The position numbers and the translations under genes are program-made. Of a stretch of DNA of 64,000 bases, positions 1 to 64,000 are shown one piece after another; position 1 is the stretch's first letter; the number at the start of each line of letters is the position of its first letter. The notes below the pieces were generated by a model. That model had not been told where the DNA came from, did not search any database, and was given only the letters and a program-made list of their open reading frames with translations. Where the stretch lies: NCBI GenBank assembly GCA_027490955.1, contig JAIXXB010000019.1, positions 62,001 to 126,000 of the forward strand, given 5' to 3'. This DNA comes from Rhodobacter sp. (GTDB lineage Bacteria; Pseudomonadota; Alphaproteobacteria; Rhodobacterales; Rhodobacteraceae).

Positions 1-1311
<1,311 letters not shown>

Positions 1312-1332
1312 GGGCTGGGTTTCAGCAAAACC

Positions 1333-1361
1333 AAAGCGCGCGGGCCTGCCTCGCGCGCTTT
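1333..1361 (+). terminator. Hairpin after katG
   Basis: AAAGCGCGCG and CGCGCGCTTT form a perfect 10-bp stem with a 9-nt loop, 22 bases after the katG stop. The stem has A-T pairs at its base, so it could act in both directions. It also lies downstream of the convergent hydrolase gene. There is no long T run, so terminator function is likely but not certain. Confidence 0.7.
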
Positions 1362-1460
1362 GACTATATCCAAACATCTATTTGCAAACATCGCCCCATT
1401 CATTGCCCCATGCATCGCCCCATTCGGCGCGCCGCCTTGGTTGGGCCAGCGCGCCTGCCG

Positions 1461-2333
1461 CTATGGCAGCGTCACGGCAAGCCAATCCATCACATCATCG
1501 AACCAGCGGTCTGACAATTTCTGCTGCTGCCTGATGCCAAAGCCATGCCCGCCATCGCCATAAATGTGGCAGGCAACCCGAACGCCCGCAGCATGCGCCA
1601 TTTGCGCCAGCGCAGCCGTTGAAAACGGCGCGACAACGTCATCATCGGCCGCCGCAATCAGGCATAGGGGCGGGCAATCGGCTGGGATGGTAGAGCCGCC
1701 GCGCCATGCGGGATAGACAGGCACGGCAAAGGCGGGGCGGCAGTCTGCTGGGGCTGCAAGGGCAAGGTCTACGGCCACGCCGCCACCGGCGGAAAACCCC
1801 ATAACGCCCAGTCGCGCAGGATCAATCCCAAAGCGCGCGGCCCCAGCGCGGATCACCCGCATCGCCTGCCGACCATCCGCCTCGGCCAGATCGCGGCCCG
1901 CCGAAATCTCGCCCGATCCGCTGGGTGGGGTGGCTTGGCCCGGATGCGCCCTCTCTAGCCGCTGATCCAATTCTTGCATAAAACGTGGGATGTCCGCGTC
2001 ATCCTGTGGCATCGGCCAAACGCGATAGGTCAACACAAAGGCGTCAATCCCGCGCAGGGCCAGCGCCCGTGCCACATCATAGCCTTCGTTGTCGATCGAC
2101 ACGAAATGAAATGCGCCCCCCGGAACCACAAGCATGGAAAGACCGCGGCCCTTTGCCTGCGCGGGAAAGCGCGTAAGGCGCGCGCGCGTCACGTTGCGGA
2201 TCCAGCGCTCTGGCACCTGCGGATTGGGATTGTCAAAGATCACTTCGCGGCGGTCATTGACAAACCCATCTGGCGCGCCTTGCGGCCAAAGGTCGATAAC
2301 TTCCGTTGCGCCTTCTGGCATGTTTACCATCAT
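1461..2333 (-). CDS. Alpha/beta hydrolase (acetyl-esterase / dienelactone hydrolase-like)
   Basis: A 290-residue cytosolic alpha/beta hydrolase. The oxyanion-hole segment reads VPGGAF (where many members have HGGG), the nucleophile elbow is GFSAGG, the acid is probably in AADDDVV, and the catalytic His is in GDGGHGFG. This order matches the acetyl-xylan esterase / bacterial lipase-like (esterase/lipase) group. The frame is open 99 bases further upstream, but I place the start at the ATG at 2333 (or the next codon, 2330) because GAAGGAAG sits just upstream on the minus strand. No signal peptide is seen. It stands alone, convergent with katG. The substrate cannot be predicted from the sequence. 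Confidence 0.85.
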   Translation of the reverse strand: MMVNMPEGATEVIDLWPQGAPDGFVNDRREVIFDNPNPQVPERWIRNVTRARLTRFPAQAKGRGLSMLVVPGGAFHFVSIDNEGYDVARALALRGIDAFVLTYRVWPMPQDDADIPRFMQELDQRLERAHPGQATPPSGSGEISAGRDLAEADGRQAMRVIRAGAARFGIDPARLGVMGFSAGGGVAVDLALAAPADCRPAFAVPVYPAWRGGSTIPADCPPLCLIAAADDDVVAPFSTAALAQMAHAAGVRVACHIYGDGGHGFGIRQQQKLSDRWFDDVMDWLAVTLP

Positions 2334-2573
2334 CAAATGTCTTCCTTCATCGGCTGGGACAGGGTCAGATTGCCCAGCTTGCATTTTTGCATGTCTTAAG
2401 CCGAGCGCATGATGCAGACGACTTTGCAGCAAAGCAATGTGAATTCACCCCCAAGTTTGCGCTTGACCGCGGCTGCGATCGGCGCGGCGCGCAAATCTGG
2501 AACAACGGCGGCGCATGGCTGGCAGCCCATGCTTGCCATTTGGCAAAGCCATCCTTTGATTTCAAAGGAAATT

Positions 2574-2650
2574 TGGTAGGCCCGGAGGGACTCGAACCCC
2601 CAACCAAGGCGTTATGAGCGCCCTGCTCTAACCAATTGAGCTACAGGCCC
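2574..2650 (-). tRNA. tRNA with CAU anticodon (elongator Met or Ile2)
   Basis: Read on the minus strand this is a 77-nt cloverleaf. The acceptor is GGGCCTG paired with CGGGCCT (including G-U pairs), followed by the discriminator A and an encoded CCA. The D-arm is GCTC..GAGC, the anticodon stem GGGCG/CGCCT has loop CTCATAA, and the T-arm contains TTCGAGT. The anticodon is CAU. It is not an initiator tRNA: position 1-72 is a G-U pair rather than a mismatch, and the anticodon stem lacks the three consecutive G-C pairs. Choosing between elongator Met and the lysidine-modified Ile2 needs a covariance-model comparison. Alphaproteobacterial tRNAs with a GGGCCTGTAGCTC start are, from memory, usually called Ile2. 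Confidence 0.95.
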
Positions 2651-2780
2651 CTGAGAGAGCGCCTACAGGGTTTGACTAAGGCCAAGCGGCGGCTGGGTCA
2701 AGATACCGCTTGCGCCTTTTCAATTGCGCAGGCTTGCGCTATCTGGCCGCAACGATTCCCCCTACGCGCGAGGCACCCTG

Positions 2781-3836
2781 ATGAGCAACACGGACGCAAG
2801 GCGGAAAGGCCTGACCTATGCGCAGGCGGGCGTGGACATTGATGCGGGCAATGCGCTGGTCGAGGCGATCAAGCCCGCGGCCAAACGCACGGCGCGGTCT
2901 GGTGTGATGTCGGGCCTTGGCGGGTTTGGCGCGCTGTTTGATCTGAAAGGCGCGGGGTATAAAGACCCGATTTTGGTGGCGGCAACGGATGGTGTGGGCA
3001 CCAAACTGCGCATTGCGATTGACACGGGCCATGTGGACACAATCGGCGTGGATTTGGTGGCGATGTGCGTCAATGATCTGGTCTGCCAAGGGGCAGAGCC
3101 ATTGTTTTTCCTTGATTATTTTGCCACAGGCAAGCTGGATGTGGAACAGGCCACCCGCATCATCAACGGCATTGCGGCAGGCTGTGAGGCGTCAGGCTGC
3201 GCGCTGATCGGCGGCGAGACGGCGGAAATGCCGGGCATGTATCATGGGGGCGATTTCGACCTTGCAGGTTTTGCCGTGGGCGCGATGGAGCGCGGGCATG
3301 ATCTGCCCAGCGGCGTGCAAGCGGGGGATGTGATCCTTGGGCTTGCGTCAAATGGCGTGCATTCCAACGGCTATTCCTTTGTGCGCAAAGTGGTCGAAAT
3401 GTCAGGGCTGAACTGGGACAGCCCTTCGCCTTTTGCACAGGGAACTTTGGGCGCGGCGCTGCTGGCGCCAACGCGGCTTTATGTGAAACAGGCGCTGGCG
3501 GCAGTGCGGGCAGGGGGGGTGCATGCGCTGGCCCATATCACAGGCGGCGGCATCACCGAAAACCCGCCGCGCGTGGTGCCAGAGGGGCTGGCCTGCGAGA
3601 TTGACCTATCAAGCTGGGCCTTGCCTGCCGTGTTCCGCTGGTTGGCACAGACGGCAGGGATGAGCGAGCCTGAACTTTTGAAAACATTCAACTGCGGCAT
3701 TGGCATGATGCTGGTGGTGGATGCTGCAAGGGCAGATGCCATCACCGCGCTGCTTGCGGATATGGGCGAGACTGTCACCCGCATCGGCCAAATCACCAAA
3801 GGGCAGGGCGTGATCTACCAAGGCCGCCTGCTGTGA
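2781..3836 (+). CDS. purM: Phosphoribosylformylglycinamidine cyclo-ligase
   Basis: AIR synthetase, the fifth step of de novo purine synthesis: ATP-dependent ring closure of FGAM to AIR in the cytosol. It has 351 residues, the usual length. Visible signatures are the glycine-rich GLGGFG (45-50), the ATP-binding ATDGVGTKL (68-76), [16 protein letters not shown] (95-110) and [10 protein letters not shown]. The frame is open further upstream, but the ATG at 2781 is preferred because GAGG lies 7 bases before it and because the N-terminus [20 protein letters not shown] matches the family. The stop overlaps the GTG start of purN by 4 bp, so the two are translationally coupled. Confidence 0.97.
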
Positions 3837-4423
3837 AACGCATAGCCATCCTGATATCGGGTGGCGGCTCGAATATGATGGCGCTGCTGCGCGATATGGC
3901 GGGCGATCATCCCGCCCGCCCCGTTCTGGTGGCCAGCAATGACCCCGCCGCCGCAGGTCTGGCGCGGGCCGAGGCCGCGGGGGTGGCAACCCTTGCGCTG
4001 GATCATCGCGGCTATGGCACGCGGGCGGCCTTTGAATCCGATCTTGCCCGCGCGCTGCATGATGTGCGCCCCGATATCATCGCGCTGGCAGGGTTCATGC
4101 GCATCCTCTCGCCCGAATTCGTCGGCCAGTTTGCGGGCAAAATGCTGAACATCCACCCCTCATTGCTGCCGAAATATCCTGGCCTTCACACCCATGCCCG
4201 CGCGATTGCGGCGGGTGATACCGAGGCAGGCTGCACTGTGCATGAGGTGACGGCAGATTTGGACGCAGGCCCGATTTTGGGGCAGGCAAGGGTCACGATT
4301 GAGGCAGGCGAGACGGAAGCCAGCCTTGCCGCCAAGGTCTTGGTGCAAGAACACCGCCTTTACCCTGCTGTGCTGCGCGCCTTTGCCAGTGGCGATCGGC
4401 AACCGATTTTCCTTACAGAATGA
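3833..4423 (+). CDS. purN: Phosphoribosylglycinamide formyltransferase
   Basis: GAR transformylase, which transfers a formyl group from 10-formyl-THF to GAR in purine synthesis. It has 196 residues. The family's catalytic residues appear at exactly the E. coli positions: Asn106 and His108 in LNIHPSLLP, and Asp144 in TADLDAGPI. The N-terminal ISGGGSN loop binds the phosphate of GAR. Translation starts at GTG 3833, inside the purM stop (GTGA overlap). The 3' end overlaps the convergent RTX gene by 11 bases. Confidence 0.97.
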
Positions 4424-6395
4424 AATCAGCGGCGCTAAACAGGGCAAGCTGCCGCTCATCGGCAAAAGACACCAGACCAATCCCGCCTATTTTGCCCAAA
4501 TCCAATTGTACAATGCCACCAGCGATGCGCAGCGCGCCGCGCACCTCGGCCCATGTGGCGTCATAGGCGGACAGATCAACGCGGTCGCTACCCTGTTCAA
4601 AGACGAGGATGCGATCCCGCCCTGCGTTTGCTTCGAAAACAAACACATCGCGCCCGCGCCCCCCTGATAAGGTGTCATTGCCCGCGCCACCGTTCAAGAT
4701 GTCATTCTCCCAGCCACCGAACAGCTGATCTGCCTCCGCATCGCCAAACAATCGGTCACTGCCCCAGCCGCCATCTAGCGTGTCATTGTCTGTGCCGCCA
4801 TATATCAGATCAAGCGAGTGGTCGCCGTTTAGGTAATCGCGCCCTGTGCCGCCATACAGCCAATCGGTGTTCAAGCCGCCCAAAAGCGTGTCGTTCCCCT
4901 CATCGCCAAACAACACGGAAAGTCCCCCCGTATCGCCCGTCAGCGTGTCATTGCCACTGCCCCCATACAGCCAGTTTCTACCCCAGCCTCCAAACAACTG
5001 GTCTGCGTCCGCGCCGCCGTAGAGAGCGTCATCGGCATCCCCGCCATACAAAAGATCGCCCCCATCTCCGCCAAAAAGCAGATCACTCATAGCGCCGCCA
5101 TGAAGATCATCATTGCCCAGATCGCCGTAAAGCGTGTCTAGGCCGAATTCGCCAATCAGGTCGTCGTCGCCTGCATGCCCATACAAAAGATCGTTATCAA
5201 AAAAGCCATAGATCGTATCGTTGCCCGCATCGCCGTGCAGCGTATCATTCCCAAATTCGCCAAAAATGCGGTCATCGCCAGCCCCGCCATAGGCGAGATC
5301 ATTGCCTTGGCCAGCGTAAATCGTATCATTTTCGCTGCCGCCAAAAACGAGGTCATTGCCGAGATTTACAGAAATCAGGTCAGCCCCTGCATGGCCATAG
5401 ATCGTGTCATTTACAAAGCCGCCGTAGATCGTGTCATGGCCAGCACCCGCGCCGATCAGATTGCGCGTCACCCCAAGGCCTGTCAGTTGTTCCCCTGCCT
5501 CTGTGCCCAAAATCGGCGGGCGGGTGGCGGTGCTGTATGTGTCATTGGGGGCAAGTTGCACCAAAACGCCGCGGCTGGCGGCAAAGTTTAGCAGCGCCTC
5601 AACATCGGGGCTGCGCGCCAGCGATTCAACCGCCAAAAGGCTGTGGGTGGTATACAGGCTTTGCGCGGCTGTCCAAACCGCATTGCTGCCGGTGTCGAAT
5701 TGGTTTTCGATCAGCACCCCGTCAATCGCCGCGCGGTATTGGGCAAACAGCGCACCCGCCGTGCCGCCCGTTGAATCCCCGCCGATATAGACGCCTGAAT
5801 TGACCACAACCACCGCATTGGGATTGATCGCGCGCACCGCTGCGGCGACGTCGATAACCAGTTGCATCATGGCATCGGCCAGTGATTTGTCAAAACTGCC
5901 GCCACTGCTTGCCGCCTCAAAATAGCGGCCGACATCATCCAAGAAAACGCCGCCATAGCCCGCATTCACCTGTGCCACCGCCTGCGCGATGACCAGTGCG
6001 CGCCAATCGGCATTGCGATAATCGGCAATCAGCGCGTCTGGCCCTGCATTGGCGGCGTCAAAATCCACCCCGCCCAAATTGCCCGATAGCCACGCAGGGG
6101 CGGATGCGGTGATGGTGCCAATATCGCTATTGCTGGGATTGGTGGGCGTGACCCAAGCAGCATCCCAATAGCTGCGGTTGGCGTCGGTCACGGATGTGTT
6201 GACATAGGCCAGCACGGTTTTCCCGCCCGCCGCAAATGCAGCCAATTGCGCACCCGTCAGCGTGGGTGCGCCGCTTGCGATCCCGCTTTCGGTGATGATC
6301 AGTTGTGCGCCCGAGCTTGCCAAACTCGCCTGCGTGACCCCGACAAATTGCAAAGCAAAACTAGAAAAACTCGTCACCGCGGCCCCCTTAAGCAT
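4413..6395 (-). CDS. Secreted RTX protein with GH114/TM1410-like glycosidase head
   Basis: A 660-residue two-part protein. Residues about 1-310 look like a TIM-barrel of the GH114/TM1410-like group (endo-alpha-1,4-polygalactosaminidase relatives): VLAYVNTS, a DADYRN-like segment and the characteristic GYGGVFLDDVGRYFEA, in which the Asp residues are candidate catalytic acids. Residues about 318-590 hold roughly thirty GGxGxDxxx calcium-binding nonapeptides, followed by a C-terminal region typical of type I secretion substrates. There is no Sec signal. The ATG at 6395 has no ribosome site; the in-frame GTG at 6377 has AAGGGGG 5 bases before it and may be the true start. No ABC/HlyD transporter genes are adjacent. 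The likely role is an extracellular enzyme acting on polysaccharide; the activity is inferred. Confidence 0.85.
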   Translation of the reverse strand: MLKGAAVTSFSSFALQFVGVTQASLASSGAQLIITESGIASGAPTLTGAQLAAFAAGGKTVLAYVNTSVTDANRSYWDAAWVTPTNPSNSDIGTITASAPAWLSGNLGGVDFDAANAGPDALIADYRNADWRALVIAQAVAQVNAGYGGVFLDDVGRYFEAASSGGSFDKSLADAMMQLVIDVAAAVRAINPNAVVVVNSGVYIGGDSTGGTAGALFAQYRAAIDGVLIENQFDTGSNAVWTAAQSLYTTHSLLAVESLARSPDVEALLNFAASRGVLVQLAPNDTYSTATRPPILGTEAGEQLTGLGVTRNLIGAGAGHDTIYGGFVNDTIYGHAGADLISVNLGNDLVFGGSENDTIYAGQGNDLAYGGAGDDRIFGEFGNDTLHGDAGNDTIYGFFDNDLLYGHAGDDDLIGEFGLDTLYGDLGNDDLHGGAMSDLLFGGDGGDLLYGGDADDALYGGADADQLFGGWGRNWLYGGSGNDTLTGDTGGLSVLFGDEGNDTLLGGLNTDWLYGGTGRDYLNGDHSLDLIYGGTDNDTLDGGWGSDRLFGDAEADQLFGGWENDILNGGAGNDTLSGGRGRDVFVFEANAGRDRILVFEQGSDRVDLSAYDATWAEVRGALRIAGGIVQLDLGKIGGIGLVSFADERQLALFSAADFIL

Positions 6396-6517
6396 GTGGC
6401 TGCGACGCTAAGCTTTAAGGCGAGTTGGGTCAAGGCCAATGCCCCCTCTTTCCTTTTGCCATCATTCACCCTAAAGCGGCATCTGCGGGATACCCCCGCG
6501 CCACATGAAAGACGCCC

Positions 6518-7690
6518 ATGCGCACCATCACCACGACCGCCGACCTTGCCGAGTTTTGCCAACGTGCCAAATCCGAGGCCTATGTCACCCTAGATACCGA
6601 ATTTCTGCGCGAGCGCACCTATTGGTCAAAGCTTTGCCTGATTCAAGCCGCCCTGCCCGTCAATGGGCCAAGCGGCGGTGAGGCCGTGCTGATCGACCCC
6701 ATTGAGGGGGATCAGATGTCGATGGAGCCGCTGTATGATTTGTTCCGCCACAGGGGCACAGTCAAGGTGTTTCATGCCGCGCGGCAGGATTTGGAAATTT
6801 TCTTTGTCGAAGGCAATGTCTTTCCAACCCCAATGTTTGACACGCAAGTGGCCGCGATGGTCTGCGGATTTGGCGAACAGGTCGGATACGAGACGCTGGT
6901 CAAGAAAATCGCCAAGGCCGATTTGGACAAAACCTCGCGCTTTACCGATTGGTCGCGCAGGCCGCTGACGGCGGCGCAGGCCGAATATGCGCTGGCCGAT
7001 GTCACACATCTGCGCCAGATTTACGAACATCTTTCGGCGCAAATTACCGCCTCGAACCGCACCGAATGGGTGGCCGAAGAGATGGCGATTTTGACAGACC
7101 CTGCCACCTACACTGTCCATCCCCATGAGGCGTGGCTGCGCGTGAAAACCCGCACCACATCGGGGCGCTTTTTGGCCGTGGTCAAAGAACTGGCCCAGTT
7201 TCGCGAATCTTATGCCCAAAGCAATAATGTGCCGCGCTCGCGCGTAATGAAAGACGATGCTTTGCTGGAACTGGCCTCGACCCGCCCGACCAATATCGAA
7301 GAATTGGGCCGTTCCCGCCTGCTGATGCGCGAAGGGCGCAAGGCCGAAATTGCCGAAGGTATTCTGGCGGCCATCAAACGCGGCATGGAGATGCGCGCCG
7401 AAGACATGCCGCGCATGGATGGCAGGGCCGAGCAATTGCAAGTCAACCCTGCGCTGGCCGATCTTTTGCGCGTGCTGCTAAAAGCAAAATCCGAAAGCCT
7501 TGGCGTGGCCCCGCGCCTGATCGCCTCGGCTGCGGAACTGGATGCGATTGCGGCGGGCCAACGCGATTTGCCCGTTCTAAAGGGCTGGCGGGCGCAAGCC
7601 TTTGGCAGCGACGCCATCCGCCTGTGCAAAGGCGAAATCGCCCTGTCGGCCAAAGGCCACGATGTGCGCGTGGTCGAGTTGGAAAAATAG
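6518..7690 (+). CDS. rnd: Ribonuclease D
   Basis: A 3'-5' exoribonuclease that trims tRNA and other structured RNA precursors. It has 390 residues. The DEDDy active site is complete: Asp26 and Glu28 in TLDTEF, Asp91 in ARQDLEIF, and Tyr157 with Asp161 in YALADVTHL. An HRDC domain follows at about 215-290 and a C-terminal helical domain after it, as in E. coli RNase D. The upstream ribosome site is weak (GAAAGA). It is divergent from the RTX gene and convergent with a lipoprotein gene 2 bases away. Confidence 0.95.
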   Translation: MRTITTTADLAEFCQRAKSEAYVTLDTEFLRERTYWSKLCLIQAALPVNGPSGGEAVLIDPIEGDQMSMEPLYDLFRHRGTVKVFHAARQDLEIFFVEGNVFPTPMFDTQVAAMVCGFGEQVGYETLVKKIAKADLDKTSRFTDWSRRPLTAAQAEYALADVTHLRQIYEHLSAQITASNRTEWVAEEMAILTDPATYTVHPHEAWLRVKTRTTSGRFLAVVKELAQFRESYAQSNNVPRSRVMKDDALLELASTRPTNIEELGRSRLLMREGRKAEIAEGILAAIKRGMEMRAEDMPRMDGRAEQLQVNPALADLLRVLLKAKSESLGVAPRLIASAAELDAIAAGQRDLPVLKGWRAQAFGSDAIRLCKGEIALSAKGHDVRVVELEK

Positions 7691-7692
7691 GC

Positions 7693-8154
7693 CTAAGGCC
7701 GCGCTGATTTTTCGTTTTGCCCGCCGCGCACGATGATGCGTTTGGCCGATGCAAGCGTGTCGGCGCGCAGGCTGACCGCGGCCGTAATCTCGCGCGAGCG
7801 CGGCGTAGAGACGGCCGCGCCTGCCGGCGCGGGAATGGCGCGGAAATCGATCACCAAATTGCCCGCCTCATCCACATCATTCACAACCAAATCCGCCTGC
7901 CAATAGCCCTGCGTTGCCGCCCGCCCCGTGGCGCGCACCAGCGCCCCCGAGGGCAGCTTTTCAATCTTCATATCAACAATCATTTCGATCAACGGGCGCG
8001 GATCGGCGGGCCGTTCCAGCGAAAACTCGGCCACGCTATCGGCGCGCGGGCCAAACCAATTCATCGGGTTCAAACGCGAGTTGGATAGCCCTGCACACCC
8101 TGCCAGCAGGCCAAGGGCAAGAAGGGCGGAAAGAATGCGGGCGCTGCGTGTCAT
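7693..8154 (-). CDS. Small conserved lipoprotein of unknown function
   Basis: A 153-residue predicted lipoprotein. A short positive N-terminus (MTRSAR) is followed by a hydrophobic stretch and the lipobox L17-A18-G19-C20, so the mature protein would be anchored by Cys20. The rest is soluble with alternating short strands (IVDMKIEKLPSGALVRATG, then DLVVNDVDEAGNLVIDFRAIP), suggesting a small beta-rich domain. I do not recognise a family with an assigned function; similar lipoproteins appear next to rnd in related genomes, from memory. It ends 2 bases from the convergent rnd stop, leaving no room for a terminator. Confidence 0.8.
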   Translation of the reverse strand: MTRSARILSALLALGLLAGCAGLSNSRLNPMNWFGPRADSVAEFSLERPADPRPLIEMIVDMKIEKLPSGALVRATGRAATQGYWQADLVVNDVDEAGNLVIDFRAIPAPAGAAVSTPRSREITAAVSLRADTLASAKRIIVRGGQNEKSARP

Positions 8155-8269
8155 GTTGATTCCTATCTGATTGCCTAAGGGCTAGCTGAAATGCCGCGCC
8201 TTGGAAAGCCTTTGCGGCACTGGACAGGGCCGCATCCAGCCCTTAGATCACCGCTAAAGGAGCCCGCCC

Positions 8270-8680
8270 ATGCCCACCGCCGCCTTTGAAGATTTGGTCG
8301 AAACTTTCGCCTTTTTGGACGATTGGGAAGACCGCTATCGCCACATCATCGAATTGGGCCGCGCCATGCCCGCCTTGGATGACGCGTTCAAAGTGCCCGC
8401 GCTAAAGGTGCAGGGCTGCGCCAGCCAAGTCTGGCTGCGCCCCACGCCCAAAGGGGATGTATTTGATTTTCAAGGCGAATCTGATGCGCAAATCGTGCGC
8501 GGGCTGATTGCCGTGCTGCATGCGCTGTATGCAGGCCTGCCTGTGGCCGAGGTGGCCGCCATCGACGCCCCCGCGCAAATGGCCCGCCTTGGGCTGACAG
8601 AACATCTGTCGGCACAACGCTCGAACGGGGTGCGCGCCATGGTGCAGCGCATCAAAGAGGTGGCGGCAGCGGCAGGCTAA
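8270..8680 (+). CDS. sufE: SufE cysteine desulfuration protein
   Basis: A 136-residue SufE. It accepts persulfide sulfur from the cysteine desulfurase SufS and passes it to the SUF Fe-S scaffold. The acceptor is Cys50 in KVQGCASQVW, the invariant SufE motif. Start ATG 8270 has AAAGGAG 7 bases upstream. It stands away from any suf operon genes in this window. Its stop overlaps the convergent aminopeptidase gene by 4 bases. Confidence 0.95.
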   Translation: MPTAAFEDLVETFAFLDDWEDRYRHIIELGRAMPALDDAFKVPALKVQGCASQVWLRPTPKGDVFDFQGESDAQIVRGLIAVLHALYAGLPVAEVAAIDAPAQMARLGLTEHLSAQRSNGVRAMVQRIKEVAAAAG

Positions 8681-10482
8681 AGCGGCGCACAAGCGGCGCT
8701 GCACCATGCCAGCGCAGGGGCCGATAGCCGATCGGCTAGGGTATCCAATACGCTTTGGTGATAGGCATCGACCCATTCGCGATCGCCGCGCGAAAGCGCG
8801 CCCGCGTCAATCAAACGGCGGTCAAAAGGAACGAAGGTCAGCGTTTCAAAACACAATTGCGCGCGCCCCGCATCGCCGCCCTGCAGATCTGGCGCAGGCT
8901 GCACCACGATCAGGTTTTCCAGCCGAATGCCAAATTCACCCTCGCGGTAATAGCCCGGTTCATTTGAAAGGATCATCCCCACCTCGAGCGGCACCTCGGA
9001 TATGCGCGACAGGCGCTGTGGCCCCTCATGCACCGACAAAAACGCGCCCACACCATGGCCCGTGCCGTGGTTGAAATCTTGGCCCGCCATCCACAGCGCT
9101 GCGCGCGCCAAAGGGTCCAGATCGCGCCCCGCCAGCCCTGCAGGCCAGCGCGCGCGCGAAATGGCAATCACCCCTTGCAGCACGCGCGTGTAACAGGCGC
9201 GGGCGTAATCGCCCGCCTCTCCCACGGCCACAGTGCGGGTGATATCGGTTGTGCCATCTTTATACTGCGCGCCGCTGTCCACCAACAGCAGGCCATTGGC
9301 CCCGATTTTGCGATTGCTGTCTTCGGTCACGCGGTAATGCATAATCGCGCCATTCGGCCCTGCACCGCAAATCGTATCAAAGCTGATGTCATGCAAGACA
9401 TTGGTCGCGCGCCGATAGCCTTCCAGCGCGCGCACCACATCAATTTCGCTTAAAGCAGGGTCTGATGTGGCCCCATCCAACCATGTCAAAAACTCGACCA
9501 TCGCTGCCCCATCGCGGATATGGGCCGCGCGCATCCCTTCGATTTCGGCAGGGTTTTTGCGCGCTTTGGGATAGCGGGCAGGATCATCGGCCCAAGCCAC
9601 CTCGGTGCCCGCCTGCTGCAAAGCATGGGCCAGCGCCAAAGGGGCCGTGGCAGGGTCCAGCCGCACAGGGCCTGCCAGCGCCGCAATCGCTGGGGCAAAG
9701 GCGGCAGGAGGATGCAGGGTCACATCCGCCCCCATATGGGCCAAGGTTGCCGCATCAAACTTTGCACTATGGGCAAACAAATCCACCTTGCCCGTGTCAT
9801 GCAAAATGGCAAAGCCTTGCAAAACGGGGTTACGCGGCACATCCGCACCGCGAATATTCAAAAGCCAGCACAAAGAATCGGGCAGGGTAATCGCCGCCGC
9901 CCGATGCCCTGCCTGCCGCAACTCTGCCGCAAGCCTTGCACATTTGTCCCTGTGATCCTCGCCCGCCAGCGCAAGGTCATGGGCAAAGGCGCGGCCCATG
10001 GGTGCAGGCGGTTGATCGTGCCAAATCTGGTCAATCAAATTGGCCGCAGGGCGCAGCATAACGCCGCTGCCTGCCAGTGCGGCCTCGATCTTGGCAATCT
10101 CATCGCGAGTGTGCAGCCATGGATCATAGCCGATGTCCCCCGCCGCCAAATGCTGCAAAATCCACGGCCCTGCCTGCTGTTCGGGCCAAGGCACGGGGGT
10201 GAAATGGGCCAAATCAACTTGGCCTTTGACCTGCGTGCGATAGCGCCCATCGATGAACACCCCTGCCACCGCCTGCAGCACCACGCAAAACCCCGCGCTG
10301 CCTGTAAACCCCGTCAACCATTCCAACCGCGCATCGCGCGCGGCGACATATTCACCCTGATGGGCATCGGCGCGCGGCACGATATACCCTGCCAGCCCTG
10401 CCGCGCTGATACCGCCGCGAAGTGCTGCCAGCCGCGCGGGCCCATGCTGCGGGCTGGCTGTGGTTTCAAAGGTTTGGAACAT
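8677..10482 (-). CDS. pepP: Xaa-Pro aminopeptidase (M24B)
   Basis: A 601-residue cytosolic metallopeptidase that removes N-terminal residues preceding proline. The length fits the three-domain, eukaryote-like aminopeptidase P1 form (two creatinase-like N-domains plus catalytic domain) rather than the shorter E. coli PepP. The dinuclear metal ligands are all present: Asp402 (VDSGAQ) and Asp413 (TTDITR), His476 (NHGTGHGVG), Glu508 (SNEPGYY) and Glu522 (RLENL). AAGGAAG is 9 bases before the ATG at 10482. The gene symbol is by family only; the substrate range is inferred. Confidence 0.92.
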   Translation of the reverse strand: MFQTFETTASPQHGPARLAALRGGISAAGLAGYIVPRADAHQGEYVAARDARLEWLTGFTGSAGFCVVLQAVAGVFIDGRYRTQVKGQVDLAHFTPVPWPEQQAGPWILQHLAAGDIGYDPWLHTRDEIAKIEAALAGSGVMLRPAANLIDQIWHDQPPAPMGRAFAHDLALAGEDHRDKCARLAAELRQAGHRAAAITLPDSLCWLLNIRGADVPRNPVLQGFAILHDTGKVDLFAHSAKFDAATLAHMGADVTLHPPAAFAPAIAALAGPVRLDPATAPLALAHALQQAGTEVAWADDPARYPKARKNPAEIEGMRAAHIRDGAAMVEFLTWLDGATSDPALSEIDVVRALEGYRRATNVLHDISFDTICGAGPNGAIMHYRVTEDSNRKIGANGLLLVDSGAQYKDGTTDITRTVAVGEAGDYARACYTRVLQGVIAISRARWPAGLAGRDLDPLARAALWMAGQDFNHGTGHGVGAFLSVHEGPQRLSRISEVPLEVGMILSNEPGYYREGEFGIRLENLIVVQPAPDLQGGDAGRAQLCFETLTFVPFDRRLIDAGALSRGDREWVDAYHQSVLDTLADRLSAPALAWCSAACAPL

Positions 10483-10537
10483 CGCAGGTGACTTCCTTTT
10501 TCATCGCGTCAACGGCGGGATCAGCCGCCTGCCTCCG

Positions 10538-10570
10538 CTTCTTCTTTTCAAAAATATCCCACGGGGGGAG
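10538..10570 (+). repeat. Intergenic element A (CTTCTTCTTTT..AAATATCC family), copy 1
   Basis: The sequence CTTCTTCTTTTCAAAAATATCC followed by C and then ACGGGGGGAG lies between the cobT stop and the pepP start. The same arrangement recurs at 20044-20073 (inverted), 20098-20126 and 23301-23330, always at gene ends. It is a pyrimidine run, an AAATATCC box and a G run. Confidence 0.75.
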
Positions 10571-10611
10571 TCTTGCGTGCTTGCGCGCAAGACGGGGGGT
10601 GTGAAACCCCC
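10570..10611 (-). terminator. Two adjacent hairpins downstream of cobT
   Basis: In the direction of cobT transcription the first hairpin is ACCCCC/GGGGGT (10595-10611, 5-nt loop). The second is GTCTTGCG/CGCAAGAC (10570-10593, 8-nt loop). Intergenic element A follows. No uninterrupted T tract is seen, so this may be a terminator or an mRNA 3'-end stabiliser. The rest of 10483-10628 holds nothing else that I can identify. Confidence 0.5.
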
Positions 10612-10628
10612 AATTCCAGCCCCGCCAT

Positions 10629-12521
10629 CTAACCCGCCCGCCGCATGGTGCCCGAAAAGCTGTTCTTGCCCATTGTCCGCGCCCGTTTGCGGGCATCGGC
10701 CTCGAACAATCCTGCCAGCTGCTCGGTCATCGCGCCTGCCAGTTGCTCGACATCGGTGATCGTCACCGCGCGTTCGTAATAGCGCGTCACGTCATGGCCG
10801 ATCCCAATGGCAATCAGTTCCACCGCGCGGCGGCGCTGCACCATGGCAATCACATCGCGCAAATGCTTTTCCAGAAAATTCGCAGGGTTGACCGACAGGG
10901 TGCTGTCATCGACGGGCGCGCCATCGGAAATCACCATCAAAATCTTGCGCGCCTCGCCCCGCGCCATCATCCGCCGATGCGCCCATTCCAGCGCCTCGCC
11001 GTCGATGTTTTCTTTCAAAAGACCCTCTTTCATCATCAGGCCCAAATTGGGCCGCACCCGCCGCCACGGCGCATCGGCGGCCTTATAGATGATATGGCGC
11101 AAGTCGTTCAGCCGCCCTGGCCCCTGCGCGCGCCCATCTGCCAGCCAGCGCTCGCGCGATTGGCCACCCTTCCACGCGCGGGTGGTAAAGCCCAAGATTT
11201 CCACCTTAACCCCGCAACGCTCTAACGTGCGGGCCAGCACATCGGCGCAAATCGCGGCAATGGAAATGGGCCGCCCGCGCATCGAACCTGAATTGTCCAA
11301 AAGTAGCGTGACGCAGGTATCGCGAAACTCGGTATCTTTTTCCTGCTTGAACGACAGCGGCGTGGTGGGCGAGACGACAACCCGCGCAAGGCGGCCTGCG
11401 TCCAGCGTGCCTTCTTCCAGATCAAACAACCAAGAGCGGTTTTGCTGCGCCTGCAGGCGGCGCTGCAATTTATTGGCAAGGCGCGAGACGGCCCCTTTCA
11501 GCGGTTCGAGCTGCTGATCCAGATAGGCGCGCAGGCGTTCCAATTCGGCGGGTTCTGCCAAATCTTCTGCGCGCACCTCTTCGTCATAATCCGTTGTAAA
11601 GACAGTGTAATTCGGATCGGCATCCGAATAGGGGGCAGGGGCAGGTGGCTCTAGCGGGGCCTCGCCCTCGGGCATTTCTGCCTCTTCGCCCTCTTGCATT
11701 TCGGCCTGATCTTCCATCGAAATCTCGGCCTGCTGCTGATCGTCCTGATCCTCTTGGCTGCGCTCGGCCTCGGCATCTTCTTGATCAGAGTCGTCTTGAT
11801 CGGGGCTGTCGGATTCGGGCTGATCTGGGCTTTCCTCGGCCTGATCGCCTGCCTCATCCTCGTCTTTGCGGTCGGGGTCATCGCCGATTTGGTCGCCATA
11901 GCCGATGTCCGAAATCACCTGCCGCGCCAGCCGTGCAAAGGCGGCTTGGTCAGACAGCACATGGTCGATGTGATCTAGCGATTTGCCAGCCAGACTTTCG
12001 ATATGGTCGCGCCAGATGGCCATAATGTTGTCGGCCCCTGCGGGCATCGGGCGGCCTGTGGCCAGATGGCGCACAAGGTATCCTGCAGCCACCGACAGCG
12101 GCGCATCTTCGGCCTTGGTCACGGAAGAATAGGCCTTACGCTCGGCCTCATGGGCGATTTTCGCATCGATATTGCCTGCCGTGCCGGGCATCATGCGCGC
12201 ACCCATCGCCTCGCAGCGGGCGGTCTCCATCGCCTCGAAAATCTCGCGCGCAAGCGGGCCTGACGGGGCATAGCGCGCCGCCACTCCCTCGTCATGAAAC
12301 TTGCGTTTCAGGGCAAAGGCATCGGCGGTTCCGCGCGCCAGCATCACCTCGCCCGCGCTCATGCGGCGGGTGACTTGCGGCAGGCGGATCCCCTCGCGGT
12401 TCATACCCGCAGGGTCAACAGAATAGGTGACCGTCATGTCAAAATCTTCGGCCAGCGTGCGCGTAGCATCGGCCAAGGCCTTTTTGAACGGATCGGCGGG
12501 GTTGTCGGATGGCTTGCTCAT
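10629..12521 (-). CDS. cobT: Cobaltochelatase subunit CobT
   Basis: The large, VWA-containing subunit of the aerobic cobaltochelatase. With CobS (AAA+) and CobN it inserts cobalt into hydrogenobyrinate a,c-diamide during B12 synthesis. It has 630 residues: an N-terminal helical region, a long acidic Asp/Glu/Gln linker (about 214-295, with [11 protein letters not shown]-type runs) and a C-terminal VWA domain with a MIDAS motif DNSGSM (409-414). The acidic linker between AAA-contacting and VWA parts is the family hallmark. cobS, its usual immediate partner, is 2.2 kb upstream on the same strand (14709-15695) with plus-strand genes between. Confidence 0.96.
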
Positions 12522-12669
12522 AGGCTGTTTAGATCATTTGGCGGGCGCATCGGCAAGAGGGGCGGGCGCTGTTCATTTGCGCACACAGGCCGCGCGGGCG
12601 CGCAGAATTGAAGGAAGGTCTGCCCGCAGGCATATCATAGGCCAGATCAACCTTAATCGGAGTCCTCCC

Positions 12670-13257
12670 ATGGCCAATAAGCCAAAAATTGCCCTAATCA
12701 TCTCGTCCACCCGCGCTGCGCGCTTTGGCGATCTTCCTGCACAATGGATGCTGGCACAGGCGAAAGCCCGCAGCGATATGGATGTGGAATTGGTCGATCT
12801 GCGCGATTTCGACCTGCCCTTCTTTGATGAGGTGGCCAGCAATGCTTGGGTGCCCACCCAAAACCCAAAGGCCGTGGCATGGCAAAAGAAAATTGCCGAA
12901 TTTGACGGCTATGTTTTCGTTGTGGCCGAATACAACCGCTCGATCACGGGCGCGCTGAAGAATGCGCTGGATCAGGCCTTTGTCGAATGGGCGAAAAAGC
13001 CTTTTGGCGCAATTGCTTACGGCTCGATGGGTGGCACGTCGGCGCTGCAACATCTGCGCACCATCGGTGTAGAGTTGCAAATGGTTCCCGTGCGCAACGC
13101 TGTGCATATCGGCGGCGGCGATTTCTTCCGCGTGCATCCAGCCATGGGCGGTTCGGGCAATTTGTCCGATATTGACGGCGTGATCACCCCTTCAGCCAAG
13201 GCGATGCTGGATGATGTGGTCTGGTGGGCCAATGCCACCAAGGCGGCGCGTGGGTGA
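12670..13257 (+). CDS. NADPH-dependent FMN reductase (flavodoxin-like)
   Basis: A 195-residue protein of the NADPH-dependent FMN reductase / SsuE-ArsH-like flavodoxin fold. IALIISSTRAARFG (8-21) is the FMN phosphate loop, AEYNRSITGALKNALD the second flavin contact and GSMGG a third loop. Start ATG 12670 has GGAG 7 bases upstream; the frame is open upstream but without support. Probably a cytosolic quinone or flavin reductase; the exact substrate is unknown. It is divergent from cobT (148-bp gap, no clear promoter) and its stop codon lies at the left edge of the first 92-bp repeat. Its position splits cobS from cobT. Confidence 0.85.
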   Translation: MANKPKIALIISSTRAARFGDLPAQWMLAQAKARSDMDVELVDLRDFDLPFFDEVASNAWVPTQNPKAVAWQKKIAEFDGYVFVVAEYNRSITGALKNALDQAFVEWAKKPFGAIAYGSMGGTSALQHLRTIGVELQMVPVRNAVHIGGGDFFRVHPAMGGSGNLSDIDGVITPSAKAMLDDVVWWANATKAARG

Positions 13258-13343
13258 AGGGCGGCGGGGCCGAAAGGCCCCGCAAAAACGCTCCAGTGGA
13301 GCGCTTTTAGCCCTGAATGCCCGCGAACGCCTTCGCGGGCGGG
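13252..13343 (+). repeat. 92-bp triple-hairpin direct repeat, left copy flanking hicAB
   Basis: This copy and 14038-14129 are in the same orientation and agree at 85 of 92 positions by my alignment. Each folds into three hairpins. The first is CGGGGCC-GAAA-GGCCCCG (CGCGG/CCGCG in the other copy). The second is CGCTCC-AGT-GGAGCG within A and T runs. The third is GCCCGCGAA-CGCC-TTCGCGGGC (13319-13340). Two of the seven differences compensate in the first stem. The repeat begins at the stop codon of the FMN reductase gene. Confidence 0.9.
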
Positions 13344-13358
13344 GTGTTGGTGAATAGC

Positions 13359-13396
13359 AAAACCCGCGCTGTGCCATGGCATGGCGCGGGTTTTTT
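13359..13396 (+). terminator. Strong intrinsic terminator before hicAB
   Basis: AAAACCCGCGC (13359-13369) pairs with GCGCGGGTTTT (13384-13394), and the T run extends to 13396. The loop contains the palindrome GCCATGGC. It would stop readthrough from the FMN reductase gene into hicAB, leaving hicAB to its own promoter immediately downstream. Confidence 0.85.
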
Positions 13397-13397
13397 C

Positions 13398-13441
13398 TTG
13401 ACATAGCCCGTGTTTTTCGCCATTTATATACACAAAAATGG
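13398..13441 (+). promoter_or_regulatory. Candidate hicAB promoter and operator
   Basis: A perfect -35 box TTGACA (13398-13403) is followed by an AT-rich stretch with TATATA (13425-13430). The spacing of 21 bases is long; other registers score lower. An inverted repeat CCATTT (13420-13425) and AAATGG (13436-13441) overlaps the -10 region and is a plausible operator for HicB, which in this family represses its own operon through a DNA-binding C-terminus. Confidence 0.55.
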
Positions 13442-13447
13442 TGCGCT

Positions 13448-13645
13448 ATGGCGGTATTGACCAACAGCAAGGACATCGTGCGCCAATTGCAGCAAGAAGG
13501 ATGGGTGCTGGTGTCCATCAAAGGTTCGCATCACAAATTTGGGCGGGATGGGCAAAGTTTGATCGTGCCACACCCCAAGAAAGATTTGCCGCTGGGCACG
13601 GCGCGGGCCATTGCGCGCGCGGCGGGTTGGCTAAAGGAGGGATGA
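13448..13645 (+). CDS. hicA: HicA mRNA interferase toxin
   Basis: A 65-residue toxin with the double-stranded-RNA-binding-like HicA fold, which cleaves mRNA when free of its antitoxin. The signature GSHHKF (26-31) carries the catalytic His; NSKDIVRQLQQEGWVLV at the N-terminus and the C-terminal PLGTARAIARAAGW are typical of the family. Start ATG 13448 is chosen because it gives the normal HicA length and N-terminus; an ATG 72 bases upstream lies in the terminator. The stop TGA overlaps the tandem ATGs of hicB (ATGATGA). Confidence 0.93.
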   Translation: MAVLTNSKDIVRQLQQEGWVLVSIKGSHHKFGRDGQSLIVPHPKKDLPLGTARAIARAAGWLKEG

Positions 13646-14037
13646 TGAAAACCTATCTTGCATTGGTTCATAAAGATGCGGGCAGCGCCTTTGGCCTGAC
13701 CTTCCCCGATATTCCGGGCTGTTTTGCCGCCTGCGACGATGAGGCAGGCATCTTGCGCGCGGGCAGCGAGGCGCTGGAGCTGTGGTTCCAAGATGAACCG
13801 CCCGTGCAGCCCCGCGATTGGAACACTATCGCGCGAGAGGTGGCCGATGATTTGGTGCAGGGTGCGGTGCTGGTCGCCGTGCCCTTTGTTCAGCCCCAAA
13901 CCCGCCAACGCCGCGTGAACATCAGCCTTGATGCAGGCACCTTGCAGGCGATTGATGCGGCGGCAGACGGGCTGGGCCTGACGCGGTCAGGTTATCTGGC
14001 GATGGCGGCGCTGAATGAGATTAGGGGCGGGCATTAG
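13645..14037 (+). CDS. hicB: HicB antitoxin
   Basis: A 130-residue antitoxin. The N-terminal degraded RNase H-like domain (MKTYLALVHKDAGSAFG, then FPDIPGCFAACDD) binds HicA. The C-terminus (RRVNISLDAGTLQAIDAAA, then LTRSGYLAMAAL) is a ribbon-helix-helix DNA-binding domain for autoregulation. Two ATGs, 13642 and 13645, overlap the hicA stop. AAAGGAGG ends at 13640, so the second ATG has the better spacing (4 against 1 base). The strong ribosome site and coupling would favour antitoxin excess. The second 92-bp repeat starts directly after its stop codon. Confidence 0.93.
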   Translation: MKTYLALVHKDAGSAFGLTFPDIPGCFAACDDEAGILRAGSEALELWFQDEPPVQPRDWNTIAREVADDLVQGAVLVAVPFVQPQTRQRRVNISLDAGTLQAIDAAADGLGLTRSGYLAMAALNEIRGGH

Positions 14038-14129
14038 GGGTGAAGGGCGGCGCGGGCGTAAGGCCGCGCAAAAACGCTCCAGTGGCGCGTTTTTAGCCCT
14101 GAACGCCCGCGAACGCCTTCGCGGGCGGG
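14038..14129 (+). repeat. 92-bp triple-hairpin direct repeat, right copy flanking hicAB
   Basis: The partner of 13252-13343, same orientation, 7 differences. The first stem keeps pairing as CGCGG/CCGCG where the other copy has CGGGG/CCCCG. It begins at the base after the hicB stop codon, just as the left copy sits at the stop of the FMN reductase gene. Each copy may be a transcript 3'-end element as well as a recombination substrate. Confidence 0.9.
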
Positions 14130-14208
14130 CTTTAGATGCAGCAGAGCGTTTATGAATTAGGCTGCCGAAATATGCGCATTTGACGTCGGCGGGCGACGGA
14201 AATTGCTG

Positions 14209-14544
14209 TCAACGCCTTGCAGTTTCCCTGACCGAGAGTGCAAAGCCATTTTGCGGTATCTGAAGAAACCGTTCCAAGCGATCAAGAAAAACTAGGGCGC
14301 TTTTGGGCTGCTGAATGTCCGTTGCAACTGCTGGTGTGCCGATGGACAGGATCACGTCTTCGCCTGCAGACAGCCTGCTTGGCCAAAGCCGCGCCTTGAA
14401 ACTGTCGTCACTAGTGAGTTTACGGCGGAAGTTTTCTTTGGCGACCACCGCCCTTGCTTTGCGCGAAACCTTGGCCTTGGGTCGCGCGCAAAGTAACCGT
14501 TCACAAGTTTCAAACTTGTTTGACCAAGATTGAAGGCGGTTGGT
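14209..14544 (-). pseudogene. Possible gene remnant between hicAB and cobS
   Basis: The 14130-14708 stretch has no convincing gene. On the minus strand one frame is open for 111 codons from 14544 to a TGA at 14209-14211, but it has no ATG. A GTG at 14448 would give 79 residues without a ribosome site. The translation has a protein-like look (LSIGTPAVATDIQQPKSALVF and a following DRLERFLQIP), but I recognise no family. A perfect 17-nt palindrome, ACAAGTTTCAAACTTGT, lies inside at 14503-14519. It reads as leftover DNA with lower GC than its neighbours. Confidence that it was ever a gene is low. Confidence 0.25.
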
Positions 14545-14708
14545 TCAGTTTTTGGGTTCGGTTTCAGCCAGCATCAATAAAGCGCAAAGCATTGCTGCCC
14601 GAAAAACGGCCTGAAACTAAACTTTCCAGCCCAAGGAAAACAGCGATAGGGCCGCCGAACACAGGCTGACGATCAAAGCATCATCAGCCGTTGCCCATTG
14701 GCCCGCTA

Positions 14709-15695
14709 TCACTTCATCGCCATGCTTACCGCACTTTCGGGCAATTCCTCGGCAAAGCATTTCTGGTAAAACTCCGCCACAGTCGCCCGTTCCAATTCGT
14801 CACATTTGTTCAGGAAGGACAGGCGGAAGGCATAGCCGATATTGCGGAAAATCTCGGCGTTTTGTGCCCAGTTCAGCACAGTGCGCGGCGACATCACAGT
14901 CGATAGATCCCCCGCCATGAACGCCTTGCGCGTCATATCGGCCAGCGTGACCATCTGGCTGATCTGCTTGCGCTTTTCAGGCGTGTTATATTCGGGTGAT
15001 TTGGCCAGAACGATGGCGGTTTCAGCATCATGCGACAGATAGTTCAGCGTGGCGACCAGCGACCAGCGGTCCATCTGCGCTTGGTTAATCTGCTGCGTGC
15101 CGTGATACAGGCCCGTGGTATCGCCCAAACCCACTGTATTGGCCGTAGCAAACAGGCGGAAATAGGGGTTGGGGGTGATAATCTCGTTCTGATCCAAAAG
15201 CGTCAGCTTACCATCGGTTTCCAACACGCGCTGAATCACAAACATCACATCGGCGCGGCCTGCGTCATATTCGTCAAACACAATGGCCACGGGGTTGCGC
15301 AGCGCCCAAGGCAGGATGCCTTCGTGAAACTGGGTGACCTGCTTGCCATCAATCAGTTTGATCGCGTCTTTGCCGATCAAATCGATGCGGGAAATATGGC
15401 TGTCAAGGTTCACCCGCACGCAGGGCCAGTTCAGGCGCGCGGCCACCTGTTCGATATGGGTCGATTTGCCCGTGCCGTGATAGCCTTGGATCATCACACG
15501 GCGGTTAAAGGCAAAGCCTGCCAAAATCGCCAAGGTCGTATCTGGGTCAAACTTATAGGTCGGATCAATGGCAGGCACACGCTCGCTTGCCTCGGCAAAG
15601 CCGCGCACGCGCATGTCGGTATCAATACCGAACACCTCGCGCACCGAGATATCTGTCGTTGGCTTTGCCATATTCTCTGCCATATTTCGATCCAT
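14709..15695 (-). CDS. cobS: Cobaltochelatase subunit CobS
   Basis: The AAA+ ATPase subunit of aerobic cobaltochelatase; ATP hydrolysis by CobS-CobT drives cobalt insertion by CobN. It has 328 residues. Walker A is GYHGTGKS (71-78), Walker [10 protein letters not shown] (136-144), then a sensor-type [11 protein letters not shown]. The N-terminal [13 protein letters not shown] is the conserved CobS start. ATGs at 15695, 15683 and 15671 are all in frame; none has a strong ribosome site, and GGATCG and AGAG favour the later two slightly. It is usually next to cobT, which here lies 2.2 kb downstream. Confidence 0.95.
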
Positions 15696-15879
15696 TCCAG
15701 CGGGCGCATGACCAGCCCTGTGCCAGCCCTATATGCCATTTGCCCCCGTTATGGCGGGGATTCCCTTCGCCTGCAAGGGCACGCGATCACAGGCTATCGC
15801 AATTTGGTGAGCCAGTGAAACCTATCGCCGCAGACCTGCGTATCTATGGTATAGAGCCGAAAACCAACAGGAGATCGCC

Positions 15880-16350
15880 ATGAACCGCCGCGCCCTAATT
15901 GCCGCTTTTGCCGCCATGCCCTTTGCCCTGCGCCCTGCCTTTGCCGCGGGGGAAGGCACGTTCGAAGTGACTTTGACCGAAGAAGAATGGCGCGCGCGCC
16001 TGACGCCAGAGGCCTATGCCGTGCTGCGCGAGGAAGATACCGAACGCCCGTTCACATCACCCCTGAACGATGAAAAGCGCGATGGCATCTTTGCCTGCGC
16101 GGGCTGTGATTTGCCGCTGTTTGACAGCGCGACCAAATATGATTCAGGCACAGGCTGGCCGTCATTCTATCAGCCCATCGATGATGCCATCCGCACCAAG
16201 GCTGACATATCGGTTTTCGGTGTGCGCACCGAGGTGCATTGCCGCCGCTGTGGCGGGCATTTGGGCCATGTTTTTGAAGACGGCCCACAGCCAACGGGCC
16301 TGCGCTATTGCATGAATGGGGTGGCGTTGAAGTTTATCCCGAAAACTTAA
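15880..16350 (+). CDS. msrB: Exported methionine-R-sulfoxide reductase MsrB
   Basis: Reduces methionine-R-sulfoxide in oxidised proteins. It has 156 residues. The N-terminus MNRRALIAAFAAMPFALRPAFA is a signal peptide with a twin-arginine-like start and an AFA cleavage site at 20-22, so the enzyme probably works in the periplasm. The zinc site is Cys73/Cys76 (CAGC) and Cys121/Cys124 (CRRC). The catalytic Cys144 sits in RYCMNG. The recycling Cys of some MsrBs is not obvious. CAGGAG lies 6 bases before the ATG. It is divergent from cobS. Confidence 0.95.
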   Translation: MNRRALIAAFAAMPFALRPAFAAGEGTFEVTLTEEEWRARLTPEAYAVLREEDTERPFTSPLNDEKRDGIFACAGCDLPLFDSATKYDSGTGWPSFYQPIDDAIRTKADISVFGVRTEVHCRRCGGHLGHVFEDGPQPTGLRYCMNGVALKFIPKT

Positions 16351-16410
16351 CGCAAAGGTGCCGCACAACCTAGACAGACTGTGCCCTGCGCGTTAGCCAT
16401 AGGAAACTGC

Positions 16411-16430
16411 GGCAACCCCGAGGGGTTGCC
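16411..16430 (+). terminator. Hairpin between msrB and the methyltransferase gene
   Basis: GGCAACCCC and GGGGTTGCC are perfectly complementary with only GA between them, so it would fold as a shorter stem with a tetraloop. There is no T tract. It could be a weak terminator or attenuator, ending 6 bases before the next start codon. Confidence 0.45.
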
Positions 16431-16436
16431 TAACCT

Positions 16437-17324
16437 GTGAGTGGTTTCATGGCCAAGGCGACGCCGCCCAAACTTTCGTCCTCTCAAGGCCCCGAAGCCG
16501 AGTTGTCCGCGCTGAGTGCCGAGGTCTATGCGCGCCTAACGGCGCTGCTGGAACAGGAAAAATCGGCGCAAAATCTGAATGCGATTTTGCGGCTGATGGC
16601 AAAATGGCGTGCCAATGTTGTGACCAACACCTTGCAAAAGAAAAGCGGCGATAAGGTGCTGTCAGGGCCTTTTGCGGGGATGCTGTATGCGGCCCACGCC
16701 TCCGAAGGCTCGACCTCGTCGCGGCTGCTTGGCAGTTACGAGGCGGCCTTGCATCCCATCATCGCAAAAATCGCGCGGCGCGGATACGCGCAGGTCATCG
16801 ATGTGGGCTGCGCCGAAGGCTATTATGCCGTGGGCCTTGCGCGGCTGATGCCTGCCGCGCGCGTGCTGGCGCGCGATTTAGACGCGGCGGCCCGCGCCAA
16901 ATGCGCCCAGCTTGCCGCCGCGAATGGGGTTGCCGCGCAGATCGAGATTGGCGGCGAAATGACCCATGCCGATTTTGACATGTGCACCCGCGCCAAAACT
17001 TTGGTGATTTGCGATATCGAAGGGGCCGAGGCCCAGTTGCTTGACCCTGACCGCGCGAAAGGTTTGACCAGCGCCGATATTCTGGTCGAGGTTCATGATT
17101 GCTTTACCCCCGGTCTTTCGGCGCAGATTGCCCAGCGCTTTGCGCCCACCCATAAGATACGCAAGATCGACCGCAGCCTGTCCGATGTGCCGCTGCCCGA
17201 TTGGATGAATGCGCTGAATGATATCGACCGACTGATCGCGCTGTGGGAATGGCGCCAAGGCCCCACCCCATGGCTGTGGATGACCCGCATCGGCAAGGGC
17301 GCAGGTAAGGATGATTTGCAATGA
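16437..17324 (+). CDS. Class I SAM-dependent methyltransferase
   Basis: A 295-residue protein. Motif I is VIDVGCAEGYYAVGLA (about 120-135), followed by LARDLDAAA (end of strand 2) and VICDIEGAEAQLL, which are the Rossmann-like SAM-binding features. An N-terminal helical extension of about 70 residues precedes the domain. Starts are GTG 16437 or ATG 16449; neither has a good ribosome site. It overlaps the glycosyltransferase gene by 4 bases (ATGA), so the two probably act on the same molecule, perhaps a surface glycan. The substrate is unknown. Confidence 0.8.
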   Translation: MSGFMAKATPPKLSSSQGPEAELSALSAEVYARLTALLEQEKSAQNLNAILRLMAKWRANVVTNTLQKKSGDKVLSGPFAGMLYAAHASEGSTSSRLLGSYEAALHPIIAKIARRGYAQVIDVGCAEGYYAVGLARLMPAARVLARDLDAAARAKCAQLAAANGVAAQIEIGGEMTHADFDMCTRAKTLVICDIEGAEAQLLDPDRAKGLTSADILVEVHDCFTPGLSAQIAQRFAPTHKIRKIDRSLSDVPLPDWMNALNDIDRLIALWEWRQGPTPWLWMTRIGKGAGKDDLQ

Positions 17325-19006
17325 CGGCGCCATCCTCCTCTGCCCATCGCAACGCGGCAATTTGGTATGCCCAAGACGGGTTTGACCCCACCGCCAAGGG
17401 CATCAATGGCCGCCGCGTGGCGGGCGAGTCATTTCTAAAGGGCTTTTTGCGGCACGCCGATGTCGAAGAGTTTGTCCTGCTTGCCAAAAGCGAGGGCGAA
17501 ATCACCCCCGTGCGCGATTTGGCGCAGCAGTTGCGCCCCACGATACCTGTGCGCCACACCCCGCTTTTGCGCCCGCATCGCATCAATGTGGGCACGATGT
17601 TCTACCCCAGCCCCAATTTCACTGCCGAGGCGTGGCGGCGCGCGCCCCATGGCACGGGAACATGGTCGCTCTGCGGCATAACCCATACCACATCGACCGC
17701 AGCCGTAATGACGGGCTGGATGGAATTGCGCACTGGCCCCATCTGCCCATGGGACGCGGTGATTTGCACCAGTACGTCTGTTCTGCAATCCACCAGCTTT
17801 ACGCTTGATCTGATCGACCAACATCTGCGCGCGCGCTTTGGCGCGAACCTGCCGCCCCGCCCGATGTTGCCTGTCATTCCGCTGGGTATTCATTGCGATG
17901 ATTTTGCGCGCGATGAGGGCGCGCGCGCCGAATTGCGCAGCCGCATTGGGGCAGGGCCGAATGATGTGGTCTTTGCCACCATCGCCCGCCTAACCCCGCA
18001 TGAAAAGTTTGACCCTTTGCCAATTTATCTGGCCATGCAAGCGGCGCAGCATCAGCTTTCTGGCCAAAGGCTGCATGTGGTGTTCTGTGGGCAGTTCCGC
18101 GAAGACTATTCGCGCCGTGTCTTTGAACAGGGCGCGGCACATTTGATGCCTAATGTCGGCTTTCACCTCTTGGATGGCGCATCAGCATCTGACCGCCGCG
18201 CGACCCTGTCAGGCGCAGATGTCTTTGCCTTTTTGATTGATAACATTCAAGAAACCTTCGGATTGGCCCCGCTGGAAGGTATGGCCGCAGGCCTGCCGCT
18301 GTTGGTGTCTGATTGGGATGGGATGAAGGATACAGTCTCGCCCGAGGTGGGGTTTCGCATTACTTCGCGGATGCTGCCTGCGCCCACGCTGGCCCCCGAA
18401 GCGCTGCGCTATCAAGGCGGGATCGATAATTATGTGCAATATTGTGGCAGCACCTCGGCCATGACCGAAATCGATCTGCCCGAACTGACGGCGCGCATTG
18501 TGCAATTGGCGCGCGATCCTGATTTGCGCGCGCGCATGGGGGCGGCAGGTTTGGCGCGGGTGCGCGCGCTGTTTGATTGGCGCGTGGTCGTGCCGCAAAT
18601 GCAAGAGCTGTGGGCCGAGCAAGACAAGATCCGCCGCGCATCGGCTGCGGCCCATCTGCGATATGCGTCCCATTTGCTGCCCATTGCCCCATCGCCCACG
18701 GCGCTGTTTGCGGGCTATCCCACGCAAACGGTCTTGCCCGATGCGCTGCGCCTTGTGGCTGGCACCACGCGCCAGCCCCTTGCCACTGTTCTGGCCGTGC
18801 GCAATTACAAAACTTTGGGCCGCTTTTTCGCCGAACCTGCCCAAATTGAATTGGCGCTGGGGGTGATTTTGGCCGCAGGGCGCGAGGGGGCCACGATAGA
18901 CGATATGGTCGCCGCATCAGCAGGCTCGCGGGCGGCGATTTCGCGCTTTGACGCCGAACGCATCGCCATTTGGCTGTTGAAATACGGCTTTGCCGCCCGG
19001 GCCTGA
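17321..19006 (+). CDS. Family 4-like glycosyltransferase with C-terminal extension
   Basis: A 561-residue protein. Residues about 200-410 match the GT-B C-domain of family 4 transferases: IPLGIHCDDF, then FATIARLTPHEKFDPLP, then the E-x7-E nucleotide-sugar motif at Glu311 and Glu319 (ETFGLAPLE) and DWDGMKDTV. About 130 residues after the usual end have no match I recognise. No signal or membrane segment is seen, so it acts in the cytosol or at the inner face of the membrane. It is coupled to the upstream methyltransferase gene (ATGA overlap). The pair sits between msrB and the J-domain gene, inside what is usually a compact bolA/J-domain/cobS/cobT neighbourhood. Confidence 0.8.
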   Translation: MTAPSSSAHRNAAIWYAQDGFDPTAKGINGRRVAGESFLKGFLRHADVEEFVLLAKSEGEITPVRDLAQQLRPTIPVRHTPLLRPHRINVGTMFYPSPNFTAEAWRRAPHGTGTWSLCGITHTTSTAAVMTGWMELRTGPICPWDAVICTSTSVLQSTSFTLDLIDQHLRARFGANLPPRPMLPVIPLGIHCDDFARDEGARAELRSRIGAGPNDVVFATIARLTPHEKFDPLPIYLAMQAAQHQLSGQRLHVVFCGQFREDYSRRVFEQGAAHLMPNVGFHLLDGASASDRRATLSGADVFAFLIDNIQETFGLAPLEGMAAGLPLLVSDWDGMKDTVSPEVGFRITSRMLPAPTLAPEALRYQGGIDNYVQYCGSTSAMTEIDLPELTARIVQLARDPDLRARMGAAGLARVRALFDWRVVVPQMQELWAEQDKIRRASAAAHLRYASHLLPIAPSPTALFAGYPTQTVLPDALRLVAGTTRQPLATVLAVRNYKTLGRFFAEPAQIELALGVILAAGREGATIDDMVAASAGSRAAISRFDAERIAIWLLKYGFAARA

Positions 19007-19041
19007 ACCCTTGCCCCGCCGCAGGCTGGACAAGAGCCGCG

Positions 19042-19674
19042 CTATTCCTTGAAATACCTGCTGTCTTTGATCTGATCCCATGCCCAGACCACCTCTTGCA
19101 GGCGGTCTTCGTCGCTGCGATCCCCGCCGTTCATATCGGGGTGCAAATCTTTGACAAGGCTTTTATAGGCCTTGCGGATTTCGGTTTTTGTCCATGTGTC
19201 GCGCACATCCAAAATCTCGATCGCTTTGCGTTCTGTGGGCGGCAATTTGCGCGTGGCATTCGATGTGGGCTTGGCGGGGTTGCGCGTGGCATTATCACCC
19301 AAAAGCGCATGCGGATCATCCACCCCCAAACGATGCCACGCATTCCCGTCATCCTTGCGCGAAAATGGCTTTGTCTCGCGCTCCCAGAGCCGATCTTTTT
19401 CCAGCAGTTTTTGAAACTCTTCATCCGTGGCCGTGCCAAAGAAGTTCCATTTCAAATTATACTCGCGCACATGGTCGCGGCAAAACCAGAAAAACTGATC
19501 CAAGATATCGGGATGCTTGGGCGCGCGGTAGGCACCCTTTTCCTTGCACCCCGGATAATCGCAGCCCTTATTCGAGGTTTCAAACGCCCCCGACATGCCG
19601 CGCCGCGTGGTTTTGCGCTTGGCCTTATCGGATTTGACACTGATATCAAATTCAAAGGGGGGGCGGGATGTCAT
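19042..19674 (-). CDS. J-domain (DnaJ-like) protein
   Basis: A 210-residue protein. A C-terminal J domain (about 150-205) has the invariant HPD at 178-180 in LVKDLHPDMNGG, which stimulates an Hsp70 ATPase. The N-terminal part has Cys38, Cys43 and Cys65 with His residues (GCDYPGCKEKG, then FWFCRDH), a possible small metal site. This two-part architecture is a conserved alphaproteobacterial family found between bolA and cobS. Its client is not known; a role in cobaltochelatase or Fe-S assembly is only suggested by position. It is divergent from bolA with 65 bases between starts. Confidence 0.88.
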   Translation of the reverse strand: MTSRPPFEFDISVKSDKAKRKTTRRGMSGAFETSNKGCDYPGCKEKGAYRAPKHPDILDQFFWFCRDHVREYNLKWNFFGTATDEEFQKLLEKDRLWERETKPFSRKDDGNAWHRLGVDDPHALLGDNATRNPAKPTSNATRKLPPTERKAIEILDVRDTWTKTEIRKAYKSLVKDLHPDMNGGDRSDEDRLQEVVWAWDQIKDSRYFKE

Positions 19675-19739
19675 GTCGGGCCTTTCCTATTCGGGGCTGT
19701 GAGCATAGTCTTAATCCCAACCCTTTTGAAGAGGAAATC

Positions 19740-20000
19740 ATGCAAAAAATCACCGCAGAAGACCTGATTATCCAGCGATTGACTGCGGCATTCCAGCCCA
19801 CCGCATTGCGGGTGGTCAATGACTCGGCCAGCCATGCGGGACATTCGGGCGACGATGGCACGGGCGAGAGCCATTTTTCCATTTTCATCCGCGCGCCTGA
19901 TCTGGCGGCCATGACGCGCCTTGCCCGCCACCGCGCCGTCAACGCCGCTTTGGGCGATTTAACACGCCGCATTCACGCCATTGCCATTGATGCAGGCTAG
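19740..20000 (+). CDS. bolA: BolA family protein
   Basis: An 86-residue BolA-like protein. The family binds monothiol glutaredoxins through [2Fe-2S] clusters and has a KH-like fold. Signatures are LRVVNDSASHAGH (variable loop with His) and GESHFSIFI, with a C-terminal IHAIAIDA segment. Start ATG 19740 is preferred over an in-frame upstream ATG because GAAGAGGAA precedes it and the length is right. It faces malate synthase with a large terminator-like inverted repeat between. Confidence 0.93.
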   Translation: MQKITAEDLIIQRLTAAFQPTALRVVNDSASHAGHSGDDGTGESHFSIFIRAPDLAAMTRLARHRAVNAALGDLTRRIHAIAIDAG

Positions 20001-20017
20001 GGCGGATGGGCCTGAAA

Positions 20018-20034
20018 GGGGGGCTTTGCCCCCC
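20018..20034 (+). terminator. G/C hairpin after bolA
   Basis: GGGGGGC and GCCCCCC form a 7-bp stem with a TTT loop, 17 bases after the bolA stop. It sits directly before the large inverted repeat at 20044-20126, which probably completes termination. Confidence 0.6.
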
Positions 20035-20043
20035 GCTGCGCTC

Positions 20044-20126
20044 CCCCCCAGGATATTTGGGAAAAGAAGAAAGAGGCGCAGCGCTTAGCGCCCATCGGCT
20101 TCTTCTTTTTTGCAAATATCCTGGGG
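20044..20126. repeat. Paired inverted copies of the AAATATCC intergenic element (copies 2 and 3)
   Basis: CCCCCCAGGATATTTG followed by GGAAAAGAAGAAAG (20044-20073) is the inverse of GCTTCTTCTTTT followed by TTGCAAATATCCTGGGG (20098-20126). The two arms form a long imperfect stem between convergent bolA and malate synthase, so the pair probably works as a bidirectional terminator. A small hairpin GGAGC-GCCA-GCTCC (20130-20143) and AGGGGC-AAA-GCCCCT (20145-20159) follow on the malate synthase side. Confidence 0.8.
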
Positions 20127-20157
20127 TGAGGAGCGCCAGCTCCGAGGGGCAAAGCCC

Positions 20158-22314
20158 CTAATTTGCTGCCTTTAGGGCCAAGCGCGCGGCGTGCAAAATT
20201 GGTTCGGTATAGCCCGAAGGCTGCGCGCGCCCTTTGAGGACCAAATCGCGCGCGGCGTTAAAGGCGATGCCGTCAAAATCGGGCGCCATCGGGCGGTATG
20301 CAGGATCGGTGGCATTCTGCCCATCGACCACGGCGGCCATTTTGCGCAAAGACGTCATCACATCTTCCACAGTGATGACCCCGTGCAACAGCCAATTGGC
20401 CAAGGCTTGCGCCGAAATGCGGCATGTGGCGCGGTCTTCCATCAGGCCGATGTTGTTCAAATCGGGCACTTTCGAACAGCCCACCCCCTGATCGACCCAG
20501 CGCACGACATAGCCCAAGATGCCTTGGGCGTTGTTATCGACCTCGCGCATGATTTGCGCGCGCGTCCATGCGCGGTAGCTGGCCAGCGGGATTTCCAGCA
20601 GCGTTTCCAAATGCCCGCGCCGCCCGCCTGCCGCAATTTTGGCCTGCACGGCGAATACATCCACTTTGTGATAATGCAGCGCGTGCAGCGTGGCGGCCGT
20701 GGGGCTGGGCACCCATGCGCAATTGGCCGCTGCGCGGGGGTGATCGATTTTCGACTCGAGCATGGCCGCCATCAGATCGGGCATGGCCCACATGCCCTTG
20801 CCAATCTGCGCGCGCCCAGACAAGCCGCATTCCAACCCGATATCGACATTCTGGTTTTCATAGGCCCCAATCCATGACTTGCGCTTGATGAAATCTTTGC
20901 GCGAAAACGGCCCTGCTTCGATGGAAGTATGGATTTCGTCCCCTGTTCTGTCCAAAAACCCTGTGTTGATAAAGGCAATGCGGTGGCACGCGGCGCGGAT
21001 ACATTCCTTTAGGTTCACCGAAGTGCGGCGTTCCTCGTCCATCACGCCGATTTTGATCGTATGGGCGGGTAGGTCAAGGATTTGCTCGACGCGCGCAAAA
21101 ACTGCATCGGCAAAGGCCACTTCCTGCGGCCCGTGCATCTTGGGCTTGACGATATAGATTGATCCTTGGGCCGAATTGCGCAGGCCAGAGGTTTTGCGCA
21201 GATCGTGCAAGGCAATGGTGGCCGTGACCATGGCGTCCATCAACCCTTCGAACACCTCGCTGCCATCGGGCAAAAGAATCGCAGGGTTGGTCATCAGATG
21301 GCCAACATTGCGAATCCACATCAGCGCGCGGCCCTTCAGCGTGATGGCGCTGCCATCAGCTGCGGTATAGCTGCGATCATGGTTCAGCGCGCGCGTCATC
21401 ATCCGCCCGCCCTTTTCCATATGGGCAGTCAGCGTGCCTTGCATCAGGCCCAGCCAATTGGCATAGGCCAGCGCCTTATCTTCGCCATCCACGCAGGCGA
21501 CGGAATCTTCGCAATCCATAATGGCTGAAAGCGCGGCTTCAATCACGATATCGGCCAAACCTGCCTGATCGCGCGACCCCACAGGATGGGTGCGGTCAAA
21601 GACCAGTTCAACATGCAGCCCGTTGTTGCGCAGCAACACCGCATCAGGGGCTTTGGGATGGCCTCGGTAACCGACAAATTTTTCAGGCGAGACCAGCGGT
21701 AAATCATCAACCAACAGCGCGCCGCCGATCACTTGATAGCGGCGCACATCGGCGTGGCTGGCCCCCGCAATGGGGAACGTATCATCCAAAAACACGCGCG
21801 CGCGCGCCACCACCCGCGCGCCGCGCCCACGTTCATACCCGCCTGCAGGTGCAGGGCTGCCCATCGCATCCGTGCCATAGAGCGCATCATAAAGGCTGCC
21901 CCAGCGCGCATTGGCCGCGTTCAGCGCATAGCGTGCATTGGTGATGGGCACCACCAATTGCGGCCCAGCAATGCGCGCGATTTCTGGGTCAACCCCTGCG
22001 GTGTCGATTTGAAAATCGGGGCCTTCGGGGGCGATATAGCCGATATCTTTCAAAAAGCTTTGATAGGCGATATGGTCATGGGGCGCTGCGCGATGGGCGC
22101 GGTGCCACGTGTCGATCTGGGCCTGCAACTCTGCGCGCCGCGCAAGAAGCGCGCGGTTTTGCGGCGTGAATTCGGCCAGCAGGGCCGCAAAACCCGCCCA
22201 GAACGCCGCAGGATCAATGCCTGTGCCCACAAGCGCGCGCTGATCGATGAAATCGGCCAAACGACTGTCCACCGCCAGCCCGTTGCGAATGGTTCTGCTG
22301 ACTTGGCCTGCCAT
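20158..22314 (-). CDS. glcB: Malate synthase G
   Basis: Condenses glyoxylate with acetyl-CoA to malate, serving the glyoxylate shunt and glycolate use. From ATG 22314 it is 718 residues, the normal length for isoform G. The N-terminus then aligns with the family ([19 protein letters not shown]). The catalytic Arg lies in [11 protein letters not shown] and the metal-binding acids in the [12 protein letters not shown] and [13 protein letters not shown] regions. The frame runs 183 bases further upstream, but those codons cover the promoter of the divergent arsR gene and are rejected. GGGGG is 7 bases before the chosen start. No isocitrate lyase gene is nearby. Confidence 0.96.
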
Positions 22315-22460
22315 TTCTTTGCCCCCTGCGCGCTGCGTGTTGCCTGCCATCAGACTACACCGCCTGCGCCACAGCGTAAATCTTTCCCGCACGGATTTTC
22401 TTGCAAGATGCGGGTAACAGTTTCGCGCCCACGTTGAAAACGAAAGACCTACCCCAGCGG

Positions 22461-22503
22461 TTGACACGGGCAGCAATCGCCAGTTAGTTAGCCGCATGAC
22501 TAA
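22461..22503 (+). promoter_or_regulatory. Candidate arsR-family promoter/operator
   Basis: TTGACA at 22461-22466 is a perfect -35 box, with only a poor -10 (TTAGTT/TAGTTA, 22484-22490). TTAGT (22484-22488) and ACTAA (22499-22503) form a small dyad that spans the start codon of the ArsR gene and could be its autoregulatory site. Confidence 0.4.
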
Positions 22504-22840
22504 GTATGAACAAGATCTGTCGCGCCTGTTTCACGCCCTGTCAGATCCAACCCGCAGGGCCATTATGGCACAATTGGGCGCAGGCCCCCAGCCATTGGCA
22601 AAACTGGCCCAGCCCAGTGGCTTTGCCCTGCCCACCATCCAGCGCCATGTCGCGGTGTTGCAAGAGGCAGGGCTGATCACCACCCAAAAACAGGGCCGCC
22701 AGCGCCTATGCGCCGTGCGGGCCGAGGGACTAGACATCGCCACCGATTGGATCACCGACACCCGCAGCAAGATGTCGGCGCAGACAGATCGCCTAGCACA
22801 ATATCTTGACCAACTGATAAGGAAATCCCATGACTTATGA
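22496..22840 (+). CDS. ArsR-family transcriptional regulator
   Basis: A 114-residue winged-helix regulator: [17 protein letters not shown] is the classic ArsR opening, followed by the recognition helix region [19 protein letters not shown]. No metal-binding Cys pair is present, so it is probably not a metal sensor; it belongs to the type usually paired with an SRPBCC (AHSA1) gene. It overlaps that gene by 11 bases. Confidence 0.93.
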
Positions 22841-23297
22841 CCCCGAACTCGATCTTGTTTTGACGCGCGATCTGAACGCGCCGCGCGAGCTGATTTATAA
22901 ATGCTGGACCGATCCCGCACATCTGCCGCATTGGTTTGTGCCTGCGCCGCACCGCGTGACCAAATGCGAATTGGACGTGCGTGCAGGCGGGGCTTGCAGC
23001 ACCACCTTTGATGTGGATGGGCAGATCATCGAAAACAATGGCGTTTATCTGGAAGTCATCCCCAACGAAAAACTTGTCTTTACAGATACCTATACCGCAG
23101 GCTGGAAACCTGCGCCCAACCCTTTCATGACCGCGATCCTGACCTTTGAAGATATCGGCAATGGCCGCACGCGCTATACCGCCGTGGCGCGCCATCGCAG
23201 CGCAGACTCCGCCGCCCAGCACAAGGCGATGGGCTTTTTCGACGGCTGGGGCACAGTTGCGGGCCAACTCGAGGCCTATGCCCAAAGCCTTGCCTAA
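22830..23297 (+). CDS. SRPBCC / AHSA1-domain protein
   Basis: A 155-residue START-like (SRPBCC, activator of Hsp90 ATPase-like) protein with a hydrophobic ligand pocket. Typical strands are LVLTRDLNAPRELIYKCW, then HLPHWFVPAP, and a C-terminal GFFDGWGTVAGQLEAY helix. AAGGAAAT lies before the ATG, inside the arsR 3' end. ArsR/AHSA1 pairs are widespread, but their ligand is generally unknown. Confidence 0.9.
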   Translation: MTYDPELDLVLTRDLNAPRELIYKCWTDPAHLPHWFVPAPHRVTKCELDVRAGGACSTTFDVDGQIIENNGVYLEVIPNEKLVFTDTYTAGWKPAPNPFMTAILTFEDIGNGRTRYTAVARHRSADSAAQHKAMGFFDGWGTVAGQLEAYAQSLA

Positions 23298-23300
23298 GCG

Positions 23301-23330
23301 CTTCTTCTTTTCTCAAATATCCTCGGGGGG
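23301..23330 (+). repeat. AAATATCC intergenic element, copy 4
   Basis: CTTCTTCTTTTCTCAAATAT followed by CCTCGGGGGG starts 3 bases after the SRPBCC stop. It overlaps the last codons and stop of the convergent DUF2256 gene (stop at 23313-23315). Confidence 0.75.
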
Positions 23331-23513
23331 CGCGCGCAGCGCGGGGGGGCGAGCCCCCCCTTTGGCCGCGCCCATCTTGCCCGACCTGCACGCATCCGAG
23401 CAATATTTCACCACATCCCAAACCTTTTCCCAAGCTTTGCGCCAGACCATCTCGCGCCCGCAAGCGGCACAGACTTTGCGCGGCAAATCGCCCTTGCGGC
23501 GCATTTTGGGCAT
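23313..23513 (-). CDS. DUF2256 zinc-ribbon protein
   Basis: A 66-residue protein with two CxxC-like pairs: CAACGREMVWRKAWEKVWD and, further on, KYCSDACR. This is the DUF2256 signature. The family is known mainly for being encoded beside photolyase/cryptochrome genes, and here it starts 1 base after the photolyase stop. The ribosome site is not evident, suggesting coupling. The C-terminal tail (GAAKGGARPPALRAPPEDI) is encoded by the G/C hairpin and the intergenic element, so it may be an accidental extension. Confidence 0.88.
   Translation of the reverse strand: MPKMRRKGDLPRKVCAACGREMVWRKAWEKVWDVVKYCSDACRSGKMGAAKGGARPPALRAPPEDI
23343..23360. terminator. G7/C7 hairpin at the SRPBCC-DUF2256 convergence
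   Basis: GGGGGGG and CCCCCCC separated by CGAG form a 7-bp stem. It follows element copy 4 in the SRPBCC direction. On the other strand it lies within the DUF2256 coding end. Confidence 0.5.
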
Positions 23514-23514
23514 G

Positions 23515-25047
23515 TCAAAACTCCATCACCATCTGCCCCGTATCTGGGGCTGCTTTGCGCTGCGGCAAGGCGGCGGTTTGGCTGGGCGCGCGGCGCGGCG
23601 ATGGGGCGGTGTGGCGCTCTAGCACCTCAAACTCCTCGGCCTTGGCGCGGGGCGTGGCGCGCAGCACGGACAAGCGCGCCTTTGCTTCGCGCGCGGCGGC
23701 GCTGGGCTCTACCACGGCTTCGGGGTAGCGGCGCCCCAAAATCTGCCCCGCCCCCGACCAGCGCCACGGCGCATGCACATGCGCATCTGGCACGGGGCTC
23801 AGTTCGGGCAGCCATTGGCGAATGAAGCGCCCTGTCGGGTCTTGGTCAAGGCCCTGCTTGATCGGGTTGTAAATGCGCGGAATATTCACCCCCGTCACCC
23901 CCGATTGCATCTGGATTTGCGGCCAATGGATGCCCGGTTCATAATCGGTAAACTTGCGCGCCAGTTCCGCCCCAACATCGCGCCAATCCAGCCACAGATG
24001 ATAGGTGGCAAAAGAGGTCAGCATGGCGCGGGCACGAAAATTGATCCAGCCCGTGGCATTCAAATAGCGCATGGCCGCATCGACAAAGGGCAGGCCCGTT
24101 TGCCCCGCACTCCACGCTGCAAGACGGCCCGCATCGCGCGCGCGCCCCAAAGCGTCGCTGGCAGGCTGCATCGCCACATTGTCCAAATTGGGCTGATCTT
24201 CCAGCTTTTGGATAAAATGGTCGCGCCATGCAAGGCGGCTTTCAAAGGCCGCTAGGCTGCGCGCCCATTGGCTGGGCAAACGCTCTGCGCGTTTTGCAGC
24301 CAAGCCATGGCTGACCTCGCGCAGCGACAGGCTGCCCAAGGCCAAATGCGGCGATATGCGCGCGCAGGCCCTTTCGGCCAGCAAAGGCGAAGAAATCCCC
24401 CCCGCATAGGCCACCCCGCGCACCGCAAAAAAGCTGTCCATCACCGCCAAGCCTGCCACGCGCCCCGCGTTTTGGCGGTGCGGGCAGGGGTCAAGGCCCA
24501 TGCGCAGCGCGCTTGCACTGGGGATGGGGCCTGCCTCTATCCCTTGCACGGCGCGCAGGGCTTGGGGCGCGGGGACCAGATCGGTTGCCACATAGGCATC
24601 GCGCGCCATGGCCCATCCTGCGCGCCCGCGAAACCCGCGCCGCACCCCCGATTGCGGCAGTTCTTGCCAAGACACCCCCGCGCGGCGCGCCCATGCCGCC
24701 ACAGCGCGGTCACGGGCAAAACTTGCCTCGCAGCCCGTTTCCATATGGCTGACGATATGGGTGATTTTGGCGCGTTTGGTCAGGCGCGAGAGCACCTCTA
24801 CCGCAGCGCCCACCCGAATGACCAAAGGCGCGCCCAGCCCACCCAAATCATCGCGCAGATCACCCAGCGCATCGGCCATGCCCGCCCATTGCCGCGCCGA
24901 TGCGGTGTTTGCGGCCCATACTTCGGGCTCGGCAATAAACAGCGGCAGCACCGCCCCGCCCATATCGCGCGCCATATCCGCCGCAAGGGCCAGCGCGGCA
25001 TGATCGTGGATGCGCAGATCGCGTTTGAACCAGATGAGAACATTCAT
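23515..25047 (-). CDS. Photolyase/cryptochrome family protein
   Basis: A 510-residue flavoprotein. The N-terminal antenna domain opens MNVLIWFKRDLRIHDHAAL. The C-terminal FAD domain contains GQTGLPFVDAAMRYLNATG and INFRARAMLTSFATYHLWLDW. Where class I CPD photolyases have an N-N-G-N-W-Q type motif, this protein reads EPGIHWPQIQMQSG followed by IYNPIKQGLDQDP. The variant is, from memory, common in a poorly studied subgroup linked to DUF2256. It could be a photolyase or a light-sensing cryptochrome. The start at 25047 is chosen on homology; the frame is open 288 bases upstream, through the pepN promoter. About 60 C-terminal residues are low complexity. Confidence 0.88.
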   Translation of the reverse strand: MNVLIWFKRDLRIHDHAALALAADMARDMGGAVLPLFIAEPEVWAANTASARQWAGMADALGDLRDDLGGLGAPLVIRVGAAVEVLSRLTKRAKITHIVSHMETGCEASFARDRAVAAWARRAGVSWQELPQSGVRRGFRGRAGWAMARDAYVATDLVPAPQALRAVQGIEAGPIPSASALRMGLDPCPHRQNAGRVAGLAVMDSFFAVRGVAYAGGISSPLLAERACARISPHLALGSLSLREVSHGLAAKRAERLPSQWARSLAAFESRLAWRDHFIQKLEDQPNLDNVAMQPASDALGRARDAGRLAAWSAGQTGLPFVDAAMRYLNATGWINFRARAMLTSFATYHLWLDWRDVGAELARKFTDYEPGIHWPQIQMQSGVTGVNIPRIYNPIKQGLDQDPTGRFIRQWLPELSPVPDAHVHAPWRWSGAGQILGRRYPEAVVEPSAAAREAKARLSVLRATPRAKAEEFEVLERHTAPSPRRAPSQTAALPQRKAAPDTGQMVMEF

Positions 25048-25164
25048 GGAACATCTATTGCGCAGGGCCCGCGATTCGACAAGGGGGAAATCTGCGCAGC
25101 GCTGGCGCAAAGCTCTTGCGCGCGGGCGCGCTTTGCGAAAGCATTGGCGCAAAGGAGCCATCCC

Positions 25165-27750
25165 ATGACCATGCATATCCCCGCCGCCGATCCGCGCACC
25201 ATTCGCCTGTCTGATTACCGCCCCTTTAGCCATCTGATCACGGCGGTGCATCTGACCTTTGATCTGCATCCAACGGCCACCAAAGTGTCGGCGCGGCTGG
25301 AAATTGCGCCCAACCCTGCGGCGGAAAAGGGCCAAGATTTGCGGCTGGACGGGGCCGAACTGCAGTTGATTTCGGCGGCCATCAATGGCGCGGGCGTGGA
25401 TCTTCGCCCAGATGCGGCGGGCCTAACCATTTCGGCGCGGCTGCTGCCAAATGGCCCGTTCACGCTGGAAACGGTGGTGCAAATCAACCCCGCAGGCAAT
25501 ACCGCGCTGGAGGGCCTTTATATGTCGCGCGGGATGTATTGCACCCAGTGCGAGGCAGAAGGCTTTCGCAAAATCACCTACTATCCCGACCGCCCCGATG
25601 TGATGTCGCGTTTTACAGTGCGCATTCATTCAGATTTGCCTGTGCTTTTGTCCAATGGCAATCCTATGGGCGCGGGGCAGGGTTGGGCCGAATGGCATGA
25701 CCCTTGGCCCAAACCTGCCTATCTGTTCGCGCTGGTCGCGGGGGAATTGATCGCCCATTCGGGCAGCTTCAAAACCCGCTCGGGGCGCGATGTGGCGCTG
25801 AATATCTATGTGCGCGATGGGGATCAGGGGCGCTGCGCATGGGGGATGGAAAGCCTGATCGCATCCATGCGCTGGGACGAGCAGGTCTATGGGCGCGAAT
25901 ATGATTTGGATGTGTTCAACATCGTCGCTGTCGATGATTTCAACATGGGCGCGATGGAGAATAAGGGGCTGAATATCTTCAACTCTAAGGTCGTTCTGGC
26001 CAGCCCCGATACTGCCACCGATGACGATTACGCCCGCATCGAGGCGATTATCGCGCATGAGTATTTCCATAACTGGACGGGCAATCGCATCACCTGCCGC
26101 GATTGGTTCCAGCTGTGCCTGAAAGAAGGGCTGACGGTGTTTCGTGACCATCAGTTCAGCGCCGATTTGCGCGGGGCTGCGGTGCGGCGGATCGAGGATG
26201 TGCTGGCCCTGCGCGCGCGGCAGTTCCGCGAGGATTCAGGCCCGCTGGCGCATCCCCCGCGCCCGTCGGAGTATATCGAGATCAACAATTTCTACACCGC
26301 GACTGTCTATGAAAAAGGCGCGGAAGTGATCGGCATGCTGAAAACCCTTGTCGGGGATGTGGGATATGCCCGTGCGCTGGATTTGTATTTCACCCGCCAT
26401 GATGGCGATGCGGCCACGATTGAAGATTGGCTGAAAGTCTTCGAAGACGCCACGGGCCGCGATCTGGCGCAGTTTTCCCATTGGTATTTTCAGGCAGGCA
26501 CCCCGCGCCTTGAGGTGACCGAGGCATGGGATGCAGGCGCGGGCCGCTTTAGCCTAACCTTTACCCAAACCAACCCGCCCACCCCAAATCAGCCCCACAA
26601 AGACCCCAAAGTCATTCCGATTTCCGTGGGGCTTTTGGGGCCAAATGGCGATGAGGTTCTGCCAACCCAAGTGCTGGAAATGACCAAAGCCAGCCAATCC
26701 TTCCATTTCGATGGGCTGGCCGCACAGCCCATTCCATCGATTCTGCGCGGCTTTTCCGCGCCTGTGGTGCTGGATCACCGCGTCGATGCCGCGCGGCATG
26801 CGTTTTTGCTGGCCCATGATACCGATGCCTTCAACCGATGGGAATCGGCCCGCGCGCTGGGCTATGCCAGTATGACGGGCACGATCTTGCACGGTGATGC
26901 GCCGCTGGCAGGGCTGCTAGAGGGGTTGGCGGGCATGGTGCGCGATGGCGCGCTTGACCCTGCCTTTCGCGCCCTGTGCCTGAAACTGCCGTCCGAAGAT
27001 GATATGGCGGGACATTTGCACGCCAAAGGTATCACCCCCGACCCTGACGCCATTTTTGCAGCACGCACGGCGCTGCACCGCGCCATAGCGCAGCGTCTTG
27101 CCGCAGATTTGCCCGCGCTTTTGGCCGCCCATGCGCCCGCACAGGGCTTTTCGCCCAATGCTGCCGATGCAGGGCGGCGCGCGCTGCATGGCGCGTTGCT
27201 GGCGCTGTCGGCGCGGCTGGATGGGGGGGCAGGGGCCATGGCGGCCTTTGCCAGCGCAGGCAATATGACCGACAGCATCGCAGCCCTTGGCGCGCTGCTG
27301 GCTGTGGGCGCAGGCGATGCGGCGCTAGCGCAGTTTTATGACCAGTGGCGCGGCGAGCGGCTGGTGCTGGACAAATGGTTTACGCTGCAAATTGCGCTGT
27401 CGCATCCAGATACCACCGCCGCGCTGACGCAAAGCCTGACCGAGCATGCTGATTTTGATATGAAAAACCCCAATCGGTTCCGCAGTGTTATCGGCGGGCT
27501 TACAGCCAATCACGCAGGGTTTCATCATAGCTCTGGCGCGGGATATGATGTGCTGGCCGATTGGCTGATCAAACTGGATGGCGTTAATCCGCAAACGGCT
27601 GCGCGCATGTCCACCGCCTTTGAGGCATGGCCGCGCTATGATGCAGGGCGGCGGGCAAAGGCCTGCGCCGCGCTGGATCGCATTTTGGCCGCCAAAGGCC
27701 TGTCGCGCAACCTGTCCGAAATGGCGCAGCGCATCCGCGCGGCGGGCTAG
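25165..27750 (+). CDS. pepN: Aminopeptidase N
   Basis: A zinc aminopeptidase (M1) of broad specificity, cytosolic, 861 residues, close to E. coli PepN. The substrate-anchoring motif GAMEN is at 262-266. The zinc site is His298-Glu299-x-x-His302 (HEYFH) plus Glu321 (LKEGLTVF). ATG 25165 is 7 bases after AAAGGAG. The frame is open far upstream, but that is antisense to the photolyase gene. It is divergent from the photolyase with 117 bases between starts. Confidence 0.96.
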   Translation: MTMHIPAADPRTIRLSDYRPFSHLITAVHLTFDLHPTATKVSARLEIAPNPAAEKGQDLRLDGAELQLISAAINGAGVDLRPDAAGLTISARLLPNGPFTLETVVQINPAGNTALEGLYMSRGMYCTQCEAEGFRKITYYPDRPDVMSRFTVRIHSDLPVLLSNGNPMGAGQGWAEWHDPWPKPAYLFALVAGELIAHSGSFKTRSGRDVALNIYVRDGDQGRCAWGMESLIASMRWDEQVYGREYDLDVFNIVAVDDFNMGAMENKGLNIFNSKVVLASPDTATDDDYARIEAIIAHEYFHNWTGNRITCRDWFQLCLKEGLTVFRDHQFSADLRGAAVRRIEDVLALRARQFREDSGPLAHPPRPSEYIEINNFYTATVYEKGAEVIGMLKTLVGDVGYARALDLYFTRHDGDAATIEDWLKVFEDATGRDLAQFSHWYFQAGTPRLEVTEAWDAGAGRFSLTFTQTNPPTPNQPHKDPKVIPISVGLLGPNGDEVLPTQVLEMTKASQSFHFDGLAAQPIPSILRGFSAPVVLDHRVDAARHAFLLAHDTDAFNRWESARALGYASMTGTILHGDAPLAGLLEGLAGMVRDGALDPAFRALCLKLPSEDDMAGHLHAKGITPDPDAIFAARTALHRAIAQRLAADLPALLAAHAPAQGFSPNAADAGRRALHGALLALSARLDGGAGAMAAFASAGNMTDSIAALGALLAVGAGDAALAQFYDQWRGERLVLDKWFTLQIALSHPDTTAALTQSLTEHADFDMKNPNRFRSVIGGLTANHAGFHHSSGAGYDVLADWLIKLDGVNPQTAARMSTAFEAWPRYDAGRRAKACAALDRILAAKGLSRNLSEMAQRIRAAG

Positions 27751-27760
27751 GGGCGCGCCA

Positions 27761-27805
27761 GCATCTGCCGCCGCGCGATTGTGGCGCAACTGTGGCGGCA
27801 GATGC
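27761..27805 (+). terminator. Long hairpin after pepN
   Basis: GCATCTGCCGCC (27761-27772) and GGCGGCAGATGC (27794-27805) form a perfect 12-bp stem with a 21-nt loop, 11 bases after the pepN stop. No T tract follows. The remaining bases to 28035 are AT-richer and hold no other gene that I can see. AATAAT at 27918-27923 could be a -10 box for the following small gene, but its -35 is poor. Confidence 0.65.
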
Positions 27806-28035
27806 AGCCTGCGCGCGCACTCTACAACCATGGGCAGAGTTGGCCAGCCCAAGCGCCGCGCGAAGTGCAATAAAGTTATCTCAATCAAAGGCTTGCATGA
27901 TTTGCGCGCGGCTGCAAAATAATGGTTAATTTTCCCTTTTTTGCACCAGTTTCGCCGCATCTGTGCCGCAATCGCCCCGCAGTTTTGCACCCATGGGATG
28001 CTGCCAAGCTGGCCCAAAGAAAAGGGGAATAAGCT

Positions 28036-28209
28036 ATGAAAAAAGAACGTCGTTGGTTGAAATCGGCCCTGCAAGCGGCTGCGCGCGAAGAGGTGTTTTT
28101 GCCATGGGCCATGCGCCGCGTGAGCAAATGTGAAACGGCCTTGCCGCATATGGTGCGCAAAACGCCGCAAACACCAACGGCCTTTCCTTTTGCCATAGCT
28201 GCCCGTTAG
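28036..28209 (+). CDS. 57-residue basic small protein
   Basis: A short gene. ATG 28036 is preceded by AAAGGGGAA at good spacing, and the product begins [19 protein letters not shown] and continues [20 protein letters not shown]. It is rich in Lys/Arg with an amphipathic N-terminal helix, no signal and no membrane segment. Proteins of about 50-60 residues starting MKKxRxWxKS are, from memory, widespread hypothetical proteins in Rhodobacteraceae. The function is unknown. It stands alone before gatB, 74 bases away. Confidence 0.7.
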
Positions 28210-28283
28210 GCGCGCCAGCCCAGCCCCCTTGCCCCACCCGCGCGCCCCCTGATAGAGAGGGGGCGTATAAGACGGGGGCTGAT

Positions 28284-29795
28284 ATGCTGGATTTGACCTA
28301 TACTGCGCCAAAACCCAAGGTGATTGCAGGGGTAAAGCAGGATTGGGAATTGGTGATTGGCATGGAGATTCATGCCCAAGTCGCAAGCCAAGCCAAGCTG
28401 TTTTCAGGCGCGTCCACGGGGGTGGGGGCCGAGCCTAATGCGCATGTATCCTTTGTGGATTCGGCCATGCCCGGCATGTTGCCTGTCATCAACGAGTTTT
28501 GCGTGGAACAGGCCGTGCGCACGGGTCTGGGGCTGAAGGCGCAGATCAACCTGATTTCGGCCTTTGATCGCAAGAATTATTTCTACCCCGATCTGCCGCA
28601 GGGCTATCAGATTTCTCAGCTTTACCATCCCATCGTGGGCGAGGGTGAGGTGCTGGTCGATATGGGCGGCGGTGTGGCGCGATTGGTGCGGATCGAACGT
28701 ATCCATCTGGAACAGGACGCGGGCAAATCTATCCATGATATGGACCCGACCATGTCTTTTGTCGATTTCAACCGCACGGGCGTGGCGCTGATGGAAATCG
28801 TCAGCCGCCCCGATATTCGCGGCCCAGAAGAGGCTGCGGCCTATGTCACCAAATTGCGGCAAATCCTGCGCTATCTTGGCACTTGCGATGGCAATATGCA
28901 AAACGGCAACCTGCGCGCCGATGTGAACGTATCGGTCTGCCCTGTCGGCCAATACGAAAAATATCAGGCAACGGGGGATTTCAGCCACCTTGGCACGCGC
29001 TGCGAGATTAAGAACATGAACTCGATGCGGTTCATCCAAATGGCGATCGACTATGAGGCGCGCCGCCAGATTGCGATTTTGGAGGAAGGCGGGACAGTTG
29101 TGCAAGAAACCCGCCTCTATGACCCTGACCGCAACGAAACGCGGTCGATGCGCAGCAAGGAAGAGGCGCATGATTACCGCTATTTTCCCGACCCCGATCT
29201 GTTGCCTTTGGAAATAGATCAGGCTTGGGTAGATGATATCGCAGGATCAATGCCCGAACTGCCCGATGCGAAAAAGGCCCGCTTTATGGGCGATTTTGGC
29301 CTGACGGATTATGACGCCAATGTGCTGACCGCTGATCTGGAACAGGCCCGCTTCTTTGAGGCTGTGGCCGCAGGGCGCGATGGCAAACTGGCCGCCAATT
29401 GGGTGATTAACGAATTGTTTGGGCGGCTGAACAAGGCAGGGCTGACGATTGACGCCAGCCCAATGTCTGCGGCGCAACTGGGCGGGCTGATCGACCTTTT
29501 GGGCAAGGGCGAGATCACCAGCAAAATGGCCAAAGACCTGTTTGAAATTCTGTGGACCGAAGGCGGCGATGCTGCCGAACAGGCCGCAAAGCATGGCATG
29601 AAGGCCGTGACCGACACGGGCGCCATCGAGGCCGCTTTGGATGCCCTGATCGCGGCCAACCCCGAACAGGTGGAAAAGGCCAAGCAAAACGCCAAGCTGG
29701 CGGGCTGGTTCACAGGGCAGGTTCTAAAGGCTACGGGCGGCACAGCCAACCCTGCCGTGGTGGGGCAGATGGTGGCGAAAAAGCTGGGGCTATGA
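28284..29795 (+). CDS. gatB: Asp-tRNA(Asn)/Glu-tRNA(Gln) amidotransferase subunit B
   Basis: The kinase/tRNA-binding subunit of GatCAB, which converts Glu-tRNA(Gln) and Asp-tRNA(Asn) to the amidated forms. It has 503 residues. [13 protein letters not shown] and [20 protein letters not shown] begin the cradle domain. [26 protein letters not shown] and the C-terminal YqeY-like tail ([21 protein letters not shown]) are family marks. GatA and GatC are not in the window. The stop overlaps the GST gene start by 4 bases (ATGA). Confidence 0.97.
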
Positions 29796-30445
29796 AACCG
29801 ACGCTCTATTATTCGCGCAACCCAAACCCGCGCCTGTGCGTGGCAGTGGCGCGATACCTTGACGCACCCGTCACGTTGGAATGGGCCGCGCCCTTTGATC
29901 CTGCGCAATCGCCGCGCTTCCGTGCGCTAAACCCCAGCCTGCGCATCCCGATTTTGCTCGAGCAGGGCCGCGCGCCTTTGTGGGAGACAGACGCGATCAC
30001 CGCACGCCTGTGCCAGATGACGGGCAGTGATTTTTGGCGCATGGGCGCGGATATGCCCGATATGATCCGCTGGATTTCTTGGGGGCATAATTACTTTGTG
30101 CGCGCCTGCGATGTGGTAAGTTTCGAATATGGCACAAAGCAGCGCTATGGCATCGGCCCTGTTGACCCCGCTGCCGTGGCGCAGGGGCTGGCGGATTTTC
30201 GCGTCCATGCCGCACAGTTGGATGCGCATCTCGCCGCGCGGGATTTTCTGCTGGAGACTGGCCTGTCCTATGCCGATTTTCGCATGGCGACCTTTTTGCC
30301 CTTTAACGACGTGGCGGGCCTGCCAATCGCAGACTTTGCCCATATCGCCGCATGGGCCGCGCGGTTGGATGACATCTTGCCGTGGCGCGACCCCTTTGCG
30401 GGGCTGGATGCGCCAGCGCTGCCGCCTTTGCCCGCCCAAGCCTGA
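29792..30445 (+). CDS. Glutathione S-transferase family protein
   Basis: A 217-residue two-domain GST. The thioredoxin-like half begins [23 protein letters not shown], with Ser8/Asn10 near the expected thiolate-stabilising position. The cis-Pro region is RIPILLEQG, followed by LWETDAI (glutathione gamma-Glu contact). The C-terminal helical half includes [18 protein letters not shown]. Coupled to gatB by ATGA. The substrate is unknown. Confidence 0.85.
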
Positions 30446-30595
30446 CGCGCCCAAACCCGCCCGCCGCCCCGCGCATCCGCCCGCCCTGCATGACCGTTTC
30501 CATAGCGCAGACAATCCTGCGGCGGCGGTGTTTTTCTTTGAACATTTGCACCAGTCCGCTACAATTATGGTTAAGGGCTTAGGGGGGCTTGATGG

Positions 30596-31144
30596 ATGCT
30601 AAGCTTGAATTACGAATACCGCGTGATCCCTGCACCGCGCCGCGCCGAACGTGCGCGCGGTGTCAGCAGTGACGAGCGTTTTGCCCTGTCTTTGGAACGG
30701 GTGATGAATGAGATGGGCCGCGATGGCTGGGAATATGTCCGCGCCGATACGCTGCCCTTGGACGAACGTGCAGGTCTGACGGGGGGCACGAAAACCAGCT
30801 ATATGAATATGCTTGTGTTTCGCCGCGTCAGTGTGCGCGCCTCGCAGATGCTGGACACGGGCGAAGATCAAGACCTGTTGGAAGACGATCCGCAAATGGC
30901 GGTGATAGAATCGCTCGCGCCGCCAATCGCTGCGCGAGACTTGGCCGAGCCGCCCATGGCACTGCCCGATCAGGCCGCGCCAGATCAGGCGGCGCCCCCA
31001 CTGGCTGCGCAAGAGTCAGTGGAAACGCCGCGCCCCGCACCTATGGCCCCGCCAGCGCCTGCCGCTGCGCCAGCGCTAGGGCCTGCCGCTGCTGCCGCGC
31101 CGTCACTTTCGCCATCACCACCGCCCGTGGTGGCCGCGTCATAG
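30596..31144 (+). CDS. DUF4177-like protein with Ala/Pro-rich tail
   Basis: 182 residues. The first about 80 resemble DUF4177: YEYRVIPAPRRAERARGV, then LERVMNEMGRDGWEYVRAD and a final FRRVSV strand. The rest is low-complexity Ala/Pro/Gln with no fold. AGGGGGG lies 8 bases before ATG 30596; a second ATG at 30592 is out of frame. The last 6 bases overlap the convergent aminotransferase gene. The function is unknown. The 150 bases upstream hold no feature I can name. Confidence 0.75.
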   Translation: MLSLNYEYRVIPAPRRAERARGVSSDERFALSLERVMNEMGRDGWEYVRADTLPLDERAGLTGGTKTSYMNMLVFRRVSVRASQMLDTGEDQDLLEDDPQMAVIESLAPPIAARDLAEPPMALPDQAAPDQAAPPLAAQESVETPRPAPMAPPAPAAAPALGPAAAAAPSLSPSPPPVVAAS

Positions 31145-32254
31145 CACCAGCGCGCGCGGCAAAGCCTGCGCCAGCAGGTCTAAATCTGCCTGCGTGCCAT
31201 GGCTGATGCGCAAACAGCGGTCTTGTGGGGCTGCGCTGGGCATGCGCAGGAAAATCCCTGCTTGGGCCAAATTGGCCAGCACGCGGCGGGTGTAATCGCC
31301 ATCTCGCCCCAGATCGAGGCAAGTGAAATTTGTGGCCGAGGGCAGCGCGCGCAGGCCATTGTCTGCCGCAATTTGGCCGATGCGCGCCCGCGCGGCGATG
31401 CTTCCTGCCAAAACACGCGCCAAATGCGGCTGATCGCCAAGGGCGGCAAGCCCACCCGCCTGCACAATCCGCCCCAGCCCGAAATGATTGCGCACGCGGT
31501 CAAAGGCGCGGGCCAAATCAGGCGCGCATATCCCATAGCCAAGGCGCAGCCCCGCCAGCCCGTAAGCTTTTGAAAAGCTGCGAAAGCGGATCAGGCGCGG
31601 ATCATCGGCGCTGATGTCGGGCGCTGTGCCTGCGGGGGCAAATTCGATATAGGCTTCGTCCAAAACCAGCAGGCATTGCGGCGGCAGCGCGTCCAGCATC
31701 GCGCGGATAGTATCGGCGCTGTGGTGGCTGCCCATCGGGTTGTCGGGATTGGCGATATAAACCAGCTTTGCACCCACCCGATGCGCCAAATCCACCAGTG
31801 CCTGCGGATCACTGGCATCGCCCGCATAGGGTGCCAGATGTAAAATGCCGCCAAATCCTGTGACATGATAGCTAAAGGTGGGATATGTTCCGCGCGAGGT
31901 GACAACGATATCCCCCGCCGCCACGCAGAGCCGCACGATCAGGCCCAGCAGGCCATCAACCCCTTCGCCCAGCACGATATGGGCAGGGCTGCAGCCGCAG
32001 CGCGCGGCAAGGGCGGCCTTGAGGTCATGGTTTTCAGGATCGCCATACATCCACACCTCGCCCGCCGCCTGCGTCATGGCGCGCAGGGCAAGGGGCGATG
32101 GGCCAAAACGCTGCTCATTCGCGCCAAGGCGCGCGGCAAAGGGGCGGCCCATTTGGCGTTCAATCGTCTCTGGCCCGATGAAGGGCGGCGATGCAGGCAG
32201 GGCGGCTGCCAAATCCGTCAGGGGCCATTGGGCAGGGGGGGTGGTTTTGCGCAT
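31139..32254 (-). CDS. HisC-like PLP-dependent aminotransferase
   Basis: A 371-residue fold-type I aminotransferase related to histidinol-phosphate aminotransferase. It has YIANPDNPMGS (Asn172 region), LVLDEAYIEF (Asp199, pyridine nitrogen) and SFSKAYGLAGLRLGYG with Lys229 as the Schiff base. True HisC proteins usually have NPNNPTG; the variant here suggests a paralogue whose substrate could be another aromatic or phosphorylated amino acid. The start at 32254 (MRKTTPPAQWPL) is chosen because the upstream codons overlap the TetR gene. Not linked to the his operon at 49-53 kb. Confidence 0.85.
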   Translation of the reverse strand: MRKTTPPAQWPLTDLAAALPASPPFIGPETIERQMGRPFAARLGANEQRFGPSPLALRAMTQAAGEVWMYGDPENHDLKAALAARCGCSPAHIVLGEGVDGLLGLIVRLCVAAGDIVVTSRGTYPTFSYHVTGFGGILHLAPYAGDASDPQALVDLAHRVGAKLVYIANPDNPMGSHHSADTIRAMLDALPPQCLLVLDEAYIEFAPAGTAPDISADDPRLIRFRSFSKAYGLAGLRLGYGICAPDLARAFDRVRNHFGLGRIVQAGGLAALGDQPHLARVLAGSIAARARIGQIAADNGLRALPSATNFTCLDLGRDGDYTRRVLANLAQAGIFLRMPSAAPQDRCLRISHGTQADLDLLAQALPRALVL

Positions 32255-32303
32255 GGGGCATTCTTGCCCAGAATGGCCCACTTTGCCAAGGCATCGCATC
32301 GTT

Positions 32304-32900
32304 TTAGGCTGCGTCAGGGCCGAAATGCGCTGCCGCGTGCAGCATATGGCGCAGTTGCGCGGCGTTTTGCGGCGAAAAGCCAGCCCCCGTTTGGGATTGG
32401 GCGTTTTGGGTGATACAGCAGCCAATGATCACGGCCCAAAACAAATCTGCCCGCGCCGCGCTGCCCAAAATGGCCGTCAGCGGCGCATGGATATGGGCGC
32501 GCTGCTGGGCCATCACTTTTGCGCCGATGTCGGGGTCATGCCCGTTCATCGCCACCAAATCCACCACCGAAGGTGCAATCTCTTGCCCCGTATCCACGGC
32601 ATCGCGCGCGAACAGATCAATCACAAAATCGATCAGCCCATCGCGGCCAAAACGCTGCATCGTGCTGGGGTCTGGAATAACATCAAACGCGCCGTGCAAA
32701 GTCTGTTCAAACAGGCCTTCTTTGCTGCCAAAATAGCGCCCGATCAGCGCCACATCCACGCCTGCGCCCCGCGCAATATCGCGCAACGACACATTCGAAT
32801 AGCCGCGCGCCCAGAACAAGGCCTTGGCCACGGATTTCAGCCGCGCCTGCGTATTGGGCGCGGCTGTGTCCAGCAGGGGCGGGCTGTCATGCGAGGTCAT
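32304..32900 (-). CDS. TetR-family repressor
   Basis: 198 residues. The N-terminal HTH (about 20-66) reads LFWARGYSNVSLRDIARG followed by AGVDVALIGRYFGSKEGLF, the canonical TetR form. The C-terminal ligand domain is variable. The ATG at 32900 is preferred; a TTG at 32948 would place the start inside the operator. It is divergent from an SDR gene across two palindromes and probably represses both genes. Confidence 0.93.
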   Translation of the reverse strand: MTSHDSPPLLDTAAPNTQARLKSVAKALFWARGYSNVSLRDIARGAGVDVALIGRYFGSKEGLFEQTLHGAFDVIPDPSTMQRFGRDGLIDFVIDLFARDAVDTGQEIAPSVVDLVAMNGHDPDIGAKVMAQQRAHIHAPLTAILGSAARADLFWAVIIGCCITQNAQSQTGAGFSPQNAAQLRHMLHAAAHFGPDAA

Positions 32901-32928
32901 GGCGCGATGATCCCTGTTGCGCTGCGCC

Positions 32929-32990
32929 TTGTCAACAGGTGTTGACAATGCAGCAATGCCCGCGTTATAGCGGGGTCAACACCTGTTGAC
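32929..32990 (+). promoter_or_regulatory. Twin TetR operators and SDR promoter
   Basis: Operator 1 is TTGTCAACA-GG-TGTTGACAA (32929-32948, 9-bp perfect arms). Operator 2 is GTCAACA-CC-TGTTGAC (32975-32990, 7-bp perfect arms). Their centres are 44 bases apart. For the plus-strand gene, TTGACA (32942-32947) and TATAGC (32966-32971) make a promoter with an 18-base spacer. Operator 1 covers the -35 box and operator 2 the likely transcription start, a layout expected for tight repression. Confidence 0.85.
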
Positions 32991-33069
32991 TATGCCCCAA
33001 CCCGCGCGCCGCAGGCCCCGTGCCGCCCAGTCGCATCTGGCCAGCCGCGCGCCAATTTCGAGGAAGATC

Positions 33070-33858
33070 ATGGCACAAAGCACCGCAGAATTGGCCCTTA
33101 TCACAGGGGCATCATCGGGCATTGGGCGCGAGTTTGCGCGCCTTCATGCAGCGCGCGGCGGCGATGTGATCTTGACGGCGCGGCGCGGCGATGCGCTGGC
33201 CGCGCTGAAGGACGAGTTGCAGGCCAGCTATGGCATCACCGCCCATGTCATCGCCTTGGATTTGGGCGCGCCAAATGGGGCACAGGCCCTGATTGCTGCG
33301 GTGCAAAAGCTGGGCCTTGCCCCGCGCATCGTGATCAACAATGCAGGTTTTGGCGGGGCGGGCGCGCATATTGACCGCGATATCGCCGCCGAACGCGCGA
33401 TGATAGATTTGAACGTCATCGCCCTTGTCACGCTGACCCATCACTTTGCCCGCCAAATGGCCACAACGGGCGGCGGGCGCATTTTGAATGTGGGATCAAC
33501 GGCGGGCTTTTTGAATGGGCCGCATCAGGCCGTGTATTTTGCGACCAAAAACTTTGTCAATTCCTATAGCCAAGCCTTGGATATTGAACTGCGCGGCAAA
33601 GGTGTCAGCGTCACGCTTTTGGCCCCAGGCTATGTGGAAACCGAATTTGCCCAAGTGGCCGATTTGACCCAAACCAAAATGGTCAAGGCAGGCGGGGCCA
33701 CGGCCCGTGCAACGGCGCAGGCGGGGTATGATGCCATGATGGCAGGCCGCGCGGTCAAGATTTCAGATGCCAAACTGGCCTTTATGATCAATTGGATCTT
33801 TCCCCTCTTGCCGCGCCGCATGCTGGCGAAAATGGTGGGCCAAACGCAACTGCCGTAA
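33070..33858 (+). CDS. Short-chain dehydrogenase/reductase
   Basis: A 262-residue classical SDR. NADP(H) loop TGASSGIG (12-19), NNAG (90-93), and catalytic Asn115, Ser143, Tyr156 and Lys160 (YFATK). The Arg residues after strand 2 (TARRGD) favour NADPH. AGGAAG precedes ATG 33070; an upstream in-frame ATG is unsupported. The C-terminal FMINWIFPLLPRRMLAKMVG helix could touch the membrane. It is controlled by the divergent TetR, so it is probably induced by a toxic or lipophilic substrate. Confidence 0.92.
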   Translation: MAQSTAELALITGASSGIGREFARLHAARGGDVILTARRGDALAALKDELQASYGITAHVIALDLGAPNGAQALIAAVQKLGLAPRIVINNAGFGGAGAHIDRDIAAERAMIDLNVIALVTLTHHFARQMATTGGGRILNVGSTAGFLNGPHQAVYFATKNFVNSYSQALDIELRGKGVSVTLLAPGYVETEFAQVADLTQTKMVKAGGATARATAQAGYDAMMAGRAVKISDAKLAFMINWIFPLLPRRMLAKMVGQTQLP

Positions 33859-33959
33859 AACATCTGGCCCTGTCGCAAATTCTGGTCTATCTTGCGCGCA
33901 GACCTTGGGCCAACCAAGGCAGCAGAGCAGGCAACACAGCAGATACAGGCGGATATCCC

Positions 33960-35123
33960 ATGACAGAAATGGTTTATGGCGCATTGCCAAGGCCCGCAGG
34001 CGAGCCGATTTTGCCGCGTTGGTGGCGCTCGGTGGACAAAGTCTCGCTCATGGCGGTTTTTGCGCTGTTTGGCATTGGGATTTTGCTGGGCTTTGCCGCA
34101 TCGGTGCCACTGGCTGAACGCAATAGCCAACCCCCCTACACCTATGTCACGCGCCAAGTGTTTCTGGGCGGCGTGGGTATGGTGGTGATGCTGGCCCTGT
34201 CCATGGTCAGCCCTGCCGCTGTGCGGCGGCTTGGGGTTTTGGGATTTGCCGTGTCTTTTGTGGCGCTGATGATGCTGCCTTTTGTGGGCACAGATTTGGG
34301 AAAAGGCGCTGTGCGCTGGATCAGTTTTGGCTTTACCACTGTGCAGCCATCTGAATTTTTAAAGCCTGGTTTCATCATTTTGGCAGGCTGGCTGATTGCC
34401 GCAAGCCAAGATTTGAACGGCCCCTCGGGCAAGCTGGCCTCGCTGGCCGTGGCGGGTGTTGTTGCCACTTTGTTGGCCTTTCAGCCCGATTTTGGCCAAG
34501 CCGCGCTGATCTTATTTGGCTGGGGCGTGATTTATTTCGTTGCTGGCGCGCCGATGCGCTTGATCATCGTGATTGTCGCCCTTGTGGGGGTGGCAGGGGT
34601 GACGGCCTATAACAGTTCAGATCACTTCTCGAGCCGCATCAACGGATATCTTAAGGAAGATGTCGATCCGCGCAGCCAAATTGGCTATGCGGCCAATGCC
34701 ATCCAAGAGGGCGGCTTTTTTGGCGTTGGTATTGGCGAGGGGCAGGTGAAATGGACCCTGCCTGATGCCCATACAGATTTCATCATTGCTGTCGCCGCCG
34801 AGGAATATGGCCTGATGTTGGTGCTGGTGATTATCGCGCTGTATACAACGATTTTGCTGCGCGCCTTTTGGCGGCTTGCGGGCGAGCGCGACCCATTTGC
34901 GCGCTATGCGGGCATTGGGCTGGCTGCGATATTGGGGGTGCAGGCCATGGTGAATATGGGGGTGGCGGTGCGGCTTTTGCCCGCAAAGGGCATGACGTTG
35001 CCCTTTATCAGCTATGGCGGATCATCGGTGCTTGCAGCGTCGATCACAGTTGGAATGTTACTTGCACTTACCCGCCAAAGGCCCCAAGGACAGATTTCCG
35101 ATATCTTTAAACGGGGGCGCTAG
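33960..35123 (+). CDS. ftsW: Peptidoglycan glycosyltransferase FtsW
   Basis: The SEDS-family septal peptidoglycan polymerase of the divisome. It has 387 residues with about ten membrane segments. Family marks are [21 protein letters not shown], the [16 protein letters not shown] loop with the essential Asp, and PFISYGGSS near the C-terminus. It is the first dcw gene in the window; murD, mraY and others are not upstream, so the cluster is split here. The stop overlaps the murG GTG by one base. Confidence 0.96.
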
Positions 35124-36217
35124 TGCCTAATCCTAAAGTTTTGGTTATCGCCGCGGGTGGCACGGGCGGGCATATGTTTCCGGCCCAAGCCCTTGCCGAA
35201 GAAATGATCACGCGCGGCTGGAAGGTGATCTTGTCAACCGATCCGCGCGGCGCGCGCTATACGGGGGGATTTCCCGCAGCGGTGCAGGTGGTGCAAATGG
35301 CCTCGTCAACCTTTGCACGCGGCGGTATTGCCGCCAAGGCGCTGGTGCCTTTGCGGATTATGGGCGGGGTCTTGGCGGCGGTATTTGCCATGATCCGCCA
35401 GCGCCCTGCGCTGGTTGTGGGCTTTGGCGGATACCCGTCGATCCCAGCCCTAACGGCGGCATGGATCTTGCGCATCCCGCGCGCCATTCACGAACAAAAC
35501 GGGGTTTTGGGGCAGGTGAACCGCCTGTTTGCGCGCCGCGTGCAGGCGCTGGCCTGCGGCACATGGCCCACCGAAATGCCCCAAGGTGTGACAGGGCTGC
35601 ATATTGGCAACCCTGTGCGCGCGGCGGTGTTGGAACGCGCGGGCGCGGATTACATCCCGCCCGGCGATTACCCGATGAGCCTTTTGGCCATTGGCGGCAG
35701 TCAGGCTGCCCGTGTGATCTCGGATGTGCTGCCTGCCGCTTTGGCCAGCCTGCCGCCTGCCCTGCGCGCCCATATCCGCATCGCCCACCAAGCGCGGCCC
35801 GAAGATATGGCCCGCGTCAGCGCAGCCTATGAACAGGCGGGCATCCGCGCCGAGGTGGCGCCCTTTTTCACCGATATCCCGCGCCGCATGTCCGAGGCGC
35901 AGTTGATCATCTCGCGCGCGGGGGCATCCAGTATTGCTGATATCTCGGTCATTGGCCGCCCTGCGATCTTGATCCCCTTTGCTGCCGCCACGGCCGATCA
36001 TCAAACCGCCAATGCCCAAGGATTGCTGGCAGCAGGGGGCGCGGTGGTGCTGGCAGAAACCCAAGCAAGCCCGCAAAGCCTGTCTGGCGAAATTGCCCGC
36101 ATCCTGTCCGACCCGCGGGCGGCGCGCAGTATGGCCGCTGCCAGCCTTGCTGCCGCCCGCCCTGATGCGGCGCGCGATCTGGCCGATTTGGCCGAAAACC
36201 TAGCCCAGAGAGCCTGA
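35123..36217 (+). CDS. murG: UDP-GlcNAc:lipid-linked MurNAc-pentapeptide transferase MurG
   Basis: Adds GlcNAc to lipid I to make lipid II at the inner membrane face. It has 364 residues and a GT-B fold. The N-terminal [12 protein letters not shown] loop, [10 protein letters not shown] and [12 protein letters not shown] bind lipid I. The C-terminal [11 protein letters not shown] and the [16 protein letters not shown] region bind UDP-GlcNAc. Starts at GTG 35123, overlapping the ftsW stop by one base. Confidence 0.97.
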
Positions 36218-36218
36218 A

Positions 36219-37619
36219 ATGAACCCCACCAAACTGCCGCTTGAACTTGGCCCGATTCATTTCATCGGCATGGGGGGCATTGGCATGTCGGGCATTGCCG
36301 AGGTGCTGCTGAACCTTGGCTATACAGTGCAGGGATCGGATGCAAAGGCCAGCAAGATCACCGATCGTCTGGTGTCTTTGGGGGCCAAGTTTTTCGAAGG
36401 CCAAGCGGCGCAGAATGTGGGCAGCGCGGCCGTGGTGGTGATGTCTTCGGCGATTAAGGCGGGCAATCCAGAGCTGGAAGAGGCGCGGCGGCGCAAACTG
36501 CCCGTGGTGCGCCGCGCCGAAATGTTGGCGGAACTCATGCGCCTGCGCAGCAATATCGCCATTGCAGGCACGCATGGCAAAACCACGACCACAACTATGG
36601 TGGCCACGCTGTTGGATAAGGGCGGGTTTGACCCTACGGTGATCAACGGCGGGGTGATCCACGCCTATGGCAGCAACGCGCGGGCGGGTGCGGGCGAATG
36701 GATGGTGGTTGAGGCGGACGAAAGCGACGGATCGTTCAACCGCCTGCCTGCGACCATCGCCATCATCACCAATATCGACCCCGAACATATGGAACATTGG
36801 GGCACGTTTGATGCGCTGCGGAAGGGGTTTTATGACTTTGCCAGCAATATTCCCTTTTATGGGCTGGCGGTATGCTGCACCGATCATGCCGAAGTGCAGG
36901 CGCTGGTGGGCCGCCTGACCGACCGCCGCGTTGTCACCTTTGGCTTTAACGCGCAGGCCGATGTGCGGGCGATAAACCTGATCTATCGCGCAGGCGTGGC
37001 GCATTTCGATGTGGCATTGCAGGCCGAGGGGACGGTGATCACGGGCTGCACCTTGCCGATGCCGGGCGATCACAATGTCTCGAACGCGCTGTCGGCCGTG
37101 GCGGTCGCGCGTCACTTGGGCATGGGCGTGGATGCCATCCGCGCCGCATTGGCCAGTTTTGGCGGCGTGAACCGCCGCTTTACCCGCGTAGGGGTGGTGG
37201 GGGGCGTGACCATTATCGACGATTACGGCCACCATCCTGTTGAAATCGCAGCGGTTTTGCGCGCAGCGCGGCAGGCGCTGGCAGGCACGCAGGGCCGTGT
37301 GATTGCCGTGCATCAACCCCACCGCTACACCCGCCTACACGCGCTGTTCGAAGACTTCTGCACCTGCTTTAACGAGGCCGACAGCGTCGCCATTGCCGAT
37401 ATTTACGCTGCGGGCGAAGACCCGATTGCAGGGGCAGGGCAGGATGATCTGGTCGCAGGGCTGATCGCCCATGGGCATAGGGATGCCAGCGCCTTGGCTG
37501 GCGAGGGCGATCTGGTGCGCCTCTTCCGCGAGAAGACGCGGGCAGGGGATATGTTCGTCTGCCTTGGCGCGGGCAGCATTTCGGCATGGGTCAATGGCTT
37601 GCCCGCCAAGTTAGGCTAG
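36219..37619 (+). CDS. murC: UDP-N-acetylmuramate:L-alanine ligase
   Basis: Adds L-Ala to UDP-MurNAc, the first peptide-stem step. It has 466 residues. [11 protein letters not shown] binds the UDP part; the P-loop GTHGKTT is at 117-123; DEYG-like IIDDYGHHP lies in the C-domain. It starts one base after the murG stop. In most relatives murB follows at once; here 1957 bases separate the two genes and include a pair of repeat elements and an extra gene. Confidence 0.97.
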
Positions 37620-37744
37620 GCGGGCGCGCGCAGACCGCCGCACCCTTATCTTGCGGGATTTTCGGCGTATGGTTTGCGTCTGTTATCCGTATGTTTTGCG
37701 TATGGCATCCGTCCCGACATTTATGTGGCGGCTGAATGCTGGCC

Positions 37745-37972
37745 CATGTGTCCCACTTGGCACGGAAGCAAGGCGCGCAGCGCCGCCGTGTTTGCCATTG
37801 GTTTCGCCATTGGTTCAAGAAACCAATGGCATGGCCCGAACCGCCCCCACGGGGCGGGCGCACTCTGCCGACAGTGCCTAGAACTGGCCAAGGGAGACCT
37901 GCACCATAAAGGGCCTAGAACTTGCGCAAGCGCTCCCACCCCTCGGTTCGGGCGCGGCACTCAAGTTGCTCG
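37745..37972 (+). repeat. Structured repeat element, left copy (R1), between murC and the accessory gene
   Basis: Homologous to 39339-39524 in the same orientation. Shared parts: a hairpin at 37761-37790 (CACGG..CCGTG outside, GGCGC-GCA-GCGCC inside), a G/C hairpin CCGCCCC-CAC-GGGGCGG (37841-37857), the invariant GTGCCTAGAACTGGC (37874-37888) and CCTGCACCATAAAGGG (37898-37913), and a tail GGCGCGG..GCTCG. It carries an extra hairpin at 37794-37830. The 125 bases before it (37620-37744) contain two imperfect TTTGCGT..ATCCGT repeats and no gene. Confidence 0.85.
37794..37830 (+). repeat. 12-bp inverted repeat inside R1
   Basis: GCCATTGGTTTC (37794-37805) is exactly complementary to GAAACCAATGGC (37819-37830). 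The loop itself begins with GCCATTGGTT, so the left arm is also a direct repeat. The right copy R2 has no counterpart. Confidence 0.85.
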
Positions 37973-38035
37973 TAAGGCCACCCCCGCTAGACAACCCAAA
38001 TCCCCCCCGCCATACTCGCCCTAAAGGGGTGGGGC

Positions 38036-39334
38036 ATGGCGGATATTGAGATCACGGATGAGGCCAGCCTAGAGGCTTGGCTGAAGACAAGGCCCCGCAG
38101 GGATGCCGAGATCATCGCCTTTCGGGCAGCAGCACGGGTGTTCCCGCTGTGGGGGCGGGCGATGGAGGAGGAGTGGGTATTGCCCTCTGGCATTGATGCG
38201 GACGAGGGTCAACTGAGCGCAATCGATTGTGCGCGTATGCTCTTGACGGCATTATCGCTGAAAGGTGCACGAGACCAACATGTTAAGCGCAGTTTTGGCT
38301 CTGCCGTCGACACTTTTGTCTCGTTATCATTTCGTGAAGTGCCAAAGTCAGGGATCGAGTCAGCCTTCCGTTTCGCACAATGTGTTTACGCCAATGAGAT
38401 ACCAAAGGCGCTAACAAGTGACGAAATAAATGATGATTTGGCGTTGCGGAAGGCTGTTGAAACTCTTGGCAGCGCGCTTCAAGCAACAGCTGAACTTTAT
38501 TCGGTTGAAGACATTTGGGACTTTGATGACGTTTGGAGTATGGATGAACTCTCGAAAGCCTTGTTTTCTAGACAAGTTTCGCTGGACTGTGAAAAACTGA
38601 TGTTAGCGGAAAAGATTGATAACTCCCCCCTCTGGCCCAAACCTGCACCAAAATGGTTCACCAAAGCCGACGGCGAGACCCGCGCCATTTGGGCCAAAGA
38701 CCCTGCCACTTGGGCGTTTTGGGAAAAGTGGTGGGATGGGGTGACCAGCGGCGATATGCCCTTTTCCCCCGAACTCCTCCGCGATGTGGCCTTGATCGAG
38801 GATTATATCTGGCAAGCAGGGCCAAAGGCGGTGGCGGAGCGTATCAACCTGCTGATCCAGCGCAACGCCCTGCAGCGCGAGGCGGCCGCGATCAATGCGA
38901 GGCTGATGGAGTTTATCGCCTTCAACGAAGGGCTGGGCGCGAACCTACATAACCAACCGCCAGAGGATGAACTATCGCCCGTCAAGCTGCGCGCGACCTT
39001 GGGGGAAATCTTGCAAGCCCTGAAAGAAATCGAGGTCGCGTTGGACGGCCCCGAAATCTTGCCCGAAGTGGTTGCGGGTTTGGGGCAGCGTTTGAAAGAC
39101 CTTTGGGATGGTTTTTCGGCAAAAGTCAAGGTGGGGATAGTAGGGCTAACCTTTGTCGCAACGAGTATTTCTCAAGGCTTCCTTGGCTCTGTAGGTGATG
39201 ATATTCATGAACTGGTAAAACGCAACATCGACATCCCCAGCTTTTCCCGCCGCTTGCTGGACTTTGGCAAAGAACTGGAAAAACCGCGTAATCCCGCCCC
39301 AGTGTTTCCACCGCGCCCGCCAGTGGATTTGTAA
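38036..39334 (+). CDS. Uncharacterised 432-residue protein inserted in the dcw cluster
   Basis: I do not recognise a characterised family. The N-terminus is helical (EASLEAWLKTRPRRDAEII, FRAAARVFPLWG). The middle has FWEKWWDGVTSGDMPFSPEL followed by LRDVALIEDYIW. Residues about 300-312 read LGANLHNQPPEDE, close to the HNxPPE motif that I recall from many hypothetical proteins of Rhodobacteraceae and their phages. Near the C-terminus, VGIVGLTFVATSISQGFLG is one possible membrane segment, followed by a Pro-rich tail. Codons about 70-195 (38240-38625) are distinctly AT-richer than both ends, so the gene looks mosaic. It is flanked by direct repeats R1 and R2. Start ATG 38036 follows an AAAGGGG-type site. 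Confidence 0.7.
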   Translation: MADIEITDEASLEAWLKTRPRRDAEIIAFRAAARVFPLWGRAMEEEWVLPSGIDADEGQLSAIDCARMLLTALSLKGARDQHVKRSFGSAVDTFVSLSFREVPKSGIESAFRFAQCVYANEIPKALTSDEINDDLALRKAVETLGSALQATAELYSVEDIWDFDDVWSMDELSKALFSRQVSLDCEKLMLAEKIDNSPLWPKPAPKWFTKADGETRAIWAKDPATWAFWEKWWDGVTSGDMPFSPELLRDVALIEDYIWQAGPKAVAERINLLIQRNALQREAAAINARLMEFIAFNEGLGANLHNQPPEDELSPVKLRATLGEILQALKEIEVALDGPEILPEVVAGLGQRLKDLWDGFSAKVKVGIVGLTFVATSISQGFLGSVGDDIHELVKRNIDIPSFSRRLLDFGKELEKPRNPAPVFPPRPPVDL

Positions 39335-39338
39335 CAGC

Positions 39339-39524
39339 CATTTGCCGCATCTTGGCCCGGAATCAAGGCGCAACGCGCCGCCGGGCCGCGCCCTCCCTCC
39401 CCCCGGGAGGGCGCGCTTTGCCGTTTGTGCCTAGAACTGGCGTAGGGGGGCCTGCACCATAAAGGGAGCAGAACCTCTGCGGTGCGCCATCCCGAGGGAG
39501 GGCGCGGCCCTCTACCTGCTCTCG
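39339..39524 (+). repeat. Structured repeat element, right copy (R2), before murB
   Basis: Begins 5 bases after the accessory gene stop. Hairpin 39356-39385 has outer arms CCCGG/CCGGG (CACGG/CCGTG in R1: a compensatory A-T to C-G change) and inner GGCGC-AAC-GCGCC. The second hairpin is GCGCCCTCCC/GGGAGGGCGC (39388-39414). The core GTGCCTAGAACTGGC (39427-39441) and CCTGCACCATAAAGGG (39451-39466) is identical to R1 with the same 24-base offset. GAGCAG (39466-39471) can pair with CTGCTC (39516-39521). Confidence 0.85.
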
Positions 39525-39576
39525 TTGATACGCCCCCATCTTGCCCGCCCCCCCATTCCGCTTTATCAACCATCCC

Positions 39577-40521
39577 ATGACCCATCTTCCCACCCCGCGC
39601 GGCGCTTTAACGCCCAATCGGCCCCTTGCAGACCTGACATGGCTGCGGGTGGGCGGGCCTGCGGATTTTCTGTTTCAGCCTGCAGATAGCGATGATCTTG
39701 CGGACTTTCTCGCCGCGCTTCCCGCTGATACCCCCGTTTTCCCCATGGGTGTGGGCAGCAATTTGATTGTGCGCGATGGTGGTATTCGCGGCGTGGTCAT
39801 TCGCCTTGGGCGGGGGTTTAATGGCATCGAAGTAGAGGGCGACATTGTCACCGCTGGGGCGGCGGCGCTGGATGCGCATGTGGCAAAACGTGCCGCCGAG
39901 GCGGGGCTTGATCTGACCTTTCTGCGCACCATTCCGGGCAGCATTGGCGGGGCGGTACGGATGAATGCGGGCTGCTATGGCAGTTATGTGGCGGATCATT
40001 TGATTGATATCCAGATCATCACCCAGAGCGGGCAGGTGCAAACCATTCCTGCCGAAGCCCTGAGCCTTGCCTATCGTTCCAGCCAAATCCCCGAAGGTGC
40101 GGTGATCACGCAGGCGCGGTTTCGCGCCGCGCGCGGTGATCCTGCCCAGCTTGACGCCAAGATGACCGACCAAATCGCCAAACGCGATGCCAGCCAGCCG
40201 ACGAAAGATCGCTCTGCTGGTTCAACCTTTCGCAACCCTGTCGGCCATTCCAGCACGGGCCGCGCGGATGACACGCATGAGTTGAAGGCGTGGAAAGTGA
40301 TTGATATTGCAGGCATGCGCGGGGCAACCCTAGGGGGCGCGCAAATGTCGCCCATGCATTCCAACTTTCTGATCAACACAGGCGGCGCATCTGCCACAGA
40401 TTTGGAAGAATTAGGCGAGTTGGTGCGAAAAAGGGTTTTGCAAACGCAAGGGATCGCGTTAGAATGGGAAATCATGCGGGTGGGCGTGCCATTGGCGAAA
40501 CCTGACGCACAAAAACAATAA
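39577..40521 (+). CDS. murB: UDP-N-acetylenolpyruvoylglucosamine reductase
   Basis: FAD- and NADPH-dependent reduction giving UDP-MurNAc. It has 314 residues, type II (short) MurB. FAD contacts are in [11 protein letters not shown] and [29 protein letters not shown] and LAYRSSQIP follow; the proton-donor Ser is Ser216 in [13 protein letters not shown] 39577 is chosen on homology; the TTG at 39541 is less likely. No good ribosome site is seen, which is odd for a dcw gene and may reflect the insertion upstream. Confidence 0.95.
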
Positions 40522-40557
40522 TCACGCGCCCTAAGGTGCGGATGAGGCAGCAGAACT

Positions 40558-41478
40558 ATGGCAGGTGGCCCGCACAAGGCAGCCTCCACAATTGCAGTAT
40601 TGATGGGCGGCCCCTCGGCAGAGAGGGAGGTTTCCCTATCGTCTGGGCGTGAATGCGCCACTGCGTTGCGGCAGGCAGGATATCAGGTGATTGAGGTCGA
40701 TTGCGGCCCCGATCTGGCCGAGCGCTTGCGCGCCATCTCTCCCGATGTTGCCTTTAACGCCCTGCATGGCCGCTGGGGCGAAGATGGTGCGGTGCAGGGC
40801 ATTTTGGAATGGCTGGCCATTCCCTATACGCATTCGGGGATTTTGGCCTCGGCTTTGGCGATGGACAAGGCGCGGGCCAAAGAGGTGTTCGCCCGCGCGG
40901 GCCTGCCTGTGGCCCAGTCGGTTTTGGCCGCGCGCGAGGCGGTGGAGGCGGGCCATATCCTGCCCCCGCCCTATGTGGTCAAACCCAATAACGAAGGCTC
41001 CTCGGTGGGGGTGTATATCGTGCATCCGGGCAGCAATGCGCCGCGCCTTGCCGCAAGCATGCCCGAAATTGTCATGGTGGAAACCTATGCGCCTGGGCGG
41101 GAATTGACAGTGACAGTGATGGGCGACCGCCCGCTGTGCGTGACCGATATCATCACGGATGGCTGGTATGATTACGACAGCAAATACAAACTGGGCGGAT
41201 CGCGCCATGTCGTGCCTGCCGATTTACCCGCCGAGATCAGCCAAGCCTGTCTGGACTATGCGCTGCGCGCGCACAATGCGCTGGGCTGCCGCGGATTGTC
41301 GCGCAGCGATTTTCGCTGGGATGCGGCGCGCGGCTTGGATGGGCTGATCTTGCTAGAGGTCAATACCCAGCCGGGCATGACCCCAACATCGCTGGCGCCA
41401 GAACAGGCGGCGCATATGGGCATCAGCTTTCCCCAGTTGGTTGATTGGCTGGTAAAGGACGCCTCATGCAATCGGTGA
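40558..41478 (+). CDS. ddl: D-alanine:D-alanine ligase
   Basis: Makes the D-Ala-D-Ala terminus of the peptidoglycan stem. It has 306 residues with an ATP-grasp fold: VLMGGPSAEREVSLSSG, HGRWGEDGAVQGILE, PPYVVKPNNEGSSVGV and LLEVNTQPGMTPTSL. The 3' end overlaps ftsQ by 13 bases. Confidence 0.97.
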   Translation: MAGGPHKAASTIAVLMGGPSAEREVSLSSGRECATALRQAGYQVIEVDCGPDLAERLRAISPDVAFNALHGRWGEDGAVQGILEWLAIPYTHSGILASALAMDKARAKEVFARAGLPVAQSVLAAREAVEAGHILPPPYVVKPNNEGSSVGVYIVHPGSNAPRLAASMPEIVMVETYAPGRELTVTVMGDRPLCVTDIITDGWYDYDSKYKLGGSRHVVPADLPAEISQACLDYALRAHNALGCRGLSRSDFRWDAARGLDGLILLEVNTQPGMTPTSLAPEQAAHMGISFPQLVDWLVKDASCNR

Positions 41479-42380
41479 TCCGCCGCCCGCGCCATATCCG
41501 CCCTGCCGCGCCGTATACGCGCCGCGATCCTGCGCCGTCGCGGTTGCAATATCGCTGGCAGCGCCTGTGGCTCACGCCATTTTGGCGCTTTGCCATTCGC
41601 GTGCTGTTGCCCTTTGCCCTGCTGGCTGGCATCGCTGCGCTGGTCTGGTCAGACCCTCTGCGTGCAGGCGCCATCAAGGCGCATGTATCCGCAATGCAAG
41701 AGGCGGTGCAAAATCGGCAAGAGTTTTTGACCACCACCCTGTCTATCGAAGGGGCCTCGCCCGATTTGGCCGATGCTGTGCGCAAAAAGCTGAATGTTAC
41801 CCTGCCGATGTCATCCTTTGATCTGGATTTGGCCGCCCTGCGCACAGCAGCGCAAAGCCTGCCCGCTGTGGCAGAGGCGCAGGTGCAAATCCGTTCGGGC
41901 GGGGTGTTGCGCGTGCAGATCACCGAACGCATCCCCGTGCTGGTTTGGCGCAAGGGGGAACATCTGATTTTGGTCGACAGCGAGGGCCACCCCGTCGCAG
42001 GGCTGCACGCGCGCAGCGACCGCGCCGATTTGCCCCTGATTGCAGGGCAGGGCGCCAATGAGGCCGCAGGCGAAGCGCTGGATATTCTGGCCACGGCTGG
42101 CCCAATTGCGGGGCGCATCCAAGGGCTGGTGCGCATGGGTCAGCGCCGCTGGGATATCGTGCTGGATTATGGCCAGCGCCTGATGCTGCCCGCCGAAAAC
42201 CCCATCGCCGCCCTAGATCGCGCCTTGGCGCTGGATCAGGCCGAACGGCTGTTTGACCGCGATATTCTGGCCATAGACCTGCGCTATGGCCCCCGACCTG
42301 TGCTGCGCCTTGCCCCCTATGCCCTGACCAAACGCCAAGAAAGCCTCGGCCTTATTAAACCTGTGGAGAGTTCCCTATGA
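41466..42380 (+). CDS. ftsQ: Cell division protein FtsQ
   Basis: A bitopic divisome protein linking FtsB/FtsL to early proteins. It has 304 residues: a basic, Arg-rich cytoplasmic N-terminus, one membrane segment at about 39-61 (FWRFAIRVLLPFALLAGIAA), then a periplasmic POTRA-like domain and FtsQ beta domain (IRSGGVLRVQITERIPVLVW). ATG 41466 follows AAAGGAC inside the ddl gene; a TTG at 41445 is weaker. ATGA overlap with ftsA. Confidence 0.94.
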   Translation: MQSVIRRPRHIRPAAPYTRRDPAPSRLQYRWQRLWLTPFWRFAIRVLLPFALLAGIAALVWSDPLRAGAIKAHVSAMQEAVQNRQEFLTTTLSIEGASPDLADAVRKKLNVTLPMSSFDLDLAALRTAAQSLPAVAEAQVQIRSGGVLRVQITERIPVLVWRKGEHLILVDSEGHPVAGLHARSDRADLPLIAGQGANEAAGEALDILATAGPIAGRIQGLVRMGQRRWDIVLDYGQRLMLPAENPIAALDRALALDQAERLFDRDILAIDLRYGPRPVLRLAPYALTKRQESLGLIKPVESSL

Positions 42381-43711
42381 GCGATTTGTATCATTCGCAA
42401 CGCGCGATGCGCGATATGCGCAAAGCCGCCTTGCAGCGCGGCGTGATTGCCATTTTGGATATAGGCTCATCGAAAATTGCCTGCCTGTTCCTAAAGTTTG
42501 ATGAAAGCGCCCGCGCCCGCGGCATTGATGGTGTGGGCCCGATGGCGGGGCAAAGCAATTTCAAGGTGATTGGCGCGGCCACCACCCGTTCGCGCGGGGT
42601 GCGCTTTGGCGAAATCTCGATGATGACGGAAACCGAACGCGCCATTCGCACCGCGGTGCAGGCCGCGCAGAAAATGGCCAATGTGCGCGTCGATCATGCC
42701 ATTGTCACCTTTTCGGGCGGCGAGCCGCGCAGCTATGGGCTGGCGGGGCAAATTGACATGCAGGGCGGCGAAGTGTCCGAACAGGATGTGGCGCGCGTGC
42801 TGGCCGCCTGTGATGTGCCGCCCTTGGGCGATGGGCGCGAAGTGCTGCACGCGCAGCCTGTAAACTTTGCGCTGGATCATCGGTCGGGTTTGGCCGACCC
42901 GCGCGGGCAGGCGGGCGGGACTTTGGCCTGCGATATGCATCTGTTGTCCATCGACGCCGATGTGGTGCGCAATGTGCTGTACTGCGTGGGGCGCTGCGAT
43001 TTAGAGGTGGCGGGCATCGCCTCGTCGGCCTATGTGTCGGGGGTGGCCAGCCTTGTGGAAGATGAACAAGAATTGGGCGCTGCCTGCATTGACATGGGGG
43101 GCGGATCGACCAGCGTGTCGATCTTTATGAAAAAACACATGATCTTTGCCGATAGCGTGCGCATGGGCGGCGATCATGTCACGCGCGATATTTCAAAGGG
43201 GCTCAGCGTGCCGATGGCCGTGGCCGAACGGATGAAAACCAAACATGGCGGCGTGGTTGCCACATCGATGGATGACCGCGAGATGATCGATATGGGCGGC
43301 GATAGCGGCGATTATGAACATGACATGCGCCAAGTGTCGCGCACCGAATTGATCGGCATCATGCGCCCGCGCGTGGAAGAGATTTTGGAAGAAACCCGCG
43401 CCTGCCTTGATGCGGCAGGGTTTGACAGCCTGCCCTCGCGCCAGATCGTGTTGACGGGCGGCTCTAGCCAGATTCCAGGTCTGGATGATTTGGCCGCGCG
43501 GATTTTGGGCCAGCGCGTGCGCATGGGCCGCCCTTTGCGCGTGCAAGGCCTGCCGCAAGCGGCAACTGGCCCTGCCTTTTCCAGCGCGGTCGGCCTGTGC
43601 CTGTTTGCCGCCAATCCGCAAGATGAATGGTGGGATTTCGAAGCCCTGCACAGCCCTTACCCCGCGCGCAGTCTGCGCCGCGCCGTACGTTGGTTGCGCG
43701 ATAATTGGTAA
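42377..43711 (+). CDS. ftsA: Cell division protein FtsA
   Basis: An actin-like ATPase that ties FtsZ filaments to the membrane. It has 444 residues: ILDIGSSKIACLF (phosphate 1), FSGGEPRSYG in subdomain 1C, CIDMGGGSTSVSIF (phosphate 2), VLTGGSSQIPGLDDLA (adenosine motif), and a C-terminal amphipathic helix PARSLRRAVRWLRDNW for membrane binding. It starts inside the ftsQ stop. Confidence 0.96.
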   Translation: MSDLYHSQRAMRDMRKAALQRGVIAILDIGSSKIACLFLKFDESARARGIDGVGPMAGQSNFKVIGAATTRSRGVRFGEISMMTETERAIRTAVQAAQKMANVRVDHAIVTFSGGEPRSYGLAGQIDMQGGEVSEQDVARVLAACDVPPLGDGREVLHAQPVNFALDHRSGLADPRGQAGGTLACDMHLLSIDADVVRNVLYCVGRCDLEVAGIASSAYVSGVASLVEDEQELGAACIDMGGGSTSVSIFMKKHMIFADSVRMGGDHVTRDISKGLSVPMAVAERMKTKHGGVVATSMDDREMIDMGGDSGDYEHDMRQVSRTELIGIMRPRVEEILEETRACLDAAGFDSLPSRQIVLTGGSSQIPGLDDLAARILGQRVRMGRPLRVQGLPQAATGPAFSSAVGLCLFAANPQDEWWDFEALHSPYPARSLRRAVRWLRDNW

Positions 43712-43804
43712 CACAACTGACAGAACCTGCGCCTAAATGTATGAAAAAGACAAAATTCTGCACTAGATTATGTCTTTTACCACATTTTTCGCGTGACGTG
43801 GCCC

Positions 43805-43822
43805 GAATCTGTGGATAGAATC
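43805..43822 (+). promoter_or_regulatory. GANTC - DnaA-like box - GANTC in the ftsZ leader
   Basis: GAATC (43805-43809), TGTGGATAG (43810-43818, one mismatch to the inverse of the DnaA box TTATCCACA) and GAATC (43818-43822) are contiguous. The ftsA-ftsZ gap of 217 bases is AT-rich, unlike the other dcw junctions, and surely holds a promoter, though I cannot place -35/-10 boxes with confidence. CcrM methylates GANTC in alphaproteobacteria. In Caulobacter, ftsZ transcription is known to respond to DnaA and to CcrM methylation. Confidence 0.5.
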
Positions 43823-43928
43823 GGGGAAAAGTTAAAAACCGTGTCAAGCAAAAGATGCGGAAAAGACGAAAAGACGACCAAGCAACCACGGAACTGGGCA
43901 ACCTTTTCCCAAAAGAACGGGCAAAACC

Positions 43929-45557
43929 ATGGCGCTAAACCTGATCCATACTCCTGAACGGGCCGACCTAAAGCCGCGCATCACGGTGTTTGGTGTGGGC
44001 GGCGCGGGTGGAAATGCCGTCAACAATATGATCGAGCAGCAACTAGAAGGGGTCGAGTTCGTGGTTGCGAACACCGACGCACAGGCCCTTCAAAATTCGC
44101 GCGCACCCATGAAGATTCAAATGGGGGCCAAAGTCACCGAAGGGCTGGGCGCAGGCGCGCGCCCTTCGGTGGGCGCAGCAGCAGCAGAAGAAACGATCGA
44201 AGAAATCGTTCATCAATTGGCAGGTGCACATATGTGCTTTATCACTGCGGGGATGGGGGGCGGCACGGGAACGGGCGCGGCCCCCATCATCGCAGCGGCC
44301 GCGCGCGAAATGGGCATTTTGACAGTGGGGGTTGTCACCAAACCCTTCCAATTCGAAGGCAATAAGCGGATGCGGCAGGCCGAAGAGGGCATTGCCGCCC
44401 TGCAAAAGGTTGTCGATACGCTGATTATCATTCCCAATCAAAACCTGTTCCGTTTGGCCAATGAACGCACCACCTTTACCGAGGCCTTCGGCATGGCCGA
44501 TGACGTGCTGTATCAGGGCGTCAAAGGTGTGACCGATTTGATGGTGCGCCCCGGCCTGATCAACCTAGACTTTGCCGATGTGCGCGCCGTGATGGACGAG
44601 ATGGGCAAGGCGATGATGGGCACGGGCGAGGCATCGGGCGATGACCGCGCGCGCCAAGCCGCCGAAAAGGCCATTGCCAACCCGCTCTTGGATGAAATTT
44701 CGCTCAATGGCGCGAAAGGTGTGTTGATCAATGTCACGGGCGGGCCAGACCTGACCCTGTTCGAATTGGACGAGGCCGCCAATCTGATCCGCGAAAAAGT
44801 GGATGAAAATGCCAATATTATCATCGGCAGCACGCTTGACCCCAATATGCAGGGGGTGATGCGCGTGTCGGTGGTGGCAACGGGGATCGACGTGCAGCAA
44901 GGCCGTTTGGAAACGCCTGCGCCGCGCCGCACGATGGCCGCGCCGCTGAGCCCCGCAGCACCTGCCCCCGCGCCCGCGCCAGCCCCTGCCGAGGATCTCT
45001 TCGCCGCCAGCGCCCCGCCTCAGCCCGTGTTCCAGCCCAGCTATGCGCCGCCGCGGCGCGAGCCTGAAGATGTGCTGAACGAAGATTTGGTGCCTATGCC
45101 AAAGGCCACCGACCGCTACGCGCCGCCGCAAGCAGATCGCGCAGATCGCTATGGCGCGCAACAGCACGAAGAAGATGACAGCCATAATTTCGTGGCCCCA
45201 ACAGCGCGCAAACCTGGCGCGCCATCGCGCGAAGCCTTGGCGCGCTTGCAAGCGGCCGTGGCCAAATCCCCCAGCCCTGTTGCGCCCCCGCGCCCCAGTT
45301 TGGGTGGCCAATCCTCGCCGATGGCGCGCCCTGCGGCCCCCGCGCCGCGCCCCAATATGGACAAGCCTGCAGAAAAGCCGCGCTTTGGCATTGGCAGTTT
45401 GATTGGCCGTATGTCGGGCAGCAATGATGGCAATGATCGCGCCCCTGCGCCGCGCCCGCGCCCTTCGGTGCCGATGGGCTATGACGACGAGCAGGACTTA
45501 TCTTCGGATCATGAGAAGATTGAAATTCCTGCCTTCTTGCGCCGTCAGGCAAATTAA
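43929..45557 (+). CDS. ftsZ: Cell division protein FtsZ
   Basis: The tubulin-like GTPase that forms the Z ring. It has 542 residues, longer than the E. coli protein because of a disordered linker. GTP-binding [14 protein letters not shown] (21-34) and the tubulin signature [10 protein letters not shown] (110-119); the T7 catalytic loop contains [12 protein letters not shown]. After about residue 320 comes a roughly 200-residue Pro/Ala-rich linker, then the C-terminal peptide [12 protein letters not shown], which binds FtsA and other partners. A clear terminator follows. Confidence 0.98.
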
Positions 45558-45577
45558 ACCAAAGAAAAACGCCTTTC

Positions 45578-45607
45578 AAAAGCCCTCACCTTTGGTGGGG
45601 GCTTTTT
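45578..45607 (+). terminator. Intrinsic terminator of ftsZ
   Basis: AAAAGCCCTCACC (45578-45590) pairs with GGTGGGGGCTTTT (one T-G pair) across a TTT loop and ends in a T run at 45603-45607. It is 21 bases after the ftsZ stop, so lpxC needs its own promoter. Confidence 0.9.
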
Positions 45608-45729
45608 GCTGTGCTGCATGTTACATTTGGTCACAATCTGTGAATTGTGATGTGCCCTGCCTGCGCCTAAACCGAATGGGTCGCGATGCTGCACTTGGGC
45701 TGCGATTCGCGACTGGGGATTTGGGTTTC

Positions 45730-46665
45730 ATGGCACGCCAGCAAACTTTGGCACAGCAGATCGACTTTGCAGGATTTGGCCTGCATTCGGGCGCGCCTGT
45801 GCGCATGTCCTTGCTGCCCGCTGCTGCCGATGCGGGGATTCAGTTTATTCGCACCGATGTCATGGGGGCCGATCAAATCGTGCCTGCGCGCTGGGATACG
45901 GTGGTTCCCTCGCGTCTTTGCACTTTGGTGGCCAATCGGGATGGGGTTTCGGTCTCGACCATTGAACATGTGATGGCGGCTTTGGCAGGCTGCGCCATTC
46001 AAAACGCGCTGATTGAAATTGATGGGCCAGAAGTGCCGATTTTAGACGGCTCTGCCGCGCCCTTTGTGGCGGCGATTCTGGATGCGGGCATCGCCCAGCA
46101 AGATGCGCCGCTGCGCGCGATTGTCGTGAAAAAAGCGATTGAGTTGCGCGAAGGCGATGCTTTGGTGCGCCTGTCGCCTGCCGATATGCTGGAAATCGAT
46201 TTTGAAATTGAATTTGCCGATGCGGCCATTGGCCGCCAAGCGCTGGCGCTGAATATGGCCAATGGCACCTTTGTGCGCGAATTGTCCGACAGCCGCACCT
46301 TTTGCCGCAATTCGGATGTGATCGCGATGCGCGCGCGCGGCTTGGCACTGGGCGGCACGCTGGAAAACGCTGTGGTTTTTGATGGCGACCGCGTCCTATC
46401 TCCGGGTGGTTTGCGCCACAAGAATGAACCTGTGCGCCATAAGATGCTGGATGCTTTGGGCGATTTGGCCTTGGCAGGTGCGCCGATTTTGGGCCGCTAT
46501 ACGGGCCATCGCGCGGGCCATGCCATGACCAACGCCATTTTGCGCGCCCTGTTTGCCGACGCGGATGCGTGGGAATGGGCCGTGGTCGAGCAGACGGTTT
46601 TCGGCAAGTTGCCAGGTGTGGGCGTGCATCACGGCGATATTCCGCGCGTGATCGCTGCACAATAA
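45730..46665 (+). CDS. lpxC: UDP-3-O-acyl-N-acetylglucosamine deacetylase
   Basis: The committed step of lipid A synthesis; a zinc deacetylase. It has 311 residues. Zinc ligands are His80 (TIEHVMAAL), His237 and Asp241 (RHKMLDALGD); the general base/acid pair includes Glu79 and His264 (GHRAGHAMTN). ATG 45730 gives the family N-terminus (QQIDFAGFGLHSG); an in-frame ATG at 45679 is possible but adds 17 residues with no match. Confidence 0.96.
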   Translation: MARQQTLAQQIDFAGFGLHSGAPVRMSLLPAAADAGIQFIRTDVMGADQIVPARWDTVVPSRLCTLVANRDGVSVSTIEHVMAALAGCAIQNALIEIDGPEVPILDGSAAPFVAAILDAGIAQQDAPLRAIVVKKAIELREGDALVRLSPADMLEIDFEIEFADAAIGRQALALNMANGTFVRELSDSRTFCRNSDVIAMRARGLALGGTLENAVVFDGDRVLSPGGLRHKNEPVRHKMLDALGDLALAGAPILGRYTGHRAGHAMTNAILRALFADADAWEWAVVEQTVFGKLPGVGVHHGDIPRVIAAQ

Positions 46666-46748
46666 TCAGTTTCTGCGCTTTTCCGCTGATCTGCGTGACA
46701 AAGCCGTTTTGCGCCTTACAAATTTATGTGTTAGCTAAGGGAAGATGA

Positions 46749-46781
46749 CGCAATCCGCGCCTTTGGTTTTGGCGGGTTGCG
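46749..46781 (+). promoter_or_regulatory. Hairpin in the bamD leader
   Basis: CGCAATCCGC (46749-46758) pairs with GCGGGTTGCG (46772-46781) with one G-U pair and a 13-nt loop. It ends 18 bases before the bamD start. Without a T tract it may be a weak terminator of lpxC or a 5' mRNA structure. Confidence 0.45.
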
Positions 46782-46799
46782 CATAATGGGGCTTGGGGT

Positions 46800-47654
46800 A
46801 TGACGATCAATCGTTACGGAACAGCGGCGCGCGGCCTTCATTTTATGGGGGTTTTTGCCTTTGTCGCTGTATTAGGGGCCTGCGCTGCGCCCACACAAGA
46901 GCGCGCGTTGGACACCTACACCGCAGAAGAAATCTACACGCGTGGCGAGATGATTCTGGAAGGTGCGGGCAAGCCCAAGGATTCGCTGCTGTATTTCTCT
47001 GAAGTCGAGCGGCTTTATCCCTATACCGAATGGGCCAAGCGCGGCCTGATTATGCAGGCCTATACCCTGCATAAAACCAAGAAATACGAAGAGGCGCGCA
47101 TTGCTGCGCAGCGCTATCTTGATTTCTACCCGGGCGAAGAGGATGCCGCCTATGCGCAATATCTTCTGGCCCTATCCTATTATGACCAGATCGACGAAGT
47201 GGGCCGTGATCAAGGCCTGACGTATCAAGCCTTGCAAGCCCTGCGCGTTGTGATCGAACAATATCCCGACAGCGAATATACCAAATCGGCGATTTTAAAG
47301 TTTGATCTGGCCTTTGACCATTTGGCCGCAAAGGAAATGGAAATTGGCCGCTATTATCTAAAGCGCAAGAATTATGCCGCCGCCATCAATCGGTTCCGCA
47401 CTGTGGTGGCCGATTTCCAAACCACCTCGCATACACCCGAGGCGCTGCACCGCCTTGTCGAAGGCTATCTTGCCTTGGGCCTGACGGACGAGGCGCAGAC
47501 GGCAGCGGCGATTTTGGGGCATAACTATCAATCCAGCCCCTTCTACCAAGACAGCTTTAACTTGTTGCAAAACAAAGGGCTTTCTCCGCAATCCAAAGGG
47601 GATAGCTGGCTTGCATCGATTTATCGGCAAATGATTAAGGGTGAATGGTTGTAG
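46800..47654 (+). CDS. bamD: Outer-membrane assembly lipoprotein BamD
   Basis: An essential BAM-complex lipoprotein that helps BamA insert beta-barrel proteins. It has 284 residues. The lipobox is L25-G26-A27-C28 after a hydrophobic signal. TPR-like repeats follow: LYFSEVERLYPYTEWAKRG, then YEEARIAAQRYLDFYPG, and AINRFRTVVADFQTTSHTPEA near the end. GGGG lies shortly before the ATG. Confidence 0.95.
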   Translation: MTINRYGTAARGLHFMGVFAFVAVLGACAAPTQERALDTYTAEEIYTRGEMILEGAGKPKDSLLYFSEVERLYPYTEWAKRGLIMQAYTLHKTKKYEEARIAAQRYLDFYPGEEDAAYAQYLLALSYYDQIDEVGRDQGLTYQALQALRVVIEQYPDSEYTKSAILKFDLAFDHLAAKEMEIGRYYLKRKNYAAAINRFRTVVADFQTTSHTPEALHRLVEGYLALGLTDEAQTAAAILGHNYQSSPFYQDSFNLLQNKGLSPQSKGDSWLASIYRQMIKGEWL

Positions 47655-47666
47655 GTAGGTAGGTAG
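47651..47666 (+). repeat. (GTAG)4 tetranucleotide repeat at the bamD-recN junction
   Basis: Four perfect GTAG units, followed by GG. The bamD stop TAG (47652-47654) lies in the first unit, and the later units supply the AGG-rich ribosome site of recN, 9 bases or more before its ATG. Confidence 0.9.
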
Positions 47667-47675
47667 GGTCGGGCT

Positions 47676-49328
47676 ATGCTGCGCGTTCTTGATATCCGCG
47701 ATGTGCTGATCATCGATCGGTTGACGCTAGAGTTTTCTGGCGGTCTGAACGTGCTGACGGGCGAGACGGGGGCAGGCAAATCAATTTTGCTGGATGCTTT
47801 GGGTTTTGTGCTGGGCTGGCGCGGGCGCGCGGAAATCGTGCGCGCAGGGGCGACACAAGGCGAAGTGGTCGCGATTTTCGATTTGCCGCCCGAACATCCT
47901 GCCCGCGCCATTTTGCACGAGGCAGGCATTGCCGTAGATGACGAGTTGTTTTTGCGCCGTATCAACACAGTCGATGGGCGCAAAACATCATGGGTGAATG
48001 ATCGGCGTGTGACGTCAGATGTGCTGCGCGACTTGTCTGACACTTTGGTGGAATTGCACGGCCAGCATGATGACCGCGGCCTGCTGAACCCGCGCGGGCA
48101 TCGCGCGGTTTTGGACCAATTTGCGCGCATTGATCTGGCCCCGATCCGTGCGGCATGGGAGGCGCGCGTTCACGCCGCCGCCGCCTTGGACGCTGCGCGC
48201 GATGTGCTGGCGCGCGCCCAATCGGACGAAGATTTTCTGCGCCATTCCGTGGCCGAATTGGAAAAACTGGCGCCCAAACCCGGCGAGGATGCCGAATTGG
48301 ACAGCCGCCGCCGCCTGATGCAAGGCGCTGTCAAAGTGCGCGCAGATATTGCCCGCGCGGCCACGGCGCTGTCGGGCGAAGGGGCCGAAGGTGCGATGCG
48401 CGATGCGCTGCGCTGGCTGGATGGGGCGGCAGACAGCAGCGATGGGCGGCTGGATTTGCCCATGGCCGCGCTGAACCGCGCGCTGATCGAATTGGGCGAG
48501 GCGCAGGCGGGCGTCGAGGCCACGCTGACGGCGCTGGATTTCAACCCCGCCGAATTGGAATTGCTGGAAGAGCGCCTGTTTGCCATTCGCGCGCTGGCGC
48601 GCAAGCACAATGTGTTGCCAGATCATCTGGCAGGTCATGCCGAAACGCTGGGCTTGAAATTGGCGGCCATTGATGGCGGGGCGGCAGGGCTTGCCAAGAT
48701 CGAGGCCGAGATGGCGCGCGCCGACAGCGTCTATCAATCTTTGGCAGCCCAAATCAGCACGCAGCGCCGCGCGGCGGCATCGGCATTAGATGCGGCTATG
48801 GCGGGCGAATTGGCCCCGCTGAAAATGGAACGCGCGGTCTTTGCCACCCAAGTTTCGCCCAGCGATCCTGGCCCAGAGGGAACAGATCACGTGCAATTCA
48901 CAGTGGCGACCAACCTTGGCGCGCCCGCAGGCCCGCTGAACAAAATCGCCTCGGGTGGTGAATTGTCGCGCTTTTTGCTGGCGCTCAAAGTGTGCCTAAC
49001 GGCGCAGGCACGCAGCGTGACGATGATTTTTGACGAGATCGACCGCGGGGTTGGCGGGGCCACGGCCGATGCCGTTGGGCGCAGGTTGGCGGCCTTGGCC
49101 GATGAGGCGCAGGTGCTGGTTGTCACCCATTCGCCGCAAGTGGCCGCGCTTGGCACGCATCACTGGCGCGTGGAAAAGCGCGTTGTGGGCGAGCAGACCC
49201 TGTCAAACGTGCATTATCTGCCGCCAGCCGAGCGTGTGGAAGAAATTGCGCGGATGCTGGCGGGCGAGCAGGTCACCGATGCGGCGCGGCAAGCGGCGCG
49301 GGTGCTGCTGGCAGCGCAGGACGACTGA
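47676..49328 (+). CDS. recN: DNA repair protein RecN
   Basis: An SMC-like ATPase of double-strand break repair. It has 550 residues. Walker A GETGAGKS (29-36) in LNVLTGETGAGKSILLDALG; VELHGQHDDRGLLNPRGHR is the RecN-specific Q-loop region; coiled-coil arms span about 170-370; the signature LNKIASGGELSRFLLALK and Walker B MIFDEIDRGVGG complete the head. I found no SOS box next to it. It begins 21 bases after bamD. Confidence 0.96.
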   Translation: MLRVLDIRDVLIIDRLTLEFSGGLNVLTGETGAGKSILLDALGFVLGWRGRAEIVRAGATQGEVVAIFDLPPEHPARAILHEAGIAVDDELFLRRINTVDGRKTSWVNDRRVTSDVLRDLSDTLVELHGQHDDRGLLNPRGHRAVLDQFARIDLAPIRAAWEARVHAAAALDAARDVLARAQSDEDFLRHSVAELEKLAPKPGEDAELDSRRRLMQGAVKVRADIARAATALSGEGAEGAMRDALRWLDGAADSSDGRLDLPMAALNRALIELGEAQAGVEATLTALDFNPAELELLEERLFAIRALARKHNVLPDHLAGHAETLGLKLAAIDGGAAGLAKIEAEMARADSVYQSLAAQISTQRRAAASALDAAMAGELAPLKMERAVFATQVSPSDPGPEGTDHVQFTVATNLGAPAGPLNKIASGGELSRFLLALKVCLTAQARSVTMIFDEIDRGVGGATADAVGRRLAALADEAQVLVVTHSPQVAALGTHHWRVEKRVVGEQTLSNVHYLPPAERVEEIARMLAGEQVTDAARQAARVLLAAQDD

Positions 49329-49362
49329 TCTGCGCCTTTGGGTTGCCTGCGGGCGGCCCCCC

Positions 49363-49407
49363 CCAAACAAAAAGCCTCCAAACAAAAAGCCACCAAACAC
49401 AAAGCCT
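49363..49407 (+). repeat. Three tandem 15-bp repeats between recN and hisE
   Basis: Units CCAAACAAAAAGCCT, CCAAACAAAAAGCCA and CCAAACACAAAGCCT are contiguous. On the minus strand they read GGCTTTTTGTTTGG and start at the hisE stop, giving three short T runs. They sit at the convergent recN/hisE end. Confidence 0.92.
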
Positions 49408-49714
49408 AGCGTGCCGCCTTTTCCGCAAGGCCCGATTGGCCTGCGCGGCGGGCAAGCTCTGCCTCGACATCTGCCAGCGATACGCCGCGCGCGGCCAGCA
49501 TGACCAAAAGGTGATAAAGCACATCTGCCGCCTCGCGCGTCAGCGCGGCGCTGTCGCCGCGGACGGCCTCGATAATCGCCTCGACCGCCTCTTCGCCAAA
49601 TTTCTCGGCGCATTTCTCGGGGCCTTTGGCCAGCAATTTCGCTGTCCACGAGGTGTCAGGATCGGCCCCAATGCGGGCGGCGATGGTGGCGGCCAGCCGT
49701 GCAATCTCGCTCAT
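49406..49714 (-). CDS. hisE: Phosphoribosyl-ATP pyrophosphatase
   Basis: The second step of histidine synthesis, PR-ATP to PR-AMP. It has 102 residues: the MazG-like metal-binding helices contain [14 protein letters not shown] and [17 protein letters not shown]. It overlaps the hisF stop by 4 bases (ATGA). HisI is not present here. Confidence 0.95.
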
Positions 49715-50472
49715 GTCATCCTCATCGCTATTCCAGCGGCGGCCATATGCGCCTTGGCCTGCGCAATGGTAAAGGTGCCAAAGTGAAAGATCGAGGCCGC
49801 CAGAACCGCCGATGCATGGCCGATGGTGACGCCTTCGACCAGATGATCCAGTGTGCCCACCCCGCCCGACGCGATAACGGGAATAGGCACAGAATCGGCA
49901 ATGGCGCGGGTGAGGGGCAGGTTATAGCCGCCCTTGGTGCCATCGCGGTCCATCGATGTCAGCAGAATCTCGCCCGCGCCTTTGGCTGCGACAAGCTGGG
50001 CAAAGGCCACAGCGTCAATGCCCGTGGGTTTGCGCCCGCCATGGGTGAAAATCTCCCATCTGTTGGGGGCCACAGTTTTGGCATCGATGGCCACCACGAT
50101 ACATTGGCTGCCAAAGCGGTCGGCGGCGCGGGCCACAACATCGGGATCGGCCACGGCGGCGGAATTGAAAGACACTTTATCTGCCCCCGCCAGCAGCAGC
50201 GCGCGCACATCTTCGGGGCTGCGCACCCCGCCGCCCACTGTCAGCGGCATGAAACACGCCTCGGCCGTGCGGGTGACCAGATCAAACATCGTGCCGCGAT
50301 TTTCATGGGTGGCGTGAATGTCCAAAAAGCACAGCTCATCCGCGCCTGCCGCGTCATAGGCGCGGGCGGCCTCAACCGGATCGCCTGCATCGATCAGATT
50401 GGTGAAGTTCACGCCCTTGACCACGCGGCCATCGGCGACATCAAGGCAGGGGATGATGCGAGTTTTTAACAT
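49711..50472 (-). CDS. hisF: Imidazole glycerol phosphate synthase, cyclase subunit
   Basis: A TIM barrel that uses ammonia from HisH to form IGP and AICAR. It has 253 residues. The catalytic Asp residues are in [10 protein letters not shown] (Asp11) and VVAIDAKTV (about Asp130); phosphate sites are VGGGVRS and ASGGVGT. Coupled to hisE downstream; 41 bases after the small membrane protein gene. Confidence 0.97.
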
Positions 50473-50512
50473 GGCTCAGCTATAGCGCGCGGTCTTGGCG
50501 CGCGAAAGGGGT

Positions 50513-50797
50513 TTAGCCGCGCAGTTTGCGCACAAGGGCGATGATGCCCATCGTGCCAAGGCCAAGCGCGCCCAGCAGCGCCAAAGGAAAGGTCAGCAAG
50601 AAAAACCATGCGGCCACAAATAGAAAATTCAGCGTCTCGCCCCAATCTGCCCCCATGATAAGGCAGGGGTAAGTGCCGCCTTCGTTCAGGGTGCAGCCTG
50701 CGGAACTGGCGATAAGGCTGGCCGCCAGCATGCCCAGAACGGGCGCAATCCCCACCAGCAAAAGCGTGGCAAACAAGATGACAAAGGCAAGTTTCAT
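50513..50797 (-). CDS. 94-residue membrane protein inside the his operon
   Basis: Two predicted membrane segments ([20 protein letters not shown], and later [20 protein letters not shown]) with a short loop carrying two Cys ([20 protein letters not shown]), possibly a periplasmic disulfide, and a basic C-terminus (VRKLRG). I do not recognise the family. It starts inside the hisA stop (ATGA), so it is co-translated with the his genes, yet nothing suggests a histidine role. Confidence 0.75.
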
Positions 50798-51513
50798 GCC
50801 GCCAGCATACGCAAGGCGGCGGGCAAATCAATCGCCCCGTCATACAGCGCGCGCCCTGATATCGCCCCCGCGATGATGTTGGTGGCGCGCAGGGCGGCAA
50901 GGTCGGCCAAAGATGACACCCCGCCAGATGCGATAACGGGAACCGAAACAGCACGCGCCAAGGCTTCGGTGGCAGGGATGTTCGGCCCGCCCATCGCGCC
51001 ATCGCGGTCGATATCGGTGTAGATGATGGCGGCCACGCCTGCATCTTCAAAAGATTTGGCCAGATCGCTGGCCTGTACATTTGTCTCGCTTGCCCAGCCT
51101 TTGGTGGCGACCATGCCTTTGCGCGCATCAATGCCCACGGCGATTTGGGCAGGAAAGGCGCGGGCGGCTTGGCGCACCAGATCGGGGTTTTCCACCGCCA
51201 CAGTGCCTAAGATCACCCGCGCAATCCCGCGCGAAAGCCACATCTCGATGGTGGCCATATCGCGGATGCCCCCGCCCAGTTGCGCGGGAATGGTGGTGGC
51301 GTTCAAGATCGCCTCGACCGCCGCGCCATTCACGGGTTGGCCTGCAAATGCGCCGTTCAAATCCACCAGATGCAGCCAATCGCAGCCTGCATCCTGAAAG
51401 GCGCGCGCCTGTGCGGCGGGGTCGGTGCCAAAGACGGTGGCGGCATTCATATCGCCGCGCAGCAGCCGCACGCAGGCCCCGTCTTTCAGATCTATGGCTG
51501 GGTAAAGGATCAT
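50794..51513 (-). CDS. hisA: ProFAR isomerase HisA
   Basis: The Amadori rearrangement of ProFAR to PRFAR. It has 239 residues and a TIM barrel. Catalytic Asp8 in YPAIDLKDG and the second Asp in [10 protein letters not shown]; phosphate sites LGGGIRD and ASGGVSS. Overlaps the small membrane gene by 4 bases. Confidence 0.97.
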
Positions 51514-51659
51514 CGGCGCACTCCGTTTTGCCCGTCCCTTTACGGCACGGGCGCGCGGGATGCAAACTTATGTCTTGCGTGCGGGGCCGATTTGCGCGGA
51601 AACTGCGCCCAATCATAGGTTGCGGGCACAGGTTGCGGGCAAAGGTTGCGGAGGGGGCT

Positions 51660-52055
51660 ATGGGCAAAGTGATCTTTTTGGCCGCAGGTTTTGCGGCATG
51701 GGCCAGCGCCGCGCTGGCCACCGATCCTGTCGAGGGGGTTTGGAAAACCGCCCTGCAGGAAGATGGCGCATATGGATTTGTGCAGATTGCACCCTGTGGG
51801 GCGGCCTTTTGCGGCACGCTGATCAAAGGCGTGAATGCGGCAGGCGAGGTGGCCACATCGGGCGGCAATATCGGCAAGCTGATTATCTGGGATATGATCG
51901 CGCAGGGCGATGGGCTGTATGACAGCGGCAAAATCTGGTCGCCCGACAGCGACACCACCTATAATTCCAAACTGCGCCTTTCGGGCAATAGTTTGGCGGT
52001 GTCGGGCTGTGTGCTGGGCATTTGCCGCGATGGCGGCACATGGGAGCGCCAATAA
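51660..52055 (+). CDS. DUF2147-type exported protein
   Basis: A 131-residue protein with a signal peptide (KVIFLAAGFAAWASAALA) and a mature domain starting DPVEGVWKTALQEDGAYG. The small beta-barrel-like fold has GLYDSGKIWSPDSDTTYNSK and paired Cys (PCGAAFCGT; GCVLGICRDG). This matches DUF2147, a periplasmic family of unknown function. GGAGGGGG precedes the ATG. It is on the opposite strand to the his genes and sits between hisH and hisA. Confidence 0.85.
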   Translation: MGKVIFLAAGFAAWASAALATDPVEGVWKTALQEDGAYGFVQIAPCGAAFCGTLIKGVNAAGEVATSGGNIGKLIIWDMIAQGDGLYDSGKIWSPDSDTTYNSKLRLSGNSLAVSGCVLGICRDGGTWERQ

Positions 52056-52085
52056 CGCGGCAAGGAACGCGGCATGGCTGGCGCC

Positions 52086-52724
52086 TTAAGGCTGCCAGCG
52101 CAAAAAATTGCCAATCAGCCGCAAGCCAAGGCTTTGCGATTTTTCGGGGTGAAACTGCGTGCCGATGATATTGTCGCGCCCCACAATGGCGGTGATCTGC
52201 CCGCCATATTCGGCATAGGCAAGCCGCTGGGCGGGGTGGGTGACCTGCATCGCATAGGAATGGACAAAATAGGCGTGATCGCCCGTGGCAAGCCCCGCCA
52301 GCACGGGATGCTGGCCTTGGATGACCAAATCATTCCAACCCATATGCGGCACTTTGAGCGCGGGATCGCTGGGCGCAATCCGCGTCACCTCGCCAGAAAT
52401 CCAATCAAACCCGCGCGTATCTTCATACTCGCGCCCCAAACTGGCCAGCATTTGCATGCCCACGCAAATGCCAAGGAAGGGGCGGGCATGGGTGATGACA
52501 GATTCGCAAATGGCATCAAACAGCCCGTCATAGGCCCCAAGCGCGGCGCGGCAGGCGGGAAATGCCCCATCGCCTGGCAAAACGATGCGGGCCGCGCGGG
52601 CGACATCGCGGGGGTTTGAAGTGACGATGATCTCTCCGCCGCCGACCTCTTGGCTCATGCGGACAAATGCCTTATGCGCCGAATGCAAGTTGCCTGAATC
52701 GTAATCTATGAGGGCGGTTAGCAT
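52086..52724 (-). CDS. hisH: Imidazole glycerol phosphate synthase, glutaminase subunit
   Basis: A class I glutamine amidotransferase supplying ammonia to HisF. It has 212 residues. The nucleophile is Cys87 in LGICVGMQ; His192 and Glu194 in FHPEKSQ complete the triad; the oxyanion strand is LPGDGAF. It is separated from hisA by the opposite-strand DUF2147 gene. Confidence 0.96.
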   Translation of the reverse strand: MLTALIDYDSGNLHSAHKAFVRMSQEVGGGEIIVTSNPRDVARAARIVLPGDGAFPACRAALGAYDGLFDAICESVITHARPFLGICVGMQMLASLGREYEDTRGFDWISGEVTRIAPSDPALKVPHMGWNDLVIQGQHPVLAGLATGDHAYFVHSYAMQVTHPAQRLAYAEYGGQITAIVGRDNIIGTQFHPEKSQSLGLRLIGNFLRWQP

Positions 52725-52766
52725 GATTGCCTTCGGGTTATGGATATTTGGGCCAAAGTGAAAGCG

Positions 52767-53354
52767 TTAAAGCGCGCCTTTGGTCGAGGGCAGCGTGCCT
52801 GCGCTGCGCGGGTCAATCTCGATCGCCATGCGCAGGGCGCGGGCGACGGATTTAAAGGCAGCTTCGGCGATATGGTGGCTGTTAAACCCGTGAACCTTAT
52901 CGACATGCAGGGTGATGCCGCCATGGCTTGCCAAGGCTTGGAAAAACTCGCGCACCAATTCGGTATCAAAGGTGCCGATTTTTGCCGTGGGAAAGGCAAG
53001 GTTCCAGACCAAAAACGGGCGCGCGGACAGATCAAGCGCGCAGGCCACCTGCGCGTCATCCATGGCCAAATTGAAATGGCCATAGCGGCGGATGCCCAGC
53101 TTATCGCCCAAGGCTTTCGACAAAGCCTGTCCCAAAGCAATGCCACAATCTTCGACAGTGTGGTGATCGTCGATGTGCAAATCGCCCGATGCGGCAAGAG
53201 TGATGTCCATCAGCGCATGGCGGGCCAGTTGGTCGATCATATGGTCGAAAAACCCGATCCCCGTTTGCGCGTGGCAGACCCCTGTGCCATCCAGATTGAT
53301 CGCAACTGTGATCGCGGTTTCATTGGTTTTGCGGGTGATCTCGGCGCTGCGCAT
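52767..53354 (-). CDS. hisB: Imidazoleglycerol-phosphate dehydratase
   Basis: A manganese-dependent dehydratase. It has 195 residues, the monofunctional form (no phosphatase domain). Two metal motifs are visible: [16 protein letters not shown] with [15 protein letters not shown], and [13 protein letters not shown]. The ATG at 53354 has AAAGGGG upstream; an in-frame ATG at 53393 is less likely. Confidence 0.96.
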
Positions 53355-53411
53355 GGTGGCCCCTTTAGATTTTGGCCGCTTTATAGGCGGCAAGCCTGCC
53401 TTTGCAAAGCG

Positions 53412-53437
53412 AAAAGGCGGCGCTGGGGGGCGCCGCC
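53412..53437 (-). terminator. Intrinsic terminator downstream of gltA
   Basis: On the minus strand GGCGGCG and CGCCGCC form a 7-bp G/C stem with an 8-nt loop followed by TTTT. It is 60 bases past the gltA stop. Just before it lies a perfect 12-bp tandem repeat GCAGCGACGGGC (53457-53480). Confidence 0.75.
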
Positions 53438-53497
53438 GATGGGTTTTTGCCGCAGTGCAGCGACGGGCGCAGCGACGGGCGTCGCGACAGCCGCCGC

Positions 53498-54793
53498 CTA
53501 GCGTTTATCGACGGGCACATAATCGCGCTTGGGCGCGCCAACATAAAGCTGGCGCGGGCGGCCGATTTTCTGGTTCTTTTCGCCGATCATCTCTTTCCAC
53601 TGTGAAATCCAGCCCACAGTGCGGGAAATGGCAAAAATGGGTGTGAACATCGAGGTTGGGAAACCCATCGCTTCCAAAATGATGCCCGAATAGAAATCGA
53701 CATTGGGATAGAGTTTTTTGGAAATGAAATAGTCATCGGTCAGCGCGATGCGTTCCAGTTCCTTGGCCACTTGCAACAGCGGGTTGTTGTGAATGCCCAA
53801 AAGTTCCAGCACTTCGTCAGCCGATTCCTTCATCACTGTCGCGCGCGGGTCAAAGTTTTTATAGACGCGGTGGCCAAAGCCCATCAGACGAAAGCCCGAA
53901 GATTTATCTTTGGCGCGGGCGATATATTCGGGGATACGATCCACTGTGCCAATCTCGCGCAGCATTTCAAGGCAGGCTTGGTTCGCGCCGCCATGGGCTG
54001 GCCCCCAAAGGCAGGCAATGCCCGCCGCAATGCAGGCAAAGGGATTGGCCCCAGACGATCCCGCAAGGCGCACTGTGCTGGTGGAGGCGTTCTGCTCGTG
54101 GTCGGCATGCAGCATCATGATGCGGTCCATCGCCTTTTCGATGATGGGATTGACCACGTAGTCTTCGGCAGGGACGGCAAAGCACATATGCAGGAAATTG
54201 CCCGCATAAGACAAAGCATTCTTTGGATAAACAAAGGGTTGGCCGACCGAGTATTTATAGGCCATCGCCGCAATGGTGGGCAGTTTCGCGATCATGCGGA
54301 TCGAGGCCACCTCGCGTTGCCATTCGTCGTTGATATCTAGGCTGTCGTGGTAAAAGGCCGACATTGCCCCCACCACGCCAACCATCGTGGCCATCGGATG
54401 GGCATCGCGGCGAAAGCCACGGAAGAAATTGTGCATCTGTTCATGCACCATCGTATGGCGCGTGACCAGCATGCGGAAATCGGCCAACTGGGTCGCGGTC
54501 GGCAATTCGCCATAGAGCAGCAGATAGCACAGTTCCAAATGGGTGGATTGTTTGGCCAATTGGTCAATCGGATAGCCGCGGTGCAAAAGTTCGCCCTTAT
54601 CACCATCGATAAAGGTGATCGCGCTTTCGCACGAGGCGGTCGAGGTAAATCCAGGGTCAAAGGTAAACACATCTGCCGCGTCATAAAGTTTGCGGATATC
54701 GATGACATCAGGCCCAATCACGGGCGACATCACGGGCAAGTCATAGGATGCCCCGTCAAGGGTTAACGTGGCGGTGCGGTTTGGTTCGGTCAT
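53498..54793 (-). CDS. gltA: Citrate synthase
   Basis: Condenses oxaloacetate and acetyl-CoA. It has 431 residues, hexameric type II form. Catalytic residues are in [12 protein letters not shown] (His), [14 protein letters not shown] (His) and the NVDFYSGI region (Asp). The N-terminal beta domain ([19 protein letters not shown]) is present. ATG 54793 has GGGGAACC upstream and fits the family; an ATG 30 bases earlier does not. Confidence 0.98.
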
Positions 54794-54841
54794 GTTTGGT
54801 TCCCCAGTTTTGATCCGTCCCAAGTCAGGGGCGGCTTATCC

Positions 54842-56254
54842 CTATTCGGCGGCATCGGCCAAACGCGCCAGCGTCTCGCCTTGGCCCAGCACCAGCATCA
54901 TATCAAACACGCTGGGCGTGGCGCTGCGCCCTGCGAGTGCGGCGCGCAAAGGCGCTGCAAGTTTGCCAAAGCCAATGCCATTTGCTGCAGCTGCATCATT
55001 GAGGATCGGCTCTAAACCCTCTTTTGTCCAGTTAACATTTTGCAGCTGCAGCGTCAATGATTTCAGTATACCACGGGATACCGAGTCGAGCGATTTGGCC
55101 GAGGCCTCATCGGGCTGGATCGGGCGCGCGGCCAGTGCAAATTCGGCCTTTTCCAGCAGATCGGGAAAGGTTTTGGCGCGATCTTTCACGCAATACAGCG
55201 CCTTTTGCAGCAGGTTGGACTGTGCGGCGGTAAGGGCGGGTTTGCCTGCCGCGCGCAGATAGGCGGCCAGTTCGGCCATCACCTCTGCGTCCGCCATCAT
55301 CGCCATGTGATGCCCGCAGGTGTTTTCTAGCTTTTTGAAATCCAACCGCGCGGGGGCGCGCCCGATTCCCGCCAGATCGAACATGGCCATGGCTTCGGCT
55401 GTGGTGAAAATCTCGGCATCGCCTTTGGCCCAGCCCAAACGCGTGAGGTAATTGCGCATGCCTGCGGCGGGATAGCCCATGGCCTGATAGTCCTCGACCC
55501 CCGTTGCGCCATGGCGTTTGGACAGTTTCTTGCCATCTGGCCCATGGATCAGCGGGATATGCGCCCAAATCGGCACGTCCCAGCCCATGGCGGTATAGAC
55601 CATTTGCTGGCGCGCGGCGTTGTTCAAATGGTCATCCCCGCGTATCACATGCGTGACCCCCATGTCGTGATCGTCCACCACCACGGCCAGCATATAGGTT
55701 GGTGTGCCGTCCGAGCGCAGCACGATCATATCGTCCAAAGTATCGTTCTGAATGGTTACGATTCCTTGAACCTGATCCACGATTTGCGTCTGCCCTGTGC
55801 GCGGGGCCTTCATGCGAATGGCAAAGGGCGCATCGGGGTGGGTTTCGGGGGCAGCGTCGCGCCACGGGCTTTGGAAGACGGCATAGGATGCGCCATCGGC
55901 CTCGGCGCGGGCGCGAAAGGCGGCAATCTCTTCGGGCGATGAAAAGCATTTATAGGCCGTGCCGCGGGCCAGCATTTCATGGGCAACTTCGGCATGGCGA
56001 TCTTTTTGGGCGAATTGGCTGACAGGTTCGCCATCCCAATCCAGCCCCAGCCATGCAAGGCCGCGCAAAATGGCCGCGGTGGCCTCGGGGGTGGAACGCT
56101 CGCGGTCGGTATCTTCGATGCGCAGCAAGAATTTGCCCCCGCGACCGCGCGCAAAAAGCCAATTGAACAGCGCCGTGCGGCCCCCGCCGATATGCAGATA
56201 TCCCGTGGGCGAGGGGGCAAAGCGGGTGACGATTTGGGGGGGCTGCTCGTGCAT
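54842..56254 (-). CDS. gltX: Glutamyl-tRNA synthetase
   Basis: A class Ic synthetase charging tRNA(Glu), and tRNA(Gln) for GatCAB (gatB is at 28 kb). It has 470 residues. HIGH-type motif HIGG (21-24) in [15 protein letters not shown] and KMSKS-type [10 protein letters not shown]; the C-terminal anticodon-binding helical domain follows. The Zn Cys set of some GluRS is not evident. The start at 56254 has AAAGG 6 bases upstream; the ATG 21 bases earlier lacks a site. It is divergent from comEC. Confidence 0.96.
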
Positions 56255-56326
56255 AATTAACCTTTCATAAACCATTCTGCGGCTAGGCTTGGGTTAGCAA
56301 TAGGCAAATGTTGGGGTGGCGGCAAG

Positions 56327-58486
56327 GTGGGCGCGCAGGCGGTGCAAAGGGGCCTTGAAGGGGCGCGCTATATTCTTGTTTGGCCGCTGCATTGGCTGCT
56401 GGCGGCGCGTGGCCAGTTGTTTGCTTGGGTTCCCGTTTTCATTGGCTGTGGCGTGGGGTTTTGGTTTGCGCTGGGATACGAGCCGCGCGGCTGGGATTAC
56501 ACCATGGCTGGCGCAAGTGCTGCGGCCATGATGGGGTTAATCCTGCGCGGGCCAGACCTTGGCCGCCCCATTTTCGTGGCGGTGCTGTGCGCCTGTGCGG
56601 GCTTTGGCGCGGCGGGTCTGCGCGCGCATCTTGTGGCCGCGCCCATGCTAGAGTTTCGCTATTACGGCCCCGTGCAGGGCCGCGTGATCGAGGTGGATCG
56701 CAGCGGGTCAGACGCGCTGCGCATCACCTTGGACAGGGTGGTTTTGGGCGATATCGCGCCGCAGGCCACGCCCGATGCGGTGCGCATCTCGCTGCAAAAG
56801 GCAGAGGTGGCCCCGCAAATTGGCCAAGTGGTGATATTGACCGCGCATCTTTCTGCCCCCGAGGGTGCGACAGAACCAGATGCCTTCGACTTTCGCCGCA
56901 CGGCCTTTTTCGACGGATTGGGCGCGGTGGGCTATACCAGCAGCCCTGTCTTGCTTTGGGCCGAGGCAGACAGGCAGGCGCAACTGATCGCGCGGCTGCG
57001 CGCGCATCTGACGGCTGCGATGCTGGCCCATATGCCCAGCCAAGCGGGGGCCTTTGCCACGGGGGCCATGACAGGCGACCGCGCCGCCATCACGCAAGAT
57101 ACAGTTCAGGCGCTGCGCGACAGCAACCTTGCGCATTTGCTGGCGATTTCGGGGATGAACCTTGCCTTTATTGCGGGCTTTGTTTTCATGCTGATCCGCT
57201 ATGGCGTGGCGCTGGCACCCGTGGTGGCGCTGCGGGTGAATGCCAAGAAAATCGCAGCCGTGCTGGCCTTGGGCGTGGGGCTGTTTTACTGGGCCCTGTC
57301 GGGGGCCAATGTATCGACCACGCGCGCCATGGTGATGATTGCGGTGATGCTGGGGGCGGTGCTGCTGGATCGGCGGGCGATTTCCATGCGATCCGTGGCG
57401 ATTGCGGGGATTGTTTTGCTGCTGATCACGCCTGAATCGCTGCTGGATCCGGGGTTTCAACTGTCATTTTCGGCCACAGTGGTGCTGGTTGGGGCCTATG
57501 GGGCGCTTGACCGCGCGATCTTGCGCGGGGCTGCGCCGCGCTGGCTGATGCCGCTGTTTGCGCTGGTGCTGACATCGGTTTTGGCGGGGGCTGCAACCGC
57601 GCCCTATGCGGCGGCGCATTTCAACCGCTTTACCGATTATGGGCTGCTGGCCAATCTGCTGACAGTGCCTGTGATGTCGCTGTTGATGGCGGCGGGGGTG
57701 ATGGCGGCGCTGCTGGCCCCCTTTGGGGCTGCAGCCCCCGCGCTGTGGGTGATGGAGATGTCGGGCGCATGGATTTTGGCCGTGGCGCATTGGGTGGCGG
57801 GGCTAGAGGGCGCAGTGACCGCGATTGTTGCCCCGCCCGCTGCCGTGCTGCCCCTGATCACTTTGGGCGGTATCTGGGTGCTGGTCTGGCAGGGGCGGCG
57901 GCGGGTGCTGGGGCTGCCCGTGCTGGCGCTGGCATTCGGGCTGTGGGCCACTGCGCCGCGCCCTGATTTGATCATCAGCGCCGATGGGCGGCTGGCAGGG
58001 CTGATGGGGCCCGAAGGACGCGCCCTGAGCCACGAGAAAGGGGCAGGATTTGCCGCCAAAACTTGGCTGGAAGATGATGGCGATTTGGCGGCCCAAGCCG
58101 ATGGCGCGGCGCGGATCGGGTTTGCAGGGCCAAAAGAGGCGCGCAGCTTTGCCCTTGGCCCCTTTGCGGGCGTGATTTTGTCCGGAAAAGCGGTAGAGCA
58201 GGCCTTTGCGGCGGCCTGCGCCGCCCATGATTTGGTGGTTTTGCCCGCAGCCTTTGACCCTGCACCGCTGCCACTCAAAGATGCGCCCTGCATGGTGCTG
58301 CATCGGCAAATCTTGGATAACACAGGCGCAATGGCCGCCTATCTTCAGGGCGATCGGCTGATCTTGCGCCCCACCCGCGAGCGCAGCCGTATCTGGAGCA
58401 GCCCACGCCCCCTTGTGCCGCCCTTGGTTCTGACAGCGCCAAAATCCGCCAAAACAAAAATGGCGCAGGTTGCCCCCGCGCCATAG
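56327..58486 (+). CDS. comEC: ComEC/Rec2-family competence protein
   Basis: A polytopic membrane protein for DNA import in transformation. It has 719 residues. The N-terminal membrane region and DUF4131-like soluble part are followed by the ComEC core (NLAHLLAISGMNLAFIAGF, then SGANVSTTRAMVMIAVMLG, then SLLDPGFQLSFSATVVL). The C-terminal soluble part (after about 540) lacks the HxHxDH metallo-beta-lactamase motif of Bacillus ComEC, so it would not have that nuclease site. Starts at GTG 56327. No other competence genes are in the window. Confidence 0.9.
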   Translation: MGAQAVQRGLEGARYILVWPLHWLLAARGQLFAWVPVFIGCGVGFWFALGYEPRGWDYTMAGASAAAMMGLILRGPDLGRPIFVAVLCACAGFGAAGLRAHLVAAPMLEFRYYGPVQGRVIEVDRSGSDALRITLDRVVLGDIAPQATPDAVRISLQKAEVAPQIGQVVILTAHLSAPEGATEPDAFDFRRTAFFDGLGAVGYTSSPVLLWAEADRQAQLIARLRAHLTAAMLAHMPSQAGAFATGAMTGDRAAITQDTVQALRDSNLAHLLAISGMNLAFIAGFVFMLIRYGVALAPVVALRVNAKKIAAVLALGVGLFYWALSGANVSTTRAMVMIAVMLGAVLLDRRAISMRSVAIAGIVLLLITPESLLDPGFQLSFSATVVLVGAYGALDRAILRGAAPRWLMPLFALVLTSVLAGAATAPYAAAHFNRFTDYGLLANLLTVPVMSLLMAAGVMAALLAPFGAAAPALWVMEMSGAWILAVAHWVAGLEGAVTAIVAPPAAVLPLITLGGIWVLVWQGRRRVLGLPVLALAFGLWATAPRPDLIISADGRLAGLMGPEGRALSHEKGAGFAAKTWLEDDGDLAAQADGAARIGFAGPKEARSFALGPFAGVILSGKAVEQAFAAACAAHDLVVLPAAFDPAPLPLKDAPCMVLHRQILDNTGAMAAYLQGDRLILRPTRERSRIWSSPRPLVPPLVLTAPKSAKTKMAQVAPAP

Positions 58487-58521
58487 ATGATCTTTACACC
58501 TAGCGTGGCCGAAGGTGCGGG

Positions 58522-59283
58522 CTAGTAGCTGCGGATCAGGCCCACCAATTTGCCCTGCACTTTGACCAGATGGTCGGGAAAGACGCGGGTTTCATAGGCG
58601 GGGTTTGCCGCCTCGAGTGCGATCATATTGCCTTTGCGGCGGAACCGCTTCAGCGTGGCTTCGTGATCTTCGACCAAGGCCACGACAATATCGCCATTTT
58701 CCGCCGCCGATTGTTCGCGGATCACCACGATGTCGCCATCGTTGATCCCCGCCTCAATCATCGAATCGCCTTTGACTTCCAACGCATAATGCTCGCCCGT
58801 GCCAGCCAACATGGTGCTGGGCACAGTGACGTGATGCGAGATTTGTTGAATCGCCTCAATCGGCACACCTGCCGCGATGCGCCCCATGACGGGCAGTTCA
58901 ATGGAAAAGCCACTTTCAATGGGCATCGCGCCGCACGGCGGGCGCGCCATGGGCCGATCCCCTGCAATCACGCGCGGGGTAAAGGCGGGGGCGGCAAGGG
59001 GGCCTGCCTCGGCCACGGCGTCATCCGCCGCAGCCTCGGCCGATTTTGCTTTCAACTTACGCTCCAGCGACTCGGGCAGTTTGACCACGGCCATGGCGCG
59101 GGCGCGGTGGGCCATACGTTCGATAAAGCCCCTCTCTTCCAGCGCGGTGACAAGGCGGTGGATCCCCGATTTCGAGCGCAGATCCAACGCTTCTTTCATC
59201 TCATCAAACGAAGGTGGCACGCCATCGCGTTCCAGCCGCACATAAATAAATTCCAACAGCTCTATTTGTTTGCGCGTCAGCAT
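58522..59283 (-). CDS. lexA: LexA repressor
   Basis: The SOS regulator. It has 253 residues: an N-terminal winged HTH ([20 protein letters not shown]) and a C-terminal S24 autoprotease. The cleavage bond is Ala138-Gly139 in [10 protein letters not shown]; the catalytic dyad is Ser174 ([10 protein letters not shown]) and Lys212 (EATLKRF). The linker of about 50 residues is longer than in E. coli, as usual for alphaproteobacteria. It has its own promoter with an SOS box, downstream of moeA. Confidence 0.97.
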
Positions 59284-59321
59284 TGGCCAGAACCCTTTCC
59301 CTGCGGGGGTGTTTACGCAAT

Positions 59322-59336
59322 GTTCTGCCCCTGTTC
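59322..59336 (-). promoter_or_regulatory. SOS box of lexA (GAAC-N7-GAAC)
   Basis: GAAC-AGGGGCA-GAAC on the minus strand (GTTC-TGCCCCT-GTTC on plus), the direct-repeat LexA site of alphaproteobacteria. It lies just after a perfect -35 TTGACA (59350 to 59345, minus strand), so LexA bound here would block its own transcription. The rest of the 59284-59457 gap shows nothing else clear. Confidence 0.88.
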
Positions 59337-59457
59337 TGGATTTGTGTCAAGTTCTTTTCTATTTCTGAACACCGCAGGTTGTATCGCGCGCCAAATGCGC
59401 CGCACAAAACTGGCGCAAAAAATCTGCGCCGTGCGAGCAGATGCCGCGCGCCCTGCG

Positions 59458-60627
59458 TTACAGCGGAATATAGGACACCTTAGCGCCTTTGGGCAGGGCA
59501 GGGGCGCTTTCGGGGTGGATCAGCAGGGCATCGGCATTGGCCAGCAGCATCAGGCGGGCGGAATCTTGGCTGGCAAAGGGGGTGATGACCCCGTCTTGCA
59601 CCTTTGCCCGCATGTAATGCGCGCGCGGCCCATTGGCGGCAATATCTGCACCCAAAACTGCAGTTTTCACCGCAATTTCAGGGCTTTGCCCCTGCATCGC
59701 GCGCAGCATCGGCAGCAAGAACAAATGCGCGCAGGTGATGGCGGACACGGGATTTCCGGGTAATCCCAACATAACAGCATCCAAAAGCCGCCCTGCCATC
59801 AGCGGCTTGCCGGGCCGCATGGCAATGCGCCAAAAGGCGCGCTCCATGCCCAAATTGGCGGCCACTTCGCCCACCAAATCATGCGCGCCCACCGATGCGC
59901 CGCCGATGGTCACAATCACATCCGCGCCGCGCGCCAGCCCAAAAACATGGGCAAGCCCTTCGCGGTCATCGGGGGCAATCGGCAAAAGGCGCGCGTTGGC
60001 CCCTGCCGCTTCGGCCATGGCGGCAATGGCATAGCCGTTCGAGGCGATGATCTGGTCGGGGTTTGGATCGCCGCCCACAGCAACCAATTCATCCCCCGTG
60101 GCCATGATCGCGACGATGGGGCGGCGATGCACGGCCACTTGGGCGATATTCATGGCCGCCAGCAGCGCCAGATCGGCGGGGCGCAAGATGCGCGGTTCCA
60201 GCACATCACCCAGCGCAAAATCCTGCCCGCGCGGGCGGATATGGGCGCGCGGCGCGGTCGGGGCGGTCAGAGTAATCCTATCGCCATCGCGCGCGACATC
60301 TTCTTGCAAGGCGATGCTGGCCACCCCTGTTGGCACTGGCGCGCCAGTAAAAATCCGCACCGCTTGGCCAGCGTGCAGCGCGCCGCCAAAGCTGCGCCCA
60401 GCGGCAGATTCGCCCACCATTTGAAACGTATCTCCAACAGCGCCCACGCCTGCCAGCGCATAGCCGTCCATCGCCGATGCATCAAAGGGCGGCTGAGTCA
60501 GCTTTGCCTGCACGGGCTGGGCCATCATGCGGCCATGGGCGGCGCGCAAAGGCACCAGTTCAAGGGGCAATTTGGGGGCAAGGGCAAGGCAGCGCGCCAA
60601 TGCCTCGGCCACGGAAATCATGCTCAT
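59458..60627 (-). CDS. moeA: Molybdopterin molybdenumtransferase
   Basis: Inserts molybdate into adenylated molybdopterin. It has 389 residues. [13 protein letters not shown] opens the substrate domain; the MoCF-like domain has [23 protein letters not shown] and GLPGNPVSA; the C-terminal domain ends GAKVSYIPL. It overlaps moaC by 4 bases. Confidence 0.96.
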
Positions 60628-61094
60628 CGCGCGTAGCGCCCCGATGCGCCGCCCTCTTTCAGCGCCACTGCAATGCCTTCGATCACCATATCTTTTTGCA
60701 CGGCTTTCAGCATGTCATAGATGGTCAGGCAGGCCACGGATACGGCGGTCAGCGCCTCCATCTCAACGCCAGTTTGGCCTGTGGTTTTGCAGGTGGCTTG
60801 CACGGCCACGCCGCCCTCTTGTGCGCACAGGTCCAGCGATACATGCGACAGCGGCAGCGGATGGCACAGCGGGATCAGATCAGCGCATTTCTTGGCGGCC
60901 ATGATCCCCGCCAGCCGCGCCGTGCCCAAAACATCGCCCTTTTTCGCCGTGCCTTGGCGCACCAAATCCAAGGCGGTGGCGTTCATGCGCACAAAGCCCT
61001 GCGCCACGGCAATGCGGGCGGTGATATCTTTGCCCGATACATCCACCATATGGGCCGCGCCAGACGTGTCAAAATGGGTCAGCTTTCCCGCCAT
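60624..61094 (-). CDS. moaC: Cyclic pyranopterin monophosphate synthase accessory protein MoaC
   Basis: Acts with MoaA in the first step of molybdenum cofactor synthesis. It has 156 residues. [18 protein letters not shown] at the N-terminus, [12 protein letters not shown], and [14 protein letters not shown] with the conserved KDMVIEGI are the family marks. ATGA overlap with moeA; 6 bases after trpC. Confidence 0.97.
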
Positions 61095-61100
61095 GGCCGC

Positions 61101-61910
61101 CTAGTCCCCATCGGCCAAAACGGGGCTGGCCAGCAGCGCGCGGGTGGCAGCGGTGACATCGGTCTGCCGCATCAAGCTTTCGCCAATGAGAAAAGCGCGC
61201 GCGCCGTAAGCGGCCACATCGGCCAAATCGGCGGGGGTGAACAGGCCGCTTTCCGAGACAATCATCCGCCCTTCGGGGACAAAGCGGGCCAGATCGCGCG
61301 TGGTTTGCAAGGTAACGTCGAAGGAATGCAGATTGCGGTTGTTGATCCCGATCAGCGGCGATTTCAGCGCGCTGGCGCGGTCAAGTTCGGCGCGGTCATG
61401 CACCTCGATCAAAACATCCATGCCCAGCGAAATCGCGGCATCTTCCAACTCGCCCGCTTGGGCATCGGAAACCGAGGCCATGATGATCAAAATGCAATCG
61501 GCATGCAGCGCGCGCGATTCGTAAACCTGATAGGGATCATAGAGGAAATCTTTGCGCAGGCAGGGCAGGGTGACGGCCGCATGCGCGGCCAAAAGATAGC
61601 TGTCATCGCCTTGGAACGATGGCCCATCCGTCAGCACCGACAGGCATGTCGCCCCACCTGCCGCATAGGCGCGGGCAAGTGCGGGCGGGTCAAAATCGGC
61701 GCGGATCAGGCCCTTGGATGGGCTGGCCTTTTTGATCTCGGCAATCAGGGCATAGCCCGTTTTCGCCGCCATTTGCAGCGCCGAGGCAAAGCCGCGCGGG
61801 GCGGGGGCTGCGGCAATCGCCTCGTCCAAATCGGGCAGGGGGCGGGCGGCTTTGCGGGCGGCCACCTCTTGCAATTTATAGGCTTTGATCTTGTCTAAGA
61901 TAGTGGCCAT
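61101..61910 (-). CDS. trpC: Indole-3-glycerol phosphate synthase
   Basis: Monofunctional TrpC (no TrpF fusion), 269 residues. [12 protein letters not shown] carries the catalytic Lys; [33 protein letters not shown] and [13 protein letters not shown] are the barrel motifs. It starts 9 bases after trpD. Confidence 0.97.
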
Positions 61911-61919
61911 GGCTGCGCC

Positions 61920-62933
61920 CTATGCTTGTGTCAGCTGCGCAAGCTGCGCAATTTTTGCCGCCGCGGCACCGCTGTCGATGGACTGCGCGGCCAGTGCCAC
62001 GCCATCGGGCAGGGCGGTGACGCGGCCCGCGACCAGCAGGGCGGCTGCCGCATTCAGCAGCACCGCATCGCGGAAGGCCCCCTTTGCGCCGCCCAGCAGC
62101 GCGCGAAAGGCCGCCGCATTTTCGGCGGGGGTTCCGCCTGCAATGGCCGAAAACGGATGGCGCGGCAGGCCCGCATCTTCGGGGGTGATGGTAAACTCGC
62201 GCACGCGCCCCGCCTCGATGGCCGCAACGGCAGTGGGTTCGGCAATGGAAATTTCATCCGTACCATCGCCGCCATGCACCAGCCATGCCGATGTCGTGCC
62301 CAGCGCCAGCAGCGTTTCGGCCATGGGGCGGATCAGCGCGGGGGAAAAGGCCCCCGTCAGTTGCATCTTGACCCCTGCAGGGTTGGTCAGCGGCCCCAGA
62401 ATGTTAAAGATTGTCCGCGTGCCCAGTTCGGCCCGCACGGGCATGACATGGCGAATGGCGGGGTGATGCATCGGGGCCATCATAAAGCCGATGCCCGCCT
62501 GATGCAGGCATTTTTCCACCACATCGGGGCCGACCATCACATTCAGGCCCATTTCGGTCAGCGCATCGGCTGCGCCTGATTTAGACGAGAGGTTGCGATT
62601 GCCATGTTTGGCCACCACCACCCCCGCGCCTGCCACCACAAAGGCCGTCGCGGTAGAGATGTTCAGCGTGCCCTTACCATCGCCGCCCGTGCCGACAATA
62701 TCCATCGCGCCCGCAGGGGCCGCCACGGCATTGCATTTGGCGCGCATCACCGAGGCTGCGGCGGCATATTCATCGACGGTCTCGCCGCGCACGCGCAGCG
62801 CCATCAAGAACCCGCCCATCTGCGCGGGCGTGCCTTGGCCTTCGAACAGGGCTTGGAAAGCGGCGGTTGCCTCATCCCGCGTCAGCGGGCGCGTGGCGGC
62901 TATGCCGATCAATGGTTTGAGAATATCGCTCAT
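61920..62933 (-). CDS. trpD: Anthranilate phosphoribosyltransferase
   Basis: Transfers phosphoribose to anthranilate. It has 337 residues. [15 protein letters not shown] is the PRPP loop; [19 protein letters not shown] and GPLTNPAG follow. The ATG at 62933 is supported by overlap with the trpG stop (ATGA); the frame is open further upstream only as an antisense artefact. Confidence 0.97.
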
Positions 62934-63517
62934 GCAGGCACCCGTTCGCGCGCGCTGTCCAAGAAATTGCGCAGCAGATGGTGGCCATGTTCGCTGGCGA
63001 TGGATTCGGGGTGAAACTGCACGCCTTCGATCAGCTTGGTTTTGTGGCGCAGCCCCATGATGGTGCCATCTTCCAGCCAAGCGGTGACTTCCAGATCGGC
63101 AGGCAAGCTGGCACGTTCGACGATCAAGGAATGATAGCGCGTTGCCTGAAAGGGCGAGGGCAGGCCGCGAAACATACCGCCGCCCGCATGGTGCATCGCG
63201 CCCATTTTGCCATGCACGATTTCGTGGCAGCGGGTCACGCGCCCGCCAAAAGCCTCGCCGATGGTTTGATGGCCAAGGCACACGCCCAAAAGCGGCACAT
63301 CCGCGCTGGCTGCCGCCTTGGTCAAGGGCACGCAAATGCCCGCCGAGGCAGGATCACAGGGGCCAGGAGACAGCACTATCGCCTGCGGGCGCAGGGCAAT
63401 CGCCTCTTGCACAGATAGGGCATCGTTGCGCACAACGCGCACATCGGCCCCAAGCTCGCCCAGATAATGAACAAGGTTATAGGTGAAACTATCGTAATTA
63501 TCGATCAGCAGCAGCAT
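62930..63517 (-). CDS. trpG: Anthranilate synthase glutaminase component
   Basis: Class I amidotransferase feeding ammonia to TrpE. It has 195 residues. [19 protein letters not shown], oxyanion SPGPCDP, Cys80 in LGVCLGHQ, and His169/Glu171 in FHPESI. AAAGG is 7 bases before ATG 63517. trpE is not adjacent. First gene of the trpG-trpD-trpC-moaC-moeA-(lexA) series. Confidence 0.97.
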
Positions 63518-63747
63518 GGGCGGGCCTTTGGGGCATGGGTATTTGCCCCACTTATTGCCCAAGGGGCGGGCGATGTAAACCGCGCAGCATTGGCACCGCG
63601 CCATGATCTGCAGGCCAAGCCGCGCGATGGGCGCGCGCCATTGCAGGCGCGATCAGACTTTGCCGCAATTTGGGGGTGAAGGCGCGGCAAAGGCAGGTTA
63701 TACTTCGCCACAGCCGCCCTTTGGGGTGGCACAGGCAAGGGGTGAAG

Positions 63748-64000
63748 ATGCGCAATTTTCTGATGGGCGTGATCAAAGGTTTGGTGGTTGCAGCTGTGGC
63801 TCTGGGCGCGGCGTCTTATCTGTTGCCGATACGGATTGATGCCCCCAGCCCGCAAACCGCTGCTGCGCCCGAAGATGCCGCGCCCCAAGCCGCTGCATCA
63901 GATGCCGCTGCATCAGATGCCGCTGCACCAGATGCCGCTGCGCCCGATGCCGCTGCACCCGAATCCGCTGCGCCCGATGCCGAAGCGCCTGCAGATGCAG
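63748..64000 (+). CDS. N-terminus of a membrane-anchored Ala/Pro-rich protein (3' end outside window)
   Basis: Starts at ATG 63748 after AGGGGTGAAG. The first 84 codons encode MRNFLMGVIKGLVVAAVALG followed by AASYLLPIRID, an uncleaved signal anchor, then a low-complexity tract of D-A-A-A-S/P units. The catalytic part lies beyond the window. In Rhodobacteraceae this kind of N-terminus is, from memory, seen on divergent polysaccharide deacetylase (YibQ-like) proteins; that is a guess. It is divergent from trpG. Confidence 0.6.
   Translation, partial: MRNFLMGVIKGLVVAAVALGAASYLLPIRIDAPSPQTAAAPEDAAPQAAASDAAASDAAAPDAAAPDAAAPESAAPDAEAPADA
63889..63978 (+). repeat. Six 15-bp tandem units in the terminal gene
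   Basis: Variants of GCCGCTGCATCAGAT repeat six times in frame, encoding A-A-S/P-D/E-type pentapeptides. The first two units are identical, so the array could expand or contract without frameshift. Confidence 0.9.

Follow-up and report, generated by a model that had tools for sequence, protein, structure and literature searches.

The two repeats that bracket a 432-codon gene between murC and murB in a Rhodobacter sp. genome, here called R1 and R2, both belong to an unnamed element, rich in hairpins and about 170 bases long, whose copies are dispersed behind gene ends in many Rhodobacteraceae. They were probably acquired separately, as members of a REP/BIME-like family of large palindromic repeats that are interspersed in these genomes. 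Positions given below refer to the window, i.e., the whole stretch of 64,000 nucleotides that was analyzed. The element is a structured repeat present in over half of the sampled Rhodobacteraceae genomes, with at least 150 matches in one of them and without an Rfam family. It provides dozens of natural replicates per genome for testing the effect of large 3′-end repeats on transcripts, allows repeat spread to be studied in genomes without a detected RAYT transposase and draws attention to an unnamed protein family that may be its partner.

Structure of the two copies and of the family

R1 lies on the plus strand at 37755-37966, 135 nt 3′ of the murC stop codon, and scores 102.9 bits with the family profile. 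R2, at 39349-39515 on the same strand, lies between the 432-codon gene, whose stop codon is approximately 15 nt away, and murB, which begins about 62 nt further on; it scores 143.6 bits with the profile (39349-39514) and 135.4 bits with the covariance model (39353-39515). The same model recognizes R1 with 50.1 bits at 37804-37960, in addition to its 5′ hairpin with 30.8 bits. Both elements are covered by the direct repeats D1, D2 and D5 and the inverted pair I1. An earlier sequence-only reading had placed two structured elements on either side of the gene, which is confirmed, and had described a shared core with a 24-base offset. This core, GTGCCTAGAACTGGC followed by CCTGCACCATAAAGGG at offset 24, has exactly two matches in the window, in the loops of R1 (37874-37913, plus strand) and R2 (39427-39466, plus strand), and none in 100 shuffles.

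In general, the unit measures about 150-175 nt and has two parts: a conserved 5′ hairpin whose internal loop reads AATCAA, and an imperfect stem formed over a long range, which surrounds a loop of about 65-75 nt with a CATAAAG-like motif. The 5′ hairpin, H1, is found at 37761-37790 in R1, where its helix is backed by covariation, and at 39355-39386 in R2 (both plus strand), where it reads GCCCGG AATCAA GGCGC..GCGCC G CCGGGC and is supported by covariation and by the covariance model. The long-range stem of R2 spans 39383-39510 (plus strand), with 39383-39399 pairing to 39494-39510 (pair I1, 17 nt, 100% complementary), and is seen both in the minimum-energy fold and in the covariation analysis. 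Its inner arm, 39405-39415 paired to 39483-39493, closes a 67-nt loop that holds the core.

The earlier description of the second hairpin as kept with unrelated sequence needs refining: in R1 this hairpin is enlarged by an extra palindromic unit of about 42 nt, TTTGCCATTGGTTT...AAACCAATGGCATGG (37791-37833, plus strand; inverted pair I9). Nearly identical letters are present in the copy of the sister species G013, and 42-nt inserts occur at the same insertion point in copies of G009 and G011. Such a unit was observed at one common point in copies of four sister species (37791-37833 of the window and L052, L062, L097, L100), and a related stretch exists elsewhere in the own genome (G000:C37:60670-60728). 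This gives the impression of one repeat nested within another. Insertions of approximately 70 nt were also observed within the second hairpin of five copies (L047, L048, L114, L132, L133).

To assess covariation, 138 candidates without long inserts, a set that excludes R1 and other copies carrying such inserts, were thinned at 90% identity to 94; omission of L051, which has a deletion, gave a final alignment of 93 copies, with R2 entered by its window reference. The structure, composed of H1 (6 + 5 pairs), P:P′ (11) and Q:Q′ (9), has 31 pairs with 94.8% standard pairing. Double changes fill 211 cells compared to 48.5 in shuffles and affect 15 pairs, and the covariation score is 0.218 against 0.056 in shuffled alignments, with none of 500 shuffles as high. 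Versions of the structure slid along the alignment score at most 0.036, and their pairing drops to 38-45%. The suggestion that this is a structured element with compensatory changes in its stems is thereby borne out, and the A-T to C-G swap noticed in the 5′ hairpin of R1 and R2 turns out to be general, the pair being C-G in 67 of the 93 copies, G-C in 16, A-U in 6, U-G in 1 and otherwise in 3. The letters of H1, unlike those of the long stem, were fixed by the pattern used to search GTDB genomes, so its conservation in GTDB copies is partly by construction.

A local hairpin that shares its left arm with the long-range stem covaries as well (0.274 compared to 0.072 in shuffles). Coupling is strongest between columns 48 and 171, where each of the four Watson-Crick pairs occurs (AT 50, CG 17, TA 9, GC 9); these columns belong to the long-range stem and are bulged in the local hairpin. 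As both pairings covary, two mutually exclusive pairings are kept. For R2 RNA, minimum-energy folding yields the long-range form (z -4.4). Over the 93 copies, the mean folding z is -3.4 for the sense and -2.8 for the antisense strand; the strands fold about equally, so folding does not separate an RNA from a DNA role. Three other structural proposals were rejected: a third local hairpin, H3, in which two positions are paired in merely 47% and 13% of copies; a choice of strand by G-U versus A-C counts, which is inconsistent between helices (18 versus 57 in P:P′, 20 versus 10 in H2); and a 3′-end alternative to H1, for which slid versions score equally high.

Host range and genomic placement

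In the own genome, a BLAST search with R1 gave further copies, six of which align end to end, plus a fragment at a contig end (L131). The profile built from these six copies gave 111 matches in the loci to which it was applied, 71 of them distinct and full length. R2 has matches at E 0.001 in 13 of the 15 genomes of the genus. GTDB genomes were scanned for the pattern of the 5′ hairpin, which did not require the full element; this returned at least 118 stretches, and the full element is present in 75 of 80 GTDB loci among the matches listed; these belong to Roseovarius, Frigidibacter, Cypionkella, Leisingera, Sulfitobacter, Tabrizicola, Shimia and other Rhodobacteraceae, plus metagenome bins named at higher rank. 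In a sample of 120 genomes of the family, with at most 24 candidates scored per genome, the covariance model matches 74 and detects no element in 46. The element thus occurs well beyond the locus where the sequence-only reading, which had called for a search of related genomes, first saw it. In a sample of 240 genomes of the class, matches are limited to G000 and G209, both Rhodobacteraceae.

Abundance varies widely. With 150 candidates scored per genome, at least 150 matches were obtained in G032, 54 in G023, 36 in G063, 22 in G017 and 4 in G164, the numbers for G023, G063 and G017 including a few places matched on both strands. For the 3.8-Mb genome of G032 (contigs C1-C4), 97 of the at least 150 model matches are at distinct places among the matches listed. 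Copies in this genome often form tandem pairs, and a GGTGGGTT..ACCCACC-type palindrome lies between the two members in all eight pairs examined. The phage records searched gave no match, and the plasmid search gave partial matches in six records. No family of Rfam 15 fits the element: in the window the gathering score is reached by a tRNA alone, located elsewhere, and the best score at R2 is 21.6 bits where 50 are required, with nothing credible at the locus.

The copies are found behind stop codons, with an excess between convergent genes and a near absence from divergent gaps. Genes for these counts were called by a codon-score script. An unbiased sample was taken from 80 stretches of 20 kb (1.6 Mb) in four copy-rich genomes, using 38 of 44 listed matches. 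These 38 copies form 29 clusters, of which 12 are convergent, 16 tandem, none divergent and 1 at an edge, compared to 100 convergent, 441 tandem and 194 divergent background gaps of at least 60 nt (Fisher 2.2e-4 and 5e-4). A targeted set (40 of 60 matches used, nine copies of which repeat the unbiased sample) contains 20 convergent, 16 tandem, 2 divergent and 2 edge cases. In a wider sample, 96 of 146 located copies could be classed, as both neighbors had to lie within 600 nt (25 edge and 25 far copies are unclassed), and comprise 48 convergent, 44 tandem and 4 divergent cases; four copies had entered twice, under a G handle and as a named record, and a recount minus eight rows, four of which were dropped inadvertently, gives 45, 42 and 4. 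Tandem copies show no preferred orientation to their genes, with 21 in the same and 23 in the opposite direction in the wider sample and 15 and 17 in the analysis of the unbiased and targeted sets. None of the 146 copies lies wholly within a called gene, and one overlaps and terminates a polymerase gene. This is L029, on contig C34 of the own genome, where a copy at 910-1083 overlaps the 3′ end of gene 971-3916, named by eye from its protein as a DnaE-type polymerase, and contributes its final codons; another copy is found on the other side of the gene.

The murC-murB junction and the 432-codon gene

The gap between murC and murB differs in each of four sister species. The own junction reads murC-R1-gene-R2-murB. 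G009 has murC-gene-element-murB, the orthologous R1 site being empty; G013 has murC-IS110-element-murB, without the gene; and G011 has neither gene nor element and carries two GGTGCGTG palindromes between murC and murB. Copies at R2's place before murB are found in G009, in G013 and in G017, which belongs to another genus. Among the murC-murB junctions compared, the element is present at three of the four that bear the gene (own, G009 and G017; not G012), compared to 1 of 14 others. For both R1 and R2, closer matches exist among other copies than between the two. Since the junctions differ among sister species and the R1 site of G009 is empty, R1 is a copy in its own right, recent or labile.

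These comparisons bear on the proposal that R1 and R2 bound a recent mobile cassette, from which recombination between the two would remove the gene and leave one copy. The gene is tied to the element, which lies directly behind it in 8 of 30 homologue loci; the two-ended cassette itself is largely refuted and very unlikely to be the explanation. It could account for the gene and its 3′ element recurring elsewhere (G151, G025, G150 and, with a degraded gene, contig C21 of G011) and for G013, which is without the gene yet retains one element before murB. However, the own locus is the only one with a copy on the 5′ side of the gene, in G009 the gene and R2 are present and the R1 site is empty, and the nearest relatives of R1 and R2 are other copies. 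Moreover, the single copy of G013 is no demonstrable chimera of the two, and murC and/or murB lie within the fetched flank at 14 of the 30 homologue loci, the own locus included. A second origin, in which the element would be part of an IS110-family element, as a relic of its bridge RNA, has almost no chance of being right. A PF01548/PF02371 transposase does lie 40 nt before the G013 copy, and G009 contains a second copy of this IS, separated from an element by about 550 nt. Yet the region common to both IS copies starts at a GGTGCGTG-type palindrome and stops 22 nt before the element, and apart from G013, G009 and a partial match in L232 it is absent from the other loci examined. As the ends of the shared region lie outside the element, the link to IS110 is refuted.

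The 432-codon gene (38036-39334, plus strand) is uncharacterized; its family often lies between murC and murB and is linked to the element on its 3′ side. Its protein has no match in Pfam, NCBIfam or PADLOC, and of four homologues compared to Pfam, two gave sub-cut-off matches only. The family has invariant Trp, Arg and Pro residues and no known domain. The AlphaFold model is all-helical, with a mean pLDDT of 67, and has no PDB match at E 0.001. Homologues were found in 30 of 195 relatives by a search with a single protein sequence; the family is very divergent. The eight elements that the DNA profile places directly behind the gene come from six genera (own, G009 and G011 in one genus; G017, G025, G034, G150 and G151) and lie 19-90 nt from the stop codon, six of them on the same strand; in G151, G025 and G150, the 8-10 kb retrieved contains no murC or murB. 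Weak or partial model matches occur within about 60 nt of the gene in four further genomes (G172, G015, G068, G166), and 18 of the 30 gene loci have no nearby element, even with the covariance model. In copy-rich genomes, approximately 40 of 1437 gene ends adjoin a copy, an estimated background of about 2.8%, against which 8 of 30 loci gives a binomial probability of 1.3e-6, and 6 of 27 genera one of 9e-5. The 432-codon gene family thus has a copy behind it far more often than other genes. At the genome level, among family genomes G015-G089, the element is present in all 17 gene-positive genomes compared to 48 of 68 overall (hypergeometric 0.0009). Conversely, 31 of the 48 element-positive genomes gave no gene match, including the copy-rich G023, G032 and G063, and in the loci fetched by element searches a protein profile finds the gene only at the own, G009 and G011 loci. 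Linkage on the one hand and element loci without the gene on the other indicate that a copy can do without the gene next to it, but that the gene tends to be accompanied by a copy. At L068, on contig C21 of G011 and away from murC-murB, a disrupted relative of the gene has an element 19 nt behind it.

Spread, role and relation to known repeats

Orthologous copies are kept across species in the same orientation, by two-sided comparison, at five sites (L047/L111/L130, L057/L122, L117/L124, L118/L121 and L178/L205) and are inverted at two others (L166/L231 and L119/L174). No same-genome pair in the genus (67 copies) exceeds approximately 95% identity, and there is therefore no sign of present movement. 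The outer ends of the element have weak inverted similarity alone, and no target-site duplication is readable at the empty R1 site of G009, which is too diverged. In three genomes, 58 of 86 copies share an orientation relative to the replichore (p 0.0016), which gene orientation does not explain; with the best copies of two genomes, the counts are 30 of 41 at 60 bits (p 0.004) and 20 of 29 at 75 bits (p 0.06). The replichore zones behind these numbers were delimited visually on sampled GC skew, and the counts omit G023 copies beyond 2.68 Mb, one near-origin copy of G017 and all of G032, which was too noisy; the orientation bias is a lead only.

Three accounts of how the element spreads or acts can be weighed against this background. 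Movement as a non-autonomous single-strand transposon, by a Y1 or similar enzyme, would suit the hairpin ends, the presence or absence of R1 and the mild replichore bias. Nevertheless, a Y1 transposase (PF01797) is found in 3 of 15 genus genomes, in one of them over the cut-off, and not in the other 12, whereas the element is present in 13; the bias fades with the best copies, and no conserved target is seen in the flanks. This makes such a transposon unlikely. A role as functional 3′-UTR RNA, i.e., a cis-acting switch between the local hairpin and the long stem that would end transcription or protect mRNA ends in both directions, is a tentative possibility. The covariation of two exclusive helices, the location behind stop codons and the folding of both strands are what one would expect of it. 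The random orientation of copies to tandem genes, the lack of a U-run terminator at R1 and R2 and the 46 of 120 family genomes in which none was detected speak against it.

The third account concerns the 432-codon product, which by analogy might be the dedicated partner of the element, for dispersal or binding, with the copy behind the gene as founder. RAYT genes are partners of REPs in this way. The eight linked loci in six genera, with four weaker partial matches, the co-occurrence in 17 of 17 gene-positive genomes and the contrast between gene-bearing and other murC-murB junctions would fit such a partnership. However, the co-occurrence is partly made by the linked copy itself, most element-positive genomes gave no gene match, 18 gene loci are without a nearby element, and the protein has no nuclease or transposase domain, its all-helical model being of modest confidence. 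A dedicated partner is accordingly doubtful. A RAYT-like partner would be the boldest reading of the linkage, and a preferred target behind the 432-codon gene would be the plain one. The combined proposal, a family-wide repeat with two exclusive, separately conserved folds that is spread to gene ends by a 432-codon partner without a known transposase domain, is rather improbable as a whole.

Under the preferred explanation, that of separately acquired interspersed repeats, copies would spread rarely, perhaps as folded single-stranded DNA. They would be tolerated or kept at gene ends because RNA transcribed from either strand forms a strong hairpin, which may end or protect mRNAs. The 432-codon gene may then be the partner of the repeat family, as RAYT is for REPs.

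The element shares with REP/BIME sequences its many interspersed extragenic copies, its hairpin palindromes, a preference for gene ends rather than promoters and the formation of mosaics with other palindromes. A gene family linked to copies is perhaps a likeness to REP/RAYT systems. A REP unit, however, measures a few tens of nucleotides, and REP/RAYT systems combine a short unit that has a GTAG-type head with a Y1 transposase partner. The present unit is about 170 nt, the 12 genus genomes without PF01797 have no Y1/RAYT gene, and the linked 432-codon gene is outside the RAYT family. As it lacks the short unit and the RAYT partner, the element is REP-like and is not claimed as a member of REP/RAYT.

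A literature search, with subscription journals outside its scope, found no description of the element. The closest published system, going by the parts of PMC5082802 that describe it, is Br-REP1 of Bradyrhizobium. Br-REP1 has three palindromes that form three stem-loops as RNA, was first seen in overlapping 3′-UTRs of convergent genes, and has its central stem-loop at approximately 200 sites, with an abundance that varies strongly among relatives (PMC5082802). Palindromic multi-stem-loop repeats, convergent 3′ ends and uneven abundance are thus common to both, whereas the sequence (Br-REP1 has CCGGAATCTCGAGATTCCGG) and the bacterial order differ, and the covarying long-range stem has no counterpart in these parts of PMC5082802. 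Two other structured intergenic motifs resemble the element in being just that, according to their entries in PMC8632094. HRC-8-4 also has a limited range, Rhodobacterales, and is set apart by its description there as a terminator-like stem with a U-run, located mainly between cco operons; OTH-22-1 is described as attC-like, with the motif RYYYAAC at its end (PMC8632094). No attC consensus ends (RYYYAAC) were seen by eye in the aligned element copies.

Other palindromes accompany some copies. GTAGGGTG-type palindromes are found in 20 of 274 flanks compared to 18 of 6734 random windows, but also in 1 of 49 element-free intergenic gaps, and a link with the element is not established. In the own genome, GGTGCGTGnnnnCACGCACC, a shorter palindrome, forms an interspersed repeat of its own with 13 exact places, for example G000:C8:97931-97950, C29:3399-3418 and C14:92-111, which are within approximately 120 nt of an element copy. 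The IS110 copies of G013 and G009 also begin beside a GGTGCGTGnnnnCACGCACC palindrome.
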